Positions 1-64,000 of a DNA stretch of 64,000 bases are shown here, piece by piece. The notes below the pieces were generated by a model, which was not told the origin of the DNA, searched no databases, and saw only the letters and a program-made list of their open reading frames with translations. Location of the stretch: contig NZ_JACIEE010000004.1 in the NCBI RefSeq assembly GCF_014196765.1, forward strand, positions 46,435-110,434, given 5' to 3'. Position numbers and translations under genes: made by a program. The DNA is from Mycoplana azooxidifex (GTDB taxonomy: Bacteria; Pseudomonadota; Alphaproteobacteria; Rhizobiales; Rhizobiaceae). The number at the start of each line of letters is the position of its first letter. The stretch's first letter is position 1.

Positions 1-666
1 GGCCACGGTGAAGGAAGGCGGCAGCTACAAGCTGACCACCGCCGACCTGAACTTCTCCGACCCCGACGACAGTGCCGCGGGCGTCCGCTTCACCGTTTCC
101 GCGCCGTCGAACGGCAAGGTCCATGTCAACGGCAAGGCCGCAACCAGCTTCACCGGCACCGAGCTTGCCGCCGGCAAGGTCACCTTCGTCCACAACGGTT
201 TGGAGACCACCAAGGCCTCGTTCAAGGTCTCGGTCGAGGACGGCAACGAGGACCGCTCGACGCCGGTCGGCAAGACCTTCAACCTCGGCGTCACCCCGGT
301 CAACGACGCGCCGAAGCTGACGGGCGACCTCAAGGCCACGGTGAAGGAAGGCGGCAGCTACAAGCTGACCACCGCCGACCTGAACTTCTCCGACCCCGAC
401 GACAGTGCCGCGGGCGTCCGCTTCACCGTCTCCGACGCCTCGAACGGCAAGGTCTATGTCAACGGCAAGGCTGCGACGAGCTTCACCGGCACGGAACTCG
501 CCGGCGGCAAGGTCAGTTTCGTCCACTCGGGCGCCGAGTCCACCAAGGCTTCCTTCAAGGTCGCCGTCGAAGACGGCAACGAGGACCGCTCGACGCCGGT
601 CGGCAAGACCTTCAACTTCGGCATCACCCCGGTCAACGACGCGCCGAAGCTGGTCGCCACGCAGAC
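1..666 (+). repeat. Tandem 333-bp coding repeat (two cadherin-like units)
   Basis: The unit beginning at position 1 recurs at position 334, a period of 333 bases or 111 codons. Positions 1-96 and 334-429 are identical; the remainder differs at scattered sites. More units may lie upstream of the window. Confidence 0.9.
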
Positions 667-1492
667 CTTGCTGCAGATCGCAGAGGACGCCTCGACCGCA
701 TCGGCGCGCAAGGTAGCGACGCTGTCGATCTCCGATCCCGACGGCGGCAACAACAAGCTGTCGCTCGCCGGCAGCGATGCCAAGCTGTTCGAGATCAAGA
801 ATGGCGCACTTTGGCTGAAGAAGGGCATTAGCCTCGACTACGAGACCAACCGGTCACTGGACGTCACCGTGCGCCTCGACGATCCCTCGATCGGCACGAA
901 GCACGAGGCAGAGAAATCCTTCAAGGTGGCCGTCACCGATGTGATGGAAACGAGGCACGGCACTTCAGGCAACGACAGGCTGGCCGGCGCCTTGGGCAAG
1001 GACGCCCTTTACGGCAAGGACGGCAACGACGTGCTCGACGGCAAGGGCGGCAACGACATCCTCTCGGGCGGCGCCGGCGATGATCGGCTGATCGGCGGCA
1101 CCGGCAACGACCGACTGACTGGCGGCACCGGTGTGGATACCCTGACCGGCGGTTCCGGCCGCGACACCTTCGTCTTCGCCTCGACAAAGGATACGGGCCT
1201 CGGCAACGACAAGCGCGACACCATCACCGACTTCGTCCATTCGGAAGACAAGCTCGACGTGTCAAAGATCGACGCCGACGGCACGCGCTCCGGCGACCAG
1301 GACTTCGTCTGGCGCGGCAAGGGCGAGTTCACCGGCAAGGCCGGCGAACTGATCTTCCGCACCTTCGACGAAAAGGGCACCACCAACGACCGCACCATCG
1401 TCTACGGCGACACCGACCGCGACCACCGCGCCGATTTCCAGATCGAACTCACCGGCATCATCGGCCTGACCAAGGGGGATTTCATTCTCTGA
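1..1492 (+). CDS. RTX-type secreted protein with cadherin-like repeats, 3' part
   Basis: The reading frame is open at the left window edge, so the true start lies upstream. Two cadherin-like (CSPG/Cadherin_3-like) units of 111 residues lie in tandem, each ending in a VNDAPKL motif, followed by a third, different cadherin-like domain. From about position 958 to 1166 come glycine-aspartate nonapeptides of the GGxGxDxLx type, which bind calcium in RTX proteins. A C-terminal block resembling the serralysin/M10 C-terminal domain follows (DTITDF motif). Such proteins leave through type I secretion using an uncleaved C-terminal signal. The role is probably adhesion or surface interaction; no enzymatic domain is visible in the part present. 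The first 96 bases of the two repeat units are identical, which suggests recent duplication or gene conversion. Confidence 0.85.
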   Translation, partial: ATVKEGGSYKLTTADLNFSDPDDSAAGVRFTVSAPSNGKVHVNGKAATSFTGTELAAGKVTFVHNGLETTKASFKVSVEDGNEDRSTPVGKTFNLGVTPVNDAPKLTGDLKATVKEGGSYKLTTADLNFSDPDDSAAGVRFTVSDASNGKVYVNGKAATSFTGTELAGGKVSFVHSGAESTKASFKVAVEDGNEDRSTPVGKTFNFGITPVNDAPKLVATQTLLQIAEDASTASARKVATLSISDPDGGNNKLSLAGSDAKLFEIKNGALWLKKGISLDYETNRSLDVTVRLDDPSIGTKHEAEKSFKVAVTDVMETRHGTSGNDRLAGALGKDALYGKDGNDVLDGKGGNDILSGGAGDDRLIGGTGNDRLTGGTGVDTLTGGSGRDTFVFASTKDTGLGNDKRDTITDFVHSEDKLDVSKIDADGTRSGDQDFVWRGKGEFTGKAGELIFRTFDEKGTTNDRTIVYGDTDRDHRADFQIELTGIIGLTKGDFIL

Positions 1493-1506
1493 GGCCAACG
1501 GAGGGA

Positions 1507-1528
1507 AGCGATCCGGCCACGGATCGCT
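1507..1528 (+). terminator. Perfect 9-bp hairpin after the RTX gene
   Basis: AGCGATCCG pairs with CGGATCGCT around a GCCA loop, 14 bases after the RTX stop codon. No T-run follows, so it is either a weak terminator or an mRNA 3'-end stabiliser. Confidence 0.45.
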
Positions 1529-1643
1529 ATCGGTCGCCCCAAGCGGAACTGTTGCCATCCGGACGTGAACCTCGAGCACGGCCGGATGGCCCAGCTGCCA
1601 CAGGCAGTAAAACTCTAGCGAAATCAACGGGAAAATCCACTGC

Positions 1644-1728
1644 TGGTGCCCCATGCCGGAATCGAACCAGCACTCCTTTCGGAACTCGATTTTGAGTCGA
1701 GCGCGTCTACCAGTTCCGCCAATGGGGC
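1644..1728 (-). tRNA. tRNA-Leu (anticodon CAA)
   Basis: On the minus strand the acceptor strand GCCCCAT pairs with ATGGGGC, followed by discriminator A and an encoded CCA. The anticodon stem CTCGA/TCGAG encloses the loop CTCAAAA, giving anticodon CAA, which reads UUG. A long variable arm, as expected for a class II leucine tRNA, precedes the T-arm GGTTCGAATCC. Total length is 85 nt including CCA. Confidence 0.95.
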
Positions 1729-1954
1729 ATCGCAGCAGGTGACGGAGAGGCGTCTACCACGGCGGCGAGCCGGCGCGCAAGTCGCAAGCCCCCCGCAGCG
1801 CAAGTCTCCAGGGCCGGCCATAAAACGCAACGCACGACGATTGGCCCGACGGTCTCTGCGGCACACGGCCGCGCCGGCCATAGTGCGGCCGCAGTGACAT
1901 TTACAACAGGGGCGGAGCTGTTAAAGATGCAAACCCTTGAACCGGAACCCATTC

Positions 1955-2545
1955 ATGCTCCGACGCCTCTACGACTGGACCATGTCGCTCGCCGCACGCA
2001 AGTCGGCCGAAGTCTGGCTTGCAGTCATCGCCTTTGTTGAAAGCTCCGTCTTTCTGATCCCCGCCGACGTGCTGTTCCTGCCGATGGGGCTTGCCCGCCC
2101 CGAACGGCTCTGGCGCTATGCGCTGGTGGCGACTGTCGCCTCCGTGCTTGGCGGCGTTGCCGGCTGGTATCTCGGCCACTACGCCTTCGAGGCCATCGCC
2201 AAGCCGGTGCTGGAATTCTATGGTAAGCTCGACGCCTTCGAAGAGCTTCGCACCTCCGTCGGCTATGAGACACTGGTTCTGCTGCTGATCACCTCCGGCC
2301 TGGCGCACCTGCCGCCGATCAAGGTCGTGACCATCCTGTCGGGCGCGGCCAACATCAATCTCGGGCTCTTCATCGTTTCGGCGATCGTCGCCCGCGGTGC
2401 GCGCTTCTTCTTCCTCGCCTGGCTGCTTCGCCGCTATGGCGAGCCGATTCGCGATTTCATCGACAAGCAGCTGGGGCTGATCGCAGGCGTCGGCGCCGGC
2501 TTGCTGATCGCGCTCTATGTCGCCTATCGTTACGTTGCCGCCTGA
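1955..2545 (+). CDS. YqaA/DedA-like inner-membrane protein
   Basis: This 196-residue polytopic protein begins MLRRLYDWT and has several hydrophobic segments, including one near residues 25-45 containing ESSVFLIPAD, a pattern typical of YqaA/DedA (SNARE-associated) proteins. Members are linked to envelope homeostasis and lipid-carrier flipping, but the substrate of this subgroup is unknown. I chose the ATG at 1955; an in-frame TTG at 1937 would add six residues. It directly precedes dsbB (16 bases between stop and start) and is probably cotranscribed with it, which suggests an envelope role. Confidence 0.75.
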   Translation: MLRRLYDWTMSLAARKSAEVWLAVIAFVESSVFLIPADVLFLPMGLARPERLWRYALVATVASVLGGVAGWYLGHYAFEAIAKPVLEFYGKLDAFEELRTSVGYETLVLLLITSGLAHLPPIKVVTILSGAANINLGLFIVSAIVARGARFFFLAWLLRRYGEPIRDFIDKQLGLIAGVGAGLLIALYVAYRYVAA

Positions 2546-2561
2546 ACCAGGAATGCCCGTC

Positions 2562-3071
2562 ATGCCCGCCGCCCTCAGAAACCAGCCCCCCCTGCCTTTC
2601 GCCGTCCTCCTCGCCCTCGGCATGGCCGCCACCGTCGGCGGCGCGCTCGGCTTCGAGCATATCGGCGGCTATATCCCCTGCGCGCTCTGCCTGCTGCAGC
2701 GGCTGCCCTATTACTACGGCATTCCGGTCGCGGTGCTGGCAGCCCTTTCGGCAGCCTTCGGCGGCCCGTCATGGCTGACGCGGGGACTGCTCCTCGTCGG
2801 CTGTGTGATGATGCTGGTCGGCGCGGGCCTGGGCGTCTACCACGCCGGCGCCGAGTGGGGCTTCTGGGAAGGCCCGTCGACCTGCGCGACGACGGCCCAG
2901 GGCATCTCGCAGAATGCCGGCGACCTGCTCGGCGATCTCGACGCCAAGACGCCGCCGTCCTGCACCGAAGCCTCGTTCCGCTACCTCGGCCTTTCCTTCG
3001 CCGGCTGGAACGTAATCGCAAGCCTCATCCTTGCGGCGATTGCTTTCGGCGGCGTGCGTGCGAAGAAATAG
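2562..3071 (+). CDS. dsbB: Disulfide bond formation protein DsbB
   Basis: DsbB reoxidises periplasmic DsbA and passes electrons to quinone. This 169-residue protein shows four hydrophobic spans, the first redox pair as CALC (Cys40, Cys43) and the second periplasmic pair at Cys108 and Cys134, so both essential disulfides are present. The start at 2562 has an AGGA ribosome-binding site nine bases upstream; the ATG at 2553 sits too close to the same site. It follows the YqaA-like gene closely. Its length matches the DsbB family. Confidence 0.88.
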   Translation: MPAALRNQPPLPFAVLLALGMAATVGGALGFEHIGGYIPCALCLLQRLPYYYGIPVAVLAALSAAFGGPSWLTRGLLLVGCVMMLVGAGLGVYHAGAEWGFWEGPSTCATTAQGISQNAGDLLGDLDAKTPPSCTEASFRYLGLSFAGWNVIASLILAAIAFGGVRAKK

Positions 3072-3171
3072 ATCCAAGGGGCCAACCGGCGCAGCGATGC
3101 ACCGGTCTTGTCCGGCCAGTCTACCCGGCCGGCGCCGAGTCCGAATTCCGCCTGCCGGGATGCGCGCCGTG

Positions 3172-3729
3172 TCAGGGCTGCAGTTCGACGTCCCAGTAGA
3201 GGTAGTCCATCCAGCTTTCATGCAGGTAGTTCGGCGGGAAAAGACGGCCGTTGTTGTGCAGGTCCTGCACCGTCGGCTGGTACGGCCGCTGGTGCGGGAC
3301 CATGCCCGCCTGCTTCGGCAGCTTGCTGCCCTTGCGCAGGTTGCAGGGCGAGCAGGCCGCGACCACGTTGCACCAGGTCGTCTCGCCGCCATGCGCGCGC
3401 GGAACGACATGGTCGAAGGTCAGGTCGTCCGGCGAGCCGCAATACTGGCATTCGAACCGGTCGCGCAGGAACACGTTGAACCGCGTGAAGGCGGGATGAC
3501 GCGAAGGCTGCACATAGGTCTTCAGGCTGACGACGCTCGGCAGCCGCATGGTGAAGCTCGGTGAAGAAACCGAGTGTTCGTATTCCGCGATGATGTTCAC
3601 ACGGTCGAGGAAGACTGCCTTGATCGCGTCCTGCCAGGACCAGAGCGACAAGGGATAATAACTCAGTGGCCTGTAGTCAGCGTTCAGGACGAGCGCCGGC
3701 AGGGCCTGTGGTGAAACAGAAATCGTCAA
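3172..3729 (-). CDS. HNH endonuclease
   Basis: This 185-residue protein carries a C-terminal HNH nuclease fold: CQYC (Cys94, Cys97), the metal site DH at 106-107, and the CxxCN pair Cys126/Cys129 followed by LRKGSKLP. The paired cysteines form the structural zinc knuckle. The N-terminal 85 residues are an uncharacterised family-specific extension. The start is TTG at 3729, supported by a well-placed AGGAG six bases upstream; no ATG is available nearby. Family members are chromosomal stand-alone genes of unknown target, so a housekeeping role is more likely than a mobile one. The adjacent minus-strand glycosylase hints at DNA repair, but this is only an inference. Confidence 0.85.
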   Translation of the reverse strand: MTISVSPQALPALVLNADYRPLSYYPLSLWSWQDAIKAVFLDRVNIIAEYEHSVSSPSFTMRLPSVVSLKTYVQPSRHPAFTRFNVFLRDRFECQYCGSPDDLTFDHVVPRAHGGETTWCNVVAACSPCNLRKGSKLPKQAGMVPHQRPYQPTVQDLHNNGRLFPPNYLHESWMDYLYWDVELQP

Positions 3730-3851
3730 GTGATTCTCCTGACCGATTCGGCATCTGCACCTCTATATTAGGCCCGTTGTTACAGCATTGTGAAGCCGGA
3801 AAGAAAATGCGCAGCGCGGATTTAACCCTTTGCAACCCTCTCGCGAAAGCC

Positions 3852-4502
3852 TCACGCAAGCGGCGTGCCGTCGCGGCGCATCTGGCGGGCATAATAGGCC
3901 CAGAAAAGCCGCGCCGAGACGCCGCGCCAGGGCGACCACATCTGCGCGATCTGCTCGAGTTCGGCGGCCGAAGGACGGACGGGGAGGCCGAGCGCATGGC
4001 CGACCGCATTCTGCAGTGCCACGTCGCCGGAAGGGAAGATGTCGGGATGGCCGGCGCAGAAGAGGAGGTAGACCTCCGCGGTCCATCGACCGACCCCCTT
4101 GATCGCCGTCAGCGCCCGGATCGCCGCGACCGCGTCCAGGTGACAGACAGCATCGAGGTCGACGTCGCCGCGGTCGACCGCCGCGGCGACGCGCTTGAGC
4201 GTCTCGGCCTTGGCGCGCGAGAGCCCCGCGGCACGGTTGTCCGCCTCGCTGAGCCCGAGAATGTGATGCGGCGTGATCTCGCCGGCGATCGTCTCCAGCT
4301 TGCGCCAGATCGCGTCGGCGCTCGCACGCGAGACCATCTGCGAGACGATGATGCCGGCAAGGCCCCGATAGCCGGGATCGTGCAGGCGCAACGGCACCGG
4401 GCCGGCCTTGTCGATCACGGTGAACAGGCGCGCATCGAGAAGCGCCAGGTCCACGAGGCCGGCGGAGACGTCCGCCTCCGATCTGATCATGTGCAACTGC
4501 AT
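3852..4502 (-). CDS. DNA-3-methyladenine glycosylase II (AlkA-like, HhH-GPD)
   Basis: The enzyme would remove alkylated bases to start base-excision repair. In 216 residues it shows the helix-hairpin-helix at about 131-145 (LTAIKGVGRWTAE) and the catalytic aspartate of the GPD loop at about residue 160 (FPSGDVALQ). It lacks the N-terminal AlkA domain, so it belongs to the short MagI/AlkA-like class. I chose the ATG at 4502, preceded by GGGA at proper spacing; a longer frame to 4601 would run into the divergent gluQ. It sits between the HNH nuclease and gluQ. Confidence 0.85.
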   Translation of the reverse strand: MQLHMIRSEADVSAGLVDLALLDARLFTVIDKAGPVPLRLHDPGYRGLAGIIVSQMVSRASADAIWRKLETIAGEITPHHILGLSEADNRAAGLSRAKAETLKRVAAAVDRGDVDLDAVCHLDAVAAIRALTAIKGVGRWTAEVYLLFCAGHPDIFPSGDVALQNAVGHALGLPVRPSAAELEQIAQMWSPWRGVSARLFWAYYARQMRRDGTPLA

Positions 4503-4582
4503 GCCGTTCCCAGTGTTGATCTTTCGCCCGTCCGGACAGACTGCCCATTGGCCACAGCGACCATTTCGTGCATGAGCATCTG

Positions 4583-5521
4583 ATGGACAAGCCGTCGCCA
4601 AAGCAAGCCGTACTGCGCTTCGCCCCGAGCCCCAACGGGCTCCTGCATCTCGGCCATGCCTATTCGGCCCTTCTCAACCACGGCCTGGCCACGACGAACG
4701 GCGGACGGTTCCTGCTGCGGATCGAGGACATCGATATCGCGCGTTGCCGGCCAGAATATGAAGAGGCGATCTACCGCGACCTCCACTGGCTGGGACTGGA
4801 CTGGGAGCATCCGGTACGCCGCCAATCGGAGCATTTTTCGTTCTACCAGCGGGCGCTCGGGGATCTGATCGATCGCGGCCTTGCCTATCCGGCATTCCTG
4901 AGCCGCGGCGAAGTGCGCCAACGCGTGGCGGCATGCGAGGCCTCGGGCAAGGCCTGGCCGCGCGATCCTGACGGGGCGCCCTGCTATCCGACGGAGGAGC
5001 GCAAACTCGACCGCGCGACAACGAGGCGCTGGATCGCCGAGGGCCGCCAGCATGCCTGGCGCCTCGATATAGTGGCCGCGACAGCGGCGACCGGCGACCG
5101 GCTGGCCGGTCGTCCGCTCGCCTGGAACGATACCGGATACGGCCCGCAAGGGCAGACGGGAACGGTCCCCGCACGACCCGAGCGCTGGGGCGACGTCATC
5201 CTGTCGCGGTCCGACGCGCCGTCGAGCTACCACCTTTCTGTAACGCTGGACGATGCCCTGCAGGGCGTGACCCATGTCGTGCGCGGTCAGGATCTCTTCC
5301 ACGCCACCGCCGTCCACCGCCTGCTGCAGGTCCTGCTCGATCTGCCGGAGCCCGCATACCACCACCACGGGCTGGTGATGGGCGAAGACGGCAGGAAGCT
5401 ATCCAAGAGCAACAGGGATACGGGGATCGCGGCCTACCGGGACAAAGGGCTTTCACCGTCGGACCTGCGCCTGCTGTTCGCGCGCGATGGCCTCGTCCTC
5501 GATGGGCTCCTCCTCGACTGA
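4583..5521 (+). CDS. gluQ: Glutamyl-Q tRNA(Asp) synthetase
   Basis: GluQ-RS attaches glutamate to the queuosine base in tRNA-Asp. The 312-residue protein is a truncated class I glutamyl-tRNA synthetase with HLGH at 22-25 (HIGH motif), KLSKS near residue 272 (KMSKS motif), and no anticodon-binding domain. The cysteine pair of the E. coli zinc site is not evident, as AFLSR stands where a CxC would be expected. The ATG at 4583 starts the conserved core. The last 69 bases overlap the convergent YihY gene. It links functionally to the queuosine-precursor transporter and its riboswitch at about 35 kb. Confidence 0.92.
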   Translation: MDKPSPKQAVLRFAPSPNGLLHLGHAYSALLNHGLATTNGGRFLLRIEDIDIARCRPEYEEAIYRDLHWLGLDWEHPVRRQSEHFSFYQRALGDLIDRGLAYPAFLSRGEVRQRVAACEASGKAWPRDPDGAPCYPTEERKLDRATTRRWIAEGRQHAWRLDIVAATAATGDRLAGRPLAWNDTGYGPQGQTGTVPARPERWGDVILSRSDAPSSYHLSVTLDDALQGVTHVVRGQDLFHATAVHRLLQVLLDLPEPAYHHHGLVMGEDGRKLSKSNRDTGIAAYRDKGLSPSDLRLLFARDGLVLDGLLLD

Positions 5522-6406
5522 GCTCTCCCGCAGCACCGGCTTCCTGCCGCGCAGGCGGTCCAGGATCACGCGCTTGACCCGGTACTTCAGGAGCGCCGCA
5601 TTGATCTCCGCTCCGAGAATGAAAATCACGCCTATGATGTAGAGGAAGACCAGCGCGATCATGATCGACGCCAGGCCCGCATAGGTCTTCACATAGGTGG
5701 AGAATGCCGCGAGGTAGGAGGCGAACAGATAGGCGCCGATGGTCCATGCGACGAGCGTCAGGATGATTCCGGGCAGTACGTCCGCGATGCGGCGGTGGCC
5801 GGCAGGCAGCCAGAGATGGGCGATCAGGAGCCCGACGAACAGCACCACCAGCGTTCCGAAGATGCCCCACTCCAGGACCAGCGAATACACGTATCCAAGC
5901 CAGGGGATCCACTGGTCGGTGGCCCGCACAGCGAGCGGCGCGGCAACCAGCACGATGCTGATCGCCGCCAGCGCCACCACGCCGAGGACGACGAAACCCA
6001 GGCTGGCGAGGCGCGTGACATACCACCATCGCGTCTCCGCCACGCGGTAGGCGCGGTTCAGCGACGCCCGCAGCGCCTCGACCCCGTTGGAGGCGAAGTA
6101 GGCCGCCGCCAGCACTGACACTGTTGCGAGCCCCCCGCGCGGGATCGTCAGCACCGCCACGACCTCGCGGGAAATCGGGTCCGCGATCGACGTCGGCCAG
6201 GTATCGAAGATCAGATGGACAGCGGTATCGGCGAACTGGTCGGCCCCGAGAAAGGAGCCGAGCGCTGTGCCGAAAATCAGGAAGGGAAAGACGGCCAGCA
6301 ACGTCGAAAGAGCGACGTGGCTCGCCATGGCCCAGCCGTCGTCCTCGGTGAAATGCCAGATCGCGTCGAACACGACCTTGTAGAGGAGGCGTAGAGCGGT
6401 CGGCAT
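5453..6406 (-). CDS. YihY/BrkB family inner-membrane protein
   Basis: This 317-residue integral membrane protein has about six hydrophobic segments and the GAEINAALLKY signature near the C terminus, both typical of YihY/BrkB. The charged tail is rich in Glu and Arg. The biochemical function of the family is unknown; early claims of ribonuclease BN activity were withdrawn. I chose the ATG at 6406 because GGGGAGG lies just upstream. The 3' end overlaps gluQ by 69 bases in the convergent orientation, so the tails of the two mRNAs would be complementary. Confidence 0.85.
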   Translation of the reverse strand: MPTALRLLYKVVFDAIWHFTEDDGWAMASHVALSTLLAVFPFLIFGTALGSFLGADQFADTAVHLIFDTWPTSIADPISREVVAVLTIPRGGLATVSVLAAAYFASNGVEALRASLNRAYRVAETRWWYVTRLASLGFVVLGVVALAAISIVLVAAPLAVRATDQWIPWLGYVYSLVLEWGIFGTLVVLFVGLLIAHLWLPAGHRRIADVLPGIILTLVAWTIGAYLFASYLAAFSTYVKTYAGLASIMIALVFLYIIGVIFILGAEINAALLKYRVKRVILDRLRGRKPVLRESSVEEEPIEDEAIAREQQAQVRR

Positions 6407-6513
6407 GTCCCTCCCCTTCGTTGGCCACCTCTCCATCGAGGCGGGCCCTGTTGGCGCGATTGCCAGCGCTCGGTGAATATGGGAAACGAAACGGAATTTG
6501 TACAGGAAATCGC

Positions 6514-7359
6514 ATGGCCGATCCCGTCTGCAGAACAAGAACGATCATCGTCACCGGGTGTTCCTCCGGGATCGGCGCCTATTGCGCCCGGGCGCTGAAG
6601 GCCGATGGCTGGCGGGTGTTCGCCACGGTGCGCAAGGAGGCCGATCGTCCCCCGCTGGAGGCAGACGGCATCGAGGCGCTGATCATGGACTACACCGATC
6701 CGGCCTCGATCGCCGCACTCGCCGACACCGTGCTCGAACGCACCGGCGGGCGGCTCGACGCCCTGTTCAACAACGGCGCCTATGGCCAGGCCGGCGCTGT
6801 GGAGGACCTGCCGGTCGAGGCGTTGCGCCAGCAGTTCGAGACCAACGTCTTCGGCTGGCACGACCTCACCCGCCGCCTCGTCCCCGCCATGCGCAGGCAG
6901 GGCCACGGTCGGATCGTGCAGTGCTCGTCCATCCTCGGCCTCGTGCCCTATCGCTGGCGCGGCGCCTACAATGCCTCGAAGTTCGCCCTCGAGGGCCTGT
7001 CGCTGACGCTGCGCATGGAGCTTGCCGGCTCGGGCATCCATGTCAGCCTGATCGAGCCCGGACCGATCGAATCGCGCTTCACCGCCAATGCGATCGCCCA
7101 CATCGAGAAGCACATAGACCTCGAGGGCTCGGTCCATGCGGAGGAATACCGACGGCAGATGCGGCGGCTGAGCGGCGAGAGCGGGCCGGCCCGCGGCAAG
7201 CTCGGCCCGGACGCCGTCTATGACGTCCTCAGGCACGCGCTGAATGCGCGCGCGCCGCGCCCGCACTACATCGTCACCTCGCCCGCCAGGAAGGGCGCGC
7301 TGTTGAAGAAGCTGCTGCCCGCCTCGCTCTTCTACCGCATCATCGGCCGGCTGGGATGA
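6514..7359 (+). CDS. Short-chain dehydrogenase/reductase
   Basis: A classical SDR of 281 residues with the cofactor motif TGCSSGIG at 14-21, an NNGAYG variant of NNAG at 86-91, the catalytic serine in QCSS at about 139, and Y152xxxK156. The aspartate near residue 60 (MDYTDP) is in the usual adenine-site position. The substrate cannot be told. The start at 6514 is supported by AGGAAA seven bases upstream. It is divergent from YihY, with 107 bases between them. Confidence 0.85.
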   Translation: MADPVCRTRTIIVTGCSSGIGAYCARALKADGWRVFATVRKEADRPPLEADGIEALIMDYTDPASIAALADTVLERTGGRLDALFNNGAYGQAGAVEDLPVEALRQQFETNVFGWHDLTRRLVPAMRRQGHGRIVQCSSILGLVPYRWRGAYNASKFALEGLSLTLRMELAGSGIHVSLIEPGPIESRFTANAIAHIEKHIDLEGSVHAEEYRRQMRRLSGESGPARGKLGPDAVYDVLRHALNARAPRPHYIVTSPARKGALLKKLLPASLFYRIIGRLG

Positions 7360-7415
7360 AGCGCCCGCCGAAACAGTCTCTGGACATTACCCTTCGAACA
7401 GCGGAATCTTGATGA

Positions 7416-7619
7416 ATGTCTACTTTCCTGACCTACCTCACCCTCATCGTCATGGGCCTTGTCGCGATCGTTCTGATCCGCGGCCTGGCAAACATGCTCA
7501 AGGGAGGAAGCGGCAACAAGTCCAACAAGCTGATGCAGATGCGCATCCTGCTGCAGGCGGTCGCCCTCATCCTCATCATGCTGACGCTGTGGGTGACCGG
7601 CGGCGGCAGGCCGTCATAG
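7416..7619 (+). CDS. Small twin-transmembrane protein (HIG1-like)
   Basis: The 67-residue protein consists of two hydrophobic segments (about 6-28 and 44-62) joined by a basic, Gly/Asn/Lys-rich loop. This layout matches HIG1-type twin-transmembrane proteins, which in some bacteria associate with cytochrome oxidase; that link is family knowledge, not shown here. The ATG at 7416 fits the hydrophobic profile. It lies 23 bases ahead of the adenosyltransferase gene and is probably cotranscribed with it. Confidence 0.7.
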   Translation: MSTFLTYLTLIVMGLVAIVLIRGLANMLKGGSGNKSNKLMQMRILLQAVALILIMLTLWVTGGGRPS

Positions 7620-7642
7620 GGGCCGTCATAGGGAGTGCCGCC

Positions 7643-8221
7643 ATGGTCAAGCTGAACAAGATCTACACCCGCACCGGCGACGATGGCACGACCGGCCTGG
7701 TTTCGGGCGCGCGCCGAAAGAAGCATGACGCCCGCGTCGGTGCCTACGGGGACGTCGACGAGACGAATGCGCAGATCGGGATAGCGCGCCAGCATGCGGC
7801 GACCTTCCCCGATCTCGACAGGATGCTGATGCGCATCCAGAACGACCTGTTCGACCTGGGTGCCGACCTCGCCACGCCCGCGACCGGCGAGAAGCCCGCA
7901 TACGAGCCGCTGCGCATCGTCCAGAGCCAGGTCGACAGGCTCGAGGCCGAGATCGACAGGCTCAATGCGGACCTTTCACCGCTGCGCTCCTTCGTGCTGC
8001 CCGGCGGCTCCCCGCTCGCAGCCGTCCTCCACGTCGCCCGGACCGTGGCGCGGCGCGCCGAGCGACGGATCGTCGAATTGGCCGAACGAGAGGGAGAAGC
8101 CGTCTCGAAGGAAGCGATCGCCTATATCAACCGCCTGTCGGATTTCCTCTTCGTCGCCGCCCGCTGGGCGAACGACAAGGGTTCTCTGGACGTGCTGTGG
8201 GTTCCGGGACAGAATAGGTAA
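7643..8221 (+). CDS. pduO: Cob(I)alamin adenosyltransferase, PduO type
   Basis: The enzyme transfers an adenosyl group from ATP to cob(I)alamin to make adenosylcobalamin. The 192-residue sequence has the N-terminal nucleotide motif TRTGDDGTTGL at about 9-19, the Asp-Glu-containing GDVDETNAQIG, and the C-terminal RLSDFLFVAARW helix, all diagnostic of the PduO/EutT-like family. GGGAG lies ahead of the ATG at 7643. It complements the cobaltochelatase genes elsewhere in the window. Confidence 0.92.
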   Translation: MVKLNKIYTRTGDDGTTGLVSGARRKKHDARVGAYGDVDETNAQIGIARQHAATFPDLDRMLMRIQNDLFDLGADLATPATGEKPAYEPLRIVQSQVDRLEAEIDRLNADLSPLRSFVLPGGSPLAAVLHVARTVARRAERRIVELAEREGEAVSKEAIAYINRLSDFLFVAARWANDKGSLDVLWVPGQNR

Positions 8222-8252
8222 CGGACGGCGTATCCCGAACGAAAGGACGTTC

Positions 8253-9038
8253 ATGTTCATACCGCTGCACGATGCGAATTCCCTGAAATACATCAAGGTG
8301 CAGTATGTCACGTTCGGCCTGATCCTGGTGAACGTCGCCGTCTGGATCGTCGCCGGGCTCGCCGCCAGCCAGGTCTTTTCGGACGAAACCGTCGTCGGCC
8401 TCGGCTACATCCCCGCCGTCGTCTTCGGCTATGCCGACCTCGAGCCGGGCCTGGTGCTGGTTCCGGAGGATGCGACCTACATCACCTATGCCTTCATCCA
8501 CACCGACTTCCTGCATCTGGCGACGAACATGCTGTTCCTCTGGGTGTTCGGCGACAATGTCGAGGATGCGCTGGGGCATTTCCGCTTCCTCGTCTTCTAT
8601 CTCGCCTGCGCGGCCGCCGGTGCGCTCGTCCACGGTGTCTTCCAGCCGGCATCCGAGGCGCCGCTGATCGGCGCGTCCGGCGCGGTTTCGGGCGTGGTCG
8701 CCGCCTACCTGCTGCTGCATCCGAAGGTCCGCGTCTGGGTCCTCGTCTTCTTCCGCATCCCGCTGCCGCTGCCCGCCGTCGTCCCGCTCGTGCTGTGGAT
8801 CGGCCAGCAGTTCTACATGCTCTTCCTCGATCCGCAGGGCGGCATTTCCTGGGGCGCCCACGTCGGAGGCATCATCGCCGGCGCCATCCTCGTGGTGTTC
8901 TTCCGCCGGCGCGGCGTGCCGCTGTTCGACCGCACCGTCGTGACACCGCAGGCGGTGCGACATAAGGAAGCAACGCCCGTCGGCCAAGGCGCCGTCGAGA
9001 CTGCGCCGAACGCTCCGCCTCTTCGCTGGGGCCGGTGA
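8253..9038 (+). CDS. Rhomboid-family intramembrane serine protease
   Basis: The 261-residue multi-pass protein carries the rhomboid catalytic dyad: serine in GASG (Ser142) and histidine in the last core helix (His202, GAHVGG). The conserved HLATNM motif at about 88-93 is also present. The C-terminal tail after residue 225 is basic and probably cytoplasmic. Substrates are unknown. GAAAGGA precedes the ATG at 8253. It follows the adenosyltransferase by 31 bases, probably in one operon with it. Confidence 0.9.
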   Translation: MFIPLHDANSLKYIKVQYVTFGLILVNVAVWIVAGLAASQVFSDETVVGLGYIPAVVFGYADLEPGLVLVPEDATYITYAFIHTDFLHLATNMLFLWVFGDNVEDALGHFRFLVFYLACAAAGALVHGVFQPASEAPLIGASGAVSGVVAAYLLLHPKVRVWVLVFFRIPLPLPAVVPLVLWIGQQFYMLFLDPQGGISWGAHVGGIIAGAILVVFFRRRGVPLFDRTVVTPQAVRHKEATPVGQGAVETAPNAPPLRWGR

Positions 9039-9065
9039 TTTCCTCGGTCGCTGGCGTCAGATAAA

Positions 9066-9082
9066 TTTACGTTGACGTCAAA
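9066..9082. promoter_or_regulatory. Palindromic operator-like site upstream of etfBA
   Basis: TTTACGT-TG-ACGTCAAA is a nearly perfect inverted repeat in the 188-base gap before etfB. Its half-sites resemble those described for MerR-type regulators of fatty-acid and branched-chain amino-acid catabolism (LiuR group), whose regulons can include electron-transfer flavoprotein. The assignment is an inference. Confidence 0.4.
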
Positions 9083-9226
9083 GTCAAAAATATGCAGATG
9101 GATTCGGCGCAGCAGCCTGCCGAAACAATTGAACTTGGGAAAAAAACGCGTATCGATGTCGCCAACCGACCATCGGACCGCACCCGAATGGCGCAATTTC
9201 CCACCCGGGCATTGGAAGGAGAAGCC

Positions 9227-9976
9227 ATGAAGATCCTGGTCCCCGTGAAGCGGGTCGTCGACTACAACGTGAAGATCCGCGTGAAGGCGGATGGCACGGG
9301 CGTCGAGCTTGCGAATGTGAAGATGTCGATGAACCCGTTTGACGAGATCTCCGTCGAGGAGGCGCTGCGCCTGAAGGAGGCCGGCAAGGCCGAGGAAGTG
9401 GTCGTCGTCTCCATCGGCCCGGCAAAGGCCGAGGAGACGCTGCGCACCGCACTCGCCATGGGCGCCGACCGGGCGATCCTGGTGGAGACCGACGATGCCG
9501 TCGAGCCGCTCGCGGTCGCCAAGATCCTCAAGGGCGTCGCCGAGGCGGAAAGCCCCGGCCTGATCATCGTCGGCAAGCAGGCGATCGACGACGATTCGAA
9601 CCAGACCGGCCAGATGCTGTCGGCTCTGCTCGGCTGGGCGCAAGGGACGTTCGCCTCCAAGATCGAGCTCGGCGATGGCAAGGCGAAGGTCACGCGCGAG
9701 GTCGACGGCGGCCTGCAGACGATCGAGATCAAGCTGCCGGCGGTGGTCACCACCGACCTGCGCCTGAACGAGCCGCGCTATGCCTCGCTGCCGAACATCA
9801 TGAAGGCGAAGAAGAAGCCGCTCGACAAGAAGACACCGGCCGATCTCGGCGTCGACACGACCGCCCGGCTGAAGGTGCTGAAGACGGAAGAGCCGTCCGG
9901 CCGCAAGGCCGGCGTCAAAGTCAAGAGCGTCGCCGAGCTGGTCGAGAAGCTCAAGTCCGAAGCCGGCGTGCTCTGA
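9227..9976 (+). CDS. etfB: Electron transfer flavoprotein beta subunit
   Basis: EtfB forms with EtfA the FAD-containing heterodimer that takes electrons from acyl-CoA and other flavin dehydrogenases to ETF-ubiquinone oxidoreductase. The 249-residue protein begins with [14 protein letters not shown] and carries the AMP-binding region ([24 protein letters not shown]) and the leucine-containing recognition loop [21 protein letters not shown]. The ATG at 9227 follows AAGGAG. It is 23 bases upstream of etfA. Confidence 0.95.
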
Positions 9977-9999
9977 GAACAAGGAAGGGAGAAACAACC

Positions 10000-10929
10000 A
10001 TGGCCATTCTTCTTCTGGCTGACCACGACAACGCCCACCTTTCCGACCAGACCGCCAAGGCGCTGACGGCGGCAAACAAGATCGGTTCCGACGTGCACGT
10101 GCTCGTCGCCGGTGCCGGCGCCAAGGCTGCGGCCGAGCAGGCGTCCAAACTCTCCGGCGTTTCCAAGGTGCTCGTCGCCGAGGACGCCTCGCTGGAAAAC
10201 AACCTCGCCGAACCGCTCGCCGCACTGATCGTCCAGATCTCCGGAAATTATGACACGATCGTCTCGGCTGCGACTTCGGTCGGCAAGAACGTGCTGCCGC
10301 GCGTGGCAGCGCTTCTCGACGTCGCCCAGGTCTCCGAGATCATCGAGGTGGTCGCGCCCGACACGTTCAAGCGGCCGATCTATGCCGGCAACGCGATCCA
10401 GACGGTGCAGTCGACCGATGCCAAGAAGGTGATCACGGTGCGCACGGCGAGCTTCGCCGCTGCGGCCGAAGGCGGCTCCGCGGCCATCGAGACGGTCGCA
10501 GCCGCCGCCGATCCGGGCCTTTCGACCCATGTCGGCGATGCGCTGTCGTCTTCGGACCGCCCCGAGCTGACCTCGGCCAAGATCATCATCTCGGGCGGAC
10601 GCGCGCTCGGCTCGGCGGAAAAGTTCAAGGAAGTGATCCTGCCCGTCGCCGACAAGCTCGGTGCCGCCGTCGGTGCATCGCGCGCCGCCGTCGATGCCGG
10701 CTACGCGCCGAACGACTGGCAGGTCGGCCAGACCGGCAAGGTCGTCGCCCCGCAGCTCTACATCGCCTGCGGCATCTCCGGCGCCATCCAGCACCTCGCC
10801 GGCATGAAGGACTCGAAGGTCATCGTCGCCATCAACAAGGACGAGGAGGCCCCGATCTTCCAGGTCGCCGACTACGGTCTCGTCGCCGATCTGTTCGAGG
10901 CACTCCCGGAGCTGCAGAAGGCACTCTGA
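10000..10929 (+). CDS. etfA: Electron transfer flavoprotein alpha subunit
   Basis: The 309-residue protein has the N-terminal ETF domain (ILLLADHDN) and the C-terminal FAD-binding domain with SGGRALGS and the [20 protein letters not shown] block, which contacts FAD. It forms the ETF heterodimer with the upstream EtfB. AAGGAAGGGAGAA precedes the ATG. The operon most likely ends at the hairpin 72 bases downstream. Confidence 0.95.
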
Positions 10930-11000
10930 TAACGCGATCACGGGGTGCCCGACGCGACGAATAATCGCTGGAAAAAATCGTCGCACCCCTTTATCACTTC

Positions 11001-11029
11001 ACCGGACCGGCACTTGCCGGCCCGGTTTT
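11001..11029 (+). terminator. Rho-independent terminator after etfBA
   Basis: ACCGG-A-CCGGC pairs with GCCGG-C-CCGGT around an ACTT loop and runs straight into TTT. One A/C mismatch interrupts the ten-base-pair stem. Its position suits the end of the etfBA transcript. Confidence 0.75.
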
Positions 11030-11087
11030 CTCTATTCTGGGGCCTAATTCTGGGGCCGGTCTTCGGACTGAAGCGGTGGGCGGAAAG

Positions 11088-11966
11088 ATGAGCACGATCA
11101 GGAATGTCGGTATCGTCGGTGCGGGCCAGATGGGCTGCGGCATCGCCCATGTGTGCGCCCTCGCCGGATACAAGGTCCAGCTCTACGACCTGTCGATGGA
11201 GCGCATCGAGGCGGGGCTCGCCACGATCCACGGCAACCTCGCCCGGCAGGTCTCCTCCGGCAAGATGACCGAGGAGGAGCGCAAGGGCGCGCTCGCCCTC
11301 ATCAACGGTTCCAACGACGTCAACGACCTCTCGCAGGCCGACCTCGTCATCGAGGCGGCGACGGAAGACGAGACGGTCAAGCGCAAGATCTACGGGCAGG
11401 TCTGTCCCGCCCTGAAGCCCGACGCGATCCTCGCGACCAATACCTCCTCCCTTTCCATCACAAGGCTCGCCTCGGCCACCGATCGCGCCGAACGCTTCAT
11501 GGGCATCCACTTCATGAACCCGGTGCCGGTGATGAAGCTGGTGGAACTCGTGCGCGGCATTGCCACCGAGGAAGGCACCTTCACCACCGCGAAGGAATTC
11601 GTCGCCACCCTCGACAAGACGGTGACCGTTGCCGAAGATTTCCCCGCCTTCATCGTCAATCGCATCCTGCTGCCGATGATCAACGAGGCGATCTACACGC
11701 TCTACGAGGGCGTCGGCACGGTGGACGCGATCGATACCGCGATGAAGCTCGGCGCCAATCATCCGATGGGGCCGCTGCAGCTGGCCGATTTCATCGGCCT
11801 CGACACCTGCCTGTCGATCATGCAGGTGCTCTACGAAGGACTGGCGGATTCGAAGTATCGCCCCTGCCCGCTGCTGGTGAAATATGTCGAGGCCGGCTGG
11901 CTCGGCCGCAAGTCCGGCCGCGGCTTCTACGACTACCGCGGCGAGGTGCCCGTCCCCACGCGCTGA
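11088..11966 (+). CDS. hbdA: 3-hydroxybutyryl-CoA dehydrogenase
   Basis: The enzyme interconverts 3-hydroxybutyryl-CoA and acetoacetyl-CoA with NAD(P). The 292-residue protein has the Rossmann motif GAGQMGCGIA near residue 10, the catalytic-site sequence HFMNPVPVMKLVE with its histidine, and the C-terminal domain NHPMGPLQLADFIGLD. The frame could start at a GTG at 11076, but the ATG at 11088 is preceded by GGCGGAAAG and begins the conserved core. Its place after etfBA fits fatty-acid or polyhydroxybutyrate metabolism. Confidence 0.92.
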   Translation: MSTIRNVGIVGAGQMGCGIAHVCALAGYKVQLYDLSMERIEAGLATIHGNLARQVSSGKMTEEERKGALALINGSNDVNDLSQADLVIEAATEDETVKRKIYGQVCPALKPDAILATNTSSLSITRLASATDRAERFMGIHFMNPVPVMKLVELVRGIATEEGTFTTAKEFVATLDKTVTVAEDFPAFIVNRILLPMINEAIYTLYEGVGTVDAIDTAMKLGANHPMGPLQLADFIGLDTCLSIMQVLYEGLADSKYRPCPLLVKYVEAGWLGRKSGRGFYDYRGEVPVPTR

Positions 11967-12131
11967 TCCCCCGGGCAACAGGAGGAGGCAGGCGCCATTC
12001 TCGCCGGACGCCTCCCGGCGCAAAGATTTTCGCCGCTGCCCCGCGTCATTGGTGGCTGATTTCTCGGAAGCGTTGCGTGTCCCGGCTAGTTTGCCGGGGA
12101 GATAACGCACATGCACCCCGGAGATCCTTCC

Positions 12132-13115
12132 ATGAAACGCCTCCTTCTGATCGGCGCAGCGCTTGCTGCGCTTGCCGCTCCGCTCTCGGCAAGCGCCGCC
12201 GACAAGCTCCTCAACGCCTCCTATGACGTCGCCCGCGAGGTCTTCGCCGCAGAGAACGAGGCCTTCATCGCTCAGCATCCCGGCGTCACCATCGACCAGT
12301 CGCATGGCGGCACCTCCAAGCAGGCCCGCGCGATCGTCGAGGGCCTCGAGGCCGACGTCGTCACCTTCAACCAGGTCACCGACATCGATTTCCTCGTCAA
12401 GAACGGCTTCGTCGCGCAGGACTGGCAGACGAAGTTCCCCAACAACGCCTCCCCCTTCTATTCCTTCCCCTCCTTCCTCGTCCGCGCCGGCAACCCGAAG
12501 AACGTGAAGGATTGGGACGACCTCGCCCGTGACGACGTCAAGGTGATCTTCCCGAACCCCAAGACTTCCGGCAACGCCCGCTACACCTACCTGGCTGCCA
12601 CGGCCTATGCGAAGGAGAAGTTCGGCGGCGATGAGGCCAAGGTGACGGAATTCGTCACCAAGATCTTTGACAACGTGCCGGTCTTCGACACCGGCGGCCG
12701 CGCGGCCACCACCACCTTCGTCGAGCGCGAGATCGGCGACGTCATCATCACCTTCGAGGCCGAGACCAAGGCGATCGCCAAGCAGTACGGCACCGACAAG
12801 TTCCAGCAGGTCGTTCCCTCGGTGAGCCTGCTCGCCGAGTTCCCCGTTGCCGTCGTCGACAAGGTCGCCGAGAAGCACGGCACCCAGGAACTGGCCAAGT
12901 CCTACCTCGATTTCCTCTATTCGCCGGAGGGCCAGACGGTCGCCGCCGAATTCGGCCATCGCGTGCTGGACGAAAAAGTTGCCGGAAAGTTCAAGGACCA
13001 GTTCCCCGAGATTCGCCTGGTGAAGGTCGAGGACGTCTTCGGCGGCTGGCCGCAGGTCTCCAAGGAACACTTCGCCGAAGGCGGAGTTCTCGACACGATC
13101 TACGGCAACCGCTAA
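12132..13115 (+). CDS. sbp: Sulfate ABC transporter periplasmic binding protein
   Basis: The 327-residue protein begins with a signal peptide (MKRLLLIG, cleavage after SASA) and is a sulfate/thiosulfate-binding protein, with DVVTFNQVTDID, NPKTSGNARYTYLAA and the C-terminal FPEIRLVKVEDVFGGW signature. It captures sulfate in the periplasm for CysTWA. The ATG at 12132 has GGAG eight bases upstream. It is followed by a strong hairpin and then cysT, an arrangement that usually lets the binding protein be made in excess over the membrane subunits. Confidence 0.93.
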   Translation: MKRLLLIGAALAALAAPLSASAADKLLNASYDVAREVFAAENEAFIAQHPGVTIDQSHGGTSKQARAIVEGLEADVVTFNQVTDIDFLVKNGFVAQDWQTKFPNNASPFYSFPSFLVRAGNPKNVKDWDDLARDDVKVIFPNPKTSGNARYTYLAATAYAKEKFGGDEAKVTEFVTKIFDNVPVFDTGGRAATTTFVEREIGDVIITFEAETKAIAKQYGTDKFQQVVPSVSLLAEFPVAVVDKVAEKHGTQELAKSYLDFLYSPEGQTVAAEFGHRVLDEKVAGKFKDQFPEIRLVKVEDVFGGWPQVSKEHFAEGGVLDTIYGNR

Positions 13116-13136
13116 GACACCGGCAAGAACCGTTTG

Positions 13137-13164
13137 GGACCGGCGGGCGAAACCCCGCCGGTCC
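13137..13164 (+). terminator. Strong intercistronic hairpin between sbp and cysT
   Basis: GGACCGGCGGG pairs perfectly with CCCGCCGGTCC over 11 base pairs with a six-base loop, followed by TTCGTTT. It lies in the 72-base gap inside the operon, so it is likely a partial terminator or 3'-end protector rather than the end of the operon. Confidence 0.6.
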
Positions 13165-13187
13165 TTCGTTTGCGAAAGGACGACTTA

Positions 13188-14009
13188 GTGAAGCGGCGCG
13201 TTCTGCCCGGCCTGCCACTCTCCCTCGGGATCACGTTGGTCTATGCGGCGATCATCATCGTGCTGCCGTTGATTGCCCTCGTCTTCAAGGCGGCAAGCCT
13301 CGGCCCCGCCGACTACTGGCGCATCGTCTCTTCCGACCGCGCCGTGGCGAGCTACGTCGTCACCGTCTCCTGCGCGCTGGCGGCGACCCTGTTCAACCTC
13401 GTCTTCGGAATGGCGCTGGCCTGGGTGCTGGTGCGCTACCGCTTCCCCGGGCGGCGCATCGTCGATGCCCTGGTCGATCTGCCCTTCGCGCTGCCGACCG
13501 CCGTTGCCGGCATCTCGCTGACGACGCTGTTTGCCGTCAACGGCTGGTTCGGCGGCCCGCTCTCCACGCTCGGCATCAAGGTCGCCTACACCCCGCTCGG
13601 CATCATGATCGCGATGGCCTTCACCAGCCTGCCCTTCGTCGTCCGCACCGTGCAACCCGTGCTGGAGGAACTGGACCCGGCGCTGGAAGAGGCCGCCCAG
13701 ACGCTGGGCGGCAGCGACCTTTCGATCTTCACCCGCGTCGTCTTGCCGCTGCTCACCCCCGCCCTTCTCGCCGGCGTGTCGCTGTCCTTCGCCCGCAGCC
13801 TCGGCGAATTCGGCGCCATCATCTTCATTGCCGGCAACCAGCCGTTCGAGACGGAGATCACCGCACTCCTGGCCTTCATCCGGCTCGAGGAATACGACTA
13901 CCCGGCGTCCGCCGCGATCGCCTCGGTCATGCTGATCGCCGCCTTCGTCATGCTTGCGGTCACCAATATCATGCAAGCCCGTGCGCTCCGCTACACGGTG
14001 AGAAACTGA
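13188..14009 (+). CDS. cysT: Sulfate ABC transporter permease CysT
   Basis: The 273-residue inner-membrane permease has about six transmembrane helices and the EAA loop that docks to the ATPase (EEAAQTLGGSDLSIFTRVVLP). RSLGEFGAIIFIAGNQPF is a CysT/CysU signature. I chose the GTG at 13188, preceded by AAGGA; the frame upstream to 13134 runs through the intercistronic hairpin and is not conserved in character. It pairs with CysW as the second permease. Confidence 0.92.
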   Translation: MKRRVLPGLPLSLGITLVYAAIIIVLPLIALVFKAASLGPADYWRIVSSDRAVASYVVTVSCALAATLFNLVFGMALAWVLVRYRFPGRRIVDALVDLPFALPTAVAGISLTTLFAVNGWFGGPLSTLGIKVAYTPLGIMIAMAFTSLPFVVRTVQPVLEELDPALEEAAQTLGGSDLSIFTRVVLPLLTPALLAGVSLSFARSLGEFGAIIFIAGNQPFETEITALLAFIRLEEYDYPASAAIASVMLIAAFVMLAVTNIMQARALRYTVRN

Positions 14010-14013
14010 ACCG

Positions 14014-14910
14014 ATGACGAAGCCGCATTCCCACCGCCGCCTGCCGCGTATCGGCGACGCTCCGATCTTCCGCCGGACGCTGCTGGCCCTCGTGCTGTTC
14101 TTCGTCGCCGTCATCATCGTAGCCCCGCTGACAGTGATCGGCGTCCACGCCTTCTCCAAGGGCCTACCCTACTTTGCCGCGGCGATCGCAGAGCCCGACA
14201 CCCGCCATGCAATCATGTTGACCGTGCTGACGGCGCTGATCGCCGTGCCGATCAACACCGCCTTCGGCATCGCCGCCGCCTGGGCGATCACCAAGCACGA
14301 TTTCCCCGGTCGCCGGCTGCTCCTGATCCTCATCGAGATCCCCTTCTCCGTGTCCCCGATCGTCGCCGGCGTGTCCTATCTCTTCGTCTACGGCTTGCAG
14401 GGCCTGTTCGGCCCGGCGCTGGAGGCGGCCGACCTGAAGATCATGTTCGCCCTTCCGGGCATCGTGCTGGCCAGCATGTTCGTCACCGCCCCCTTCGTCG
14501 CGCGCGAACTGATCCCGCTGATGCAGGCGCAGGGACGCGACCTCGAGGAGGCGGCGACTTCGCTCGGCGCCAGCGGCTGGCGCACCTTCCTGACGGTGAC
14601 GCTGCCCAACATCAAATGGGCGCTGCTCTACGGCGTGGTGCTCTGCAATTCGCGCGTGATGGGCGAGTTCGGGGCCGTTTCGGTCGTCTCGGGCAACATC
14701 CGCGGCCAGACCAACACGCTGCCGCTTCACATCGAACTTCTCTATCACGACTACGATGCCGTCGGCTCCTTCGCCGCCGCTTCCATCCTGGCCACGCTCG
14801 CGATCGTCACCCTGATCGTGAAGGTGGTGCTGGAGCGGCAGGGCGCGGGCCGGCGCAACCGCCCGGCCTCGCTTGCCGGCAACGATAGCCTTTCGGAGGT
14901 CAAGCCTTGA
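14014..14910 (+). CDS. cysW: Sulfate ABC transporter permease CysW
   Basis: The 298-residue permease subunit has about six hydrophobic helices, the EAA-type loop [21 protein letters not shown] and the CysW signature [22 protein letters not shown]. It forms the transmembrane channel with CysT. It begins four bases after the cysT stop codon and overlaps the cysA start through TTGA, so the three are tightly coupled. Confidence 0.93.
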
Positions 14911-15935
14911 AAATCAGTCTCGACAACGTCGTCAAGACCTTCGACACGTTTCGTGCCGTGCACGGCGTCTCGCTGGAGATCGAAAGCGGCGAACTCGTAG
15001 CCCTGCTCGGCCCTTCCGGATCGGGCAAGACGACGATCCTGCGCATGGTCGCCGGCCTCGAATTTGCCGATGACGGCCACATCTACTTCGGCGAGGAGGA
15101 CGCCACCGACATCCCCGTGCGCGACCGCGGCGTCGGCTTCGTCTTCCAGCACTATGCGCTCTTTCCCCACATGACCGTGGCCGAGAACATCGCCTTCGGC
15201 ATGAAGGTGTCGAAGGTCAAACGGTCAGGCGACGCCATCCGCGAGCGCGTCCAGGAACTGCTAGACCTGGTGCAGCTAACCGGTCTCGGCCAGCGTTTCC
15301 CCGGCCAGATCTCCGGCGGCCAGCGCCAGCGCGTGGCGCTCGCCCGCGCGCTCGCAGTCGATCCGCGCGTGCTTCTTCTCGACGAGCCCTTCGGCGCGCT
15401 CGACGCCAATGTCCGCCGCGACCTGCGCCGCTGGCTGCGCAAGATCCACGACGATCTCGGCATCACCACGCTGTTCGTCACCCACGACCAGGAAGAGGCG
15501 CTCGACCTGGCCGACCGCGTCGTCATCCTCGACAAGGGTCGGATCGTGCAGCAGGGCACGCCCGAGGAGGTCTGCCGCAGCCCGCACGATGCCTTCGTCA
15601 TGCGCTTCCTCGGCGATGCCAATGCGCTGCCGGCGACCGTGCGCGACGGCAAGGCCTATGTGCAGGACGTGGAGTTCGACGCCGCCGGCCTTTCGGACGG
15701 CACAGCCGAAGTGCTGTTCCGCCCCGCCGACGTCGCCTGGCGGGAGGATGGGCAGGGCGTTCCCGCCCAGATCGTGCGTGTGCTCGACAGGCCGGATTCG
15801 CGCCGCGTGCTGGCCAAGACCACCGGCGGCCAGTCGATCGAGTTTGATACCGCGCCGGAGTTCCCCCATCGCAAGGGCGAGGCCGGTTTCATCGACATTC
15901 GCAGGCCCCGCGTCTACCCGAGCGGCCGGACCTGA
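14907..15935 (+). CDS. cysA: Sulfate/thiosulfate ABC transporter ATP-binding protein
   Basis: The ATPase that drives sulfate import. In 342 residues it shows Walker [10 protein letters not shown] near 36-44, the signature [14 protein letters not shown], Walker [13 protein letters not shown] and the switch histidine in [10 protein letters not shown]. The last roughly 100 residues are the regulatory TOBE-like domain. The start is TTG at 14907, inside the cysW stop codon (TTGA) with GGAGG seven bases upstream. Only three bases separate its stop from that of the convergent tlpA-like gene. Confidence 0.95.
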
Positions 15936-15938
15936 TCG

Positions 15939-16616
15939 TCAGGAGCCGGGCGTCGCCGGCACGGCTGCCCGGATCAGCGCCTTGGCATCTTCGCTGTCCC
16001 AGGCGGCCGGGCCGTTCATCGCAGAGACGAGACAACCCTTGTCGTCCATCAGCAGCGTCACCGGCAGGCCGAAGGCGAGCCCTTCCTTCTTCAACGCGTT
16101 GAACACGCCCATGGAACTGTCGCGGTAGTAGCCGAGATCATGCACCCCGGTCTCGTCGAGGAAGGCCTTCGGCTTTTCGTCCGTGCCCGTGTCGATGTTG
16201 ATCGCCACGACCTCGAAGCGGTCGCTGCCGAGGTCCTTCTGCAGAGCGTTCAGCGCCGGCATCTCCTCGCGGCAGGGCACGCACCAGGTCGCCCACAGGT
16301 TGACGAGCAGCGTCTTGCCGGCGAAATCGGAGATCGTGCGCGGCTGCCCGTCCGGACCGTTGAAGGATAGCTGCGGCAGCGGCCGGGGATCGTCGACCGC
16401 CATCATCGCCGCCACCTGCCCGGTGAAGAACGGCGCCAGCGTCGCCGCCCTGTCCTTGGCCATGGTGCATTGTCCGTCGGCGGCCACCGTCGCGCCGCCA
16501 TTGCCAGACCGGCTCTCCATCACGTATACCGCTGCCGCACCGGCAAGGATGCCGGCAAGCGCGGCCAGCGCGATCAGCTTGACGGCCGGGCGACCCGGCT
16601 TCTTCTCGACTGTCAT
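15939..16616 (-). CDS. tlpA: TlpA-type membrane-anchored thiol:disulfide oxidoreductase
   Basis: TlpA-family proteins keep periplasmic cysteines reduced, for example in the cytochrome oxidase copper centre. The 225-residue protein has one N-terminal membrane anchor (about residues 12-33) and a thioredoxin fold with the active site WCVPC at 111-115 and the cis-proline in GLPVTLL. Cys50 and a cysteine in DDKGCLVS are also present, as in structurally known TlpA. The ATG at 16616 follows GGAGA. It is divergent from argH with only 25 bases between the start codons, so each promoter must lie in or near the other gene. Confidence 0.85.
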
Positions 16617-16641
16617 TTCATTCTCCAGGATAGGCAATCCC

Positions 16642-18045
16642 ATGGCTGACGCAAAATCTGAGACCCAGTCTTCGAACCAGATGTGGGGTGGCCGCTTCGC
16701 ATCCGGCCCGGATGCGATCATGGAGGAGATAAATGCCTCGATCGGCTTCGACAAGAAGCTCTATGCACAAGACATCCGCGGCTCGATGGCGCATGCGACC
16801 ATGCTGGCCCATCAAGGCATCATTTCGACCGAGGATCGCGACAAGATCGTCGGCGGCCTTCAGGCGATCCTGAAGGAGATCGAGGACGGCACCTTCGCGT
16901 TCTCCCGCAAGCTGGAAGACATCCACATGAACGTGGAGGCGCGGCTCGCCGCACTCGTGGGCCCCGCAGCCGGCCGCCTGCACACCGCCCGCTCGCGCAA
17001 CGACCAGGTGGCGCTCGACTTCCGCCTCTGGGTCAAGGAGGAACTGCAGAAGACCGAGAGGATGCTTTCGGCGCTGATCGCAGCCTTCCTCGACCGCGCC
17101 GAGGAGCATGCCGATACCGTCATGCCCGGCTTCACCCACCTGCAGACCGCCCAGCCGGTGACCTTCGGCCATCATTGCATGGCGTATGTGGAGATGTTCG
17201 GCCGTGACCGCCAGCGCGTGCGGCACGCCATCGAGCACCTGGACGAAAGCCCGATCGGTGCGGCAGCGCTCGCCGGCACCGGCTTTCCGATCGACCGCCA
17301 CATGACGGCCAACGCGCTCGGCTTCCGCGAACCCACCCGCAATTCGATCGACACCGTCTCCGACCGCGACTTCGCGCTGGAGTTCCTCTCGATCGCAGCG
17401 ATCGCCGCCACGCACCTGTCGCGGCTGGCGGAAGAGATCGTCATCTGGTCGACGCCGCAGTTCGGCTTCATCCGACTCTCGGACGCATTCTCCACCGGCT
17501 CCTCGATTATGCCGCAGAAGAAGAACCCGGACGCGGCCGAACTGGTGCGCGCCAAGACCGGCCGCATCAACGGCTCGCTGGTCGCACTGCTGACGGTGAT
17601 GAAGGGCCTGCCGCTCGCCTATTCCAAGGACATGCAGGAAGACAAGGAGCAGGTCTTCGACTCCGCCGAAAGCCTCGAGCTCGCCCTTGCCGCCATGACC
17701 GGCATGGTGCGCGACATGACCGTGCGCGCAGACCGGATGAAGGCCGCGGCCGGCTCGGGCTACTCCACCGCCACCGATCTTGCCGACTGGCTGGTGCGCG
17801 AGGCGGGTCTTCCCTTCCGCGACGCCCATCACGTAACCGGCCGCGCGGTGGCGCTCGCCGAGCAGAAGGGCTGCGATCTGGCCGAGCTTCCGCTGGAAGA
17901 CCTGCAGGCGATCAACCCGGCCATCACCGACAAGGTCTATGGCGTGCTGACGGTCGAGGCATCGGTTGCCAGCCGGACCTCCTTCGGCGGCACCGCGCCC
18001 GCCAATGTCCGCCAGCAGATCGCCTGGTGGCGCGGGCGCAACTGA
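16642..18045 (+). CDS. argH: Argininosuccinate lyase
   Basis: ArgH splits argininosuccinate into arginine and fumarate, the last step of arginine synthesis. The 467-residue protein has the fumarase/aspartase superfamily signature [12 protein letters not shown] near residue 284, which includes the catalytic serine, plus [10 protein letters not shown] and [16 protein letters not shown]. The ATG at 16642 is preceded by AGGATAGG. It starts the argH-lptM-lysA cluster, a conserved alphaproteobacterial arrangement. Confidence 0.96.
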
Positions 18046-18176
18046 GGGTCGGCCGGTCGATCCCGCCGATCAATCCCCTTGCATGAATCATCAGCAGAAT
18101 CAGGGTGCACAACCGCCTGCGGAGTCTGCTAAGAGGATTGCATCTGATCGAGACCCATCCGGAGCCGCGAAACCGC

Positions 18177-18359
18177 ATGACACTGAATTCCATTGCCAGG
18201 CTGGCCCTTGTCCTCGTTCTCTCGGCGACGGTGATGTCGGCCTGCGGCCGCAAGGGCGACCTTGACCGGCCGGGAGTGACGTCCAGCAACGCTGCTGGCA
18301 CGGATGGCAAGAAACAGCCGGTCGAGGACAGGCCCTTCCTGCTCGACCCGCTCCTCTGA
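18177..18359 (+). CDS. lptM: LptM/YifL-like small lipoprotein
   Basis: A 60-residue lipoprotein with a signal peptide ending in MSAC, so Cys23 would be lipidated, followed by the GRKGDL motif characteristic of LptM/YifL. In E. coli LptM helps the LptD translocon for lipopolysaccharide mature. It sits between argH and lysA, the same neighbourhood as in many proteobacteria, which supports the call. The ATG at 18177 is chosen because the hydrophobic signal core follows it directly. Confidence 0.82.
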   Translation: MTLNSIARLALVLVLSATVMSACGRKGDLDRPGVTSSNAAGTDGKKQPVEDRPFLLDPLL

Positions 18360-18371
18360 CGGAACAGGCAC

Positions 18372-19640
18372 GTGAACCATTTCGAATATCGCGACGGCGT
18401 CCTCCATGCCGAGGACGTCCCCGTTCCGGAAATCGCCAAGGCAGTGGGCACGCCCTTCTACTGCTATTCGACGGCCACGTTGGAGCGCCATTTCAAGGTG
18501 TTCTCCAAGGCCTTCGACGGTGTCGATGCGCTTGTCTGCTATGCGATGAAGGCCAATTCCAACCAGGCTGTCCTGAAGACGCTGGCGCGCCTCGGCGCCG
18601 GCATGGACGTCGTCTCGGAGGGTGAGCTGCGCCGCGCGCTCGCGGCCGGCGTGCCGGCAAACCGCATCATGTTCTCCGGCGTCGGCAAGACCGCGCGCGA
18701 GATGGACCTCGGCATCCAGGCCGGCATCTACTGCTTCAACGTCGAGTCCGAGCCGGAACTCGAGGTGCTGAACGCCCGCGCCGTCAAGGCCGGCAAGCAG
18801 GCGCATGTCTCCTTCCGCATCAACCCCGACGTCGATGCGCGCACCCATGCCAAGATCTCGACCGGCAAGAAGGAGAACAAGTTCGGCATCTCCTGGGAAA
18901 GTGCGCGTGCGGTCTATGCCCGCGCCGCCGAGCTTCCCGGCATCAAGGTGACCGGCATCGACATGCACATCGGCAGCCAGATTACCGAGCTGCAGCCGTT
19001 CGAGGACGCCTTCAAGCTGCTTCGGGAACTGGTGCAGACCCTGCGTGCCGATGGGCATGTGATCGACCACGTCGACGTCGGCGGCGGCCTCGGCATCCCC
19101 TACAAGAGCGACAATTCCCCGCCGCCGCTGCCGGATGCCTATGCCGAGATCGTCAAGAACGAGCTCAAGGAGCTCGGCTGCAGGATCGTCACCGAGCCCG
19201 GCCGGCTGATCGTCGGCAATGCCGGCATCCTCGTCACCGAGGTGATCTACGTGAAGGATGGCGGCGAGAAGACCTTCGTCATCGTCGATGGCGCCATGAA
19301 CGACCTGATCCGGCCGACGCTCTACGAGGCCTGGCACGAGATCCAGCCCGTCGTCCTCTCCGCAGCCAGCGCGCCCCGCATCCGCGCCGACGTCGTCGGT
19401 CCGGTCTGCGAGACGGGCGACTATCTGGCGCTGGATCGGGAAATGGCGATGCCGAAGCCGGGCGACCTCATCGCTGTGGGTTCCGGCGGCGCCTATGGCG
19501 CGGTCCAGGCCGGCACCTACAATTCGCGCCTGCTCGTGCCCGAAGTTCTGGTGAAGGGCGGGGAATTCCACGTCATCCGCCCGCGCACGAGCTACGAAGA
19601 CCTGATCGGGCTCGATTCCGTCCCCGCCTGGCTTTCCTGA
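18372..19640 (+). CDS. lysA: Diaminopimelate decarboxylase
   Basis: LysA decarboxylates meso-diaminopimelate to lysine using pyridoxal phosphate. The 422-residue protein has the PLP lysine in YAMKANSN near residue 59, the HIGSQI loop, the glycine-rich GGGLGIPY phosphate site and the dimer-interface catalytic cysteine in GPVCETGDYL. The start codon is GTG at 18372, 12 bases after lptM, with GGAACAGG upstream. It ends the argH-lptM-lysA cluster. Confidence 0.96.
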   Translation: MNHFEYRDGVLHAEDVPVPEIAKAVGTPFYCYSTATLERHFKVFSKAFDGVDALVCYAMKANSNQAVLKTLARLGAGMDVVSEGELRRALAAGVPANRIMFSGVGKTAREMDLGIQAGIYCFNVESEPELEVLNARAVKAGKQAHVSFRINPDVDARTHAKISTGKKENKFGISWESARAVYARAAELPGIKVTGIDMHIGSQITELQPFEDAFKLLRELVQTLRADGHVIDHVDVGGGLGIPYKSDNSPPPLPDAYAEIVKNELKELGCRIVTEPGRLIVGNAGILVTEVIYVKDGGEKTFVIVDGAMNDLIRPTLYEAWHEIQPVVLSAASAPRIRADVVGPVCETGDYLALDREMAMPKPGDLIAVGSGGAYGAVQAGTYNSRLLVPEVLVKGGEFHVIRPRTSYEDLIGLDSVPAWLS

Positions 19641-19784
19641 CATCGCCGGAAGACGTGGACAGCCACTCGCGGCCGATCACGATTTCGCGTTCACCCTCGT
19701 CTTCGCCACAAAGGATGTTATCCTCCGCCTGAGATCGACGGCCGCAGCGGCCGAGGCGAGATAGCACGACGCGAAGCGAGGACG

Positions 19785-22445
19785 ATGCACGAAGACGCGC
19801 CCCAGGCCTCCGGCAATTCCCCGGGCAATCCCCCAGGCGACCGCCTTGCCGCCCGCTTGAGCCGCAAGCGCGCGGTGGCGCGTATCGTCCTGTACGCCGA
19901 GAGCCTGCTGCCGAAGCTCCTGCCGCTGGCGCTGCTCGTGGCAGGCTTCCTCGCCCTCACCTGGTTCGGCTATTTCCGCCACGTGTCCGCCTGGCTGCAC
20001 GTCGCAACGCTGGCAGCCTTTGCCGCAGGCTTCGTGACGCTCGCCTTCCGGCTGCGGCATGCCATCTGGCCGAAGGTCGACCAGGCCGACCGGATGCTGG
20101 AGGAGCGCAACGGCCTCGTCCACCAGGCGATCCAGGTCCAGGCCGACAGGCCGGCCGGCGGCGGGCCGGTAGCCGAGGCGCTGTGGCGCGAACACCGCGC
20201 GCGAATGGCCCGCACCATCGGCGCGCTGCAGGCCGGCGTTCCCCGCCCCGACATCGCCCGCCACGACCGCAACGGCCTGCGCGCCATCCCCGTGCTGCTC
20301 GTTGCCGTTGCCTTTGCCTTCTCCTATTCGAACCGCGCCGGCCTGCTCTCCGACGTCGTCACCTTCCAGCAGCCGGCAGAGGACCGGCCCGACGTGCGCA
20401 TAGACGCGTGGGTCACCCCGCCCCCGCATACGGGCCGCGCACCGATGTTTTTGACCGGAACCACCGAGCCCTTGCAGGGGCCGCTGCGCGTGCCACAGTT
20501 CAGCGAACTGACGGTGCGCGTCACCGGCGGCGAGGTGACCGACGGCGTCACCTACACGCCGACCGGCGAAGCGGCGGCGGCGATCCGCCCGGAGAAGCCG
20601 AAGACGGAAGAGCCGGATCAGCAATCCGCCGCCGACGCCCTGCCGAAGGCCGACGCGCCCCCTGAACCGCCCGCGCCGACACCGGCAGGCGGCCCGCAGA
20701 CGATGCGCTATCAGATCGTCAAGAACGGCACGCTCTCGCTCGCCGGCCAGGAATGGGCTTTCGACATCATCCCCGATCACGTGCCCGAGATCGCCTTCGA
20801 CGGGCTGCCCCGCAAGACGGTGGCTTCCGCGCTCGAGATCAGCTTCATCGCCCAGGACGACTACGGCATTCAGCAGGCCCATGCGGAAATCGTCCCCGTC
20901 GAAGAGCCCGCGCCGGACGCCCGCCCGCTCTATCCGGCACCGGAGTACAAGCTCGACCTGCCGCGCCGTAACGCCCGCGAAGCCAAGGGCACCACCAGCC
21001 GCAACCTCAGCGAACACCCGATGGCCGGAAAGCGCGTGCGCATCACCTTGGTCGCCCGCGACGCCGCCGGCCAGGAGGGCCGCAGCCAGCCGCAGGAAAT
21101 GGTGCTGCCGGCAAAGGTCTTCTTCGAGCCCCTTGCCGGCGCGGTCGCCGAAGAGCGCCAGACGTTCGCGCTGGATGTCAACCAGCTGTCGCGCGCTGTG
21201 ACGCTCAACGAGGCCCTGATGCTGCGGCCGGAGGAGACGATCCCCAACCCGACGCACTTCCTTCTGATCAATTCGGCGCAGGAGCGCATGAAGCTCGCCC
21301 GTGACGAGGACCAGTTGCGCGAGACGGCCGACTATCTCTGGGAGATCGCACTGGGCATCGAGGACGGCAACCTGTCGCTGGCCGACCGGCGCCTGCGCGA
21401 GGCCCAGCAGGCGCTGTCCGAAGCGCTGGAACGCAATGCCCCCGACGAAGAGATCGCCAAGCTGATGCAGGAACTGCGGGAGGCCATGCAGGCCTACATG
21501 CAGGAACTGGCGCGCCAGGCCCAGAAGAACGGCCAGATGCAGCAGAACGCGCAACAGGGCCAGATGCTGCGCCAGCAGGACCTCGAGCGGATGATGGACC
21601 AGATCGAGAATCTGGCCCGCTCCGGCGCCAGGGACCAGGCCCAGCAGATGCTGTCGGAACTGCAGCGGATGATGAACAACCTCCAGGCAGGCAGGCCGCA
21701 GCAACAGCAGCAGGGCCAGCAATCCGATGCCATGCGCCAGCAGATGGACAAGCTCGGCAGGCTGATGCAGGAGCAGCAGAAGTTGATGGACCAGACCTTC
21801 AACTTCGACCAGGCGTTGCGCGACCGCATGCAGCGTGGCGATCCGATGCCGGGCGACGAAATGTTCGAACAGCAGCCCGGCGATCAGGGCCAGGGCGAAC
21901 AACAGCGGCAGCAGGGCCAGTCGCCCAACGACCAGATGACCGAGGAGCAGCTGCGCCAGGCGCTGAAGGACCTCAAGGCGCAGCAGGAAGCCCTCGGCGA
22001 ACAGCTCGGACAGTTGCAGAAGAGCCTGCAGGAGATGGGCATCGAGCCCGGCAAGGGCTTCGGTGAAGCCGGCCGCGAGATGGAGGGCGCATCCGATGCA
22101 CTGGGCGAGGGCGAAGGCGAGGCCGCCGTCGGCAGCCAGGGCCGGGCGCTGGAGGCATTGCGCCAGGGCGCCCAGGACATGATGAGCCAGATGCAGGCGA
22201 TGGGCCAGCAGGGCGGCGAGGGCCAGGGCCAGCCGCAGATGGGCCGCAACGGCCGCGATCCGCTCGGCCGCGAGCGTCCGAACAATGCCGAGGGGCCGGA
22301 CTACGATGGCCGCACGCGCGTTCCCGAGGAGATCGACATCCAGCGCGCCCGCGAGATCCTGGACGAAATCCGCCGCCGTCTCGGCATCGGCAACACGCAG
22401 TCGATCGAGCGCAACTATCTGGAGCGGCTGCTGGGGATCGAGTGA
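19785..22445 (+). CDS. TIGR02302/DUF4175-type large membrane protein
   Basis: The 886-residue protein is conserved in alphaproteobacteria but has no known function. It has two N-terminal hydrophobic helices (about 45-85) and a third near 168-182, then a large periplasmic-like region with a Pro/Ala-rich linker near 275-300. The C-terminal third is strongly enriched in Gln, Met and Glu (for example LMQELREAMQAYMQELARQ) and probably forms long coiled coils. The very end (EIDIQRAREILDEIRRRLG) is a conserved helical tail. It may be an envelope scaffold; that is only a guess. The Gln-rich part explains a long spurious antisense frame. Confidence 0.8.
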   Translation: MHEDAPQASGNSPGNPPGDRLAARLSRKRAVARIVLYAESLLPKLLPLALLVAGFLALTWFGYFRHVSAWLHVATLAAFAAGFVTLAFRLRHAIWPKVDQADRMLEERNGLVHQAIQVQADRPAGGGPVAEALWREHRARMARTIGALQAGVPRPDIARHDRNGLRAIPVLLVAVAFAFSYSNRAGLLSDVVTFQQPAEDRPDVRIDAWVTPPPHTGRAPMFLTGTTEPLQGPLRVPQFSELTVRVTGGEVTDGVTYTPTGEAAAAIRPEKPKTEEPDQQSAADALPKADAPPEPPAPTPAGGPQTMRYQIVKNGTLSLAGQEWAFDIIPDHVPEIAFDGLPRKTVASALEISFIAQDDYGIQQAHAEIVPVEEPAPDARPLYPAPEYKLDLPRRNAREAKGTTSRNLSEHPMAGKRVRITLVARDAAGQEGRSQPQEMVLPAKVFFEPLAGAVAEERQTFALDVNQLSRAVTLNEALMLRPEETIPNPTHFLLINSAQERMKLARDEDQLRETADYLWEIALGIEDGNLSLADRRLREAQQALSEALERNAPDEEIAKLMQELREAMQAYMQELARQAQKNGQMQQNAQQGQMLRQQDLERMMDQIENLARSGARDQAQQMLSELQRMMNNLQAGRPQQQQQGQQSDAMRQQMDKLGRLMQEQQKLMDQTFNFDQALRDRMQRGDPMPGDEMFEQQPGDQGQGEQQRQQGQSPNDQMTEEQLRQALKDLKAQQEALGEQLGQLQKSLQEMGIEPGKGFGEAGREMEGASDALGEGEGEAAVGSQGRALEALRQGAQDMMSQMQAMGQQGGEGQGQPQMGRNGRDPLGRERPNNAEGPDYDGRTRVPEEIDIQRAREILDEIRRRLGIGNTQSIERNYLERLLGIE

Positions 22446-22510
22446 GCACCGGATACCCATCCGGGGCTGCAATTTTTCCGGCCATTCGAAAGGCGCATGC
22501 GCTCGCTACG

Positions 22511-22574
22511 GCATGTCGCGCAAATGGCGCAGCGGTTTTGCGAGGAGCGAATCAGAAAGATCGCGATATGCTTC
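22511..22574. repeat. RIME-like palindromic repeat, internally deleted copy
   Basis: This stretch matches both ends of the 107-base element at 52125-52231: GCATGTCGCGCAAA, then GCAGCGGTTTTGCG, then GAGCGAATCAGAAAGATCG, but it lacks the middle. It lies between two convergent genes, and its last bases overlap the stop of the response-regulator gene. It may act as a transcription boundary. Confidence 0.7.
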
Positions 22575-22932
22575 AGGCTGCCAGCGCGCGTGCCACCGCC
22601 GTGCGGATATCCGGCAGGCTGAAGGGCTTTGCCACGACGTCGACGATCTTGCCGGCGAGGTCTTCCGCTCGCTCGCGCTGCTCCGCATAGCCCGTCATCA
22701 GCAGGATCTTGAGCTGTGGATGGGCCTGCGCGGCCTTGTGGGCGAGTTCGATGCCGTCCATCACCGGCATGCGGATGTCGGACAGGAGGAGGTCGAAACC
22801 GCCCTCGGAAAGGGTGTCGAGCCCCTGGGCGCCATCGGCGGCCTCCACCGTCTCGTGGCCGTCGAGCCGCAGCGCCCGCGCCACGAAGATGCGCAGCGAA
22901 TCCTCGTCTTCGGTGATCAGAATTCTCGCCAT
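22573..22932 (-). CDS. Single-domain response regulator (CpdR-like)
   Basis: A stand-alone receiver domain of 119 residues with the acidic pocket TEDED, the phospho-acceptor Asp52 in LLSDIRMPVMDG, Thr80 and Lys102. There is no output domain, so it must act by protein contact, as CpdR or DivK do. Size and overall pattern resemble CpdR, which controls ClpXP substrate delivery in alphaproteobacteria, but the sequence is not distinctive enough to be sure. The ATG at 22932 follows AAGGGG. Its 3' end touches the palindromic repeat. Confidence 0.8.
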   Translation of the reverse strand: MARILITEDEDSLRIFVARALRLDGHETVEAADGAQGLDTLSEGGFDLLLSDIRMPVMDGIELAHKAAQAHPQLKILLMTGYAEQRERAEDLAGKIVDVVAKPFSLPDIRTAVARALAA

Positions 22933-23089
22933 GGTGTCCCCTTCGGGCCGTCCATCCGACCCTGTCCGAAAATGCGCAAGGCGCGCGGCCGATGCCGCCA
23001 CCCGGCCCAGAAAAGACCAGAGTTTCGTTTGCGATCGGTAAACGGCGAGCGGAGAAAGCGTGGGGGCGCTGTGCCGTCCTGGGTTGATG

Positions 23090-23635
23090 TTACTCGGCGT
23101 CGCCAGTGACCACGCCGACGAAGGGCAGTTCCCGGAACGCATAGGCGACGTCCATGCCGTAGCCCACGACGAAGTGATCGGGGCATTCGAAGCCCACATA
23201 GTCGGCTTCGAGATCGGTCTCGCGCTTGACGCGCTTGTCGAGCAGCACGGCGATGGTGACGCGATCGGCGCCGCGCTCCAGAAGCAGTTCCTTGGCGAAT
23301 TTCAGCGTACGGCCGGATTCGAGGATGTCGTCGATCAGGAGGATGTCGCGTCCGTGCACGTCGCTGTCGATGTCCTTGACGATCTTCACGCCCTGCGAGG
23401 TCGTGCCCTTGCCGTAGCTCGAAAGCGTGATGAACTCCACCTCGGGCGCGAGTCCGGTCGCATGCATGGCGCGGATCAGGTCGGCCGCGAAGATGAAGGA
23501 GCCCTTGAGGATGGAGATGACCAGAAGGTCCTTGGTCGGCCCCACCTTGATCTGCTCGGCCATCTCCGCATTGCGCTGGGCGATCTGCTCCGGGGTGTAG
23601 AGGGTTTCGATCTTCTTTCCACGCACGACTTGCAT
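23090..23635 (-). CDS. hpt: Hypoxanthine phosphoribosyltransferase
   Basis: Hpt salvages hypoxanthine (and guanine) to nucleotides using PRPP. The 181-residue protein has the PRPP motif ILLIDDILESGRT, the ISILKGSFIFAADL segment that contacts pyrophosphate, and the base-binding region DYVGFECPDHFVVGYGMD. I chose the ATG at 23635, preceded by GGAGCCAGG; this matches the usual family length. The frame upstream is unrelated in character. Confidence 0.94.
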   Translation of the reverse strand: MQVVRGKKIETLYTPEQIAQRNAEMAEQIKVGPTKDLLVISILKGSFIFAADLIRAMHATGLAPEVEFITLSSYGKGTTSQGVKIVKDIDSDVHGRDILLIDDILESGRTLKFAKELLLERGADRVTIAVLLDKRVKRETDLEADYVGFECPDHFVVGYGMDVAYAFRELPFVGVVTGDAE

Positions 23636-23699
23636 CTGGACCTGGCTCCGGCCGTTGTAACTGGCGGCAACTGCCGCTTCTGCCCGCCGCATAGCACAA

Positions 23700-24389
23700 T
23701 CATTGCCGGAGCGCATCCTCGGGCACAAGCGAAACCGCGACTTTCGGCAGGCTGGTGCCCTTGTGCGGAATCTTCAGCGAAAACGGGCGCGTCGTCCCCG
23801 GCGCCATGCGTGCTGAGGACGTTTCGATGCGGTGGCGCGCCACGGTCCTGCCGCCCACGATGACGTCGATGATGATGGCCGGCAGCGGATGGGCCTGGAG
23901 CGACCGGTTCTCGACCGCGCCGTAGACCGAGAGCACCTTCATGCCGTTGCGATCGTCCAGCGAGGACGCCACGCCGGCAACCTTCAGCCCCGCCTCCGCG
24001 CCACCACCAGAAAAAACGGTCGCGAGCGCCGAAAGCCCGCCTGTGAAGAAGAAGGCGCCGGCGACACCGCCGGCGACGATCGTGCCGAAGGCGCGCGCCG
24101 GCAGCACCTGCAGGCCGCGCTCGATCAGCCGCACCGATGCCATGAAACCGGCTAGGACGAGCCGGCCAGCCGCCAATGCGATGGCGGTATGGTCGCCGGC
24201 GGCGCGGGCCTGGTTGTCGTTTCTCGCAGCCCGCCGCATTTCGGCCGGCCCGCCGGGCAGCACCACGAAGTCCGCATCGACGATAGCCGGTGAAGGCCGC
24301 CGGGCGGCCTCGCGCTTGCGTTTGCCGGGTTCCGGCGGCAGCAGGTCGATCGGGGCGCCTTTGTCGCGCCGTGCGCCGAATGCGCTCAT
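23700..24389 (-). CDS. Conserved membrane-anchored protein, DUF3426-like C terminus
   Basis: The 229-residue protein has a basic, probably disordered N terminus, one or two hydrophobic segments (about 80-125), and a C-terminal domain starting near VYGAVENRS with the pattern of DUF3426 beta-sandwich proteins (LPAIIIDVIVGG, MAPGTTRPFSLKIP). The usual N-terminal MJ0042 zinc finger is absent. AAGGAG lies seven bases before the ATG at 24389. It is divergent from ftsE, sharing a 198-base control region, which hints at an envelope role. Function unknown. Confidence 0.7.
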   Translation of the reverse strand: MSAFGARRDKGAPIDLLPPEPGKRKREAARRPSPAIVDADFVVLPGGPAEMRRAARNDNQARAAGDHTAIALAAGRLVLAGFMASVRLIERGLQVLPARAFGTIVAGGVAGAFFFTGGLSALATVFSGGGAEAGLKVAGVASSLDDRNGMKVLSVYGAVENRSLQAHPLPAIIIDVIVGGRTVARHRIETSSARMAPGTTRPFSLKIPHKGTSLPKVAVSLVPEDALRQ

Positions 24390-24468
24390 GGCGGTGCTCC
24401 TTGCCGTTTTCGTCCAGCGACGAACCACCCGTGAAAAGTCGGGCATTGATCCGAATCCTTACGAAACG

Positions 24469-24485
24469 TAAACCATACTGGTTAA
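24469..24485. promoter_or_regulatory. Inverted repeat in the ftsE divergent control region
   Basis: TAAACCA-TAC-TGGTTAA is an inverted repeat with one mismatch, overlapping a second short palindrome TTACG-AAA-CGTAA at 24459-24471. It lies between the divergent genes at 24389 and 24588 and could be an operator. No regulator can be named. Confidence 0.35.
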
Positions 24486-24587
24486 TGCTTCGGAAACCGG
24501 CCTTGGATGGGCCTTGATTTCGTGCCATCGGCGAGCCTGCCAGAGAAGGTACGCGGCACGCGCATAGACGAGAACCGGATTGCCCCT

Positions 24588-25247
24588 TTGATACACTTCG
24601 AGAATGTCGGCCTGCGGTACGGGATGGGTCCGGAAGTGCTCCGCGACCTGACCTTCGACATTCCGCGCCGTTCCTTCCAGTTCCTCACCGGCCCGTCCGG
24701 CGCCGGCAAGTCGACGCTGCTGCGGCTGCTCTTCCTCTCGCTGCAGCCGACCAGGGGGCTCATCCGCACCTTCGACCGCAACATCGCCACCATCCCCCGC
24801 GAAGAACTGCCGATGCTGCGCCGCCGGATCGGCATCGTCTTCCAGGACTTCCGCCTTCTGGAGCACCTGACGACCTATGAGAACGTGGCGCTGCCGCTGC
24901 GGGTGCGCGGCAAGGACGAGCTTTCCTATCGCGCCGACGTGATCGATCTGCTGAAATGGGTGGGCCTCGGCGAACGCATCAACGTCCTGCCGCCCGTGCT
25001 TTCCGGCGGGGAAAAGCAGCGCGCGGCCATCGCACGCGCGCTGATTGACCGTCCCGAGCTCCTTCTGGCCGACGAGCCCACCGGCAACGTCGATCCGCCG
25101 ATGGCGCGGCGGCTTTTGAGCCTGTTCCTCGAACTGAACCGCCTCGGCACGGCCGTCGTCATTGCCACGCACGACCTTTCCCTGATGGACCAGGTCGACG
25201 CGCGCCGCATGATTCTCTCGCAAGGGCGGCTCGACATCTATGAATGA
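24588..25247 (+). CDS. ftsE: Cell division ATP-binding protein FtsE
   Basis: FtsE is the ATPase of the FtsEX complex that activates septal cell-wall hydrolases. The protein shows Walker A GPSGAGKST, the signature LSGGEKQRAAIARAL, Walker B LLLADEPTGNVDP and the switch histidine in IATHD. I chose the TTG at 24588 (LIHFENVGLRYG), which gives 219 residues, the usual FtsE length. An ATG at 24507 would add 27 residues with no family character. The ftsX start overlaps its last eight bases. Confidence 0.92.
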   Translation: MIHFENVGLRYGMGPEVLRDLTFDIPRRSFQFLTGPSGAGKSTLLRLLFLSLQPTRGLIRTFDRNIATIPREELPMLRRRIGIVFQDFRLLEHLTTYENVALPLRVRGKDELSYRADVIDLLKWVGLGERINVLPPVLSGGEKQRAAIARALIDRPELLLADEPTGNVDPPMARRLLSLFLELNRLGTAVVIATHDLSLMDQVDARRMILSQGRLDIYE

Positions 25248-26241
25248 GCACGCAGAACCGCAGGAGCGCGGCCAGCAGAAACGCCCGGAGATGCGTGTCC
25301 GGCCGACCGCCCCGATCGTCCCGCCCTCCAACGTCTCCGGCAATGCGCTGATGTGCGTCATCGCCATCATGGCCTTTCTCGCCTGCCTGACCTTCGGTGC
25401 CGTCAGCATGGTGCGGGCCACGGCGGCGAGCTGGCAGAGCGAGATTTCGCGCGAACTCACGATCCAGATCAAACCCGACGACAACTTGGACATGGAAGCG
25501 GCCCTGAACGATGCCCGCGACCTGGCGCTGACTTTCGCCGGGACGCGCGATGGGCAGATCATCGACCGGGAGGCGACCGCGCGGCTGCTGGAGCCCTGGC
25601 TCGGCGAGGGCCTTGACCTCGACGAACTGCCGGTGCCGCGCCTGGTGGTGGTCACGATCGACGAGCGCAATCCGCCGGACTTCGCAGCCATGCGGCAGGC
25701 GCTCGCCGAGAAGATCCCGCAGGCCTTCCTCGACGACCATCGCACCTGGGTGAACCGGCTCGTTGCCATGGCAGAGACCACGGCCTTGATCGGCACCGGC
25801 GTCCTGATCCTGGTTTTCTCCGCCATGGTTCTGACCGTCGTCTTCGCTACGCGCGGCGCGCTCTCCGGCAATCGCCACATCATCGAGGTGCTGCACTTCG
25901 TCGGCGCCGAGGCAGGCTTCGTCGCCACCGAATTCCAGAAGCATTTCCTCAAGATCAGCCTGAAGGGCTCGTTTGCCGGCGGCACCCTGGCCGCCCTTGT
26001 CTTCGCGATTGCCGGTTACTGGCAGGGGCGCTCGCTCGCAACGCCGCAGAGCGATCAGGCGACCGCGCTGTTCGGCACCTTCTCGGTCGGCGCCGGCGGC
26101 TATCTCGGCATTGCCGCGACCATGATCGTGATTGCGCTGCTGACGACCCTGACGGCCCGATTCACGGTCATGCGCACGATCTTCGAGATCGACCGGATCC
26201 GCTCCGATCCGGCAAGAACGGATGGATTGCCGGAGACATGA
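25240..26241 (+). CDS. ftsX: Cell division protein FtsX
   Basis: FtsX is the membrane partner of FtsE, coupling cytoplasmic ATP hydrolysis to periplasmic murein hydrolases. The 333-residue protein has four predicted transmembrane helices: one near 35-58, then, after a periplasmic loop of roughly 110 residues, three in the C-terminal half (about 180-205, 240-260 and 285-305). The VLHFVGAEAGFVATEFQKHFLK segment is a typical FtsX cytoplasmic loop. The ATG at 25240 overlaps the end of ftsE, so translation is coupled. Confidence 0.9.
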   Translation: MNEHAEPQERGQQKRPEMRVRPTAPIVPPSNVSGNALMCVIAIMAFLACLTFGAVSMVRATAASWQSEISRELTIQIKPDDNLDMEAALNDARDLALTFAGTRDGQIIDREATARLLEPWLGEGLDLDELPVPRLVVVTIDERNPPDFAAMRQALAEKIPQAFLDDHRTWVNRLVAMAETTALIGTGVLILVFSAMVLTVVFATRGALSGNRHIIEVLHFVGAEAGFVATEFQKHFLKISLKGSFAGGTLAALVFAIAGYWQGRSLATPQSDQATALFGTFSVGAGGYLGIAATMIVIALLTTLTARFTVMRTIFEIDRIRSDPARTDGLPET

Positions 26242-26312
26242 GCCGCTGCCGGCGCGCCATTGTGCCGCAGCGGACTCGTCCTTGCCGCAATCGCACGATA
26301 TGAAGAAGAATC

Positions 26313-27035
26313 ATGGTCGCAATGGACGAGTCGAGGAACCTGATCACGAAGGATGGCACCCCTCCAGCGAGACGCTGGCGGATCCGTCCGATTCGTCGCT
26401 TCGTACGGCTGTTTCTCTTCCTGCTCCTGATCGTTTCCGGCGTGATGGTCGGCGGCTTCCTCTATTTCGCCGATACCGTCGCCTCGCTCGAGGCGCCGCG
26501 CCATCCCCGTGCCGACGCGATCGTCGTGCTGACCGGCGGGTTCCAGCGCATCGACCAGGCGATCGGCCTCCTGCAGGAAGGCGCGGGCAAGCGCCTGCTG
26601 ATCTCCGGCGCCAACCCGACCACTTCCGGCAGCCAGATCCGCAAGTTCACCCAGTCCTCGTCCTCGCTGTTCGAATGCTGCGTCGACATCGGCTACGACG
26701 CGATGGATACGATCGGCAATGCCAACGAGGCGGCGCGTTGGATCAGCGACCACGGCTACCGCCGGGTCCTGGTGGTGACCAACAATTACCACATGCCGCG
26801 CAGCCTGCTGGAACTGAGGCGCAGCGACAGGCAAACCGAGTTCCTGTCCTACCCCGTCATCAATTCCGACCTCAGGAACGGCAGCTGGCTCGGCGAGCCT
26901 CAGGTGATGAAGGCGATGCTGTCGGAATACGTCAAATACTCCGTCGCGTTCGTTCGCGACTTTGTCGGTGCGCGGACGGCGACCGGCTTGCGGCGCGACG
27001 AACCGTCCCACGCAGCCTTGCTTCCGGAGAACTGA
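26313..27035 (+). CDS. YdcF/SanA-like DUF218 membrane protein
   Basis: The 240-residue protein has one N-terminal transmembrane helix (about 31-52) and a DUF218 domain with the motifs ADAIVVLTGG, LLISGANP, NEAARWI and VVTNNYHMPRS. Family members (SanA, ElyC, YdcF) act in envelope integrity and may handle lipid-linked intermediates. It follows ftsX by 71 bases and precedes plsC by 80, an envelope-flavoured block. In-frame ATG codons at 26313 and 26322 are both possible starts. Confidence 0.85.
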   Translation: MVAMDESRNLITKDGTPPARRWRIRPIRRFVRLFLFLLLIVSGVMVGGFLYFADTVASLEAPRHPRADAIVVLTGGFQRIDQAIGLLQEGAGKRLLISGANPTTSGSQIRKFTQSSSSLFECCVDIGYDAMDTIGNANEAARWISDHGYRRVLVVTNNYHMPRSLLELRRSDRQTEFLSYPVINSDLRNGSWLGEPQVMKAMLSEYVKYSVAFVRDFVGARTATGLRRDEPSHAALLPEN

Positions 27036-27115
27036 GCGCTTCCCTCTCCGACCCGGTTTCCGGCGCCGGAATTATCGTGTAGGCAGGCTTACCTTCCGAG
27101 GAGAGCTTCCGCCTG

Positions 27116-27907
27116 ATGATCGTCGTGCGTTCCATCCTGTTCAACCTGGCCTTCTACATCAATCTGATCCTTCAGATGGTCGTCATGACGCCGGTCTATT
27201 TCCTGCTGCCGCGCAAGAAGGCCTACGGCGTTGCCAAGAACTGGGCCCGCAGCAACCACTGGCTGTTCGACAAGATCGTCGGCGCGACCTTCGAGATCGA
27301 AGGGCTGGAGAACATCCCCAAGGGGCAGGGCTACATCTTCGCGCCGAAGCACCAGTCCTTCTGGGACGCCTACGCGCTGCTGCCCTGGCAGGACGATCCA
27401 TTCTACATCCTCAAGCGCGAGCTCACCTGGATCCCCTTGTTCGGCTGGTACATCCTCAAGCAGCGCATGGTCCCCGTCGATCGGGGCGCGCGTGGCCGAG
27501 TCATGGCGGCGGTGATGGAACGGGCCAAGGCCGAAATGAAGAGCGGCCGCCAGTTGATCATCTATCCGGAAGGCACGCGCCGCCCCCCCGGCGCGCCGCC
27601 CGAGTACAAGTACGGGATCGCAAGGCTCTACCGCGACCTGCAGGTGCCGGTGCTTCCGGTCGTCATGCATCCCGGCCTGTTCTGGCCGCGGCGCAAGTTC
27701 CTGCGCTATCCCGGCCATTTCAAGGTCCGCATCCTGCCGCCGATCCCCGCCGGCATGGACCCCGACGCCTTCCTCGCTCACCTGATCGACGTGATGGAGA
27801 CGGCAAGCGACAGGCTCCTCCTGGAAACGGTCGATGCCAATCCGCACCTGCCGCTTCCCCCCACCGCAGCGCAGCGCGTAGCCGAATTGCGCACGCGCGG
27901 CGTCTGA
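27116..27907 (+). CDS. plsC: 1-acyl-sn-glycerol-3-phosphate acyltransferase
   Basis: PlsC converts lysophosphatidate to phosphatidate in phospholipid synthesis. The 263-residue protein has an N-terminal membrane segment and the acyltransferase motifs: HQSFWD (HX4D catalytic pair) near residue 80, the substrate-binding VPVDRG, and YPEGTRRPPG. It follows the YdcF-like gene in the same direction. A related ornithine-lipid acyltransferase is possible, but the motif set fits PlsC well. Confidence 0.88.
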   Translation: MIVVRSILFNLAFYINLILQMVVMTPVYFLLPRKKAYGVAKNWARSNHWLFDKIVGATFEIEGLENIPKGQGYIFAPKHQSFWDAYALLPWQDDPFYILKRELTWIPLFGWYILKQRMVPVDRGARGRVMAAVMERAKAEMKSGRQLIIYPEGTRRPPGAPPEYKYGIARLYRDLQVPVLPVVMHPGLFWPRRKFLRYPGHFKVRILPPIPAGMDPDAFLAHLIDVMETASDRLLLETVDANPHLPLPPTAAQRVAELRTRGV

Positions 27908-27911
27908 AGCC

Positions 27912-27943
27912 GGTCGCACAAGAGTGCACAGCGGTGTTCTGAC
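27912..27943. repeat. Short degenerate copy of the palindromic repeat
   Basis: GGTCGCACAAGAGTGCACAG and the following GCGGTGTTCTGACG match the first hairpin arm pair of the 52125-52231 element with a few substitutions. Like the other copies it lies between convergent gene ends (plsC and chaC). It is short and diverged, so the call is tentative. Confidence 0.45.
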
Positions 27944-27944
27944 G

Positions 27945-28484
27945 TCAGCCGCCGTTGACGAGCCGTTCGACGGAACGCCCGACGTCTTCCAGCCAATGGT
28001 CGCGAATGCCCATCTCCCGCAGGTGAGCCAGCGTATTGGTCACATATTCGGTGTTCGGCCCGGATTTTCCCTCCGCCGTGCTGACGGCGATCGCCGCCTC
28101 CTCGACGGACAATGCGCCGGCATACTGATGATGGGCGCGGTCGATCACATAGGCGAGAGCCGGCTTGCGCAGCCCGTCGCCGAGGGTGACAGGCAGGGTG
28201 CGTTCCTTGTAGACGTGGGTGACCAGCTCGCGCTCGCGCAGATAGTCGACCACCGCTCCCCATCGCTCCGGCGACACGCGGAAGGCCATGCCCCGGCATG
28301 AGCCGCCCCGGTCCAGTCCGAGCACGAGGCCCGGATGGTCGGGCGTGCCGCGATGAACCCAGGAGCGCACGCACAGCGAGCGGCGGAAGCCGTGCAGGCG
28401 GGCGGGCCGGCTCTCCTCCACCTCGAACCCCGGATTCCACATCAGGGAGCCGTAACCGAAGACCCAGAATTCGTTGCTGTCCAC
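27945..28484 (-). CDS. ChaC-like gamma-glutamylcyclotransferase
   Basis: ChaC enzymes cleave glutathione to 5-oxoproline and Cys-Gly. The 179-residue protein begins with the substrate-binding motif WVFGYGSLMWNPGF and keeps the GYGSL fold signature, the LVLGLDRGGSCRGMAFRV strand block and a central YKERTLPV segment. The catalytic glutamate is likely in RELVTHVYKER. The start is GTG at 28484 with GGCAGG upstream. It is divergent from the DUF2125 gene. Confidence 0.87.
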   Translation of the reverse strand: MDSNEFWVFGYGSLMWNPGFEVEESRPARLHGFRRSLCVRSWVHRGTPDHPGLVLGLDRGGSCRGMAFRVSPERWGAVVDYLRERELVTHVYKERTLPVTLGDGLRKPALAYVIDRAHHQYAGALSVEEAAIAVSTAEGKSGPNTEYVTNTLAHLREMGIRDHWLEDVGRSVERLVNGG

Positions 28485-28596
28485 CGCGCCTGCCCGTAAC
28501 TACCTGAATGCCGCCGCAATTGCCGGCTTCTTGCCAGCGAGGGCACAATCTAGACAACTCCTGGTCCTTCCGCCAGAACGGAGAATGGAGAACCGC

Positions 28597-29592
28597 ATGA
28601 CTTCGACGAACGGCGCGGCGACATCCGGCAGCGCCCGCAGATTTTGGCTTCTCGGCATCGGTGTAGCGGTCGTCGTCGCCCTCTACACCGCCGCCTGGTT
28701 CTACGGCGCCGACAGGCTGAAGGCCATCGTCCGCGGGCAGCTCTCCGACGCCTCCGTCGCCGTGGCCTGCACCGGACTGGACGTGAGGGGCTATCCCTTC
28801 CGCATCGGTGTGTTCTGCGATTCCCTCGGCCTCGACGACAGCCGCACGGGCACGTCCGCAAGCTTCGGCGCCCTGCGCTCGGCTGCCCAGGTCTACCGAC
28901 CCGGCCACGCGATCCTGGAACTCGACGGCCCCGCGCAGATCCGCGTTGCACCCGAGATGTCGCTGGTTGCCGACTGGGACCTGCTTCATGCGAGCGTGGT
29001 GGCTGGGACGGTGGGTCTGGAGCGCGTCTCGGTCGCCTATGACGCACTCAGGGGCACCTTCACGCCGGGAATGGGCCGCACGGGCCTGACCTTCACGGTG
29101 CGTCACGGCGAGGTCCATACGCGCGAGAACGGCGATGCGCTGGACGCCGCCCTGTCTCTGCACGGGCTCGACCTGAAGGTGGCCGACACCGCGGTTCCGA
29201 GCCTCGACGCGACGCTGGACCTGTCGATCGAAGGCGCCGCCGGCTGGCTTGCGAGCGGACCGCCGGAGGATGCCCCCCGGGGCACGAAGGGGGAACTGCG
29301 CCGTTTCGGCCTCGATTTCGGCGGCGGCAATACCGCAACGCTTTCCGGACGCTACGAGATCGACGACCAGGGCCTGCTCTCCGGCCGCTTCGAGCTGAAG
29401 GTGAACGGCATTGATACCGCGCGCGACCTCGTCAAGAGGGCGTACCCCGAGGTTGCCGATACCGCCGACAGCGTCACGGAGACGATCCGCGCCCTGTCGG
29501 GCGGTAGCGACGATGCGAGCGTGAGACTCAAGGTCGACGACGGCGTCGTCTATCTCGGCTTCATACCGATCGCAGCCATCCCGCCCCTCTGA
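28597..29592 (+). CDS. DUF2125 family protein
   Basis: The 331-residue protein has one N-terminal membrane anchor (about 18-40) and a long, probably periplasmic, beta-rich region characteristic of DUF2125 (GYPFRIGVFCDSL motif). Its repeated amphipathic strands resemble AsmA-like lipid-transport folds, but no function is established. I chose the ATG at 28597, with GGAG six bases upstream; the ATG at 28585 is too close to its own candidate site. Its stop is six bases from the convergent tyrC stop. Confidence 0.8.
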   Translation: MTSTNGAATSGSARRFWLLGIGVAVVVALYTAAWFYGADRLKAIVRGQLSDASVAVACTGLDVRGYPFRIGVFCDSLGLDDSRTGTSASFGALRSAAQVYRPGHAILELDGPAQIRVAPEMSLVADWDLLHASVVAGTVGLERVSVAYDALRGTFTPGMGRTGLTFTVRHGEVHTRENGDALDAALSLHGLDLKVADTAVPSLDATLDLSIEGAAGWLASGPPEDAPRGTKGELRRFGLDFGGGNTATLSGRYEIDDQGLLSGRFELKVNGIDTARDLVKRAYPEVADTADSVTETIRALSGGSDDASVRLKVDDGVVYLGFIPIAAIPPL

Positions 29593-29598
29593 CGCTGG

Positions 29599-30534
29599 TC
29601 AGGACGGCTTGTCCGGCGGCGCCACGGGCCGGCCGAAGTTCGCAGCCTCCGTGTCCTGGCCGGCGTCGATGATCGAGCGCCGGATCGCCCTGGTGCGGGT
29701 GAAGAGGTCGAACAGCTTCTCCCCGTCGCCCCAGCGGATCGCCCGCTGCAGATAGGCGAGATCCTCGGAGAAACGCGACAGCATTTCGAGAATGGCGTCC
29801 TTGTTGTGCAGGCAGACGTCACGCCACATGGTCGGGTCGGAGGCGGCAAGACGGGTGAAGTCGCGAAAGCCGGACGCCGAAAACTTGATGACTTCCGATT
29901 CCGTCACCGTCTCGAGGTCGTCTGCCGTGCCGACGATGTTGTAGGCGATGATGTGCGGCAGGTGCGAGACGATCGCCAGCACCTTGTCGTGGTGCTCGGT
30001 GTCCATCTCGTCCACTTTCGAGCCCAGCGTTTCCCAGAACGTCGAGAGCTTCTTCTTCGCGGCCTTGTCGGTGCCGTGCACGGGCGTGAGGATGCACCAG
30101 CGCCCGCGGAAAAGGTCGGCGAAGCCTGCGTCGGGTCCGGAATGTTCGGTGCCTGCGAGCGGATGGCCGGGGATGAAGTGGACGCCCTTGGGCACATGCG
30201 GCAGCATCTGCGCCACGACGGACGCCTTGGTGGAGCCGACATCGGTGAGGATCGCACCGGGCTTGAGGTTGGGCGCGATCTGCTGGGCAACGCTGCCGGA
30301 AGCGCCGACCGGAACGGAGACGATGACGAGATCGGCGTCGCGCACCGCCTCGGCCGCGTCGAGATGGTAGTCGGTCCCCAGTTCCAGCTCTCTTGCCCGG
30401 CGCAGTGTGTCCCCGCTGCGGCTGGAGATGACGACCGAGCCAGCCAGCCCCTGCTCCTTCACCGCGCGAGCAATGGAGGAGCCGATGAGGCCGATGCCGA
30501 TCAGCGCGATCCTGTCAAACTGTTGAACCGACAT
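29599..30534 (-). CDS. tyrC: Prephenate/arogenate dehydrogenase
   Basis: The enzyme oxidatively decarboxylates prephenate or arogenate in tyrosine synthesis. The 311-residue protein has the Rossmann motif IGIGLIGSSIARAV, a TDVGSTKASVV catalytic-region motif and HPLAGTEHSGP, all typical of TyrA dehydrogenases without a fused chorismate mutase. The ATG at 30534 gives the family length. The methyltransferase gene lies 65 bases upstream on the same strand and may share its transcript. Confidence 0.92.
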   Translation of the reverse strand: MSVQQFDRIALIGIGLIGSSIARAVKEQGLAGSVVISSRSGDTLRRARELELGTDYHLDAAEAVRDADLVIVSVPVGASGSVAQQIAPNLKPGAILTDVGSTKASVVAQMLPHVPKGVHFIPGHPLAGTEHSGPDAGFADLFRGRWCILTPVHGTDKAAKKKLSTFWETLGSKVDEMDTEHHDKVLAIVSHLPHIIAYNIVGTADDLETVTESEVIKFSASGFRDFTRLAASDPTMWRDVCLHNKDAILEMLSRFSEDLAYLQRAIRWGDGEKLFDLFTRTRAIRRSIIDAGQDTEAANFGRPVAPPDKPS

Positions 30535-30599
30535 GCCTGCCGCCCTTTGTGTCAGATCAGATGCCCTCCCGCGATGGACGGGGATGGTCGCGCCAGCCA

Positions 30600-31379
30600 T
30601 TACCGGCGCTGCGTCGGATTGTCGAGGGGCCGGAGCTTCAGCGTCGTCCGGGTCGAGGGGACGCCCGAAGGCGCCAGGACGGGAACGAAGACGCGCCGCG
30701 ATGCGCGGGCGGCCACCGGCAGGCCCTGATAGAGCCGCTTCTGCGCCTCGACCACGAGCACGCCGGAAAACATCGGCCAGAGCCTTCGGCCGAGCCGTTC
30801 GAAGGCGCTGCGCAGCTTGTGGACGGCGCGATGCTTCGACGGCGGGAACAGCAGCGCCTCCGCGCTCGCGCCGGGGGTGAAATTGGTCTCGCGCAACAGA
30901 TGGGTCAACTGGCTGCGCGAATAGGGCCTGCCTGAACCGAAGGGCGTGTGCTCCATGCGCGCCCAGACGCCGCGCCGGTTCGGCACGACGATGATCAGGC
31001 GGCCGCCGGGCGCGAGCACGCGCCAGAGCTCCTTCATCGTCTCGCGCGGGTTCTCAGCGAACTCCAGCGAATGCACCATCAGGACCCGGTCTATCGACGA
31101 ATCGGGCAGCGGCAGTTCCTCGTCGAAGACGAGCGCCGTCGCCGACGCCTCTCCGAGCGGCCAGTTCACAGCACCCTGTCCCGCCGGCATGAAGGCGAAG
31201 GTGCGCTCCGTATCCTCCCGGAACCGGTCGAGATAGGGCACGGCATAGCCGAGCCCGACGAGGCGCTCCTCGGGAAGGCGGGCCCAGATCGACGCCAACG
31301 CCATCGTGATCGAGTGCTCTGCGAGATGGCCGAGAGGTGAGTGGTAAAATTCGCGAAGATCGACAATATCTGCGTGCAT
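30600..31379 (-). CDS. SAM-dependent methyltransferase (class I)
   Basis: The 259-residue protein has a degenerate class I methyltransferase core: [13 protein letters not shown] in place of the usual GxGxG region, [26 protein letters not shown] as motif II/III, and [20 protein letters not shown] as the post-core motif typical of the UbiE/Methyltransf_11 group. The substrate is unknown. The ATG at 31379 has no clear Shine-Dalgarno; it gives a start just before the conserved FYHSPLG segment. It is divergent from gloB. Confidence 0.8.
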
Positions 31380-31473
31380 CGGCGAGATGTTAGCGACCGG
31401 GCGATGGACTTCAAGGCCCGAGCCGCTAGATTCGATCGCACATACCCGTTCTCCGCGCCGGAAGGATCGTGCC

Positions 31474-32244
31474 ATGACATCATTCGACATCGAACTCTTC
31501 GGATGCCGGAGCGACAATTTCGGGGTGCTGCTCCACGATCCGGCAACCGGCGCGACCGTCAGCATCGATGCGCCGGAGGAAAAGCCCATCCTCGACGCCC
31601 TTGCCCGCCGCGGGTGGGCGCTGACGCATATCCTCACCACGCACCACCACACCGATCACGTGGAGGCGAATCAGGCCCTCAAGGCCAGGTTCGGCGTCGA
31701 GATCGTCGGGCCGGCGCGCGAACGCGACAGGATCCCCGGCATCGACCGCGCGGTGGACGACGGCGACCGCTTCGATCTCGCCGGCCACCCCATCGAGGTC
31801 ATCTGGACGCCGGGCCACACCGCCGGCCATGTCTGCTACTACCTGCCCGACGACGGGTTGCTCTTTGCCGCAGACACGCTGTTTGCACTCGGCTGCGGCC
31901 GCCTCTTCGAGGGAACGCCGGCGCAGATGTGGCAGTCCCTGTCGAAGCTTGCGGCATTGCCCAAGGAAACCACCGTCTATTTCGGCCACGAGTACACCCT
32001 CTCCAATGCCCGCTTCGCGCTCACGGTCGATCCCGACAATGCGGCGCTGAAGGCGCGCGCCGGCGAGATCGAGCGCATGCGCGCGGCCGGACGCTTCACC
32101 GCACCGACCACGATCGGCCTCGAAAAGCAGACGAACCCGTTCCTGCGCCCCGCCGACCCCGGCATTCGCAGGGTGCTCGGCATGGCGGATGCGACCGATA
32201 CGGAGGTCTTCGCCGAGATCCGCGGCCGCAAGGATCGCTTCTGA
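31474..32244 (+). CDS. gloB: Hydroxyacylglutathione hydrolase (glyoxalase II)
   Basis: GloB hydrolyses S-lactoylglutathione in methylglyoxal detoxification. The 256-residue metallo-beta-lactamase-fold protein has the metal motif THHHTDH near residue 56, the bridging aspartate in FAADTLF, the histidine in [14 protein letters not shown], and the C-terminal glutathione-binding domain with NPFLR. GAAGGA precedes the ATG at 31474. Its stop codon overlaps the start of the downstream cupin gene. Confidence 0.93.
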
Positions 32245-32666
32245 TGACGCCGAAGAAAATCATCGCCGCCCTCGGCATGCAGCGCCATCCCGAGGGCGGT
32301 TGGTATGTCGAGACTTTCCGCGACACCGAGGGCGGTGCCCGCGGCCATTCGACGGCGATCTACTATCTTCTGGAGAAGGGCGAACGCTCGCACTGGCATA
32401 GGGTCAGCGACGCCGTCGAGATCTGGCACCATTATGCCGGCGATCCCCTGAAGCTCCAGATTTCCGGCGACGGACAGGTGATCACCACCCAAGTCCTTGG
32501 AACCGACCTTGAAAACGGCGAGCGGCCGCAGGTGCTGGTTCCCGCCGGCTGGTGGCAATGCGCCGAACCGGTCGGCGACTGGTCCCTGGTCGGCTGCACC
32601 GTGGCACCCGGCTTTTCCTTCGAGGCCTTCGAGATGGCGCCGCCGGACTGGCGGCCGGGGCTCTAG
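32244..32666 (+). CDS. Cupin, DUF985 family
   Basis: The 140-residue cupin has the DUF985 signature HPEGGWYVETFR, the metal-region SHWHRVSDAVEIWHHYAGDPL and the PAGWWQ strand. Cupins of this family are uncharacterised. It is coupled to gloB through a TGATG overlap, so the two are likely made together; a role in aldehyde detoxification is only a guess. Its TAG stop shares the palindrome CTAG with the stop of the convergent EamA gene. Confidence 0.85.
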   Translation: MTPKKIIAALGMQRHPEGGWYVETFRDTEGGARGHSTAIYYLLEKGERSHWHRVSDAVEIWHHYAGDPLKLQISGDGQVITTQVLGTDLENGERPQVLVPAGWWQCAEPVGDWSLVGCTVAPGFSFEAFEMAPPDWRPGL

Positions 32667-33565
32667 GCCGCAGCCCCTTCCGCCGACCGCTTCGGCTTGC
32701 GTCGCAGGATCATGTCCTTGGCCGCCAGCACCGCGCCACCGGTGACGAGGACGCAGGCGAGCGCGATGCGCCAGGACGGTTCCGCAAATCCCGTCAGCAC
32801 CAGGTTGAGCGTGGAAAGCAGCGGCGCGGCATAGCTCGCCGCACCGAGGATCTGGATGTCGCCGTTCTTGACGCCGAAGTCCCAGGCATAGAAGGCGGCG
32901 CCGACGGGAAGCAGGCCGAGGCCGAGAACGGCGAACCACTCGAAGCCGGTCGCGGGCCAGACGGTCGTCTCCAGGGCCAGATGGCACACGAGCGACAGGA
33001 GCGCGGTCGCAAGGCAGAAGCCGGTCACGACATCGGTGGAGACGGCGTCGAACCGGCGCGTCAGCAGCGAGTAGCCCGCCCAGGCGAACGCGCAGAGAAA
33101 GGCAGCGCCGTAGCCGAGCGTATGGGCGCCGTCGAACGACAGGCCATTTCGCGCGACGATCAGCGCCGTCCCGGCCAGGCCCGCCAGCGCGCCTGCAATG
33201 TGGTACCAGCGCAGCCGCTCGCCCGGCAGCATCGCCGAGCCGACGACGATCAGCAGCGGCCAGAGATAGGCGATCAGGCCGGCCTCGACCGCCGGCGCGT
33301 TGCGCAGCGCCGTGAAATAGAGGAAGTGGTAGCCGAACAGGCCGGCGATGCCGACGATCCAGACCTTGGCAGGCTGGCGCAGGAGCTTCAGCCGCTCCGG
33401 CCGGGCGATCAGCACGCAAATTCCCGGAAGGCTGCCGATCAGAAAGCAGATCGCCGAAAGCTGGAACGGCGGCATCTGGCCCGAGGCCGTGGTGAACAGC
33501 GCCAGCAGCGACCACATCAGGATCGCCGAAAAGCCGATGAATGTCGCCTTCAACTTCACAGTCAC
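32663..33565 (-). CDS. EamA/DMT family transporter
   Basis: The 300-residue protein is almost entirely hydrophobic, with about ten transmembrane segments in two EamA repeats, and belongs to the drug/metabolite transporter superfamily (YddG-like aromatic amino-acid exporters are relatives). The substrate is unknown. I chose GTG at 33565 (VTVKLKATF), with a GGGGGC stretch just upstream; a second GTG at 33559 is also possible. It lies 25 bases after the DUF3108 gene, probably in the same transcript. Confidence 0.85.
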   Translation of the reverse strand: MTVKLKATFIGFSAILMWSLLALFTTASGQMPPFQLSAICFLIGSLPGICVLIARPERLKLLRQPAKVWIVGIAGLFGYHFLYFTALRNAPAVEAGLIAYLWPLLIVVGSAMLPGERLRWYHIAGALAGLAGTALIVARNGLSFDGAHTLGYGAAFLCAFAWAGYSLLTRRFDAVSTDVVTGFCLATALLSLVCHLALETTVWPATGFEWFAVLGLGLLPVGAAFYAWDFGVKNGDIQILGAASYAAPLLSTLNLVLTGFAEPSWRIALACVLVTGGAVLAAKDMILRRKPKRSAEGAAA

Positions 33566-33590
33566 TGCCCCCGCATCGCGCCGTTGCGGC

Positions 33591-34361
33591 TCAGCCGCCG
33601 AAACGGGTGGCCGATACCGTGACCGGGCCGAGTTTGGTCGGGATCCGGGCATAGACGGGGGCATATACCGCGACCGCGTCGGCCTTGGCAAACCAGATTT
33701 CCATCGTCGTCAGCTGGCGCAGGTATTCGACGTCGCGGCGGCCCTTGCGATAGCCCGAACGCGGCACGAAGCGCACGCCGCAGACCTTCACCTCGCCCTC
33801 GAAGCCGCGGGTGGAGAACGGCCGCGAACCCTTGTCGACGAGCTTGATGTCCATGCGTGACTCGCCGTCGAAGATCGGCAGCGTCTTGGAGCAGACATTG
33901 CCGCCGTCGGGGATGATCAGGCCCGAGATCGGATCGATCACCGCGCGCATGTCCCTCTCCCGGACGGGCACCCAGTTCTCCGGCGAGCGCCGCCGCTCGG
34001 GGCGGATCGAGGCGCTGGAGACATTGCCGTTGCGAAACGTCACGTCGATCGCCCGGGCACGCTTGCCGCTGCGATAGGACATGGAGTACTTCGAGGCCCG
34101 CAGCCTGCCATCCGAGAGGACCCCGGTGACCGATGTCGTGCCGTGCGTATTGGCCAGGATATCGGCGAGACCGGCGGAGTCCATCCGTCCGGAAATGCTG
34201 TAGCGGCGGCCGTCGAACGCCGAGCGGAAGCTTGCGGTCGCGACGGGAAAGCCGGCGAGCCTTATGCTGTAGTCAGTGACGTGACTGACTTCCTGCGCGG
34301 ATGCCGCGCCCGCGGCCAGCACCGGCAACACCACCGCTGCGACCCATGTCCTCCAGCCCAT
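33591..34361 (-). CDS. DUF3108 periplasmic protein
   Basis: The 256-residue protein starts with a signal peptide (cleavage likely after ASA) and continues with the beta-rich DUF3108 domain, including DYSIRLAGFPVATASF, DPISGLIIP and YLRQLTTMEIWFAKAD. Members are periplasmic proteins of unknown function, often near envelope or ribosomal genes. Here it is divergent from rpmB, a placement seen in other rhizobia as far as I recall. The ATG at 34361 begins the signal peptide. Confidence 0.8.
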   Translation of the reverse strand: MGWRTWVAAVVLPVLAAGAASAQEVSHVTDYSIRLAGFPVATASFRSAFDGRRYSISGRMDSAGLADILANTHGTTSVTGVLSDGRLRASKYSMSYRSGKRARAIDVTFRNGNVSSASIRPERRRSPENWVPVRERDMRAVIDPISGLIIPDGGNVCSKTLPIFDGESRMDIKLVDKGSRPFSTRGFEGEVKVCGVRFVPRSGYRKGRRDVEYLRQLTTMEIWFAKADAVAVYAPVYARIPTKLGPVTVSATRFGG

Positions 34362-34521
34362 CTTCCAAACGCTCCTTCGTCCGATCGACTATAGATCCCA
34401 TTGCGGCAATTCTGCGCCGCCGCCCCTTCGCGGTGCCTCGGGAACGAGAGGATCCGGCCCGGCTATTGGTCTCAAACCACTGCGGTTTGCAACTGTTTTC
34501 CGGCAATGGGCCAAGGTTTGG

Positions 34522-34550
34522 CTTGACGCCACCACCGCGGATGACTATAG
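34522..34550 (+). promoter_or_regulatory. Sigma70-type promoter of rpmB
   Basis: CTTGAC at 34522-34527 and CTATAG at 34545-34550 are separated by exactly 17 bases, close to the rhizobial consensus CTTGAC-N17-CTATAT. Transcription would begin near 34557, giving a leader of about 86 bases before the rpmB start. Confidence 0.8.
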
Positions 34551-34642
34551 AACCGCAACTTTTCCAATAAGGCCAGACGGACTGCGGCCGGACACGGCGC
34601 CGGAATCGTATTGTCCGAAACCAAAGAAGAATAGGTGCATCC

Positions 34643-34927
34643 ATGTCCCGTAGTTGCGAATTGACCGGCAAGGGCGTCCAGTCTGGCAACAATGTCAGCC
34701 ACGCCAACAACAAGACCAAGCGCAAGTTCCTGCCGAACCTGTGCAACGTCACGCTGATCTCCGATAGCCTCGGCCAGCGCTTCCGCCTGCGCGTTTCCGC
34801 AGCAGCGCTCCGCTCGGTCGAGCATCGCGGCGGCCTCGACGCCTTCCTGCTGAAGGCCGACGAGAACGAGCTGTCCATGCGCGCTCGCCTGCTGCGTCGC
34901 CAGATCGCCAAGAAGGCCGCCGCCTGA
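34643..34927 (+). CDS. rpmB: 50S ribosomal protein L28
   Basis: The 94-residue basic protein has the L28 signature [20 protein letters not shown], the [12 protein letters not shown] segment and a helical basic tail. It lacks the zinc-binding cysteine pairs seen in some L28 proteins. AGGTG precedes the ATG. The gene is monocistronic, with a consensus promoter upstream and a hairpin downstream. Confidence 0.96.
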
Positions 34928-34958
34928 TCATCGGGCGCGTCTTTTCGAGACACGCATT

Positions 34959-34984
34959 GGCCTGACCGATCATTCGGGCAGGCC
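34959..34984 (+). terminator. Hairpin after rpmB
   Basis: GGCCTG-A-CCGA pairs with TCGG-G-CAGGCC around a TCAT loop, giving a ten-pair stem with one mismatch, followed by TCTCTG. The T-run is poor, but the location between rpmB and the riboswitch suits a terminator. Confidence 0.6.
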
Positions 34985-35016
34985 TCTCTGCATTGCAGAC
35001 ATCGCTGTAACTCCAA

Positions 35017-35046
35017 CTGGTGGCATCACCCAGGATAAAAAAATGC
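35017..35046 (+). promoter_or_regulatory. preQ1-I riboswitch overlapping the yhhQ start codon
   Basis: Stem P1 is CTGG (35017-35020) with CCAG (35030-35033). The nine-base loop begins with T and ends with C, as in known preQ1-I aptamers. The A-rich tail GATAAAAAA is nine bases long, like that of the B. subtilis aptamer. The loop bases GCAT (35023-35026) can pair with ATGC (35043-35046), closing the H-type pseudoknot over the start codon. AGGA at 35032-35035, the only Shine-Dalgarno, is partly in P1. Ligand binding should therefore block translation initiation. Confidence 0.8.
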
Positions 35047-35684
35047 AGGCGAACCGCATTACCCTCACCTATGTCCTCCTGATGACGCTCGTCGTCGTCG
35101 CCTCCAATATCCTGGTACAGTATCCGCTGCCCGGAACGCTGTTCGGCGTCAGTCTCGGCGACATCCTGACCTTCGGCGCCTTCAGCTATCCCGTCGCCTT
35201 CCTCGTCACCGACCTGACCAACCGCCAGTTCGGGCCGAAGGTCGCGCGCAAGGTGGTGATCGCCGGCTTCGCCGTTGCCGTCCTCTTCTCCTTCGCCGTC
35301 GCCTCGCCGCGGATTGCGATCGCCTCCGGCTCCGCCTTCCTGCTCGGCCAGTTACTCGACATCTCGGTCTTCAACAGGCTGCGCCGCCAGAGCTGGTGGC
35401 AGGCGCCGCTGCTCGGCTCGCTGATCGGCTCGGCGCTGGATACGGTCATCTTCTTCTCGATCGCGTTTTCGCCCGTCTTCTCGGTCTTCGGTCCGAACGA
35501 CGCATTCGCCATCGAGAGCGCCCCCATCCTCGGTCTCCTTGCCGCCGAGGCCCAGCGCTGGATTTCCTGGGCCATCACCGATTTCGGCGTGAAGATGCTG
35601 ATGGGACTGGTGATGCTGCTTCCCTATGGCGCGCTGATGAGCACGCTCAAGCCCATGCCGGGCGTCGAGAAGGCCACCGCCTGA
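35043..35684 (+). CDS. yhhQ: Queuosine precursor transporter (YhhQ/VUT family)
   Basis: The 213-residue polytopic protein has about six transmembrane helices and the COG1738 motifs SNILVQYPLPGT, SYPVAFLVTDLTNRQFG and the central acidic/aromatic segment. Family members import 7-deazaguanine precursors (preQ0/preQ1) for queuosine modification of tRNA. The preQ1-I riboswitch that covers its start codon supports this assignment directly. GluQ, which acts on queuosine-modified tRNA-Asp, is also in the window. Confidence 0.92.
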   Translation: MQANRITLTYVLLMTLVVVASNILVQYPLPGTLFGVSLGDILTFGAFSYPVAFLVTDLTNRQFGPKVARKVVIAGFAVAVLFSFAVASPRIAIASGSAFLLGQLLDISVFNRLRRQSWWQAPLLGSLIGSALDTVIFFSIAFSPVFSVFGPNDAFAIESAPILGLLAAEAQRWISWAITDFGVKMLMGLVMLLPYGALMSTLKPMPGVEKATA

Positions 35685-35786
35685 ATCGGAACGTCTTATG
35701 CGTTTCCCCCGCCGGGCCGTCCCTGTGACGGTATCCGGGAAGGCCGCTTCGGCGGCGAAGAACAATAGCTGACGCGGGGATCGACT

Positions 35787-35820
35787 GGCCGCTTGTGGGG
35801 AACCGCAGGCGGCCTTTCTC
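35787..35820 (+). terminator. Terminator hairpin downstream of yhhQ
   Basis: GGCCGCTTGTGG pairs with CCGCAGGCGGCC over 12 pairs (two G-T) with a GGAA loop, followed by TTTCTC. It reads as a terminator in the plus direction and lies just beyond the stop of the convergent phytase-like gene. Confidence 0.75.
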
Positions 35821-35822
35821 TG

Positions 35823-36824
35823 TCAGAGGCCCCCGGTCAGGCGGAATTCCAGCATCAGGTTGCGCTGCAGGATCGAGTGGTTGTCGTCGGAGACGATGAT
35901 GATGCGGATGTCCCCGTCCGGCAGTTGCAAGATGTCCAGGCCTTCCATGTTGTCGATCTGGTGGCTCATGTCGGCATCCATCAGGACCTCGCCGTCGACG
36001 ACCGCACCCGGACGGATGTCTTCGGCCTTGATGCGCCGGATACGCATGCCGACCCCGTCCGACAACCGGAAACGCCGCTCGAGCAGCAGCAGGTCGCCGT
36101 TCGGCAGGAAGCCGCCGTCGGTCGCGTCGTACGGATCGTTGCGGACGACGGAGAACGTGCCCTTCAGCGGCCCGTCGAGGATCGCCGCCATCATGTTGCC
36201 CTGCGCATCGAGGCTGCGCTCGGCAACGATGACCGGCGCGCCCGCAAGCGGCCCGTCCTTCGGCGCCACCGCGATCGTCTCGAAGCCACGATTGATGCGG
36301 ATCTCCCGGCGCGGATAGGGAATGGCGTAGCTCCCCTTGGGGCCGGAGGTCGTAAAGCCGGGATCAGGATAGACGTCGACGCGATGGTTCTGCTCGTAAG
36401 CGACGATCGCCGCCCCCGGGGAAAGCGCCAGCCCCTCGGCGTCCATGAGATACTTGATGTTTTCGTTCTCGCCGCTGGCGTTCAGCATCGAACTGATCTT
36501 CACGTTCGCAAGCCCGGAAAGCGCTCCCTCCCCGTCGCGCTCTATGGCCCCCGTCATCCAGTGGCCGGTGTCGAGGACGGCGACGAAGTGCTTGTGGTCG
36601 GGACGGAACCGGATCGATGACATGGCGCCGACGAGCGCGTTCGGCGAGGAATACAGGATCCCGCCGACAAACTCGAGCTTGCCGAAGGCACGCGCGGTGG
36701 AGCCGACGCCGAAATGCGAGATCGTCCGGCTGTCGATCTCGAGCGCCACGCTGGTCGCCGAACCGGGTGCCGCAACGACGGTCGCGGCAAGCGCTGCGGC
36801 AAACAGGACGGACAGTCGCGTCAT
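35823..36824 (-). CDS. Esterase-like activity of phytase (PF13449-type) protein
   Basis: The 333-residue secreted protein has a signal peptide (cleavage after APGSA or near it) and a beta-propeller-like domain typical of the phytase-like esterase family: EGLALSPG, GFETIAVAPKDGPL, LPNGDLLLLERRFR and DNMEGLDILQLPDGD. Alphaproteobacterial members are periplasmic and mostly uncharacterised. It lies downstream of cobS-cobT on the same strand, 52 bases after cobT, so it could be transcribed with them. Confidence 0.82.
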   Translation of the reverse strand: MTRLSVLFAAALAATVVAAPGSATSVALEIDSRTISHFGVGSTARAFGKLEFVGGILYSSPNALVGAMSSIRFRPDHKHFVAVLDTGHWMTGAIERDGEGALSGLANVKISSMLNASGENENIKYLMDAEGLALSPGAAIVAYEQNHRVDVYPDPGFTTSGPKGSYAIPYPRREIRINRGFETIAVAPKDGPLAGAPVIVAERSLDAQGNMMAAILDGPLKGTFSVVRNDPYDATDGGFLPNGDLLLLERRFRLSDGVGMRIRRIKAEDIRPGAVVDGEVLMDADMSHQIDNMEGLDILQLPDGDIRIIIVSDDNHSILQRNLMLEFRLTGGL

Positions 36825-36876
36825 CAGCTCTCCATGCCCGGCGATCGCCCGCGGCGCGGCCTGTTTCGGTTATGCC

Positions 36877-38778
36877 TCAGCCGGCGCGGCGAAGGGTGCC
36901 CGGCCGTTTGCGGCCCGTGGTCTCGTCCGCAAACAGCGAAGCGAGTTGCTCGGTCATGGCGCCCGCGAGTTCGTCGGCATCGACGATCGTCACCGCGCGG
37001 CGATAATAGCGGGTGACGTCGTGGCCGATGCCGATCGCCAGCAGTTCGACGGGCGAGCGCGTCTCGATCTGTTCGATGACCGCGCGCAGGTGCCGCTCCA
37101 GGTAGTTGCCGGGATTGACCGACAGCGTGGAATCGTCGACCGGCGCGCCGTCGGAGATCATCATCAGGATACGGCGTTGCTCGGGCCGGCCGAGCAGCCG
37201 GTTATGCGCCCAGATCAGCGCCTCGCCGTCGATGTTTTCCTTCAGCAACCCCTCGCGCATCATCAGTCCGAGGTTGCGCCGGGCCCGGCGCCAGGGCGCA
37301 TCGGCCGATTTGTAGATGATGTGGCGCAGGTCGTTGAGGCGACCGGGCGACTGCGGCTTGCCGCCGGCGAGCCACTTCTCGCGCGCCTGCCCGCCCTTCC
37401 AGGCCTTGGTGGTAAAGCCCAGGATCTCGACCTTGACGCCGCAGCGCTCGAGCGTGCGCGCCAGGATGTCGGCGCAGGTCGCAGCCACGGTGATCGGCCG
37501 CCCGCGCATCGAGCCTGAATTGTCGATGAGCAGGGTGACGACCGTGTCGCGGAAATTCGTGTCCTTCTCCCGCTTGAAGGAAAGCGGCTGCATCGGATCG
37601 ATGATGATGCGCTGCAGGCGGGCGGAATCGAGATAGCCCTCCTCCAGGTCGAATTCCCAGGAGCGGTTCTGCTGGGCCATGAGCCGGCGCTGCAGGCGGT
37701 TGGCGAGGCGGCCGACGGCGCCTTGCAGGTGCGAGAGCTGCTTGTCCAGGAAGGCGCGAAGGCGATCCAGCTCGGCTTCGTCGCAAAGTTCCTCGGCGGC
37801 GATCGTCTCGTCGAACTCCTCGGTGAAGACCGAATAGTCCACCTTCTCGTTGAAGTCCCCGAAGATGCTGGGCCGGCGGACCTCGCCGGGCGTCTCGCTG
37901 TCCTCGTTGTCCTCGTCGGCGAGTTCGTCGTCGGAAATCTCCGCGCCGTCCATCTCGCCGTCTTCCATCTGCTCCTGCGCCGTCTCGTTCTCGTCGGCGG
38001 GTGCGGCCTCGTCGCCGGCCTCTTCCTGGCTCTCGCTCTCGTCTTCCTCGTTGCTGCGCGGCTGGTCCTCGTCGGTCTCGCTTTCCTGGTCGTCCGGCTC
38101 GCTCTCCTCCTCGCCGATGTCCTCGGCGACATTCATGGAAGCGAGCATGTGGCGGACGATCTTGGCGAAGGCCTGCTGGTCGTTGATGGCGCCGGCGAGA
38201 TCGGGAAAGTCGCCGCTGGCCTTGTCCTCGATGAAACCGCGCCAGAGGTCGAGCACCTTGCCGGCTGTCTCCGGCGGCTTCTGCCCGGTCAGCTTCTCGC
38301 GCACGAGCAGCGCCACTGCTTCTTCCAGCGGTGCGTCCGCCTGGCGCGTGATCGCGCCGAAATTGGCGCGGGCATACTTCTCCGAAAGCATCGAGTTGAT
38401 GTTGTCGGCCATGCCGCTCATGCGGTTGGAACCGATCGCTTCGACGCGCGCCTGCTCGACAGCGTCGAAGACGGCGCGGGCGTCGGCGCCCTGCGGCGAC
38501 ATGGTCGCGTGGATGCGGGCATCGTGGCAGGCCTTACGCAACGCCATGGAATCGCCGAGCCCGCGGGTGACGGCAAGCTCCGCCTGCGTCGGACGCTTGG
38601 AGAGTTCCGGCAGGCGCATGCGCTCGCCCGTCAGGCCGGGGCGTTCGTTGGCGAACACCACCTCGATCTCGGCATCGCCGGCGACAGAGCGGATGCAGCC
38701 GGTCAGTGCCCGCCGGAACGGTTCGACATCGACCGGGGCGCCGGGTCTCGGCCTGGAATTGTCACCGCGAGCAGCCAT
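36877..38778 (-). CDS. cobT: Cobaltochelatase subunit CobT
   Basis: CobT, with CobS, forms the AAA+ motor complex that helps CobN insert cobalt into hydrogenobyrinate a,c-diamide in aerobic cobalamin synthesis. The 633-residue protein has an N-terminal helical domain, a highly acidic central region (about 215-300, rich in Glu, Asp and Ser), and a C-terminal von Willebrand A domain with the MIDAS motif [10 protein letters not shown] near 417. AGGTGA precedes the ATG at 38778. It is 18 bases downstream of cobS. Confidence 0.94.
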
Positions 38779-38796
38779 CTTTCACCTGCCCGGCCT

Positions 38797-39795
38797 TCAG
38801 GCCGTGGCCTCCAGCACGATGTTGGCCGCGCTCTCCTTCAGTTCGACCCCGAAGGCGCGCTGGTAGTGTTCGGCCACCAGCGCCCGCTCCAGCTCGTCGC
38901 ACTTGTTGAGGAAGGTGACGCGGAAGGCGAATGCGAGGTCGCCGAAGATCTCCGCGTTCTCGCCCCAGGTGATGACCGTACGCGGGCTCATCACGGTCGA
39001 AAGGTCGCCGTTGACGAAGGCGGCGCGCGTCAGGTCGGCGACGCGGACCATGCGCGAGATCGTCTCGCGCCCGTCCTTCCTGGCGGCCAGCGTCTTCACC
39101 TTCGCAGCGACGATATCGACCTCGTTGTCGTGCGGCAGGTAGTTCAACGTGGTCACGATGGACCAGCGGTCCATCTGCGCCTGGTTGATCTGCTGCGTGC
39201 CGTGGTAGAGGCCGGTCGTGTCACCGAGGCCGACGGTGTTGGCGGTGGCGAACAGGCGGAAGGCCGGGTGCGGGCGAATGACGCGGCTCTGGTCGAGCAG
39301 CGTCAGGCGGCCGGACGATTCCAGCACGCGCTGGATAACGAACATCACGTCCGGGCGGCCGGCGTCGTATTCGTCGAAGACGAGGGCGACGTTGTGCTGG
39401 TAGGCCCAGGGCAGGATGCCGTCCTTGAACTCGGTGACCTGCATGCCGTCCTTGACCACGATCGCGTCCTTGCCAACGAGATCGATGCGGCTGACGTGGC
39501 TGTCGAGGTTGACGCGCACGCACGGCCAGTTGAGCCGGGCTGCGACCTGCTCGATATGGGTGGACTTGCCGGTGCCGTGATAGCCGGAAACCATCACGCG
39601 GCGGTTGTGAGCGAAGCCGGCGAGGATGGCGAGCGTCGTCTGGCGATCGAACAGGTAGTCCGGATCGAGGTCCGGCACATAGGCGTCGGGCTTGGAATAG
39701 GCCGGGACGCGGATATCCGTGTCGATGCCGAAGACTTCCCGTACCGAGACCGTGGTATCCGGGAGGTTGGAAATGTCGAGATCCATCTTGCTCAT
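38797..39795 (-). CDS. cobS: Cobaltochelatase subunit CobS
   Basis: CobS is a MoxR-like AAA+ ATPase that works with CobT and CobN. The 332-residue protein has Walker [14 protein letters not shown] near residue 69, Walker [10 protein letters not shown], the sensor [17 protein letters not shown] and an arginine-finger region. GGAG lies five bases upstream of the ATG at 39795. It heads the cobS-cobT operon; the J-domain gene lies 59 bases upstream on the same strand. No cobalamin riboswitch is visible in that gap. Confidence 0.95.
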
Positions 39796-39854
39796 ACTGT
39801 CTCCGCAGCAGACGCCCTCGCATCCGCCCTATGTCCTGTTTCAGCCGACCTGCT

Positions 39855-40478
39855 CTAGCAGAAGCCGGCCTGCTTTAACAATTGATATGCTTGGATGACC
39901 GCCCGAAAACGCTCTTCCGATCCCCTGTCTCCGCCATTTGCGTCGGGATGGTGTTTCTTGACAAGGGCCTTGTAGGCCGCCTTGATATCGTCCCCGGTGG
40001 CGCTCGCCTGCAGCCCCAGCGTATCGAAGGCCTTGGCCTCCAGCGTCTTCAGCTTGCGCGCCCGCGGCTGCATGCGCGAACCGCCCGCCCGCCCCTCGGC
40101 GACGAAGCCGAACGGGTCGCGGATGCGATGCTGGGCGCCGGCCGTGCCCGAGCGCACGTTGCCATGCACCGGCCCGCTCTTGCCGCTCTTGTTCACGCCC
40201 ATCGTCCAGGTCGGGCGATGCCCGGTGATCGCTTCCTTCTGGTAGCGCGCGATCTCGCTGTCCGACAGGCCGGAGAAATAGTTGTAGCCCTTGTTGTACT
40301 CCTTCACGTGCTCGAAGCAGAATAGGAAGAACTGGCCTTCGGCATTGCGCCCGACCGGCGCGCGATGCACGCCCGCCTGCTCGCAGCCGTCCCATTGGCA
40401 GGTCGGCGCGACGGGTTCCGGACGCTCCACGCGCCGGCGCGTCCGTATCCGGTCGAAGTATTTTGAATCGAGTTTCAT
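39855..40478 (-). CDS. J-domain co-chaperone-like protein
   Basis: The 207-residue protein has a C-terminal J domain with the essential HPD motif (KKHHPDANGG) preceded by FDTLGLQASATGDDIKAAYKALV. The N terminus carries cysteines and histidines (CQWDGCEQAGVH and FCFEHVKEYN) that may bind metal. The J domain sits at the C terminus, unlike DnaJ. It would stimulate a DnaK-type chaperone on an unknown client. It lies directly upstream of cobS-cobT. The promoter appears to place transcription at the start codon. Confidence 0.88.
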   Translation of the reverse strand: MKLDSKYFDRIRTRRRVERPEPVAPTCQWDGCEQAGVHRAPVGRNAEGQFFLFCFEHVKEYNKGYNYFSGLSDSEIARYQKEAITGHRPTWTMGVNKSGKSGPVHGNVRSGTAGAQHRIRDPFGFVAEGRAGGSRMQPRARKLKTLEAKAFDTLGLQASATGDDIKAAYKALVKKHHPDANGGDRGSEERFRAVIQAYQLLKQAGFC

Positions 40479-40485
40479 GGGTCCA

Positions 40486-40515
40486 ATTATGGGGCTCGCG
40501 GCGGAGCACGACAAG
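40486..40515 (-). promoter_or_regulatory. Candidate promoter for the J-domain gene
   Basis: On the minus strand, CTTGTC (40515-40510) and CATAAT (40491-40486) are 18 bases apart. Only seven bases separate the -10 box from the ATG at 40478, so the transcript would be leaderless or nearly so. Confidence 0.45.
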
Positions 40516-40517
40516 AA

Positions 40518-40546
40518 TTGACAAAGCGGTTTGTTGCTGGCTTTGT
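40518..40546 (+). promoter_or_regulatory. Candidate promoter for bolA
   Basis: TTGACA at 40518-40523, identical to the -35 consensus, is followed after 17 bases by CTTTGT, a weak -10 box. It is back to back with the promoter of the J-domain gene. Confidence 0.4.
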
Positions 40547-40613
40547 GGGACCATTTTCCGCGCGAGACCGCGTGGTTTCGCAACGTCCCGAGGCGGCGTC
40601 CCAAGGCGGGCAG

Positions 40614-40895
40614 ATGACGATAACATCCCGGATAGAATATAGGTTGACCGAGGCGCTTTCGCCAGAGCGGCTCGAAGTGGTCAACGAAAGCCATCTCCAC
40701 GCCGGCCACCAGCCCGGATTCGACGGCGCCGGCGAGACCCACATGCGCATCCGCGTCATCTCGGCGCAATTTGTCGGCAAGACCCTCATCGCCCGTCACC
40801 GGATGGTCAACGATCTCGTCCGGGAGGAGTTCGACGCAGGCCTGCACGCGCTGGCGATCGAGGCCGCCGCCCCGGGCGAGCCTGTCCGCTGGTAG
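40614..40895 (+). CDS. BolA family protein
   Basis: The 93-residue protein has the BolA fold: RLTEALSPERLEVVNESHLHAGH, the RIRVISAQFVGKTLIARHRMVNDL region and a conserved histidine pair. BolA proteins work with monothiol glutaredoxins in iron-sulfur cluster handling or act as regulators. The start at 40614 follows AAGGCGGG. Its TAG stop directly abuts the stop codon of the convergent corC-like gene with no base between them. Confidence 0.88.
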   Translation: MTITSRIEYRLTEALSPERLEVVNESHLHAGHQPGFDGAGETHMRIRVISAQFVGKTLIARHRMVNDLVREEFDAGLHALAIEAAAPGEPVRW

Positions 40896-41756
40896 TCAGC
40901 CCCTGCCCGCCGTCCCCTCGACCGGGCGGATGCGAAGCCGGGTGATCCGGTTCTTGACCCGCTTCATGACGATGAAGCGCTTGCCGTGGAAGGTGAAGGC
41001 CTGCCGCTCCTCGGGGATCAGCTTGGATTCGTGGATGACGAGGCCGGCGATGGTCGTCGCCTCCTCGTCCGGCAGCGACCAGTCGAGCGCGCGGTTGAGG
41101 TCGCGGATCGCCACGCTGCCGTCGACGACGATCGAGCCATCCGGCTCCTGCCGCACGCCCTGCAATCCGAACTCCCGCTCGTTGGAGGCGTCGCCGGCGA
41201 TCTCCTCGAGAATGTCACTGATGGTCACGAGCCCCTGCACCTCGCCATACTCGTCGACGACGATGGCAAAGTGCCGTCCCCGCCGCAAAAAGGCGCTCAG
41301 TTGCTCCTTCAGCCCGGTGGTGTCGGGAACGAACCAGGGTTTGCCCGCCACCTTGGCGATATCGATCGCGCCCGCCTCCGAGCCGGCCTCGACAAGCGCG
41401 CGCAGCATCGCCGCCTGATGGATGACGCCGACGATGTTGTCCGTAGAGCCGCGCCAGAGCGGCATGCGCGAATAGGGACTGTCGAGCACCGCGCGCACGA
41501 TCGCCTCCGACGCCTCGTCGGCATTGATGCCGCGCATGGCGGTGCGGTGTACCATGACGTCGGAGACTTCGAGTTCGTCGAGATCGGACAGGGCAGCGCT
41601 GCGCTCGCGGTCGATCCCCCGAGATACAGCTTCGCGACCGGCCGGCGGCGAAATGGCGCGGACCTCCCCTGCGCCGGGCGAAGGCACGGCTTCCCCGGAG
41701 GCCGCCAGGCCGAGACACCCGAATAGCCGCCGCAGGATGCCGTACCGTCGTGTCAT
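40896..41756 (-). CDS. CorC/HlyC-type CBS-domain protein lacking the DUF21 membrane domain
   Basis: The 286-residue protein has a CBS-domain pair (about 65-185, ELEVSDVMVHRTAM and FAIVVDEYGEVQGLVTI) and a C-terminal CorC_HlyC (transporter-associated) domain ending in VKNRITRLRIRP. The rhizobial genes I know after aroB encode a roughly 430-residue protein with an N-terminal DUF21/CNNM membrane domain; here only a short basic stretch of about 50 residues precedes the CBS pair. The ATG at 41756 overlaps the aroB stop (ATGA). Magnesium or cobalt efflux is the family role; without DUF21 it would be regulatory, like E. coli CorC. Confidence 0.82.
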   Translation of the reverse strand: MTRRYGILRRLFGCLGLAASGEAVPSPGAGEVRAISPPAGREAVSRGIDRERSAALSDLDELEVSDVMVHRTAMRGINADEASEAIVRAVLDSPYSRMPLWRGSTDNIVGVIHQAAMLRALVEAGSEAGAIDIAKVAGKPWFVPDTTGLKEQLSAFLRRGRHFAIVVDEYGEVQGLVTISDILEEIAGDASNEREFGLQGVRQEPDGSIVVDGSVAIRDLNRALDWSLPDEEATTIAGLVIHESKLIPEERQAFTFHGKRFIVMKRVKNRITRLRIRPVEGTAGRG

Positions 41757-42883
41757 CGCGGATACTTGTCCTTCAGGAAGGAAAGAACTTCCGATGCCGG
41801 CACGTCGTCGGCAACGAAGGACTGGCCGATCCCGCGCGTCAGGATGAAGGTCAGCTTGCCCGACTTCACCTTCTTGTCCTGGGCGATCGCGTCCATCAGC
41901 CGCTCCGCCGGCGGCAGGTCGCCGGGGATCTGCGTCATCGACACCGGCAGGCCCACCTCGGTCAGATGCGCCTCGACGCGACGCGCGGCGTCCGGGCTCG
42001 CAAGGTTCATCCGCGCCGAGAACTGGTGCGCCAGCACCATGCCGATCGAGACACCCTCGCCGTGGACGAGGCGGCTGCTGTCGTAGCCGGTCGCAGCCTC
42101 GAGCGCATGGCCGAAGGTGTGGCCGAGGTTGAGCAGCGCGCGCGGGCCGTTTTCGCGCTCGTCGGCCGCGACCACGTCGGCCTTGGCCTGGCAACTTGTG
42201 GCGATCGCCTCGATGCGGGCGGGACCGCCGGCGAAGATCTCGCGCCAGTTCGTCTCCAGCCAGGAGAAGAAGTCCGGCTTGTCGATCAGGCCGTACTTTG
42301 CCACCTCGGCATAACCGGCGCGGAATTCGCGCTGCGACAGCGTGTCGAGCACGTCGGTGTCGGCGAGCACCAGGTCGGGCTGGTGGAACACTCCGATCAG
42401 GTTCTTGCCGTGGCGCGAATTGATGCCGGTCTTGCCGCCGACCGACGAATCGACCTGGGCCAGCAGCGAGGTCGGCACCTGGATGAAGCGCGATCCGCGC
42501 CGCACGACCCCGGCGGCGAAGCCGGTCAGGTCGCCGATGACGCCGCCGCCCAGCGCTACCACCGCGTCGTTGCGTTCGATTCGGGCGCCGAGGACGCTGT
42601 CGCACACAGCCATCAGGTGCTCGAAGCCTTTCGTCTTCTCGCCGGCCGGCAGGACCAGGGAAACCGCCTCGATCCCGCTCGTAGAGAGCGAGCGCATGAA
42701 GGGATCGAGATAGATCGGGCCGACATGTTCGTCGGTGACGACGGCGATGCGGCGCCCCTTCAGCCGGGCAGCGATTTCCGAACCGGCCGCGGCGATGAGG
42801 CCGGGGCCGATCAGGATATCGTAGGAACGATCCCCGAGTTCCACGCGAACGGTGCGACGGGTCGATGAGGAGGCGTCTGTCAT
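41753..42883 (-). CDS. aroB: 3-dehydroquinate synthase
   Basis: AroB makes 3-dehydroquinate from DAHP, the second step of the shikimate pathway, using NAD and a divalent metal. The 376-residue protein has the NAD site GGGVIGDLTGFAAGVVRRG, the metal histidine in LNLGHTFGHALE and the second metal segment VHGEGVSIGMVLAHQ. It starts nine bases after the aroK stop and overlaps the corC-like start by four bases, so it sits in the middle of a tightly coupled aroK-aroB-corC operon. Confidence 0.96.
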   Translation of the reverse strand: MTDASSSTRRTVRVELGDRSYDILIGPGLIAAAGSEIAARLKGRRIAVVTDEHVGPIYLDPFMRSLSTSGIEAVSLVLPAGEKTKGFEHLMAVCDSVLGARIERNDAVVALGGGVIGDLTGFAAGVVRRGSRFIQVPTSLLAQVDSSVGGKTGINSRHGKNLIGVFHQPDLVLADTDVLDTLSQREFRAGYAEVAKYGLIDKPDFFSWLETNWREIFAGGPARIEAIATSCQAKADVVAADERENGPRALLNLGHTFGHALEAATGYDSSRLVHGEGVSIGMVLAHQFSARMNLASPDAARRVEAHLTEVGLPVSMTQIPGDLPPAERLMDAIAQDKKVKSGKLTFILTRGIGQSFVADDVPASEVLSFLKDKYPR

Positions 42884-42892
42884 GGCATCACT

Positions 42893-43477
42893 TCATATCT
42901 GGTTGCCGGCGGTCGCGGCGATGGCGGCCAGCACTTCATCGGCCACGAGTTCCTTGCGCACGTCGCGTGACTGGACGGTCAGGTCCGCCTCCGCATAGAT
43001 CGGATAGCGGGCGTTCATCAGGTTTTCCAGCGTCTGTCTCGGATTTTCCGTCTTCAGCAGCGGACGCGTATCGCGCTTGCTGACCCGCTCCCACAGAACG
43101 TCGAGATCGGCCTTCAGCCAGATGGTGAGGCCGCCACGCTTGATGTGCCGGCGGGTGCGCTCGTTGATGAAGGCGCCGCCGCCGGTCGAAACCACGCGCG
43201 GGCCGCTCTTGAGGAGCCGCTTCATCACCCGGCTCTCCAGCGCCCGGAACTCTTCCTCGCCGTAGGCTGCGAAGAGATCGGAGATCGACATGCGCGAGAC
43301 CCGCTCGATTTCGTGGTCGGAATCGATGAACGGCACCGACAACTGCTGCGCCACCAGCCGGCCGATGGCCGATTTCCCTGCGCCCATCAGTCCGACCAGA
43401 ACGAGATTGCGCTTGCCGAGCGCCGCACGCGCATTCTGCACAAGCTCCGCAGGGGCGGTTTCCACAAGGCCGATCAT
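42893..43477 (-). CDS. aroK: Shikimate kinase
   Basis: AroK phosphorylates shikimate in aromatic amino-acid synthesis. The 194-residue P-loop kinase has Walker A GLMGAGKSAIG at about 29-39, the magnesium and substrate motif DSDHEIE, the glycine-rich STGGGAF and the lid region RDTRPLL. It is the first gene of the aroK-aroB-corC set. The ATG at 43477 gives a short N-terminal extension common in rhizobia. Confidence 0.95.
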   Translation of the reverse strand: MIGLVETAPAELVQNARAALGKRNLVLVGLMGAGKSAIGRLVAQQLSVPFIDSDHEIERVSRMSISDLFAAYGEEEFRALESRVMKRLLKSGPRVVSTGGGAFINERTRRHIKRGGLTIWLKADLDVLWERVSKRDTRPLLKTENPRQTLENLMNARYPIYAEADLTVQSRDVRKELVADEVLAAIAATAGNQI

Positions 43478-43600
43478 CAGGCAATTCCGATTGCTGCTTC
43501 CTTCCGTATCTGCAAAAGCGCCGGAAGCGTCAAGTGCTTGCGCGCCTTGCGCTCGCTCTTGCGCAGGGCGATATAGGAGGTCGGTTCCACGGAGCGCGCA

Positions 43601-43750
43601 ATGCCTAGTCTTTTCCGTTTCCTGTTCTTCTGCGCGGTCGTCGCCGGCATCGTCTACGGGATCATGATCGCACTGGTGACCTTCGTCGAGCCGCGCCCGC
43701 GGGACGTGACGATCCGCATCCCCTCCGAACGGGTGAACACCCAGCCATGA
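43601..43750 (+). CDS. 49-residue single-span membrane protein upstream of xerD
   Basis: A short frame begins ATG CCT AGT and encodes 49 residues: a basic start, one hydrophobic helix (about 5-29, with [14 protein letters not shown]), then a proline/arginine-rich tail ([13 protein letters not shown]). GGAG lies six bases upstream, and ATAGGAGG farther up. Its TGA overlaps the xerD start in ATGATG, so it is translationally coupled. I recall similar small proteins in this position in other rhizobia. Function unknown. Confidence 0.75.
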
Positions 43751-44694
43751 TGGACAGCGCGGCGATCCAGATCGAAGCCTTTCTGGAGATGATGAGCGCC
43801 GAGCGCGGAGCGGCAGCCAACACGCTCGCCTCCTACGAGCGCGACCTCGAGGATGCGCGTTCCTTCCTGCTGCAGCGGCAGGTGCGCATGGTCGAGGCGG
43901 AAGCAGACGACCTGCGCGCCTATCTCGGCCATCTCGCCAGGCAGGGCTTCAAGGCATCGTCCCAGTCCCGCAAGCTCTCCGCGCTCCGGCAGTTCTACAA
44001 GTTCCTCTATGCCGAGGGCGTGCGCGACACCGATCCGACCGGCATCCTCGACGCACCCCGCAAGGAGCGGTCGCTGCCGAAGACGCTCTCGACCGATGAC
44101 GTCACGCGCCTGGTCGACCTGGCAGCGCGGGAATCGGCGGCCGGTGCGGACCTCCAGCGGCTGCGCATGCACGCTCTCGTCGAGCTGCTCTACGCGACCG
44201 GCATGCGCGTCAGCGAGCTGGTGTCGCTGCCCGCCACGGTCCTTGCGCAGGGCGGACGCTTCCTTGTCGTCAAGGGCAAGGGCAACAAGGAGCGGCTGGT
44301 GCCCCTCTCCCGCTCCGCGATCGCCGCCCTGCAGGCCTATGGGACGAGGCTCGCCGAGGAGCGTGAACGGCAGGAGGACGCAAAGGAGAGCCCGTTCCTG
44401 TTTCCGTCCACCGGCAAGGAGGGATACCTGCCGCGGCAGGTCTTCGCCCGCGACCTCAAGGCGCTGGCCTCACGGGCGGGCATCCGCGCCTCGACGCTCT
44501 CGCCGCACGTCATCCGCCATGCCTTCGCCAGCCACCTCCTGCAGAACGGAGCGGACCTGCGTGCGGTGCAGGAGCTGCTCGGCCACTCCGACATTTCGAC
44601 CACGCAGATTTATACCCATGTGCTAGAAGAGCGCCTTTATCGCCTGGTGCAGGACCATCACCCCCTTGCCAAACAGGCAAAAAAACCGGATTAG
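43747..44694 (+). CDS. xerD: Tyrosine recombinase XerD
   Basis: XerD, with XerC, resolves chromosome dimers at dif near the septum. The 315-residue protein has the SAM-like N-terminal core-binding domain and the catalytic set: Arg in TGMRVSEL, Lys in [15 protein letters not shown] (HxxR), the histidine in LLGHSDIST and the nucleophile Tyr in QIYTHV. A second ATG at 43750 could also serve. It is preceded by the coupled 49-residue membrane protein and followed by accA. This is the housekeeping recombinase, not a phage integrase. Confidence 0.93.
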
Positions 44695-44768
44695 AGCCGC
44701 CATTCCGCCGCCGTCGCCTTCTAGGTTGCGCGGCGGAAAGTTGGAGCAAACGATCGGAAACGCATCTC

Positions 44769-45722
44769 ATGCACAATTACCTCGACTTCGAAAAGCCTAT
44801 CTCGGACCTCGAAGGCAAGATCCACGAATTGCGCAAACTCGCCGAGGAAGACGAGAGCATCGACACGTCGGACGAGGTTGGGCGGCTCGAGGCGCGCTCG
44901 CGCGAGGCGATGATCGATATCTACTCCAAGCTGACGCCCTGGCAGAAGACGCAGGTTGCGCGCCATCCGCAGCGACCGCACTTCATCGACTACGCGGCGA
45001 AGCTGTTCGAGGAATTCACGCCGCTGTCCGGCGACCGCAAGTTTGCCGAAGACGAGGCGATCCAGGCCGGCCTCGGCCGCTTTCGCGGCCAGTCCGTCGC
45101 GATCATCGGCCAGGAAAAGGGCAACGACACGAAATCGCGGCTGAAGCACAATTTCGGCAGCGCACGCCCGGAAGGCTATCGCAAGGCGATCCGGGTGATG
45201 GAACTGGCGGATCGCTTCGGCCTGCCGATCATCACGCTTGTGGACACCGCCGGCGCCTACCCCGGCATCGGCGCCGAGGAGCGCGGCCAGGCGGAGGCGA
45301 TCGCGCGCTCCACCGAGATGTGTCTCAACGTGCGCGTCCCGATCATCTCAGTCATCCTGGGTGAAGGCGGTTCGGGGGGCGCGATTGCGATTGCGACCGG
45401 CGACCGCGTCTACATGCTGCAGCATGCGATCTACAGCGTGATCTCGCCGGAAGGGGCAGCCTCCATCCTTTGGCGCGATTCGACGCGGGCCAAGGAAGCG
45501 GCCAGCAACATGAAGATCACCGCCGAAGACCTGAAGGGGCTCGGCGTGATCGACGGCATCATCCCCGAGCCGCTCGGCGGCGCCCATCGCGACCCGGATG
45601 CCGTGATCGAAGCTGCAGGCAATGTGGTGGCAGACGCCCTGCTCGAGCTTTCCGCAAAGCCGGGCGAGCAGTTGCGTCGCGATCGCCGCCAGCGCTACCT
45701 CGACATCGGCCGGCAGCTCTGA
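44769..45722 (+). CDS. accA: Acetyl-CoA carboxylase carboxyltransferase alpha subunit
   Basis: AccA with AccD transfers carboxyl from biotin to acetyl-CoA in fatty-acid synthesis. The 317-residue protein has the characteristic N terminus LDFEKPISDLEGKI, the crotonase-like core TLVDTAGAYPGIGAEERGQ and the oxyanion region GEGGSGGAIAIATGD, then SVISPEGAASILW. It follows xerD by 74 bases on the same strand. Confidence 0.96.
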   Translation: MHNYLDFEKPISDLEGKIHELRKLAEEDESIDTSDEVGRLEARSREAMIDIYSKLTPWQKTQVARHPQRPHFIDYAAKLFEEFTPLSGDRKFAEDEAIQAGLGRFRGQSVAIIGQEKGNDTKSRLKHNFGSARPEGYRKAIRVMELADRFGLPIITLVDTAGAYPGIGAEERGQAEAIARSTEMCLNVRVPIISVILGEGGSGGAIAIATGDRVYMLQHAIYSVISPEGAASILWRDSTRAKEAASNMKITAEDLKGLGVIDGIIPEPLGGAHRDPDAVIEAAGNVVADALLELSAKPGEQLRRDRRQRYLDIGRQL

Positions 45723-45931
45723 ACGCAAACGGTGCAAACCGCCGGCCTTTTGCACGGGGTCGGCGAATGCGGCCAAACCTTGGACATATTCTGATGGTTT
45801 TGAGCGTATCCACAGATCGAGTGTTACACGACGATTTTCCGTTTACGGTTGGTTAAGTATAAACAAGCATGATTCCGCGTCCGCCGTGTCGACGTGGATG
45901 GACTGCCTACCAGTTATATTGGACCTGACGC

Positions 45932-47521
45932 ATGCGCCTTAAGGTACTCGCCGCTGTTTCATTGCTTGCCGTGGCCGTCGCCGGTTGCACGAACGAGACG
46001 CTCGACAATGTCGGTGTCGATGTCAGGAAGGTTTCCAACAAGACGCAGTACCAGCTTTCCGGCCAGGTCGTCTCCAAGATGGCCTCGCTGAACATCGACC
46101 GCCACTCGCCGGTCACCCTGCGCATCTTCAAGGAAGAAGGCATCCTGGAGATCTGGAAGGCCGACCGGTCGAACCGTTTCCAGATGATGAAGAGCTACCA
46201 GATCTGCGCGTGGTCGGGAAAGCTCGGGCCGAAGGTGAAGGAAGGCGACCGGCAGGCGCCGGAAGGCTTCTACCCGCTCGGCCCCCAGCACATGAACCCG
46301 AATTCCCAGTACTACCTGGCGATCAACACCGGCTTTCCCAACACCTATGACCGGGCAAACGCCCGCTCCGGCAGCAACCTGATGATCCACGGCGCCTGCT
46401 CCTCGTCGGGCTGCTACTCGATGTCCGACGAGCAGATGGTCGAGATCTTCGCCTTTGCCCGCGACGCCTTCAAGGGCGGACAGAAGACGATCCAGCTCCA
46501 GGCCTATCCCTTCCGCATGACGGCGGAGAACATGGCGCGCCATCGCGACAACCCGAACATCGAATTCTGGAAGATGCTGAAGGCCGGCTACGACAACTTC
46601 CAGGTCACCAAGCGCCCGCCGGAAGTGGGCGTCTGCGACCAGAAATACGTCTTCAACCGGCAGACACCGGATGGAAAGGCGTTCTCGGGCATCGCCGCCC
46701 AGTGCCCGGCGATTTCCACGCCGTCGCAGTTGCAGGTGGCGATGAACGGCTACGAGAAGACCTATGCCGCCGAGTACGCCAAGGCGATGAAGAAATACGA
46801 AGGCACCGTCTGGCTGGAGCCCTCCGAAGCCCAGCGCAAGGCGATCGTGGCCGACAAGCGCAAGGGGCGCGAGCTCGCCTATGCCCCGACCGGCAACTCG
46901 ATCGACGCCGGCAAGCTCATGTCGCTGCGCGAGATCGAAGCCGAGAAGAAGCGGGCGGAAGACGCAGCAAAGCGCAAGATCGAGATGGCCGAAAAGGCCA
47001 GGCAGGACGAGGAAGACCGCAAGACCGCGGAATTGCAGAAACTCGCAGACGACGTCGCCGCACAGAAGGCCGCGCAGCAGCAGGCCGCCGCCGCCGGCGT
47101 CGCCGTGCCCGCCGCCAATCCGGGCATCGCATCGGTGCAGGCGGAGCAGGACGCCGAAAAGAAGCCCTTCTGGAAACTCTGGTCCAGCAGGGGCACCGCA
47201 GCCTCGGGGTCGGCCGGCGCCGCCTCGACGACGGCCGCGGCCACCCCGCCGGCCCAACCTGCTCCCGCCGCCGCCGCTGCCGAGAGCGACACCGACGAAG
47301 GCAATACCGCCTCCATCGGCGCACAGCAGGAGCAGAAACAGACCGTTCCCGCACAGGCGGATGCCAATGCTGCCGCTGAGGCTGGTGCCGCCGCTGAGGC
47401 GGATGCCGGCGACCAGGCGCCCCAGGCCGCGCCCGCCCAGGCCGCGCCCGTCCCGGCAGCGACCGCCGATGCGAGCACGTCGCAGAAGCAGCCTTTCTGG
47501 AAATTCTGGAAGAAGCAATGA
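45932..47521 (+). CDS. L,D-transpeptidase lipoprotein (YkuD domain)
   Basis: The 529-residue protein starts with a lipoprotein signal (AVAGC, Cys19) and has a YkuD L,D-transpeptidase domain with the active site HGACSSSGCYSMSD (His153, Cys161). It would cross-link peptidoglycan or attach proteins to it. After about residue 310 come a charged coiled-coil region and long Ala/Gln/Pro-rich linkers. The sequence PFWKLW occurs near 411 and PFWKFWKKQ forms the extreme C terminus, a repeated aromatic motif. The tusA start overlaps its stop codon (ATGA). Confidence 0.85.
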   Translation: MRLKVLAAVSLLAVAVAGCTNETLDNVGVDVRKVSNKTQYQLSGQVVSKMASLNIDRHSPVTLRIFKEEGILEIWKADRSNRFQMMKSYQICAWSGKLGPKVKEGDRQAPEGFYPLGPQHMNPNSQYYLAINTGFPNTYDRANARSGSNLMIHGACSSSGCYSMSDEQMVEIFAFARDAFKGGQKTIQLQAYPFRMTAENMARHRDNPNIEFWKMLKAGYDNFQVTKRPPEVGVCDQKYVFNRQTPDGKAFSGIAAQCPAISTPSQLQVAMNGYEKTYAAEYAKAMKKYEGTVWLEPSEAQRKAIVADKRKGRELAYAPTGNSIDAGKLMSLREIEAEKKRAEDAAKRKIEMAEKARQDEEDRKTAELQKLADDVAAQKAAQQQAAAAGVAVPAANPGIASVQAEQDAEKKPFWKLWSSRGTAASGSAGAASTTAAATPPAQPAPAAAAAESDTDEGNTASIGAQQEQKQTVPAQADANAAAEAGAAAEADAGDQAPQAAPAQAAPVPAATADASTSQKQPFWKFWKKQ

Positions 47522-47754
47522 CCACAGTCGATCCGGGCGAGGTCTACGACCTGCGCGGCCTGAAGTGTCCGCTGCCGGTATTGAAGACGCGCAAGCGCCT
47601 GGAACAGTTGCCTTCCGGCACCACGCTCTGGATCGAGACGACAGACCCCCTCGCGGTCATCGACATTCCGCATTTCTGCAGCGAGAAGGGCCATGCGCTC
47701 GAATTCAGCGAGCGCACCGACGATGGCCACCGCTTCCTGATCCGCAAGGGCTGA
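47518..47754 (+). CDS. TusA/SirA-like sulfur carrier protein
   Basis: The 78-residue protein has the TusA signature YDLRGLKCPLPVLKTRKRL, with the sulfur-carrying cysteine in the CPLP motif. Such proteins relay persulfide sulfur, for example to tRNA thiolation or molybdenum cofactor. It overlaps the L,D-transpeptidase stop by four bases (ATGA), so both are probably made from one message, an unexpected pairing. It precedes a sensor kinase operon by 108 bases. Confidence 0.87.
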   Translation: MTTVDPGEVYDLRGLKCPLPVLKTRKRLEQLPSGTTLWIETTDPLAVIDIPHFCSEKGHALEFSERTDDGHRFLIRKG

Positions 47755-47862
47755 CCGCGCCGCCCGCCTTGTTCGGGGGCGTGTTAAGCCGCGATTCTGC
47801 CTCTTTCGGAACCGACCACGCGTGTGTACATATCGGCACGAAAGAAACACCCCGGAAAGAGC

Positions 47863-49359
47863 ATGACTTCAACAGCCGCCTTCCTGCGTTCAAGCCTCCT
47901 GATGCTCGGACTGGGCATCCTCCTGTTGATCGGGATCGTCAGCTATTCGCTCTGGCTCGTCCAGGTGAACCGTGAATACTCGGACGAAACGGCATCCCTT
48001 CGCGGTGTCAGAAGCGCCATCGTCGGCCTGCTGGCGACGTCGCAGGACGCCGAGACCGGCCAGCGCGGCTATCTGCTTTCCAAGGACGCTTCCTATCTCG
48101 AGCCGTATGACAAGGCGGTCGCCCAACTGCCGGCCCGCTGGAAGGCGCTTCAGGACACTCTCGGCCCTCGCCCTGACTACGCTGTCACGCTCGACGAACT
48201 CAAGCTTGCCATCGACGGCAAGATGACGGAACTGTCCAGAGGCGTCGACCTCACCCGGCAGGGCAGGTACGACGAGGCCCTCACCCTGCTTTCCACCGAT
48301 GCTGGTCTCCGGCTCATGGACCGTATCCGCGAGATCCTCGGCGGAAACCTCGAGCGCACCGACGACCGGCTTAGCGAGATCGTGGACAAGCAACTGTCGG
48401 CGGCCGACAGCCTGCAATGGGTCACCATAGGCGGTGCCATCGCGATCCTGGTGGTCGTCGGCGGCGCCATCCTGGTGATATTCCAGCATGTCCGCGATCT
48501 CTCCCGTACCCGCGAAGAGGTCATCGCGCTGAATGCCGGACTGGAGGAGCGCGTCAACGAGCGGACCGAGGACCTGATCCGCGCCAACCAGGAGATCCAG
48601 CGCTTCGCCTATATCGTCACCCACGACCTGCGCGCGCCGCTGGTCAACATCATGGGCTTTCTCAGCGAACTGGACACGTCCATCAAGGCGGTGTCGACCT
48701 ACGTGATGTCGGATGAACGGACACCGACCGAAGACGAGATCCGCGAGGCGCGACTGGCGGTTTCAGAGGACTTGCCGGAGGCCATGGGTTTCATCCGCTC
48801 CTCGACGAAGAAGATGGATGCGCTGATCAACGCGATCCTGAAGATTTCCCGCGACGGCCGGCGCAAGCTGCAGCCGGAACGGATCGACCTGAAATCCCTG
48901 ATCGAGGCCAACGCGGCCACGGTGCATCACCAACTGGCCGAGCAGGGCGGCGAGGCGAAGATCGCAGCCGGTTACATCACCAGCATCGTCTCCGATCGCT
49001 TCTCGCTGGAACAGATTTTCGGTAACCTCTTCGACAATGCGGTAAAGTACCAGATGCCGGGCCGGCCGCTGAAGTTGAACGTCGATATCCGCCCCGACGG
49101 CCCGCGCCGGATCAGGATCGACGTCAGGGACAACGGCCGCGGCATCGGCCAGCAGGATCTCGAGCGGGTGTTCGAATTGTTTCGCCGCGCCGGCGAACAG
49201 GACCAGCAGGGCGAAGGCATAGGGCTCGCCCATGTGCGCTCGTTAATAAGGAATTTGGGTGGCGATGTTACTGTCGAGTCCGAGCTCGGCAAGGGCAGTA
49301 CATTCGTCCTGTCCCTGCCGACGGATCTCACCAGAGTTTTCAGGAGTACGGACCAATGA
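47863..49359 (+). CDS. CHASE3-domain sensor histidine kinase
   Basis: The 498-residue membrane kinase has an N-terminal transmembrane helix (about 8-30), a periplasmic CHASE3 domain (about 40-180, with SQDAETGQRGYLL), a second helix (about 187-210), a coiled coil, the HisKA box VTHDLRAPLVN with the phosphorylated histidine near 254, and a HATPase domain with N (LFDNAVKYQ), G1 (DNGRGIG) and G2 (GEGIGLAHV) boxes. The signal is unknown. I chose the ATG at 47863 with GGAAAGA upstream. It overlaps the next gene by ATGA. Confidence 0.92.
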   Translation: MTSTAAFLRSSLLMLGLGILLLIGIVSYSLWLVQVNREYSDETASLRGVRSAIVGLLATSQDAETGQRGYLLSKDASYLEPYDKAVAQLPARWKALQDTLGPRPDYAVTLDELKLAIDGKMTELSRGVDLTRQGRYDEALTLLSTDAGLRLMDRIREILGGNLERTDDRLSEIVDKQLSAADSLQWVTIGGAIAILVVVGGAILVIFQHVRDLSRTREEVIALNAGLEERVNERTEDLIRANQEIQRFAYIVTHDLRAPLVNIMGFLSELDTSIKAVSTYVMSDERTPTEDEIREARLAVSEDLPEAMGFIRSSTKKMDALINAILKISRDGRRKLQPERIDLKSLIEANAATVHHQLAEQGGEAKIAAGYITSIVSDRFSLEQIFGNLFDNAVKYQMPGRPLKLNVDIRPDGPRRIRIDVRDNGRGIGQQDLERVFELFRRAGEQDQQGEGIGLAHVRSLIRNLGGDVTVESELGKGSTFVLSLPTDLTRVFRSTDQ

Positions 49360-49793
49360 AGGCGAGTGGACAGGAAGTCATCATCGTCATGATCGAGGAC
49401 GACGAGGGGCATGCGCGCCTTATCGAAAAGAACATTCGGCGGGCCGGCGTCCACAATGAGATCGTCCCCTTCACCCTCGGCGGCAAGGCGCTGGACTACG
49501 TCCTCGGCGAAAGCCGCGACGGACTGGCCAACCGGGATCGCTACCTGCTGGTGCTGCTCGACCTGAACCTGCCCGACATGTCAGGCATCGACATTCTCCA
49601 GCAGATCAAGGGCAACGAGCACTCGCACGCCATTCCGGTAGTGGTGCTGACCACCACCGATGACGAGCGCGAGATCCAGAAGTGCTACGATCTCGGCGCC
49701 AACGTCTACATCACCAAGCCCGTGGATTACGAGGGCTTCGCCACCGCGATCCGCAACCTGGGCCTCTTCTTCTCGGTGATACAGGTTCCATGA
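49356..49793 (+). CDS. Single-domain response regulator (Rcp1-like)
   Basis: A 145-residue stand-alone receiver with the acidic pair in IEDDEGH, phospho-acceptor Asp69 in LLVLLDLNLPDMSG, the threonine in VVVLTTTDDE and lysine in ITKPVD. Its length and the alpha-4/beta-5 region resemble the Rcp1/phytochrome-type receivers that act as phosphate shuttles. It overlaps the kinase by four bases upstream and the REC-HWE gene by four downstream, so the three are translated as a set. Confidence 0.9.
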   Translation: MKASGQEVIIVMIEDDEGHARLIEKNIRRAGVHNEIVPFTLGGKALDYVLGESRDGLANRDRYLLVLLDLNLPDMSGIDILQQIKGNEHSHAIPVVVLTTTDDEREIQKCYDLGANVYITKPVDYEGFATAIRNLGLFFSVIQVP

Positions 49794-49825
49794 CGGCTTC
49801 CACGACGGCTTCCACGACGGCCAGC
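49790..49825 (+). repeat. 12-base tandem repeat at the start of the REC-HWE gene
   Basis: Three consecutive 12-base units (ATGACGGCTTCC, ACGACGGCTTCC, ACGACGGCCAGC) encode MTAS/TTAS/TTAS. In-frame copy-number change would only lengthen or shorten the N terminus. Confidence 0.8.
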
Positions 49826-50854
49826 CCGAAGACCCGCGTCCTTTACATCGATGACGATCCGGTCCTCGCCAGGCTCGCAAGCAAGGTGCTGGCGCGCAGC
49901 GACTTCGAAGTCGTCCACGCACCGTCCATCCCCGCAGGGCTCCAGTTGTTCGGCAGCGAGGAATTCGCAGCCGTCGTCCTCGACCATCATTTTGAGAACC
50001 AGACGGGCCTGGCCTTCCTGGAAGCGGTGGCGGAGCGGACGACGAAGACGCCGATCCTCTACGTGACCGGCTCCAACGACGCGGAAGTCGCGATCAGCGC
50101 GCTGAAGGGCGGCGCTGCGGACTATGTGATGAAGTCCGCCACCGACGACTTCTTTCCCCTCCTGGTCAGCGCCCTCGAACAGGCCCTCGAGAACGCGCGC
50201 CTGCGCCAGCAGAAGGCGGAGGCCGACCGGCAGCTCGTCATCGCCAAGGAGCGAGCCGAACTGCTGTTGTCGGAGATGAACCACCGCATCGCCAACAGCC
50301 TCTCGCTCGTGTCCGCCATGATCCGCATGCAGATGCAGATTTCCAGCAGCGAGGAGACGAAGACGGCGCTGGCGGAGACACAGAGCCGCATCTCGGCGAT
50401 CGCCGGTGTCCACCGCAGCCTCTATACCTCCGACAATGTCGGCGCGATCGCCCTCAACGAATATCTGAGCACCATCATCGCCGAGTTCCAGAGTTCCGGC
50501 GGCTTCTCCTCCGGCGTGATCATCCGCGCCGAGCTTGCCAACGTGCCGACCTCCCCCGACAAGGCGGTATCGCTCGGCGTCATCCTGATCGAGCTTCTGA
50601 CCAATGCCGCCAAATATGCCTACCCCGACGGGGGCGGCGAGGTTCTCATCCGGCTGCAGGCAAACGGACAGGGCGAACTGATGCTCTCCGTCGAGGACGA
50701 TGGCATCGGCCATGATCGCGCGCAGGGGCCCAAGGGCACCGGCCTCGGGAAGCGGCTGATCAACGCCATGGCGCTGAACCTCGGCGCCGCCGTCGTCAAC
50801 GAGCGCGAAGGCAAGACCGCCGGCACCTACGTCGCGGTTGTCTGGAAGGCGTAG
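49790..50854 (+). CDS. REC-HisKA_2 (HWE-like) hybrid sensor kinase
   Basis: The 354-residue soluble protein joins an N-terminal receiver (phospho-acceptor Asp65 in VVLDHHFEN) to a HisKA_2/HWE-type kinase with the H box SEMNHRIANSLSLV (His165) and a HATPase domain (ELLTNAAKYAYPDGGGE, DDGIGHD, GTGLGKRLI). Phosphorylation of the receiver probably controls the kinase, as in bacteriophytochrome-linked and general stress pathways of alphaproteobacteria. The first 12 codons are three near-identical TAST units encoded by a 12-base repeat. Confidence 0.9.
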   Translation: MTASTTASTTASPKTRVLYIDDDPVLARLASKVLARSDFEVVHAPSIPAGLQLFGSEEFAAVVLDHHFENQTGLAFLEAVAERTTKTPILYVTGSNDAEVAISALKGGAADYVMKSATDDFFPLLVSALEQALENARLRQQKAEADRQLVIAKERAELLLSEMNHRIANSLSLVSAMIRMQMQISSSEETKTALAETQSRISAIAGVHRSLYTSDNVGAIALNEYLSTIIAEFQSSGGFSSGVIIRAELANVPTSPDKAVSLGVILIELLTNAAKYAYPDGGGEVLIRLQANGQGELMLSVEDDGIGHDRAQGPKGTGLGKRLINAMALNLGAAVVNEREGKTAGTYVAVVWKA

Positions 50855-50895
50855 CGTTCCTCGATCCCACCCCCTGCCTGAGCGGATTTCACGGA

Positions 50896-52092
50896 TCAGC
50901 GCATCCGCAGGCCCGGAACCGCCAGCGGATTGTCCTCCAGCGCCGCGCGGTCGGGCCGATCGATCTGAGGCCTGCCGACGAAGGCATCGAACAGGTCGCG
51001 CACGAAGGCTTCCGGCAACCCGTCGGTGATCAGCACCATGCGCGTGCGCCGGTCATCGGGATCCGGCCAGGCGGCAAGGCGCTCGGGCGGATGAAATATG
51101 GCCTGCACGCCGTGCAGGATGACCGGCCGGTCGGGATTGTCCGACAGCGCCACGATCGCCTTCATCCGCAAGAGCTTCTCGCCATGGGCCGAGCGCAACA
51201 GATCGACGAACATGTCGAGCGCCATCGGATCGATCGGCCTGTCATGGACGATCGAATAGGAGCGGATGGAAGCGCTGTGACGGTTCACGTCATGGGCGTG
51301 CTGGTGGAAATGCTCTGCTCCGCCGTGCCCCTCATGCCCATGAGCGTCATGCCCGTGACCATCATGCTCGTGATCGTGGTGGTTATGGTGATCGTGATGC
51401 GCGTGCGCATCGTGTCGCGCCTCGTCGTTCAGCCAGCGGCCGACATCGGCGACCTTCGTCTGCGGGTCGTAGAGGCCGCAGGCGAGAAGCGAGGGTTCGG
51501 TCTTCTGCGGATCGTCCGCCTCGATCACCGCCGCGCGCGGGTTGAGATCCAGCAACGCCTTCTTCAGGGCCGCCAGCGCTGCTTCGTCCGCCATCGCCGC
51601 CTTGGTCAGCACCAGACGGTCGGCAACGGCGGCCTGCTTGACGGATTCAGGATGGCCGGCAAGCGTCGAAAGCCCGTTCACCGCATCCACCAGCGTGATG
51701 ACCCCGTCGAGACGGAAGGAATGCGAAAGCACCGGGTTGCCGATCACCGCCTGGATCACCGGCGCGGGGTCGGCCAGACCCGTCGTCTCGATCACCACCC
51801 GCTTCAGCGGCCTGATCTTGCCGGTCTGCATGCGGTCCATCAGGTCGGCCAGCGTATCGACGAGTTCGCCGCGGACGGTGCAGCAGAGGCAGCCGTCGGC
51901 AAGCTCGATGACACCGTCGCCCGAGCGCTCGACGAGGAGGTGATCGATCCCCACCTCGCCAAACTCGTTGATGATCACGGCCGTGTCCGTCAGGTCCGGA
52001 TGCTTCAGCAGCCGGTTCAGCAGCGTCGTCTTTCCCGCGCCGAGAAAGCCGGTCAGGATCGAGACCGGCACGGTGCGATCGGCTGCGGACAT
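50896..52092 (-). CDS. COG0523 (CobW/ZigA-like) metal-chaperone GTPase
   Basis: The 398-residue G3E GTPase has Walker A GFLGAGKTTLL at about 15-25, the metal-binding CxCC motif in GCLCC near 68-72, and ETTGLADP and the TKAA specificity motif (normally TKxD). A long His/Asp/Gly-rich stretch (about 228-275, HDHHNHHDHEHDGHGHD-like) is inserted before the CobW C-terminal domain. Family members deliver zinc or cobalt. The ATG at 52092 follows AGGAA. The 107-base palindromic repeat sits 32 bases upstream. Confidence 0.9.
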   Translation of the reverse strand: MSAADRTVPVSILTGFLGAGKTTLLNRLLKHPDLTDTAVIINEFGEVGIDHLLVERSGDGVIELADGCLCCTVRGELVDTLADLMDRMQTGKIRPLKRVVIETTGLADPAPVIQAVIGNPVLSHSFRLDGVITLVDAVNGLSTLAGHPESVKQAAVADRLVLTKAAMADEAALAALKKALLDLNPRAAVIEADDPQKTEPSLLACGLYDPQTKVADVGRWLNDEARHDAHAHHDHHNHHDHEHDGHGHDAHGHEGHGGAEHFHQHAHDVNRHSASIRSYSIVHDRPIDPMALDMFVDLLRSAHGEKLLRMKAIVALSDNPDRPVILHGVQAIFHPPERLAAWPDPDDRRTRMVLITDGLPEAFVRDLFDAFVGRPQIDRPDRAALEDNPLAVPGLRMR

Positions 52093-52124
52093 GGACAATT
52101 CCTGTTCCTGGAAGGTCGGATTTA

Positions 52125-52231
52125 CTAAAGCATGTCGCACAAAAGTGTGCAGCGGTTTTGTGACGACGACATGCGCAAAATCAAAGGTCTAAAGCGCGGG
52201 AGCGAATCTGAAAGATCGTGACGTGCTTTAG
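52125..52231. repeat. Full-length RIME-like palindromic element
   Basis: The 107-base element is bounded by the inverted repeat CTAAAGCA / TGCTTTAG. Inside are a hairpin CATGTCG-CACAAAA ... TTTTGTG-(ACGA)-CGACATG (about 52131-52172) and a second, weaker one starting at CTAAAGCGC. The 9-base sequence GAAGGTCGG occurs on both sides (52111-52119 and 52231-52239) like a target-site duplication. The right end supplies the TAA stop of the dacF-type gene. Related to intergenic mosaic elements known from rhizobia. Confidence 0.75.
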
Positions 52232-53322
52232 AAGGTCGGGCGCGGAACCGGGATCGGAATGTTTCCGCCGTCGCCGATGTCCACCGTCGCCGTCTCGGTG
52301 GCACCGGCTTTTGCAGCCCCGCCCGCGATCAGGCCGGCGAAGACATAGCGCGGCGGCCGGTTCATCTCGTGGATATGGGGGGAAAGCAGCTTCTGGCGGC
52401 CCGCCTCGTCGCGGCCCTCGCTGCGCACCTTGGCGGCATGCTGGCTGCAGATCTCCTTGGAGATGTCGGCGACCGTGGTGGTGTCTCCATAGGGCGCTAG
52501 GCTGCCGAGCGTCGGTCCGCCGCCGCGTTCCGTCAGCCCCTTCTGCAGCATCGTCGCCGATTCGTCCGCGCGCGCGCCGAGGCTCTGCTCGCCGAGAACG
52601 ACGGAGACCACGGTGCGGCCGCCGCGGGTGGCCGAAGAAACCTGGTTGAAACCGGAGGCGCAGATGAAGCCTGTCTTCATGCCGTCGGCGCCGTCGAAAC
52701 GGCCGATCAGCATGTTGTAGTTCGGATATTGCTTCTTGCCGGTGGTGAAGCCTTCCAGCGAGAAATAGGAGGCGTACTGCGGAAATTCGCGCTTGAGCAT
52801 CACTGCCAGCACGGCGAGGTCACGCGCCGTCGTATACTGTCCCTTGCCGGGCAGCCCGTGCGGATTGATGAAATGCGACGAGTTCATGCCGATGCGCGCG
52901 GCTTCTGCGTTCATCCGCCCGATGAAGGCCTGTTCGGACCCCCCGACGGCTTCGCCGACGGCCACCGCCACGTCGTTTGCCGACTTGACCAGCATGATCT
53001 TCAGCGCGCTGTCGAGCGTCATCGCCTGGCCCGGCTTGTAGTACATCTTGCTCGGCGGCTCGGCGGCGGCGTTCTTGGTCATCACCACCGGCGTGTCGAG
53101 CGTCACCTCACCGGCCTTGATCGCCCGAAACACGGTATAGGCCGTCATCAGCTTGGTCAGCGAGGCGGGATACCACTTGCGGAAGGCGTCCCTGTGCTCG
53201 ATCACCTTCAGCGTGTTGACGTCGACGAGCAGGCGCGGACCGCTGTCGGCGAGCGCCGCATTCGCCAGCAAGGTGGCCGCGAGCACGGTGGCTGCTCCAA
53301 TGCGTGCCGTCGCGCGGCGCAT
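52228..53322 (-). CDS. dacF: D-alanyl-D-alanine carboxypeptidase (PBP5/6, DacF type)
   Basis: The enzyme trims pentapeptides in peptidoglycan. In 364 residues it has a signal peptide (cleavage after ALA), the catalytic SLTK (Ser54, Lys57), SAN (Ser114, Asn116) and KTG (216-218). The C terminus is a basic, Pro-rich tail (IPIPVPRPTF) without an obvious amphipathic anchor. The start may be ATG 53322 or TTG 53343; the TTG has the better ribosome site (GAGGAACAGG), the ATG the more usual signal-peptide length. Its stop codon lies in the repeat element. Confidence 0.9.
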   Translation of the reverse strand: MRRATARIGAATVLAATLLANAALADSGPRLLVDVNTLKVIEHRDAFRKWYPASLTKLMTAYTVFRAIKAGEVTLDTPVVMTKNAAAEPPSKMYYKPGQAMTLDSALKIMLVKSANDVAVAVGEAVGGSEQAFIGRMNAEAARIGMNSSHFINPHGLPGKGQYTTARDLAVLAVMLKREFPQYASYFSLEGFTTGKKQYPNYNMLIGRFDGADGMKTGFICASGFNQVSSATRGGRTVVSVVLGEQSLGARADESATMLQKGLTERGGGPTLGSLAPYGDTTTVADISKEICSQHAAKVRSEGRDEAGRQKLLSPHIHEMNRPPRYVFAGLIAGGAAKAGATETATVDIGDGGNIPIPVPRPTF

Positions 53323-53488
53323 GAACCGTCCAGTCTTCTGCAAGGGCCTGTTCCTCGGAAATTCGGGAGTTGTCTCGTTCGCTCCGCCTATTTAGCCTAT
53401 ATGGCATGCTGATGGCAAAGCCCCACGGCGAATCGAGGGTCGATTTTTCGCCCTCGCCCTCTCGCCCAGACAGAGACAGGAACGTCGC

Positions 53489-54649
53489 ATGCCCGTTTTG
53501 AACCGCGCCGCAGAACTTCAGGACGAGATCGCCGGTTGGCGCCGGCAGATCCACCAGCATCCCGAGACGATGTTCGCCGTGGAAAAGACCGCGGCCTTCG
53601 TCGCCGACAAGCTCAAGGCGTTCGGCGTCGACGAAATCGTGACCGGCCTCGGCCGCACCGGCGTGGTCGGGCTGATCAAGGGCAAAGGCCCCGGCCATAC
53701 GATCGGCCTGCGCGCCGACATGGACGCGCTGCCGATCAACGAGGAATCCGGCAAGCCCTGGGCCTCCACCGTGGCCGGCAAGATGCACGCCTGCGGCCAC
53801 GACGGCCACACCGCCATGCTGCTCGGGGCGGCGAAGTACCTGGCCGAGACGCGCAACTTCGCAGGCAGCGTCGCCGTCATCTTCCAGCCGGCCGAGGAGG
53901 GCGGCGGCGGCGGACGCGAGATGGTCCGGGACGGCATGATGGACCGCTTCGGCATCACGGAAGTCTACGGCATGCACAACATGCCGGGCATGCCGGTCGG
54001 CCAGTTCGGCACGCGCATCGGCGCGATCATGGCGGCGACCGACGAGTTCGACATCCATATCAAGGGCCGTGGCGGCCACGCCGCCCAGCCGCACCGCACC
54101 ACCGACACCATCGTGCTCGGCTCGCAGATCGTCGGCGCCCTGCAGACGATCGTGGCGCGCAACACCGACCCGATCGCCTCGCTCGTCGTCTCGGTGACGA
54201 AGTTCAACGCCGGCTTTGCCTATAACGTCATCCCGGAGACGGCGACCTTGTCGGGCACCGTGCGCACGCTCAGCCCGGCCGTGCGAGAAGAGGCCGAGGC
54301 CCGCATCCGCCAGCTTTGCGCCGGCCTCGCCGCCGCCCACGGCGCCGAGATCACCGTGCGCTACCAGCGCAACTACCCCGTCGTCGTCAACCATGCGGCC
54401 GAGACCGGCCATGCGGTGGCCGTCGCCGAGGAGATCGCCGGCAAGGGCAAGGTCGATGCGGCGATCGACCCGATGATGGGCGGCGAGGACTTCGCCTACA
54501 TGCTCGAAGCCCGCCCCGGCGCCTTCGTCTTCATGGGCAACGGCGACACCGCCGGCCTCCACCACCCGGCCTACGACTTCAACGACGACGCCATCCCCCA
54601 CGGCGTCAGCTACTGGGTGAAGCTGGCCGAGACCCGGCTTCCGGCCTGA
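53489..54649 (+). CDS. M20 family amidohydrolase (hippurate hydrolase type)
   Basis: The 386-residue peptidase M20D-family enzyme carries the metal motif GLRADMDALP and GKMHACGHDGHTAML, the acidic EPAEEGGGG-like metal site (QPAEEGGGGGREM) and the C-terminal metal histidine in AGLHHPAYDFND. It probably hydrolyses N-acyl or N-carbamoyl amino acids. The ATG at 53489 is preceded by AGGAA. It is divergent from dacF with 145-166 bases between the start codons. The true substrate is unknown. Confidence 0.92.
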   Translation: MPVLNRAAELQDEIAGWRRQIHQHPETMFAVEKTAAFVADKLKAFGVDEIVTGLGRTGVVGLIKGKGPGHTIGLRADMDALPINEESGKPWASTVAGKMHACGHDGHTAMLLGAAKYLAETRNFAGSVAVIFQPAEEGGGGGREMVRDGMMDRFGITEVYGMHNMPGMPVGQFGTRIGAIMAATDEFDIHIKGRGGHAAQPHRTTDTIVLGSQIVGALQTIVARNTDPIASLVVSVTKFNAGFAYNVIPETATLSGTVRTLSPAVREEAEARIRQLCAGLAAAHGAEITVRYQRNYPVVVNHAAETGHAVAVAEEIAGKGKVDAAIDPMMGGEDFAYMLEARPGAFVFMGNGDTAGLHHPAYDFNDDAIPHGVSYWVKLAETRLPA

Positions 54650-54841
54650 CGCGAAGAACCGGGCGGCGCCGGGCAGGTCACGCGACGGGCCCCGGCCGCC
54701 GCCCTCTCCCCATGCCCGCATGCGCCCCGCCAGGACATGACGGCATCGCCAGGCCAGCTTGCGCCCTCGTCGAAATAGCGTCTTGCCACGCACCAAAATC
54801 ACTTGGCTTCAAGCCCGGGCTTTTGTATGGGTTCTGTCAGT

Positions 54842-54918
54842 GGTCCCGTAGCTCAGCAGGATAGAGCACCAGATTCCTAATCTGGGGGTCCCGCGTTCGA
54901 ATCGCGGCGGGATCACCA
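54842..54918 (+). tRNA. tRNA-Arg (anticodon CCT)
   Basis: The acceptor strands GGTCCCG and CGGGATC pair, with discriminator A and an encoded CCA at 54916-54918. The anticodon stem CCAGA/TCTGG encloses TTCCTAA, giving CCT, which reads AGG. The T-arm GTTCGAATC is intact. The length is 77 nt including CCA. Confidence 0.95.
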
Positions 54919-54959
54919 TTCAAAACCCGCGTCGCTTCATTGGACCCCGACAATCCCTC

Positions 54960-55445
54960 TCAGAAGGAGATGGCGACGATTTCGAGCTCGTGCTCGCCGA
55001 TGCTGACGACGTCTCCGACACTCCTGCCGGCGAGGCCCCTGGCGACGGGGGAGACGTAGGAAATCGATCCGGCCTTGGGATCGGCTTCGTCCTCGCCGAC
55101 GATCCGGTAGGTCTGCCCCCGCCCATTGTCGCGCACGAAGGTGACCGTGCTGCCGAAGGCGACGGTTTCGCTCGAGGCCGGAGGAGGGACGAGCTGGGCC
55201 GTGCGCACCCGTTCCCGGAGATAGCGCAGGTCGCGCAAGGGGCCGGCCGCCTGCCGGCGCCGCTCGTTGACGTCTTCGATGGCGCCGGCCGCATCATAGG
55301 CGGCGCGCGCCTCCTGCAATTGCAACTCGAGGGCCTTCAGTCCCGCTTCCGTCGCAAGGTTCGGGTGCGGCGAGACCGGGCGGTCGGGAAGCAAGGTTTC
55401 CGAAGCAGTTTCGGCGCTTTCTTCCTTGACGAAGGCGACGCTCAT
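54960..55445 (-). CDS. GreA/GreB-family transcription elongation factor-like protein
   Basis: The 161-residue protein has an N-terminal helical hairpin (about 30-85, ATEAGLKALELQLQEARAAYD) and a C-terminal FKBP-like GreA_GreB domain with FGSTVTFVRDNGRGQTYRIVGEDEADPKAGSIS and the SPVARGLAGRSVGD signature. Such proteins bind RNA polymerase; atypical members lack the acidic tip pair, which is not clear here. The start at 55445 is preceded by GGGG only. It lies 42 bases after tRNA-Arg on the opposite strand. Confidence 0.85.
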   Translation of the reverse strand: MSVAFVKEESAETASETLLPDRPVSPHPNLATEAGLKALELQLQEARAAYDAAGAIEDVNERRRQAAGPLRDLRYLRERVRTAQLVPPPASSETVAFGSTVTFVRDNGRGQTYRIVGEDEADPKAGSISYVSPVARGLAGRSVGDVVSIGEHELEIVAISF

Positions 55446-55536
55446 GGCGAGACCCCGCGAAAACGCGGTGCGCCCGCAAAGCCCATCGGGCAAGCGGTGG
55501 CGCGAAGGCTTGCTGCCTTTGATGCGGCGCTCCCCA

Positions 55537-55923
55537 TCAGACCTTCTCCTCCTCGCGCTCCTTCTCCGGCGTCGTCACCTTCGGCTTCGGCTTCACCGAC
55601 GGCACCATCGAGGGCCTTGCCTCCTTCTTCGGCGCGGGCGCCTTGATGCCGAGCATGGACTTGATGCGGTCGGAGACGAGCGGGCGGAAGCGGGTGGCGC
55701 GGAAAGGCATGTCGGCGGCGCCATAGCCTTCCGGGCCGTCGTCGTTGCCGCGGTTGAGTTCCATCAGCTTGATGCCGTAGAAGTCGCCGTCGACATAGTG
55801 GCGGTAGTGGCCGGCCCAGCGCACCGTGTAGATCTGGCCCTTGCGGATGCCCTGGTCGATCGAGATGTTCTTGAAACGGTCGTCGATGCAGACGACCTTC
55901 TGGCCGACGTGGAATGTAACCAT
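55537..55923 (-). CDS. Uncharacterised 128-residue protein with basic C-terminal tail
   Basis: The first roughly 85 residues (VTFHVGQKVVCIDDRF, GIRKGQIYTVRWAGHY, FRATRFRPL) form a beta-rich fold that resembles small SH3-like rhizobial proteins of unknown role. The tail from about 90 to 128 is Lys, Pro and Glu-rich (PKPKVTTPEKEREEEKV) and probably disordered. GGAG precedes the ATG at 55923. No function can be assigned from sequence. Confidence 0.65.
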   Translation of the reverse strand: MVTFHVGQKVVCIDDRFKNISIDQGIRKGQIYTVRWAGHYRHYVDGDFYGIKLMELNRGNDDGPEGYGAADMPFRATRFRPLVSDRIKSMLGIKAPAPKKEARPSMVPSVKPKPKVTTPEKEREEEKV

Positions 55924-55976
55924 GGCTCTCTCCGCATAAGTTGGCCGCGTCGGAGGCGGCAGGCCCGATGCCGTCG

Positions 55977-56693
55977 TCAGGGCGCCTTGCGGCAGGTGAT
56001 GCCGGTCGCGTCCTCGCCCTTGGTCAGGTCCCTCAGCGTCCCCTCGTCACCCTTCGTCCACCATTCGAACTGGCCGCCGGCATAGCGCGCGCCGGAGCCC
56101 GACAGGACGCTGCTGGCGATCACGAAGTTTTCACCGAAGGTGAGGATGGCGAGTGAGACGGATTCGGCGTTGACGTAGTCCGCCTTCAGCTTCAGGTCGC
56201 CGTCGCAATTGTAGGAAACGGTCTGTCGGTCGACCGAGATCGTGTTCGGCACCTGCAGGACGATGTCGGTGGTGTTCTTCAGTTGAACCAGCCGCATCGC
56301 GTGCCCGCCGTCCTTGTCGGCAAGATGCAGGAGGCCGTTCTCCAACCGCCACGAGCGCACCGTGCCGAGCGCGTCGAAGAACTTCTGCTCCTGGTCCATG
56401 ACGGCCGGCGCGCACATCTTGCGGGTTGCCGCCGCCGGCGCGAAGCTCACCGTGCCGTCCGCCTCGAACTTCAGGTTCCCGCGATAGGTGTTGCAGCCGC
56501 CGTTGCCGCCGTAGGAGCCGTCGGTGCGGATCTCCAGCGTGGTCTGCAGGTTATCGATGACGCCCTTGCCGTTGAGGTCTTCCACGACCCAGGTCGCGCT
56601 CAGGCCCTGCGGCAGCGCATCGGCGGCAAGACCGGCCGAGGCGGAACCGAGGGACAGCAGCAAAGCCGCCAGCGCATTCAAAGATAACCGCAC
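55977..56693 (-). CDS. META-MliC two-domain periplasmic protein
   Basis: After a signal peptide the protein has a META/HslJ-like domain (about 35-135, with YGGNGGCNTYRGN) and a C-terminal MliC-like domain (about 145-230, YNCDGDLKLKADY and SGSGARYAGGQFEWW), the fold of C-type lysozyme inhibitors. The combination suggests lysozyme or envelope-stress protection. GGAGG immediately abuts the ATG at 56699 but lies six bases before a GTG at 56693, so the GTG is more likely the real start. The two domains occur separately in many proteobacteria. Confidence 0.82.
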   Translation of the reverse strand: MRLSLNALAALLLSLGSASAGLAADALPQGLSATWVVEDLNGKGVIDNLQTTLEIRTDGSYGGNGGCNTYRGNLKFEADGTVSFAPAAATRKMCAPAVMDQEQKFFDALGTVRSWRLENGLLHLADKDGGHAMRLVQLKNTTDIVLQVPNTISVDRQTVSYNCDGDLKLKADYVNAESVSLAILTFGENFVIASSVLSGSGARYAGGQFEWWTKGDEGTLRDLTKGEDATGITCRKAP

Positions 56694-56876
56694 GGGCATC
56701 CTCCAAAAAGTGTCTAAGGCGAACGGATCGCCAACGGCGACGTTATGGCCGCTCCGATGAAAACGTCAAGCGCCGCGCGCAAAGCGCAACCGCCCGCGCA
56801 CGCATCAACACCTTGTTGCGCGCGTCAATCGGCTGTAGAGCCTCATCAAGACAATAAAAAGATCGCGGAACAAATC

Positions 56877-58070
56877 ATGGCACCCAGCGAGGCGAACAGA
56901 CGCCGCGTCACGATCCTTGGCTCCACCGGTTCGATCGGTACCAGTACGCTCGACGTGATCGAACAGCTCGGCGGCCGCGACGCCTTCGAGGTGGCGGCCC
57001 TGACCGGCAGCGGCAATATCGCGCTCCTGGCCGAACAGGCGAGAAAGTTCGGCGCCGGCCTCGCGGTGACCGCCGATGAAGGCCGCTACGAGGAATTGAA
57101 GCAGGCCCTGGCAGGCACCGGCATCGCCGTCGGCGCCGGCCGCAGCGCGCTGATGGAGGCCGCAGCTGTACCTTCAGATTGGGTGATGGCGGCGATCGTC
57201 GGAACCGCCGGCCTCGGCCCCACTTTGGCCGCTGCACGGCGCGGCGCCGATATCGCGCTTGCCAACAAGGAATGCCTCGTCACCGCCGGCGATCTCTTCG
57301 TCCAGGCGGTGGCCGCCGGCGGCGGCCGCCTGATCCCGGTCGACAGCGAGCACAGCGCCATCTTCCAGGCACTCGAGGACGACCAGCGCCACGCCGTCGA
57401 ACGGATCGTGCTGACGGCCTCCGGCGGCCCGTTCCGCACCTGGTCGCGCGAGCAGATGGCCGGCGTCACCGCCGCCGTCGCCCGGGCTCATCCCAACTGG
57501 TCGATGGGCCTGAAGGTGTCGATCGGCAGCGCCTCGATGTTCAACAAGGCGCTGGAGATGATCGAGGCCAAACATCTCTTCGACGTCCGGCCCGACCAGA
57601 TCGAGGTGATCGTCCACCCCCAGTCGATCGTCCATTCGATGGTCGGCTACCGGGATGGCTCGGTGCTGGCGCAACTCGGCTGCCCGGACATGCGCACCGC
57701 GATCGGCTATGCGCTGACCTATCCAGACCGGCCGGAATTGAACGTCGAACGGCTCGATTTCGCAAAGCTCGCCCGGCTCGACTTCGAGGCACCGGACGAG
57801 GTTCGCTTCCCGGCGCTGCGGCTGGCCCGCACCGCGCTCGAGCGTGGCGGCATCCAGAGCGCCGTGATGAACGCGGCCGAGGAGACGGCCTTCCACGCCT
57901 TCTGCGACGGCCGCATCGGCTTCCTCAACATGGCCGACATCGCCGAACAGGTGATGGACGACATGACGGGTTTCGGGCCCGCCCTGACCATGGACGAGGT
58001 CTTTGCCGCGGACGCGGAAGCCCGCCGCCGCGCCGCCGAGATCGTCGCGAAAAAGGAAATGGCCGCGTAA
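56877..58070 (+). CDS. dxr: 1-deoxy-D-xylulose-5-phosphate reductoisomerase
   Basis: Dxr catalyses the first committed step of the non-mevalonate isoprenoid pathway. The 397-residue protein has the NADPH motif LGSTGSIGTSTLDVIE, the LANKECLVTAG strand, the metal/substrate site VDSEHSAIFQAL, TASGGPF and the HPNWSMGLKVSIGSASMFNKALEM-type block, and the C-terminal domain. The ATG at 56877 gives the family length; the frame upstream is not conserved in character. A hairpin covers the stop codon. Confidence 0.96.
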   Translation: MAPSEANRRRVTILGSTGSIGTSTLDVIEQLGGRDAFEVAALTGSGNIALLAEQARKFGAGLAVTADEGRYEELKQALAGTGIAVGAGRSALMEAAAVPSDWVMAAIVGTAGLGPTLAAARRGADIALANKECLVTAGDLFVQAVAAGGGRLIPVDSEHSAIFQALEDDQRHAVERIVLTASGGPFRTWSREQMAGVTAAVARAHPNWSMGLKVSIGSASMFNKALEMIEAKHLFDVRPDQIEVIVHPQSIVHSMVGYRDGSVLAQLGCPDMRTAIGYALTYPDRPELNVERLDFAKLARLDFEAPDEVRFPALRLARTALERGGIQSAVMNAAEETAFHAFCDGRIGFLNMADIAEQVMDDMTGFGPALTMDEVFAADAEARRRAAEIVAKKEMAA

Positions 58071-58081
58071 GCCGCGGCCAT
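58059..58081. terminator. Perfect inverted repeat across the dxr stop codon
   Basis: ATGGCCGCG (58059-58067) pairs with CGCGGCCAT (58073-58081) over nine bases with the loop TAAGC, so the TAA stop codon lies in the loop. It lies in the 40-base gap between convergent dxr and hemA and could end either transcript; no T-run follows. Confidence 0.5.
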
Positions 58082-58110
58082 CGCAATCTTCCGGATGATC
58101 TGGGCTGGCC

Positions 58111-59325
58111 TTACGCCACCGCCCGCGCCAATGCGCAGCGCGACCACAGCGAATGCAGCGCGCCGACCAGGTGGTCTATGTCGGCATCCGAATGCAGCGG
58201 CGTCGGCGTGATGCGCAGGCGCTCGGTCTTCTTCGGCACCGTCGGATAATTGATCGGCTGCACGTAGATGCCGAAATTGTCGAGCAGCAGGTCCGAGATC
58301 CACTTGCACTTGGCGGCATCGCCGACCACCACCGGCACGATATGGCTCGGGTTCGGCATATGCGGAATGCCGTTTCGGTCGAGCAGCGAGCGCAGCCGGC
58401 GCACGCGCTCCTGATGGGCGAGGCGCTCCTGCTGGCTTTCCTTCAGGTGACGGATCGAGGCGAGCGCACCGGCGGCAAGCGTCGGCGGCAGCGCCGTCGT
58501 GAAGATGAAGCCAGAGGCAAAGGAGCGGATGAAGTCGCAGAGCGCCGTAGAGGCGGTGATATAGCCGCCCATGACGCCGAAGGCCTTGCCGAGCGTGCCT
58601 TCGATTACCGTCAGGCGGTGCATCAGCCCTTCGCGCTCGGCGATGCCGCCGCCACGCGGGCCGTACATGCCGACCGCGTGCACTTCATCGAGATAGGTCA
58701 TGGCGCCGTATTTGTCGGCGAGATCGCAGATTTCCTTGATCGGCGCGATGTCGCCATCCATCGAGTAGACCGATTCGAAGGCGATGATCTTCGGCGCCTT
58801 GGGGTCGGCTGCGGCAAGCTTCGCTTCCAGGTCCTTCAGGTCGTTGTGCTTCCAGATCGCCCGCTCGCACTTCGAATGCCGGATGCCTTCGATCATGGAG
58901 GCGTGGTTGCCGGCATCGGAGAACATGACGATGCCGGGGATCCTGGAACAGAGCGTACCGAGCGCCGCCCAGTTGGAGACGTAGCCGGAGGTGAACAGGA
59001 GTGCTGCCTCCTTGCCGTGCAGGTCGGCGAGCTCGCGCTCGAGGAGAACGTGATAGTGGTTCGTGCCCGAGATGTTGCGGGTGCCGCCAGCACCCCCGCC
59101 ACACTGGTCGATCGCGAGCTTCATCGCCTCGGTGACCTTCGGATGCTGTCCCATGCCGAGGTAGTCGTTGGAGCACCAGACCGTGACTTCCTGCGTGCCC
59201 GAATCGGTGTAGCGCGTCGCCTTGGGAAACCCGCCGCTATGCCGCTCCAGTTCTGCAAAGACGCGATAGCGGCCTTCCTGGTGCAGCCCGTCCAACTCGT
59301 TTTTGAAGAAAGCCTCAAAGTCCAT
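58111..59325 (-). CDS. hemA: 5-aminolevulinate synthase
   Basis: HemA condenses glycine and succinyl-CoA to 5-aminolevulinate, the C4 entry to tetrapyrroles, as usual in alphaproteobacteria. The 404-residue PLP enzyme has the binding lysine Lys247 in EGTLGKAFG, the glycine-rich [12 protein letters not shown], the [18 protein letters not shown] aspartate region and LRITPTP. I chose the ATG at 59325, with GGAG six bases upstream; a GTG one codon earlier is less well spaced. An FNR/FixK-type box lies about 170 bases upstream. Confidence 0.96.
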
Positions 59326-59492
59326 CACTGTCTCCAGACCGGTTCCCCGGCATGTCCAGGCGAGATACCGCCCGCTTCACCTTCGACGTACACCCCGAAG
59401 GCCACTGCCCGCAACGCAAAGGCACTGCGGCAAAACCGCGCCTACCTTTGAAACATTCCAAGATAGGTTACAATGGCAGAAACCATTCTTGC

Positions 59493-59506
59493 TTGATGCA
59501 TGTCAA
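59493..59506 (-). promoter_or_regulatory. hemA: FNR/FixK-type anaerobox upstream of hemA
   Basis: On the minus strand TTGAC-ATGC-ATCAA matches the FNR/FixK/FnrN consensus TTGAT-N4-ATCAA with one change. A -10-like CTATCT follows at 59466-59461 (minus strand), about 36 bases from the box centre. Oxygen-dependent control of hemA by FNR or FixK is known in some rhizobia. Confidence 0.75.
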
Positions 59507-59570
59507 GTATAAGCAAGGAGAGGACGGCCCGGGCCGTCCTCGATTTGTCGTCGGCCGGAACCGATGGCCC

Positions 59571-60365
59571 TCAGGCGGCCGCAACCGCCCGCCGGGCCAT
59601 CACGGTGACGAGGTTGGCCCGATACTCCGCGCTTCCATGGATGTCCGACAGAAGGTCGGACGGATCGGTGGTTACGCTGGCAATCGCCTGCGGTGAAAAG
59701 TCGCTCGCGAGCGCGGCCTCCATGGCGGCGTGGCGGAATACGCCGTCGGCGCCTGCGCCGGTCACGCCGACCCGCACGCCATCCGTCCCCTTGGCCACGA
59801 AGACCCCCGTCATGGCATAGCGCGACGCCGGGTTCGGGAACTTGCAGTAACCGGCCCTCTCCGGTGGCCTGAAGGTCACGGCGACCACGATCTCGTCGTC
59901 CGCGAGTGCTGTTTCGAACAGGCCGGTGAAGAAATCGTCCGCGGCGATCTCGCGCCTGTCGGTCACGATCGTGGCTGCGAGCGCCAGCATGGCCGAGGGA
60001 TAGTCGGCGGCCGGATCGTTGTTGGCGATGGAGCCCCCGATCGTGCCCATGTGGCGCACGTGCGGATCGCCGATCAGCGAGGCGAGATGGGCGAGCGCCG
60101 GGCAGGCCGCCTTGATGTCGGAAGACTGCGCGACCTCGGCATGGGTCGTCGCTGCGCCGATGCGCACGCTACCGCCCGAGACAGTGATCCCCTTCATCTC
60201 CGCGATGTGCCGGAGATCGACGAGGTCCGAGGGCGCCGCCAGCCTCTGCTTCATCGTCGGGATCAGCGTCATCCCGCCCGAGACGTACTTGCTCTCGTCC
60301 GATGCCCCCTTGAGATGGACGGCGTCTGCGACCGAGGATGCGCGATGGTAGTTGGTTGCATACAT
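59571..60365 (-). CDS. CoxM-type FAD subunit of a molybdenum hydroxylase
   Basis: The 264-residue subunit has the FAD-binding motifs of the xanthine-oxidase family: SGGMTLIPTMKQRL near residue 30 and GTIGGSIANNDPAADYP near 110, followed by the CO-dehydrogenase C-terminal FAD domain. It carries electrons from the iron-sulfur subunit. GGGAG precedes the ATG at 60365, and only 12 bases separate it from the preceding large-subunit gene. It ends the S-L-M set. Confidence 0.9.
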   Translation of the reverse strand: MYATNYHRASSVADAVHLKGASDESKYVSGGMTLIPTMKQRLAAPSDLVDLRHIAEMKGITVSGGSVRIGAATTHAEVAQSSDIKAACPALAHLASLIGDPHVRHMGTIGGSIANNDPAADYPSAMLALAATIVTDRREIAADDFFTGLFETALADDEIVVAVTFRPPERAGYCKFPNPASRYAMTGVFVAKGTDGVRVGVTGAGADGVFRHAAMEAALASDFSPQAIASVTTDPSDLLSDIHGSAEYRANLVTVMARRAVAAA

Positions 60366-60377
60366 GTCCGTTCTCCC

Positions 60378-62729
<2,352 letters not shown>

Positions 62730-62749
62730 CAGTCATCTCCTCCCGAGAG

Positions 62750-62846
62750 AATAGCGAACGGCCAATAGCGAACAGGATCAAGCAGGCAGTACGGTGCGCA
62801 GAATGCGCATTTCCAACCATTCGCTGCTCGCAATTCGCAATTCGCC
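62750..62846. repeat. Short direct and inverted AATAGCGAAC/AATTCGC repeats
   Basis: AATAGCGAAC occurs at 62750 and 62764; the complementary-type ATTCGC units recur at about 62819, 62833 and 62840. All lie in the 124-base gap between the coxL-type and coxS-type genes, inside one operon. Their role is unknown; they could form a hairpin in the message. Confidence 0.5.
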
Positions 62847-62853
62847 CCCTGAA

Positions 62854-63342
<489 letters not shown>

Positions 63343-63771
63343 GCGCTTCCTCCCTCGTGACATGGCACGCGTGAGGCACTCCGGATCCGAAAGCGGCTTT
63401 TGCGGCGAGTTCGAGTACCCGAAACACCTGCAGATTTCCTCCTGCTGCGAGCCGAACCTCCGAACGGCCTTGACATGCGACGACCCTCGGCATCACAGCC
63501 AGGCAGCGAACGCATCATTCGACGTTTTCAATTTGTGATCAACCGCTTCTTTTCCCCTTCAGCGAAATCTGTCGCAAAATTGAATCACGACGGAACACCG
63601 GCGAGCTTTATTCACGAGCCAAAAAAATACTTTAAACCCATAGACTTCCCCATTTTCCGCCTTATTGTTCGCAATTGTGACATTGCCTACGGGACAAACC
63701 GGCGGGGCTGGTTTCAAAAGACGTGCGACAGCGGCGGCATGCGTGTCCCGCTCAACCCTGGAGAGATATTG
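63343..63771. other. 429-base intergenic region without a gene
   Basis: This is the only gap above 300 bases. It separates the divergent coxS-type and glycine-zipper genes, so it must hold both promoters. The stretch from about 63530 is noticeably AT-richer than its surroundings (for example runs of A at 63620-63630). I see no RNA gene. TTGTGATCAA near 63532 is a short palindrome but does not fit the FNR consensus. No convincing promoter boxes could be fixed by eye. Confidence 0.5.
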
Positions 63772-64000
63772 ATGAAGAAAGCCATTGCGCTCGTGCTGGT
63801 CGGCCTTGCGGTCGCCAGTTGCACGCAGACGGAGAAAGGTGCCGGCATCGGCGCGGCGACCGGTGCGATCATCGGCGGCGCGGTTACCGGCAACGTCCGC
63901 GGCGCGGCCGTCGGCGCAGCCATCGGCGGCGTCAGCGGTGCCCTGATCGGCCACGTCGCCGATCAGCCGGGCCAGTGCTACTACCGCGATCGCTACGGCC
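63772..64000 (+). CDS. Glycine-zipper outer-membrane lipoprotein, 5' part
   Basis: The frame is cut by the right window edge. It begins MKKAIALVLVGLAVASC, a lipoprotein signal with the lipidated cysteine at residue 17, then alternating Gly/Ala repeats (GAGIGAATGAIIGGAVTG) typical of the glycine-zipper 2TM family (YMGG/SlyB-like). Such proteins insert in or bridge the outer membrane. GGAGAG precedes the ATG at 63772. The last visible residues are QPGQCYYRDRYG. Confidence 0.85.
   Translation, partial: MKKAIALVLVGLAVASCTQTEKGAGIGAATGAIIGGAVTGNVRGAAVGAAIGGVSGALIGHVADQPGQCYYRDRYG

Follow-up and report, generated by a model that had tools for sequence, protein, structure and literature searches.

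A candidate preQ1-I-like riboswitch in Rhizobiaceae with the start codon of yhhQ in its pseudoknot

The start codon of yhhQ in Mycoplana azooxidifex very probably forms one strand of the pseudoknot of a preQ1-I-like riboswitch that turns translation OFF. The element occupies 35017-35046 of the window, the whole stretch of 64,000 nucleotides that was analysed, and reads CTGG-TGGCATCAC-CCAG-GATAAAAAA-ATGC, directly on the start of the gene. A preQ1-I-type pseudoknot with the start codon in its second helix (P2), as put forward in the original prediction, is supported among relatives by the covariation of loop base 8 with base +4, the first base of codon 2, and by two compensatory pairs in the first helix (P1). 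The RNA architecture is thus well supported.

If this reading holds, the smallest class of riboswitches includes a form whose aptamer and initiation codon are a single element. What the ligand controls would then be recognition of the codon, not access to the Shine-Dalgarno sequence, and the family would provide a natural, family-wide test of how 30S initiation is blocked. The choice of residue 2 in a protein would be limited by RNA structure, and an evolutionary series would exist between Shine-Dalgarno capture and start-codon capture. Control by preQ1 would also be added to a family element that has no Rfam annotation in the window, and to a host that seems to rely on import for its queuosine precursors.

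The element and its parts

The sequence elements of the original prediction all lie where it had placed them. They are the P1 stem CTGG/CCAG, a nine-base loop that opens with T and closes with C (TGGCATCAC, 35021-35029), a nine-base A-rich tail (GATAAAAAA, 35034-35042), and a GCAT within the loop, whose complementarity to ATGC is confirmed by reading. Loop bases are numbered 6 to 14, as in the type III riboswitch of E. coli.

Table 1. Features of the yhhQ leader and gene, in positions of the window
Feature	Position	Strand	Remark
CUCCAA hexamer upstream of the motif	35011..35016	+	each base kept in 73 to 79 of 81 leaders
P1 5' strand, CUGG	35017..35020	+	read; compensatory changes in loci L244 and L216
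L1, U6 and G7 (E. coli type III numbering)	35021..35022	+	
P2 5' strand, GCAU	35023..35026	+	partner AUGC at 35043-35046
L2, two variable bases	35027..35028	+	CA, AC, CU, AA or UA among relatives
C adjoining the P1 3' strand, site of the preQ1-I specificity cytosine	35029..35029	+	C in 81/81 leaders
P1 3' strand, CCAG	35030..35033	+	
AGGA, likely Shine-Dalgarno, partly within P1	35032..35035	+	read
L3, A-rich tail GAUAAAAAA crossing to P2	35034..35042	+	
P2 3' strand, AUGC	35043..35046	+	start codon and first base of codon 2
yhhQ-type queuosine precursor transporter, 213 aa	35043..35684	+	TIGR00697

The open reading frame scores 95.7 bits against TIGR00697 (cut-off 50.95) and lies downstream of rpmB, the gene for ribosomal protein L28. 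The AGGA ends seven bases ahead of the ATG, a position from which it is likely to be the Shine-Dalgarno sequence.

Folding of a single strand gives results no better than for shuffled sequences, by a method that cannot draw pseudoknots. The minimum free energy fold of 45 nt is a competing hairpin.

Conservation and covariation in the family

Comparison with relatives establishes that the block exists, that it is conserved, that it lies on the start codon, and that compensatory changes occur both in P1 and between base 8 and base +4. By protein similarity 131 relatives were found, and the best 80 of them were kept. The motif was not used in finding them; one of the six peptide patterns that were used covers the N terminus, which introduces a slight bias.

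The 30-base block stands ahead of yhhQ in all 81 leaders (80 relatives and the window) and is nearly invariant. Twenty-six of its 30 columns do not vary at all, two columns of L2 and one of L3 do, and in the last the sole departure is an N in one leader. The upstream bases and codons 2 to 4, unlike the block, drift. Codon 2 begins with C in 81/81 leaders, even though residue 2 is Q, L or P. Two features of the preQ1-I class are also found throughout: the L1 uridine (U6 is U in 81/81), and an A-rich L3, with an A-run fixed in all 81 except for one N. Relatives that carry the block include Rhizobium, Agrobacterium, Shinella, Ensifer and their kin.

A scan of the family with a 29-base pattern, allowing at most 3 mismatches, finds it in 341 of 394 sampled genomes; a reversed control pattern has no match among the same 394. 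Pairing of the initiation codon in P2, regarded beforehand as an oddity, is instead the common form here. The pattern is single-copy in every genome but one (G461), which has copies on two contigs (C30 and C32).

Among the 53 genomes that lack the pattern, one (G164) was read and has no motif, and the other 52 were searched for yhhQ, with 34 positive. Thirty leaders from pattern-less genomes comprise 16 variants with insertions or deletions, in which the loop or tail is longer or shorter, one degenerate motif, and 13 without a motif. By reading, the variants in loop and L3 length retain both helices. Six loci from family members with small genomes of 1.1-1.6 Mb (L245-L248, L250 and L251; genus codes g4 and g106) have lost the motif or keep it in degenerate form. 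Altered queuosine salvage is reported for Bartonella (PMC11570991).

The range of the element can also be followed beyond the family. A search of the order gave a yhhQ match in 116 other genomes, from which 69 leaders were read. Six belong to the family, and five of these bear the motif. The remaining 63, from other families of the order, contain no motif by reading or by covariance model R1 (E up to 1). In 385 genomes of the class, model R1 with strict filters matched only the window's own genome, with 19 candidates scored per genome in the results shown.

The decisive covariation involves base 35023, which is loop base 8, and base +4. It was followed in 163 distinct motif places, drawn from the 80 relatives, other fetched leaders, 30 loci of the family scan, and 40 loci picked from the scan list. 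Of the 40, 39 were chosen for loops other than UGG and one for a change in P1, so that sampling of the 163 places was not random; base +4 was hidden when they were picked. In the regular expression that defines a place, CAT and ATG are fixed, base 7 may be G or T, and base 8 may be G or C.

Loops fall into three types by bases 6 to 8. A UGG loop always stands with AUGC (101/101), and a UGC loop always stands with AUGG (11/11). With a UUC loop, the start is AUGA in 30 places, AUGC in 13, AUGU in 8, and AUGG in none of the 51. The covariation of GCAT with ATGC in the leaders of relatives had been set beforehand as a check, and the outcome is that the pair to base +4 tracks the loop across the 163 places. 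The proposal that P2 lies on the start codon is thereby upheld, with the correction that its fourth pair extends into codon 2.

Fisher tests on the raw counts for base 8 and base +4 are extreme, on counts that ignore kinship. A tree of 159 YhhQ proteins, built by a quick method, requires at least 8 changes of pair type, at least 6 of base 7, and at least 3 of base 8. Among the 101 rows with a UGG loop, at least 16 changes of residue 2 are counted and none of base +4. The 47 rows with a UUC loop require at least 16 changes of base +4. A count of independent pairs gives two starred pairs for base 8 against base +4, with a mean of 1.7 in the expected direction and none against it, and four starred pairs for base 7 against pairing, all four as expected; these numbers are below the 6 needed for p<0.05.

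The three pairs of CAU with AUG show no variation among the compared places, where CAT and ATG were fixed by the search. Starts of the GTG or TTG type, with either matching or non-matching loops, were found in 0/394 family genomes, given a canonical P1, a 9-base loop and at most one mismatch. Since these three pairs are invariant within the family, they rest on the comparison with E. coli. A background for base +4 from mechanical open reading frames was set aside, as its 14 ATG frames were too few and too crude.

P1 has its own compensatory changes, each in a single sequence: G-C becomes A-U in locus L216, and U-A becomes C-G in locus L244. The motif of L244 sits on the start of an in-frame yhhQ reading frame. 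The H-type pseudoknot of P1 and P2, a feature of preQ1-I, is found, with 100% of cells paired in P1 and 84.5% in P2 across 29 distinct sequences. Each helix has one pair with changes on both sides.

Helix statistics were compared with displaced partners and with shuffles. When partners are slid by one to three columns, pairing falls from 92.2% to at most 47.0%. The covariation score at the +3 slide is slightly higher than observed (0.040 on 5 pairs vs 0.036 on 8). None of 500 shuffles reached the observed percentage paired or the observed covariation score, and 11 matched the count of pairs with changes on both sides. For further pair types, 494/500 shuffles reached the observed value (2 observed vs a shuffle mean of 2.6).

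By eye, the CTCCAA at 35011-35016 is not at the same place in leaders with UUC or UGC loops. Its UCC could pair with the GGA of the Shine-Dalgarno region.

Relation to known preQ1-I riboswitches

The original prediction had taken the element for a preQ1-I riboswitch. The structure supports that assignment, and the nearest subtype is now corrected to type III, as found at yhhQ in E. coli. The E. coli leader reads UUGGG-UUCCCUCAC-CCCAA-UGGUUAAUC-AAAAAGG. Its crystal structure shows U11, C10 and C9 paired with A28, G29 and G30 of the Shine-Dalgarno sequence, U7 and C8 in base triples, and a contact of U7 and A27 with preQ1 (PMC10622847). The ligand is held by the specificity cytosine, the L1 uridine and adenines of L3, and reports of type III come almost exclusively from gamma-proteobacteria (PMC10622847).

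The likeness to the E. coli element is considerable. Both lie at yhhQ and have a 9-base loop with a U and a C that face the ligand, and six of the nine loop bases (U6, C9, U11, C12, A13 and C14) are common to E. coli and the window. In both, an H-type pseudoknot is merged with the translation start region, and L3 is A-rich. By analogy with PMC10622847, C35029 would act as the specificity cytosine of preQ1-I.

The two elements also differ. P2 of E. coli joins CCU to the AGG of the Shine-Dalgarno sequence, whereas P2 of the window joins GCAU to the AUGC of the start. Base 7 is U in E. coli and G in the window, P1 has 5 or 6 pairs there and 4 here, and L3 of the window is shorter.

Relatives with a UUC loop have U at base 7. 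Their commonest loop, UUCCAUCAC (27/48 in one leader set), differs from E. coli UUCCCUCAC by one base, C10 to A10. Exactly this substitution lets the base pair with U in AUG instead of G in AGG. If the loops are homologous, this change across clades supports the pairs between CAU and AUG. The rule for UUC loops, by which base +4 is never G, would agree with a C8 left free, as it is in the triple of E. coli. The window's form has G at base 7, and its base 8 is read as lengthening P2 into codon 2 instead.

Several traits define type III, and the element shares some of them. The association with yhhQ is found, the motif being on the start of a yhhQ-type gene. The AC at the specificity base is present in the window; relatives also have CC or UC, so that the base preceding the specificity C is not always A. 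Three other traits fail. The two bases flanking the 5' strand of P1 are UG in the window, not UU, and UU occurs in 51/163 places. The loop of the window, UGGCAUCAC, is not pyrimidine-rich, as are those of UUC relatives such as UUCCAUCAC. P2 holds the start codon, not an AAGG Shine-Dalgarno sequence. For these three reasons, the element is filed as a type-III-like variant of preQ1-I.

Type II riboswitches, such as those of T. tengcongensis and B. subtilis, are another point of comparison. Like the window, they have a C preceding the 3' strand of P1 (with an A before it in the window), an L1 uridine and an A-rich tail. Unlike them, the window has a smaller loop; type II either engages the Shine-Dalgarno sequence only in part or acts on transcription.

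The add riboswitch of V. vulnificus also has an occluded start codon in its OFF state (PMC10907184). There, a separate sequester hairpin hides the ribosome binding site and AUG, whereas here the start codon would itself be a strand of the presumed ligand-binding pseudoknot.

One group of relatives seems to join the two kinds of capture. The ATG of the motif opens a YhhQ-like frame in 158/163 places, and in the other five yhhQ is in another frame. These five (L235, L236, L266, L268 and L194) have the motif AUGG out of the yhhQ frame and make up 5 of the 11 UGC places. From their reading frames, the apparent start of yhhQ lies 13-14 bases downstream, and AUGGA sits at a Shine-Dalgarno-like place. 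The pairing is kept there though the AUG is not the start, and so capture of the start codon and capture of a Shine-Dalgarno-like sequence seem to interconvert within one family.

On balance, the Rhizobiaceae appear to have a fourth preQ1-I architecture in which the start codon is the expression platform, a proposal that is favoured with some reserve. With G7, base 8 would pair with base +4 and constrain residue 2; with U7, base 8 would be free and codon 2 would avoid G. With the pocket unchanged, minor alterations of the loop and of the start site would have carried lineages from either kind of capture to the other.

Database searches say little on the matter. Rfam, at the gathering threshold and at E up to 10, gives no preQ1 (RF00522) match in the window. 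A missing model hit had been named beforehand as evidence against the riboswitch; the absence is true of the window, but is weak evidence, since the validated E. coli type III element is likewise missed by RF00522. One UUC locus (L173) does match RF00522 exactly on the motif, with 19.6 bits (gathering score 39, E 7.2), and the other six of the seven UUC loci searched along with E. coli do not. Covariance model R1 (E up to 1) does not recover the E. coli element. Matches to the Rfam families ST7-OT3_4 and RT-1 are on the other strand and far under threshold, and were taken as chance.

The available parts of PMC10622847, PMC11625349, PMC5372724, PMC3766115, PMC13273304, PMC10907184, PMC11570991 and PMC4448311 do not describe the element. 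In open-licence full texts, which include few subscription journals and were covered in part, no description was found for Rhizobiales, Rhizobiaceae, Sinorhizobium meliloti or Agrobacterium tumefaciens, and an earlier mention is possible in the 2014 type III paper. The same literature contains no riboswitch pseudoknot described in words as sequestering a start codon.

Type III was reportedly defined in that 2014 paper.

Proposed mechanism and alternatives

The proposed switch would work as follows. P1 (CUGG/CCAG) would form a hairpin that holds part of the AGGA. PreQ1 would bind between the two helices and touch U6, C14 and adenines of L3, as it does in known preQ1-I aptamers. On binding, the GCAU of the loop would close the pseudoknot on AUGC, and the 30S subunit would be unable to place the start codon. 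The importer would be shut off once its product pathway is full. The identity of the ligand, its binding and contacts, and repression on binding are suggested by resemblance to known riboswitches and by gene context.

That context can be read from the genome. Matches over cut-off are present for QueF (149.1 bits), Tgt (466.9) and QueA (382.8), and QueC has sub-threshold matches only (best 28.6 vs a cut-off of 150.3). With QueF, Tgt and QueA in the absence of QueC, the host should depend on imported preQ0 for making preQ1, or else take up preQ1 itself. Given such a dependence on import, feedback on the importer makes sense.

The Que genes were also surveyed in 80 relatives, including the genome of the window; some of the genomes are incomplete, and two (G306, with a degenerate motif, and G242, with no assigned loop type) were left out of the counts. 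QueF is over cut-off in 21/35 genomes with a UUC loop, 4/9 with UGC and 19/26 with UGG. Neither QueF nor QueC is over cut-off in 26/70 motif-bearing genomes, some of them incomplete. Of the genomes with yhhQ and no motif, 7/8 have neither. The idea that the UGG loop marks import of preQ0 was dropped, as QueF does not separate the loop types.

The same pseudoknot might answer to another ligand of the pathway, such as preQ0 or queuine, or might have lost ligand binding and act as a fixed damper of translation. This is unlikely, and it draws on two facts: base 7 of the window is G where E. coli has the U7 of the U7-A27-preQ1 contact, and the host must import a precursor, with no QueC over cut-off. 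Retention of U6, the specificity C and the A-run of L3 speaks against it. Sensing of preQ0 in particular fits poorly with the 26 motif-bearing genomes just mentioned, in which preQ0 should not feed the pathway and the motif persists, and with the failure of QueF to separate the loop types clearly.

Two further explanations do without a ligand-binding pseudoknot. In one, a plain hairpin, or a protein site at the start, governs translation and the match of GCAU to AUGC is incidental; the hairpin would be either a lengthened P1, with GGUG/CACC around a GCAU loop, or UCC paired with GGA over the Shine-Dalgarno region. The 45-nt minimum free energy fold does use such a hairpin, and the upstream CUCCAA is conserved in the 81 leaders. 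The GGUG/CACC helix is, however, broken or shortened by CUC loop variants and by UUC or UGC loops, and a hairpin leaves unexplained why base +4 follows base 8, which makes this account quite improbable. In the other, the block is a DNA operator over the promoter or start of yhhQ, kept for a transcription factor. Very high conservation over 30 bp would suit an operator, but the place relative to the ATG is nearly fixed, the compensatory changes obey RNA pairing, and both helices survive, by reading, where the loop or L3 varies in length. A search of 34880-35100 gave no sigma-70-like site, which is weak evidence in the same direction. An operator is therefore scarcely credible, and the preQ1-I-like switch is the reading retained.

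A side observation concerns transcription of yhhQ. In six loci of 221 bp (L201-L205 and L215), a T-run after GCC, resembling the end of a terminator, abuts the motif directly. With no room for a promoter between them, yhhQ may rely in these loci on read-through or on a promoter further up.
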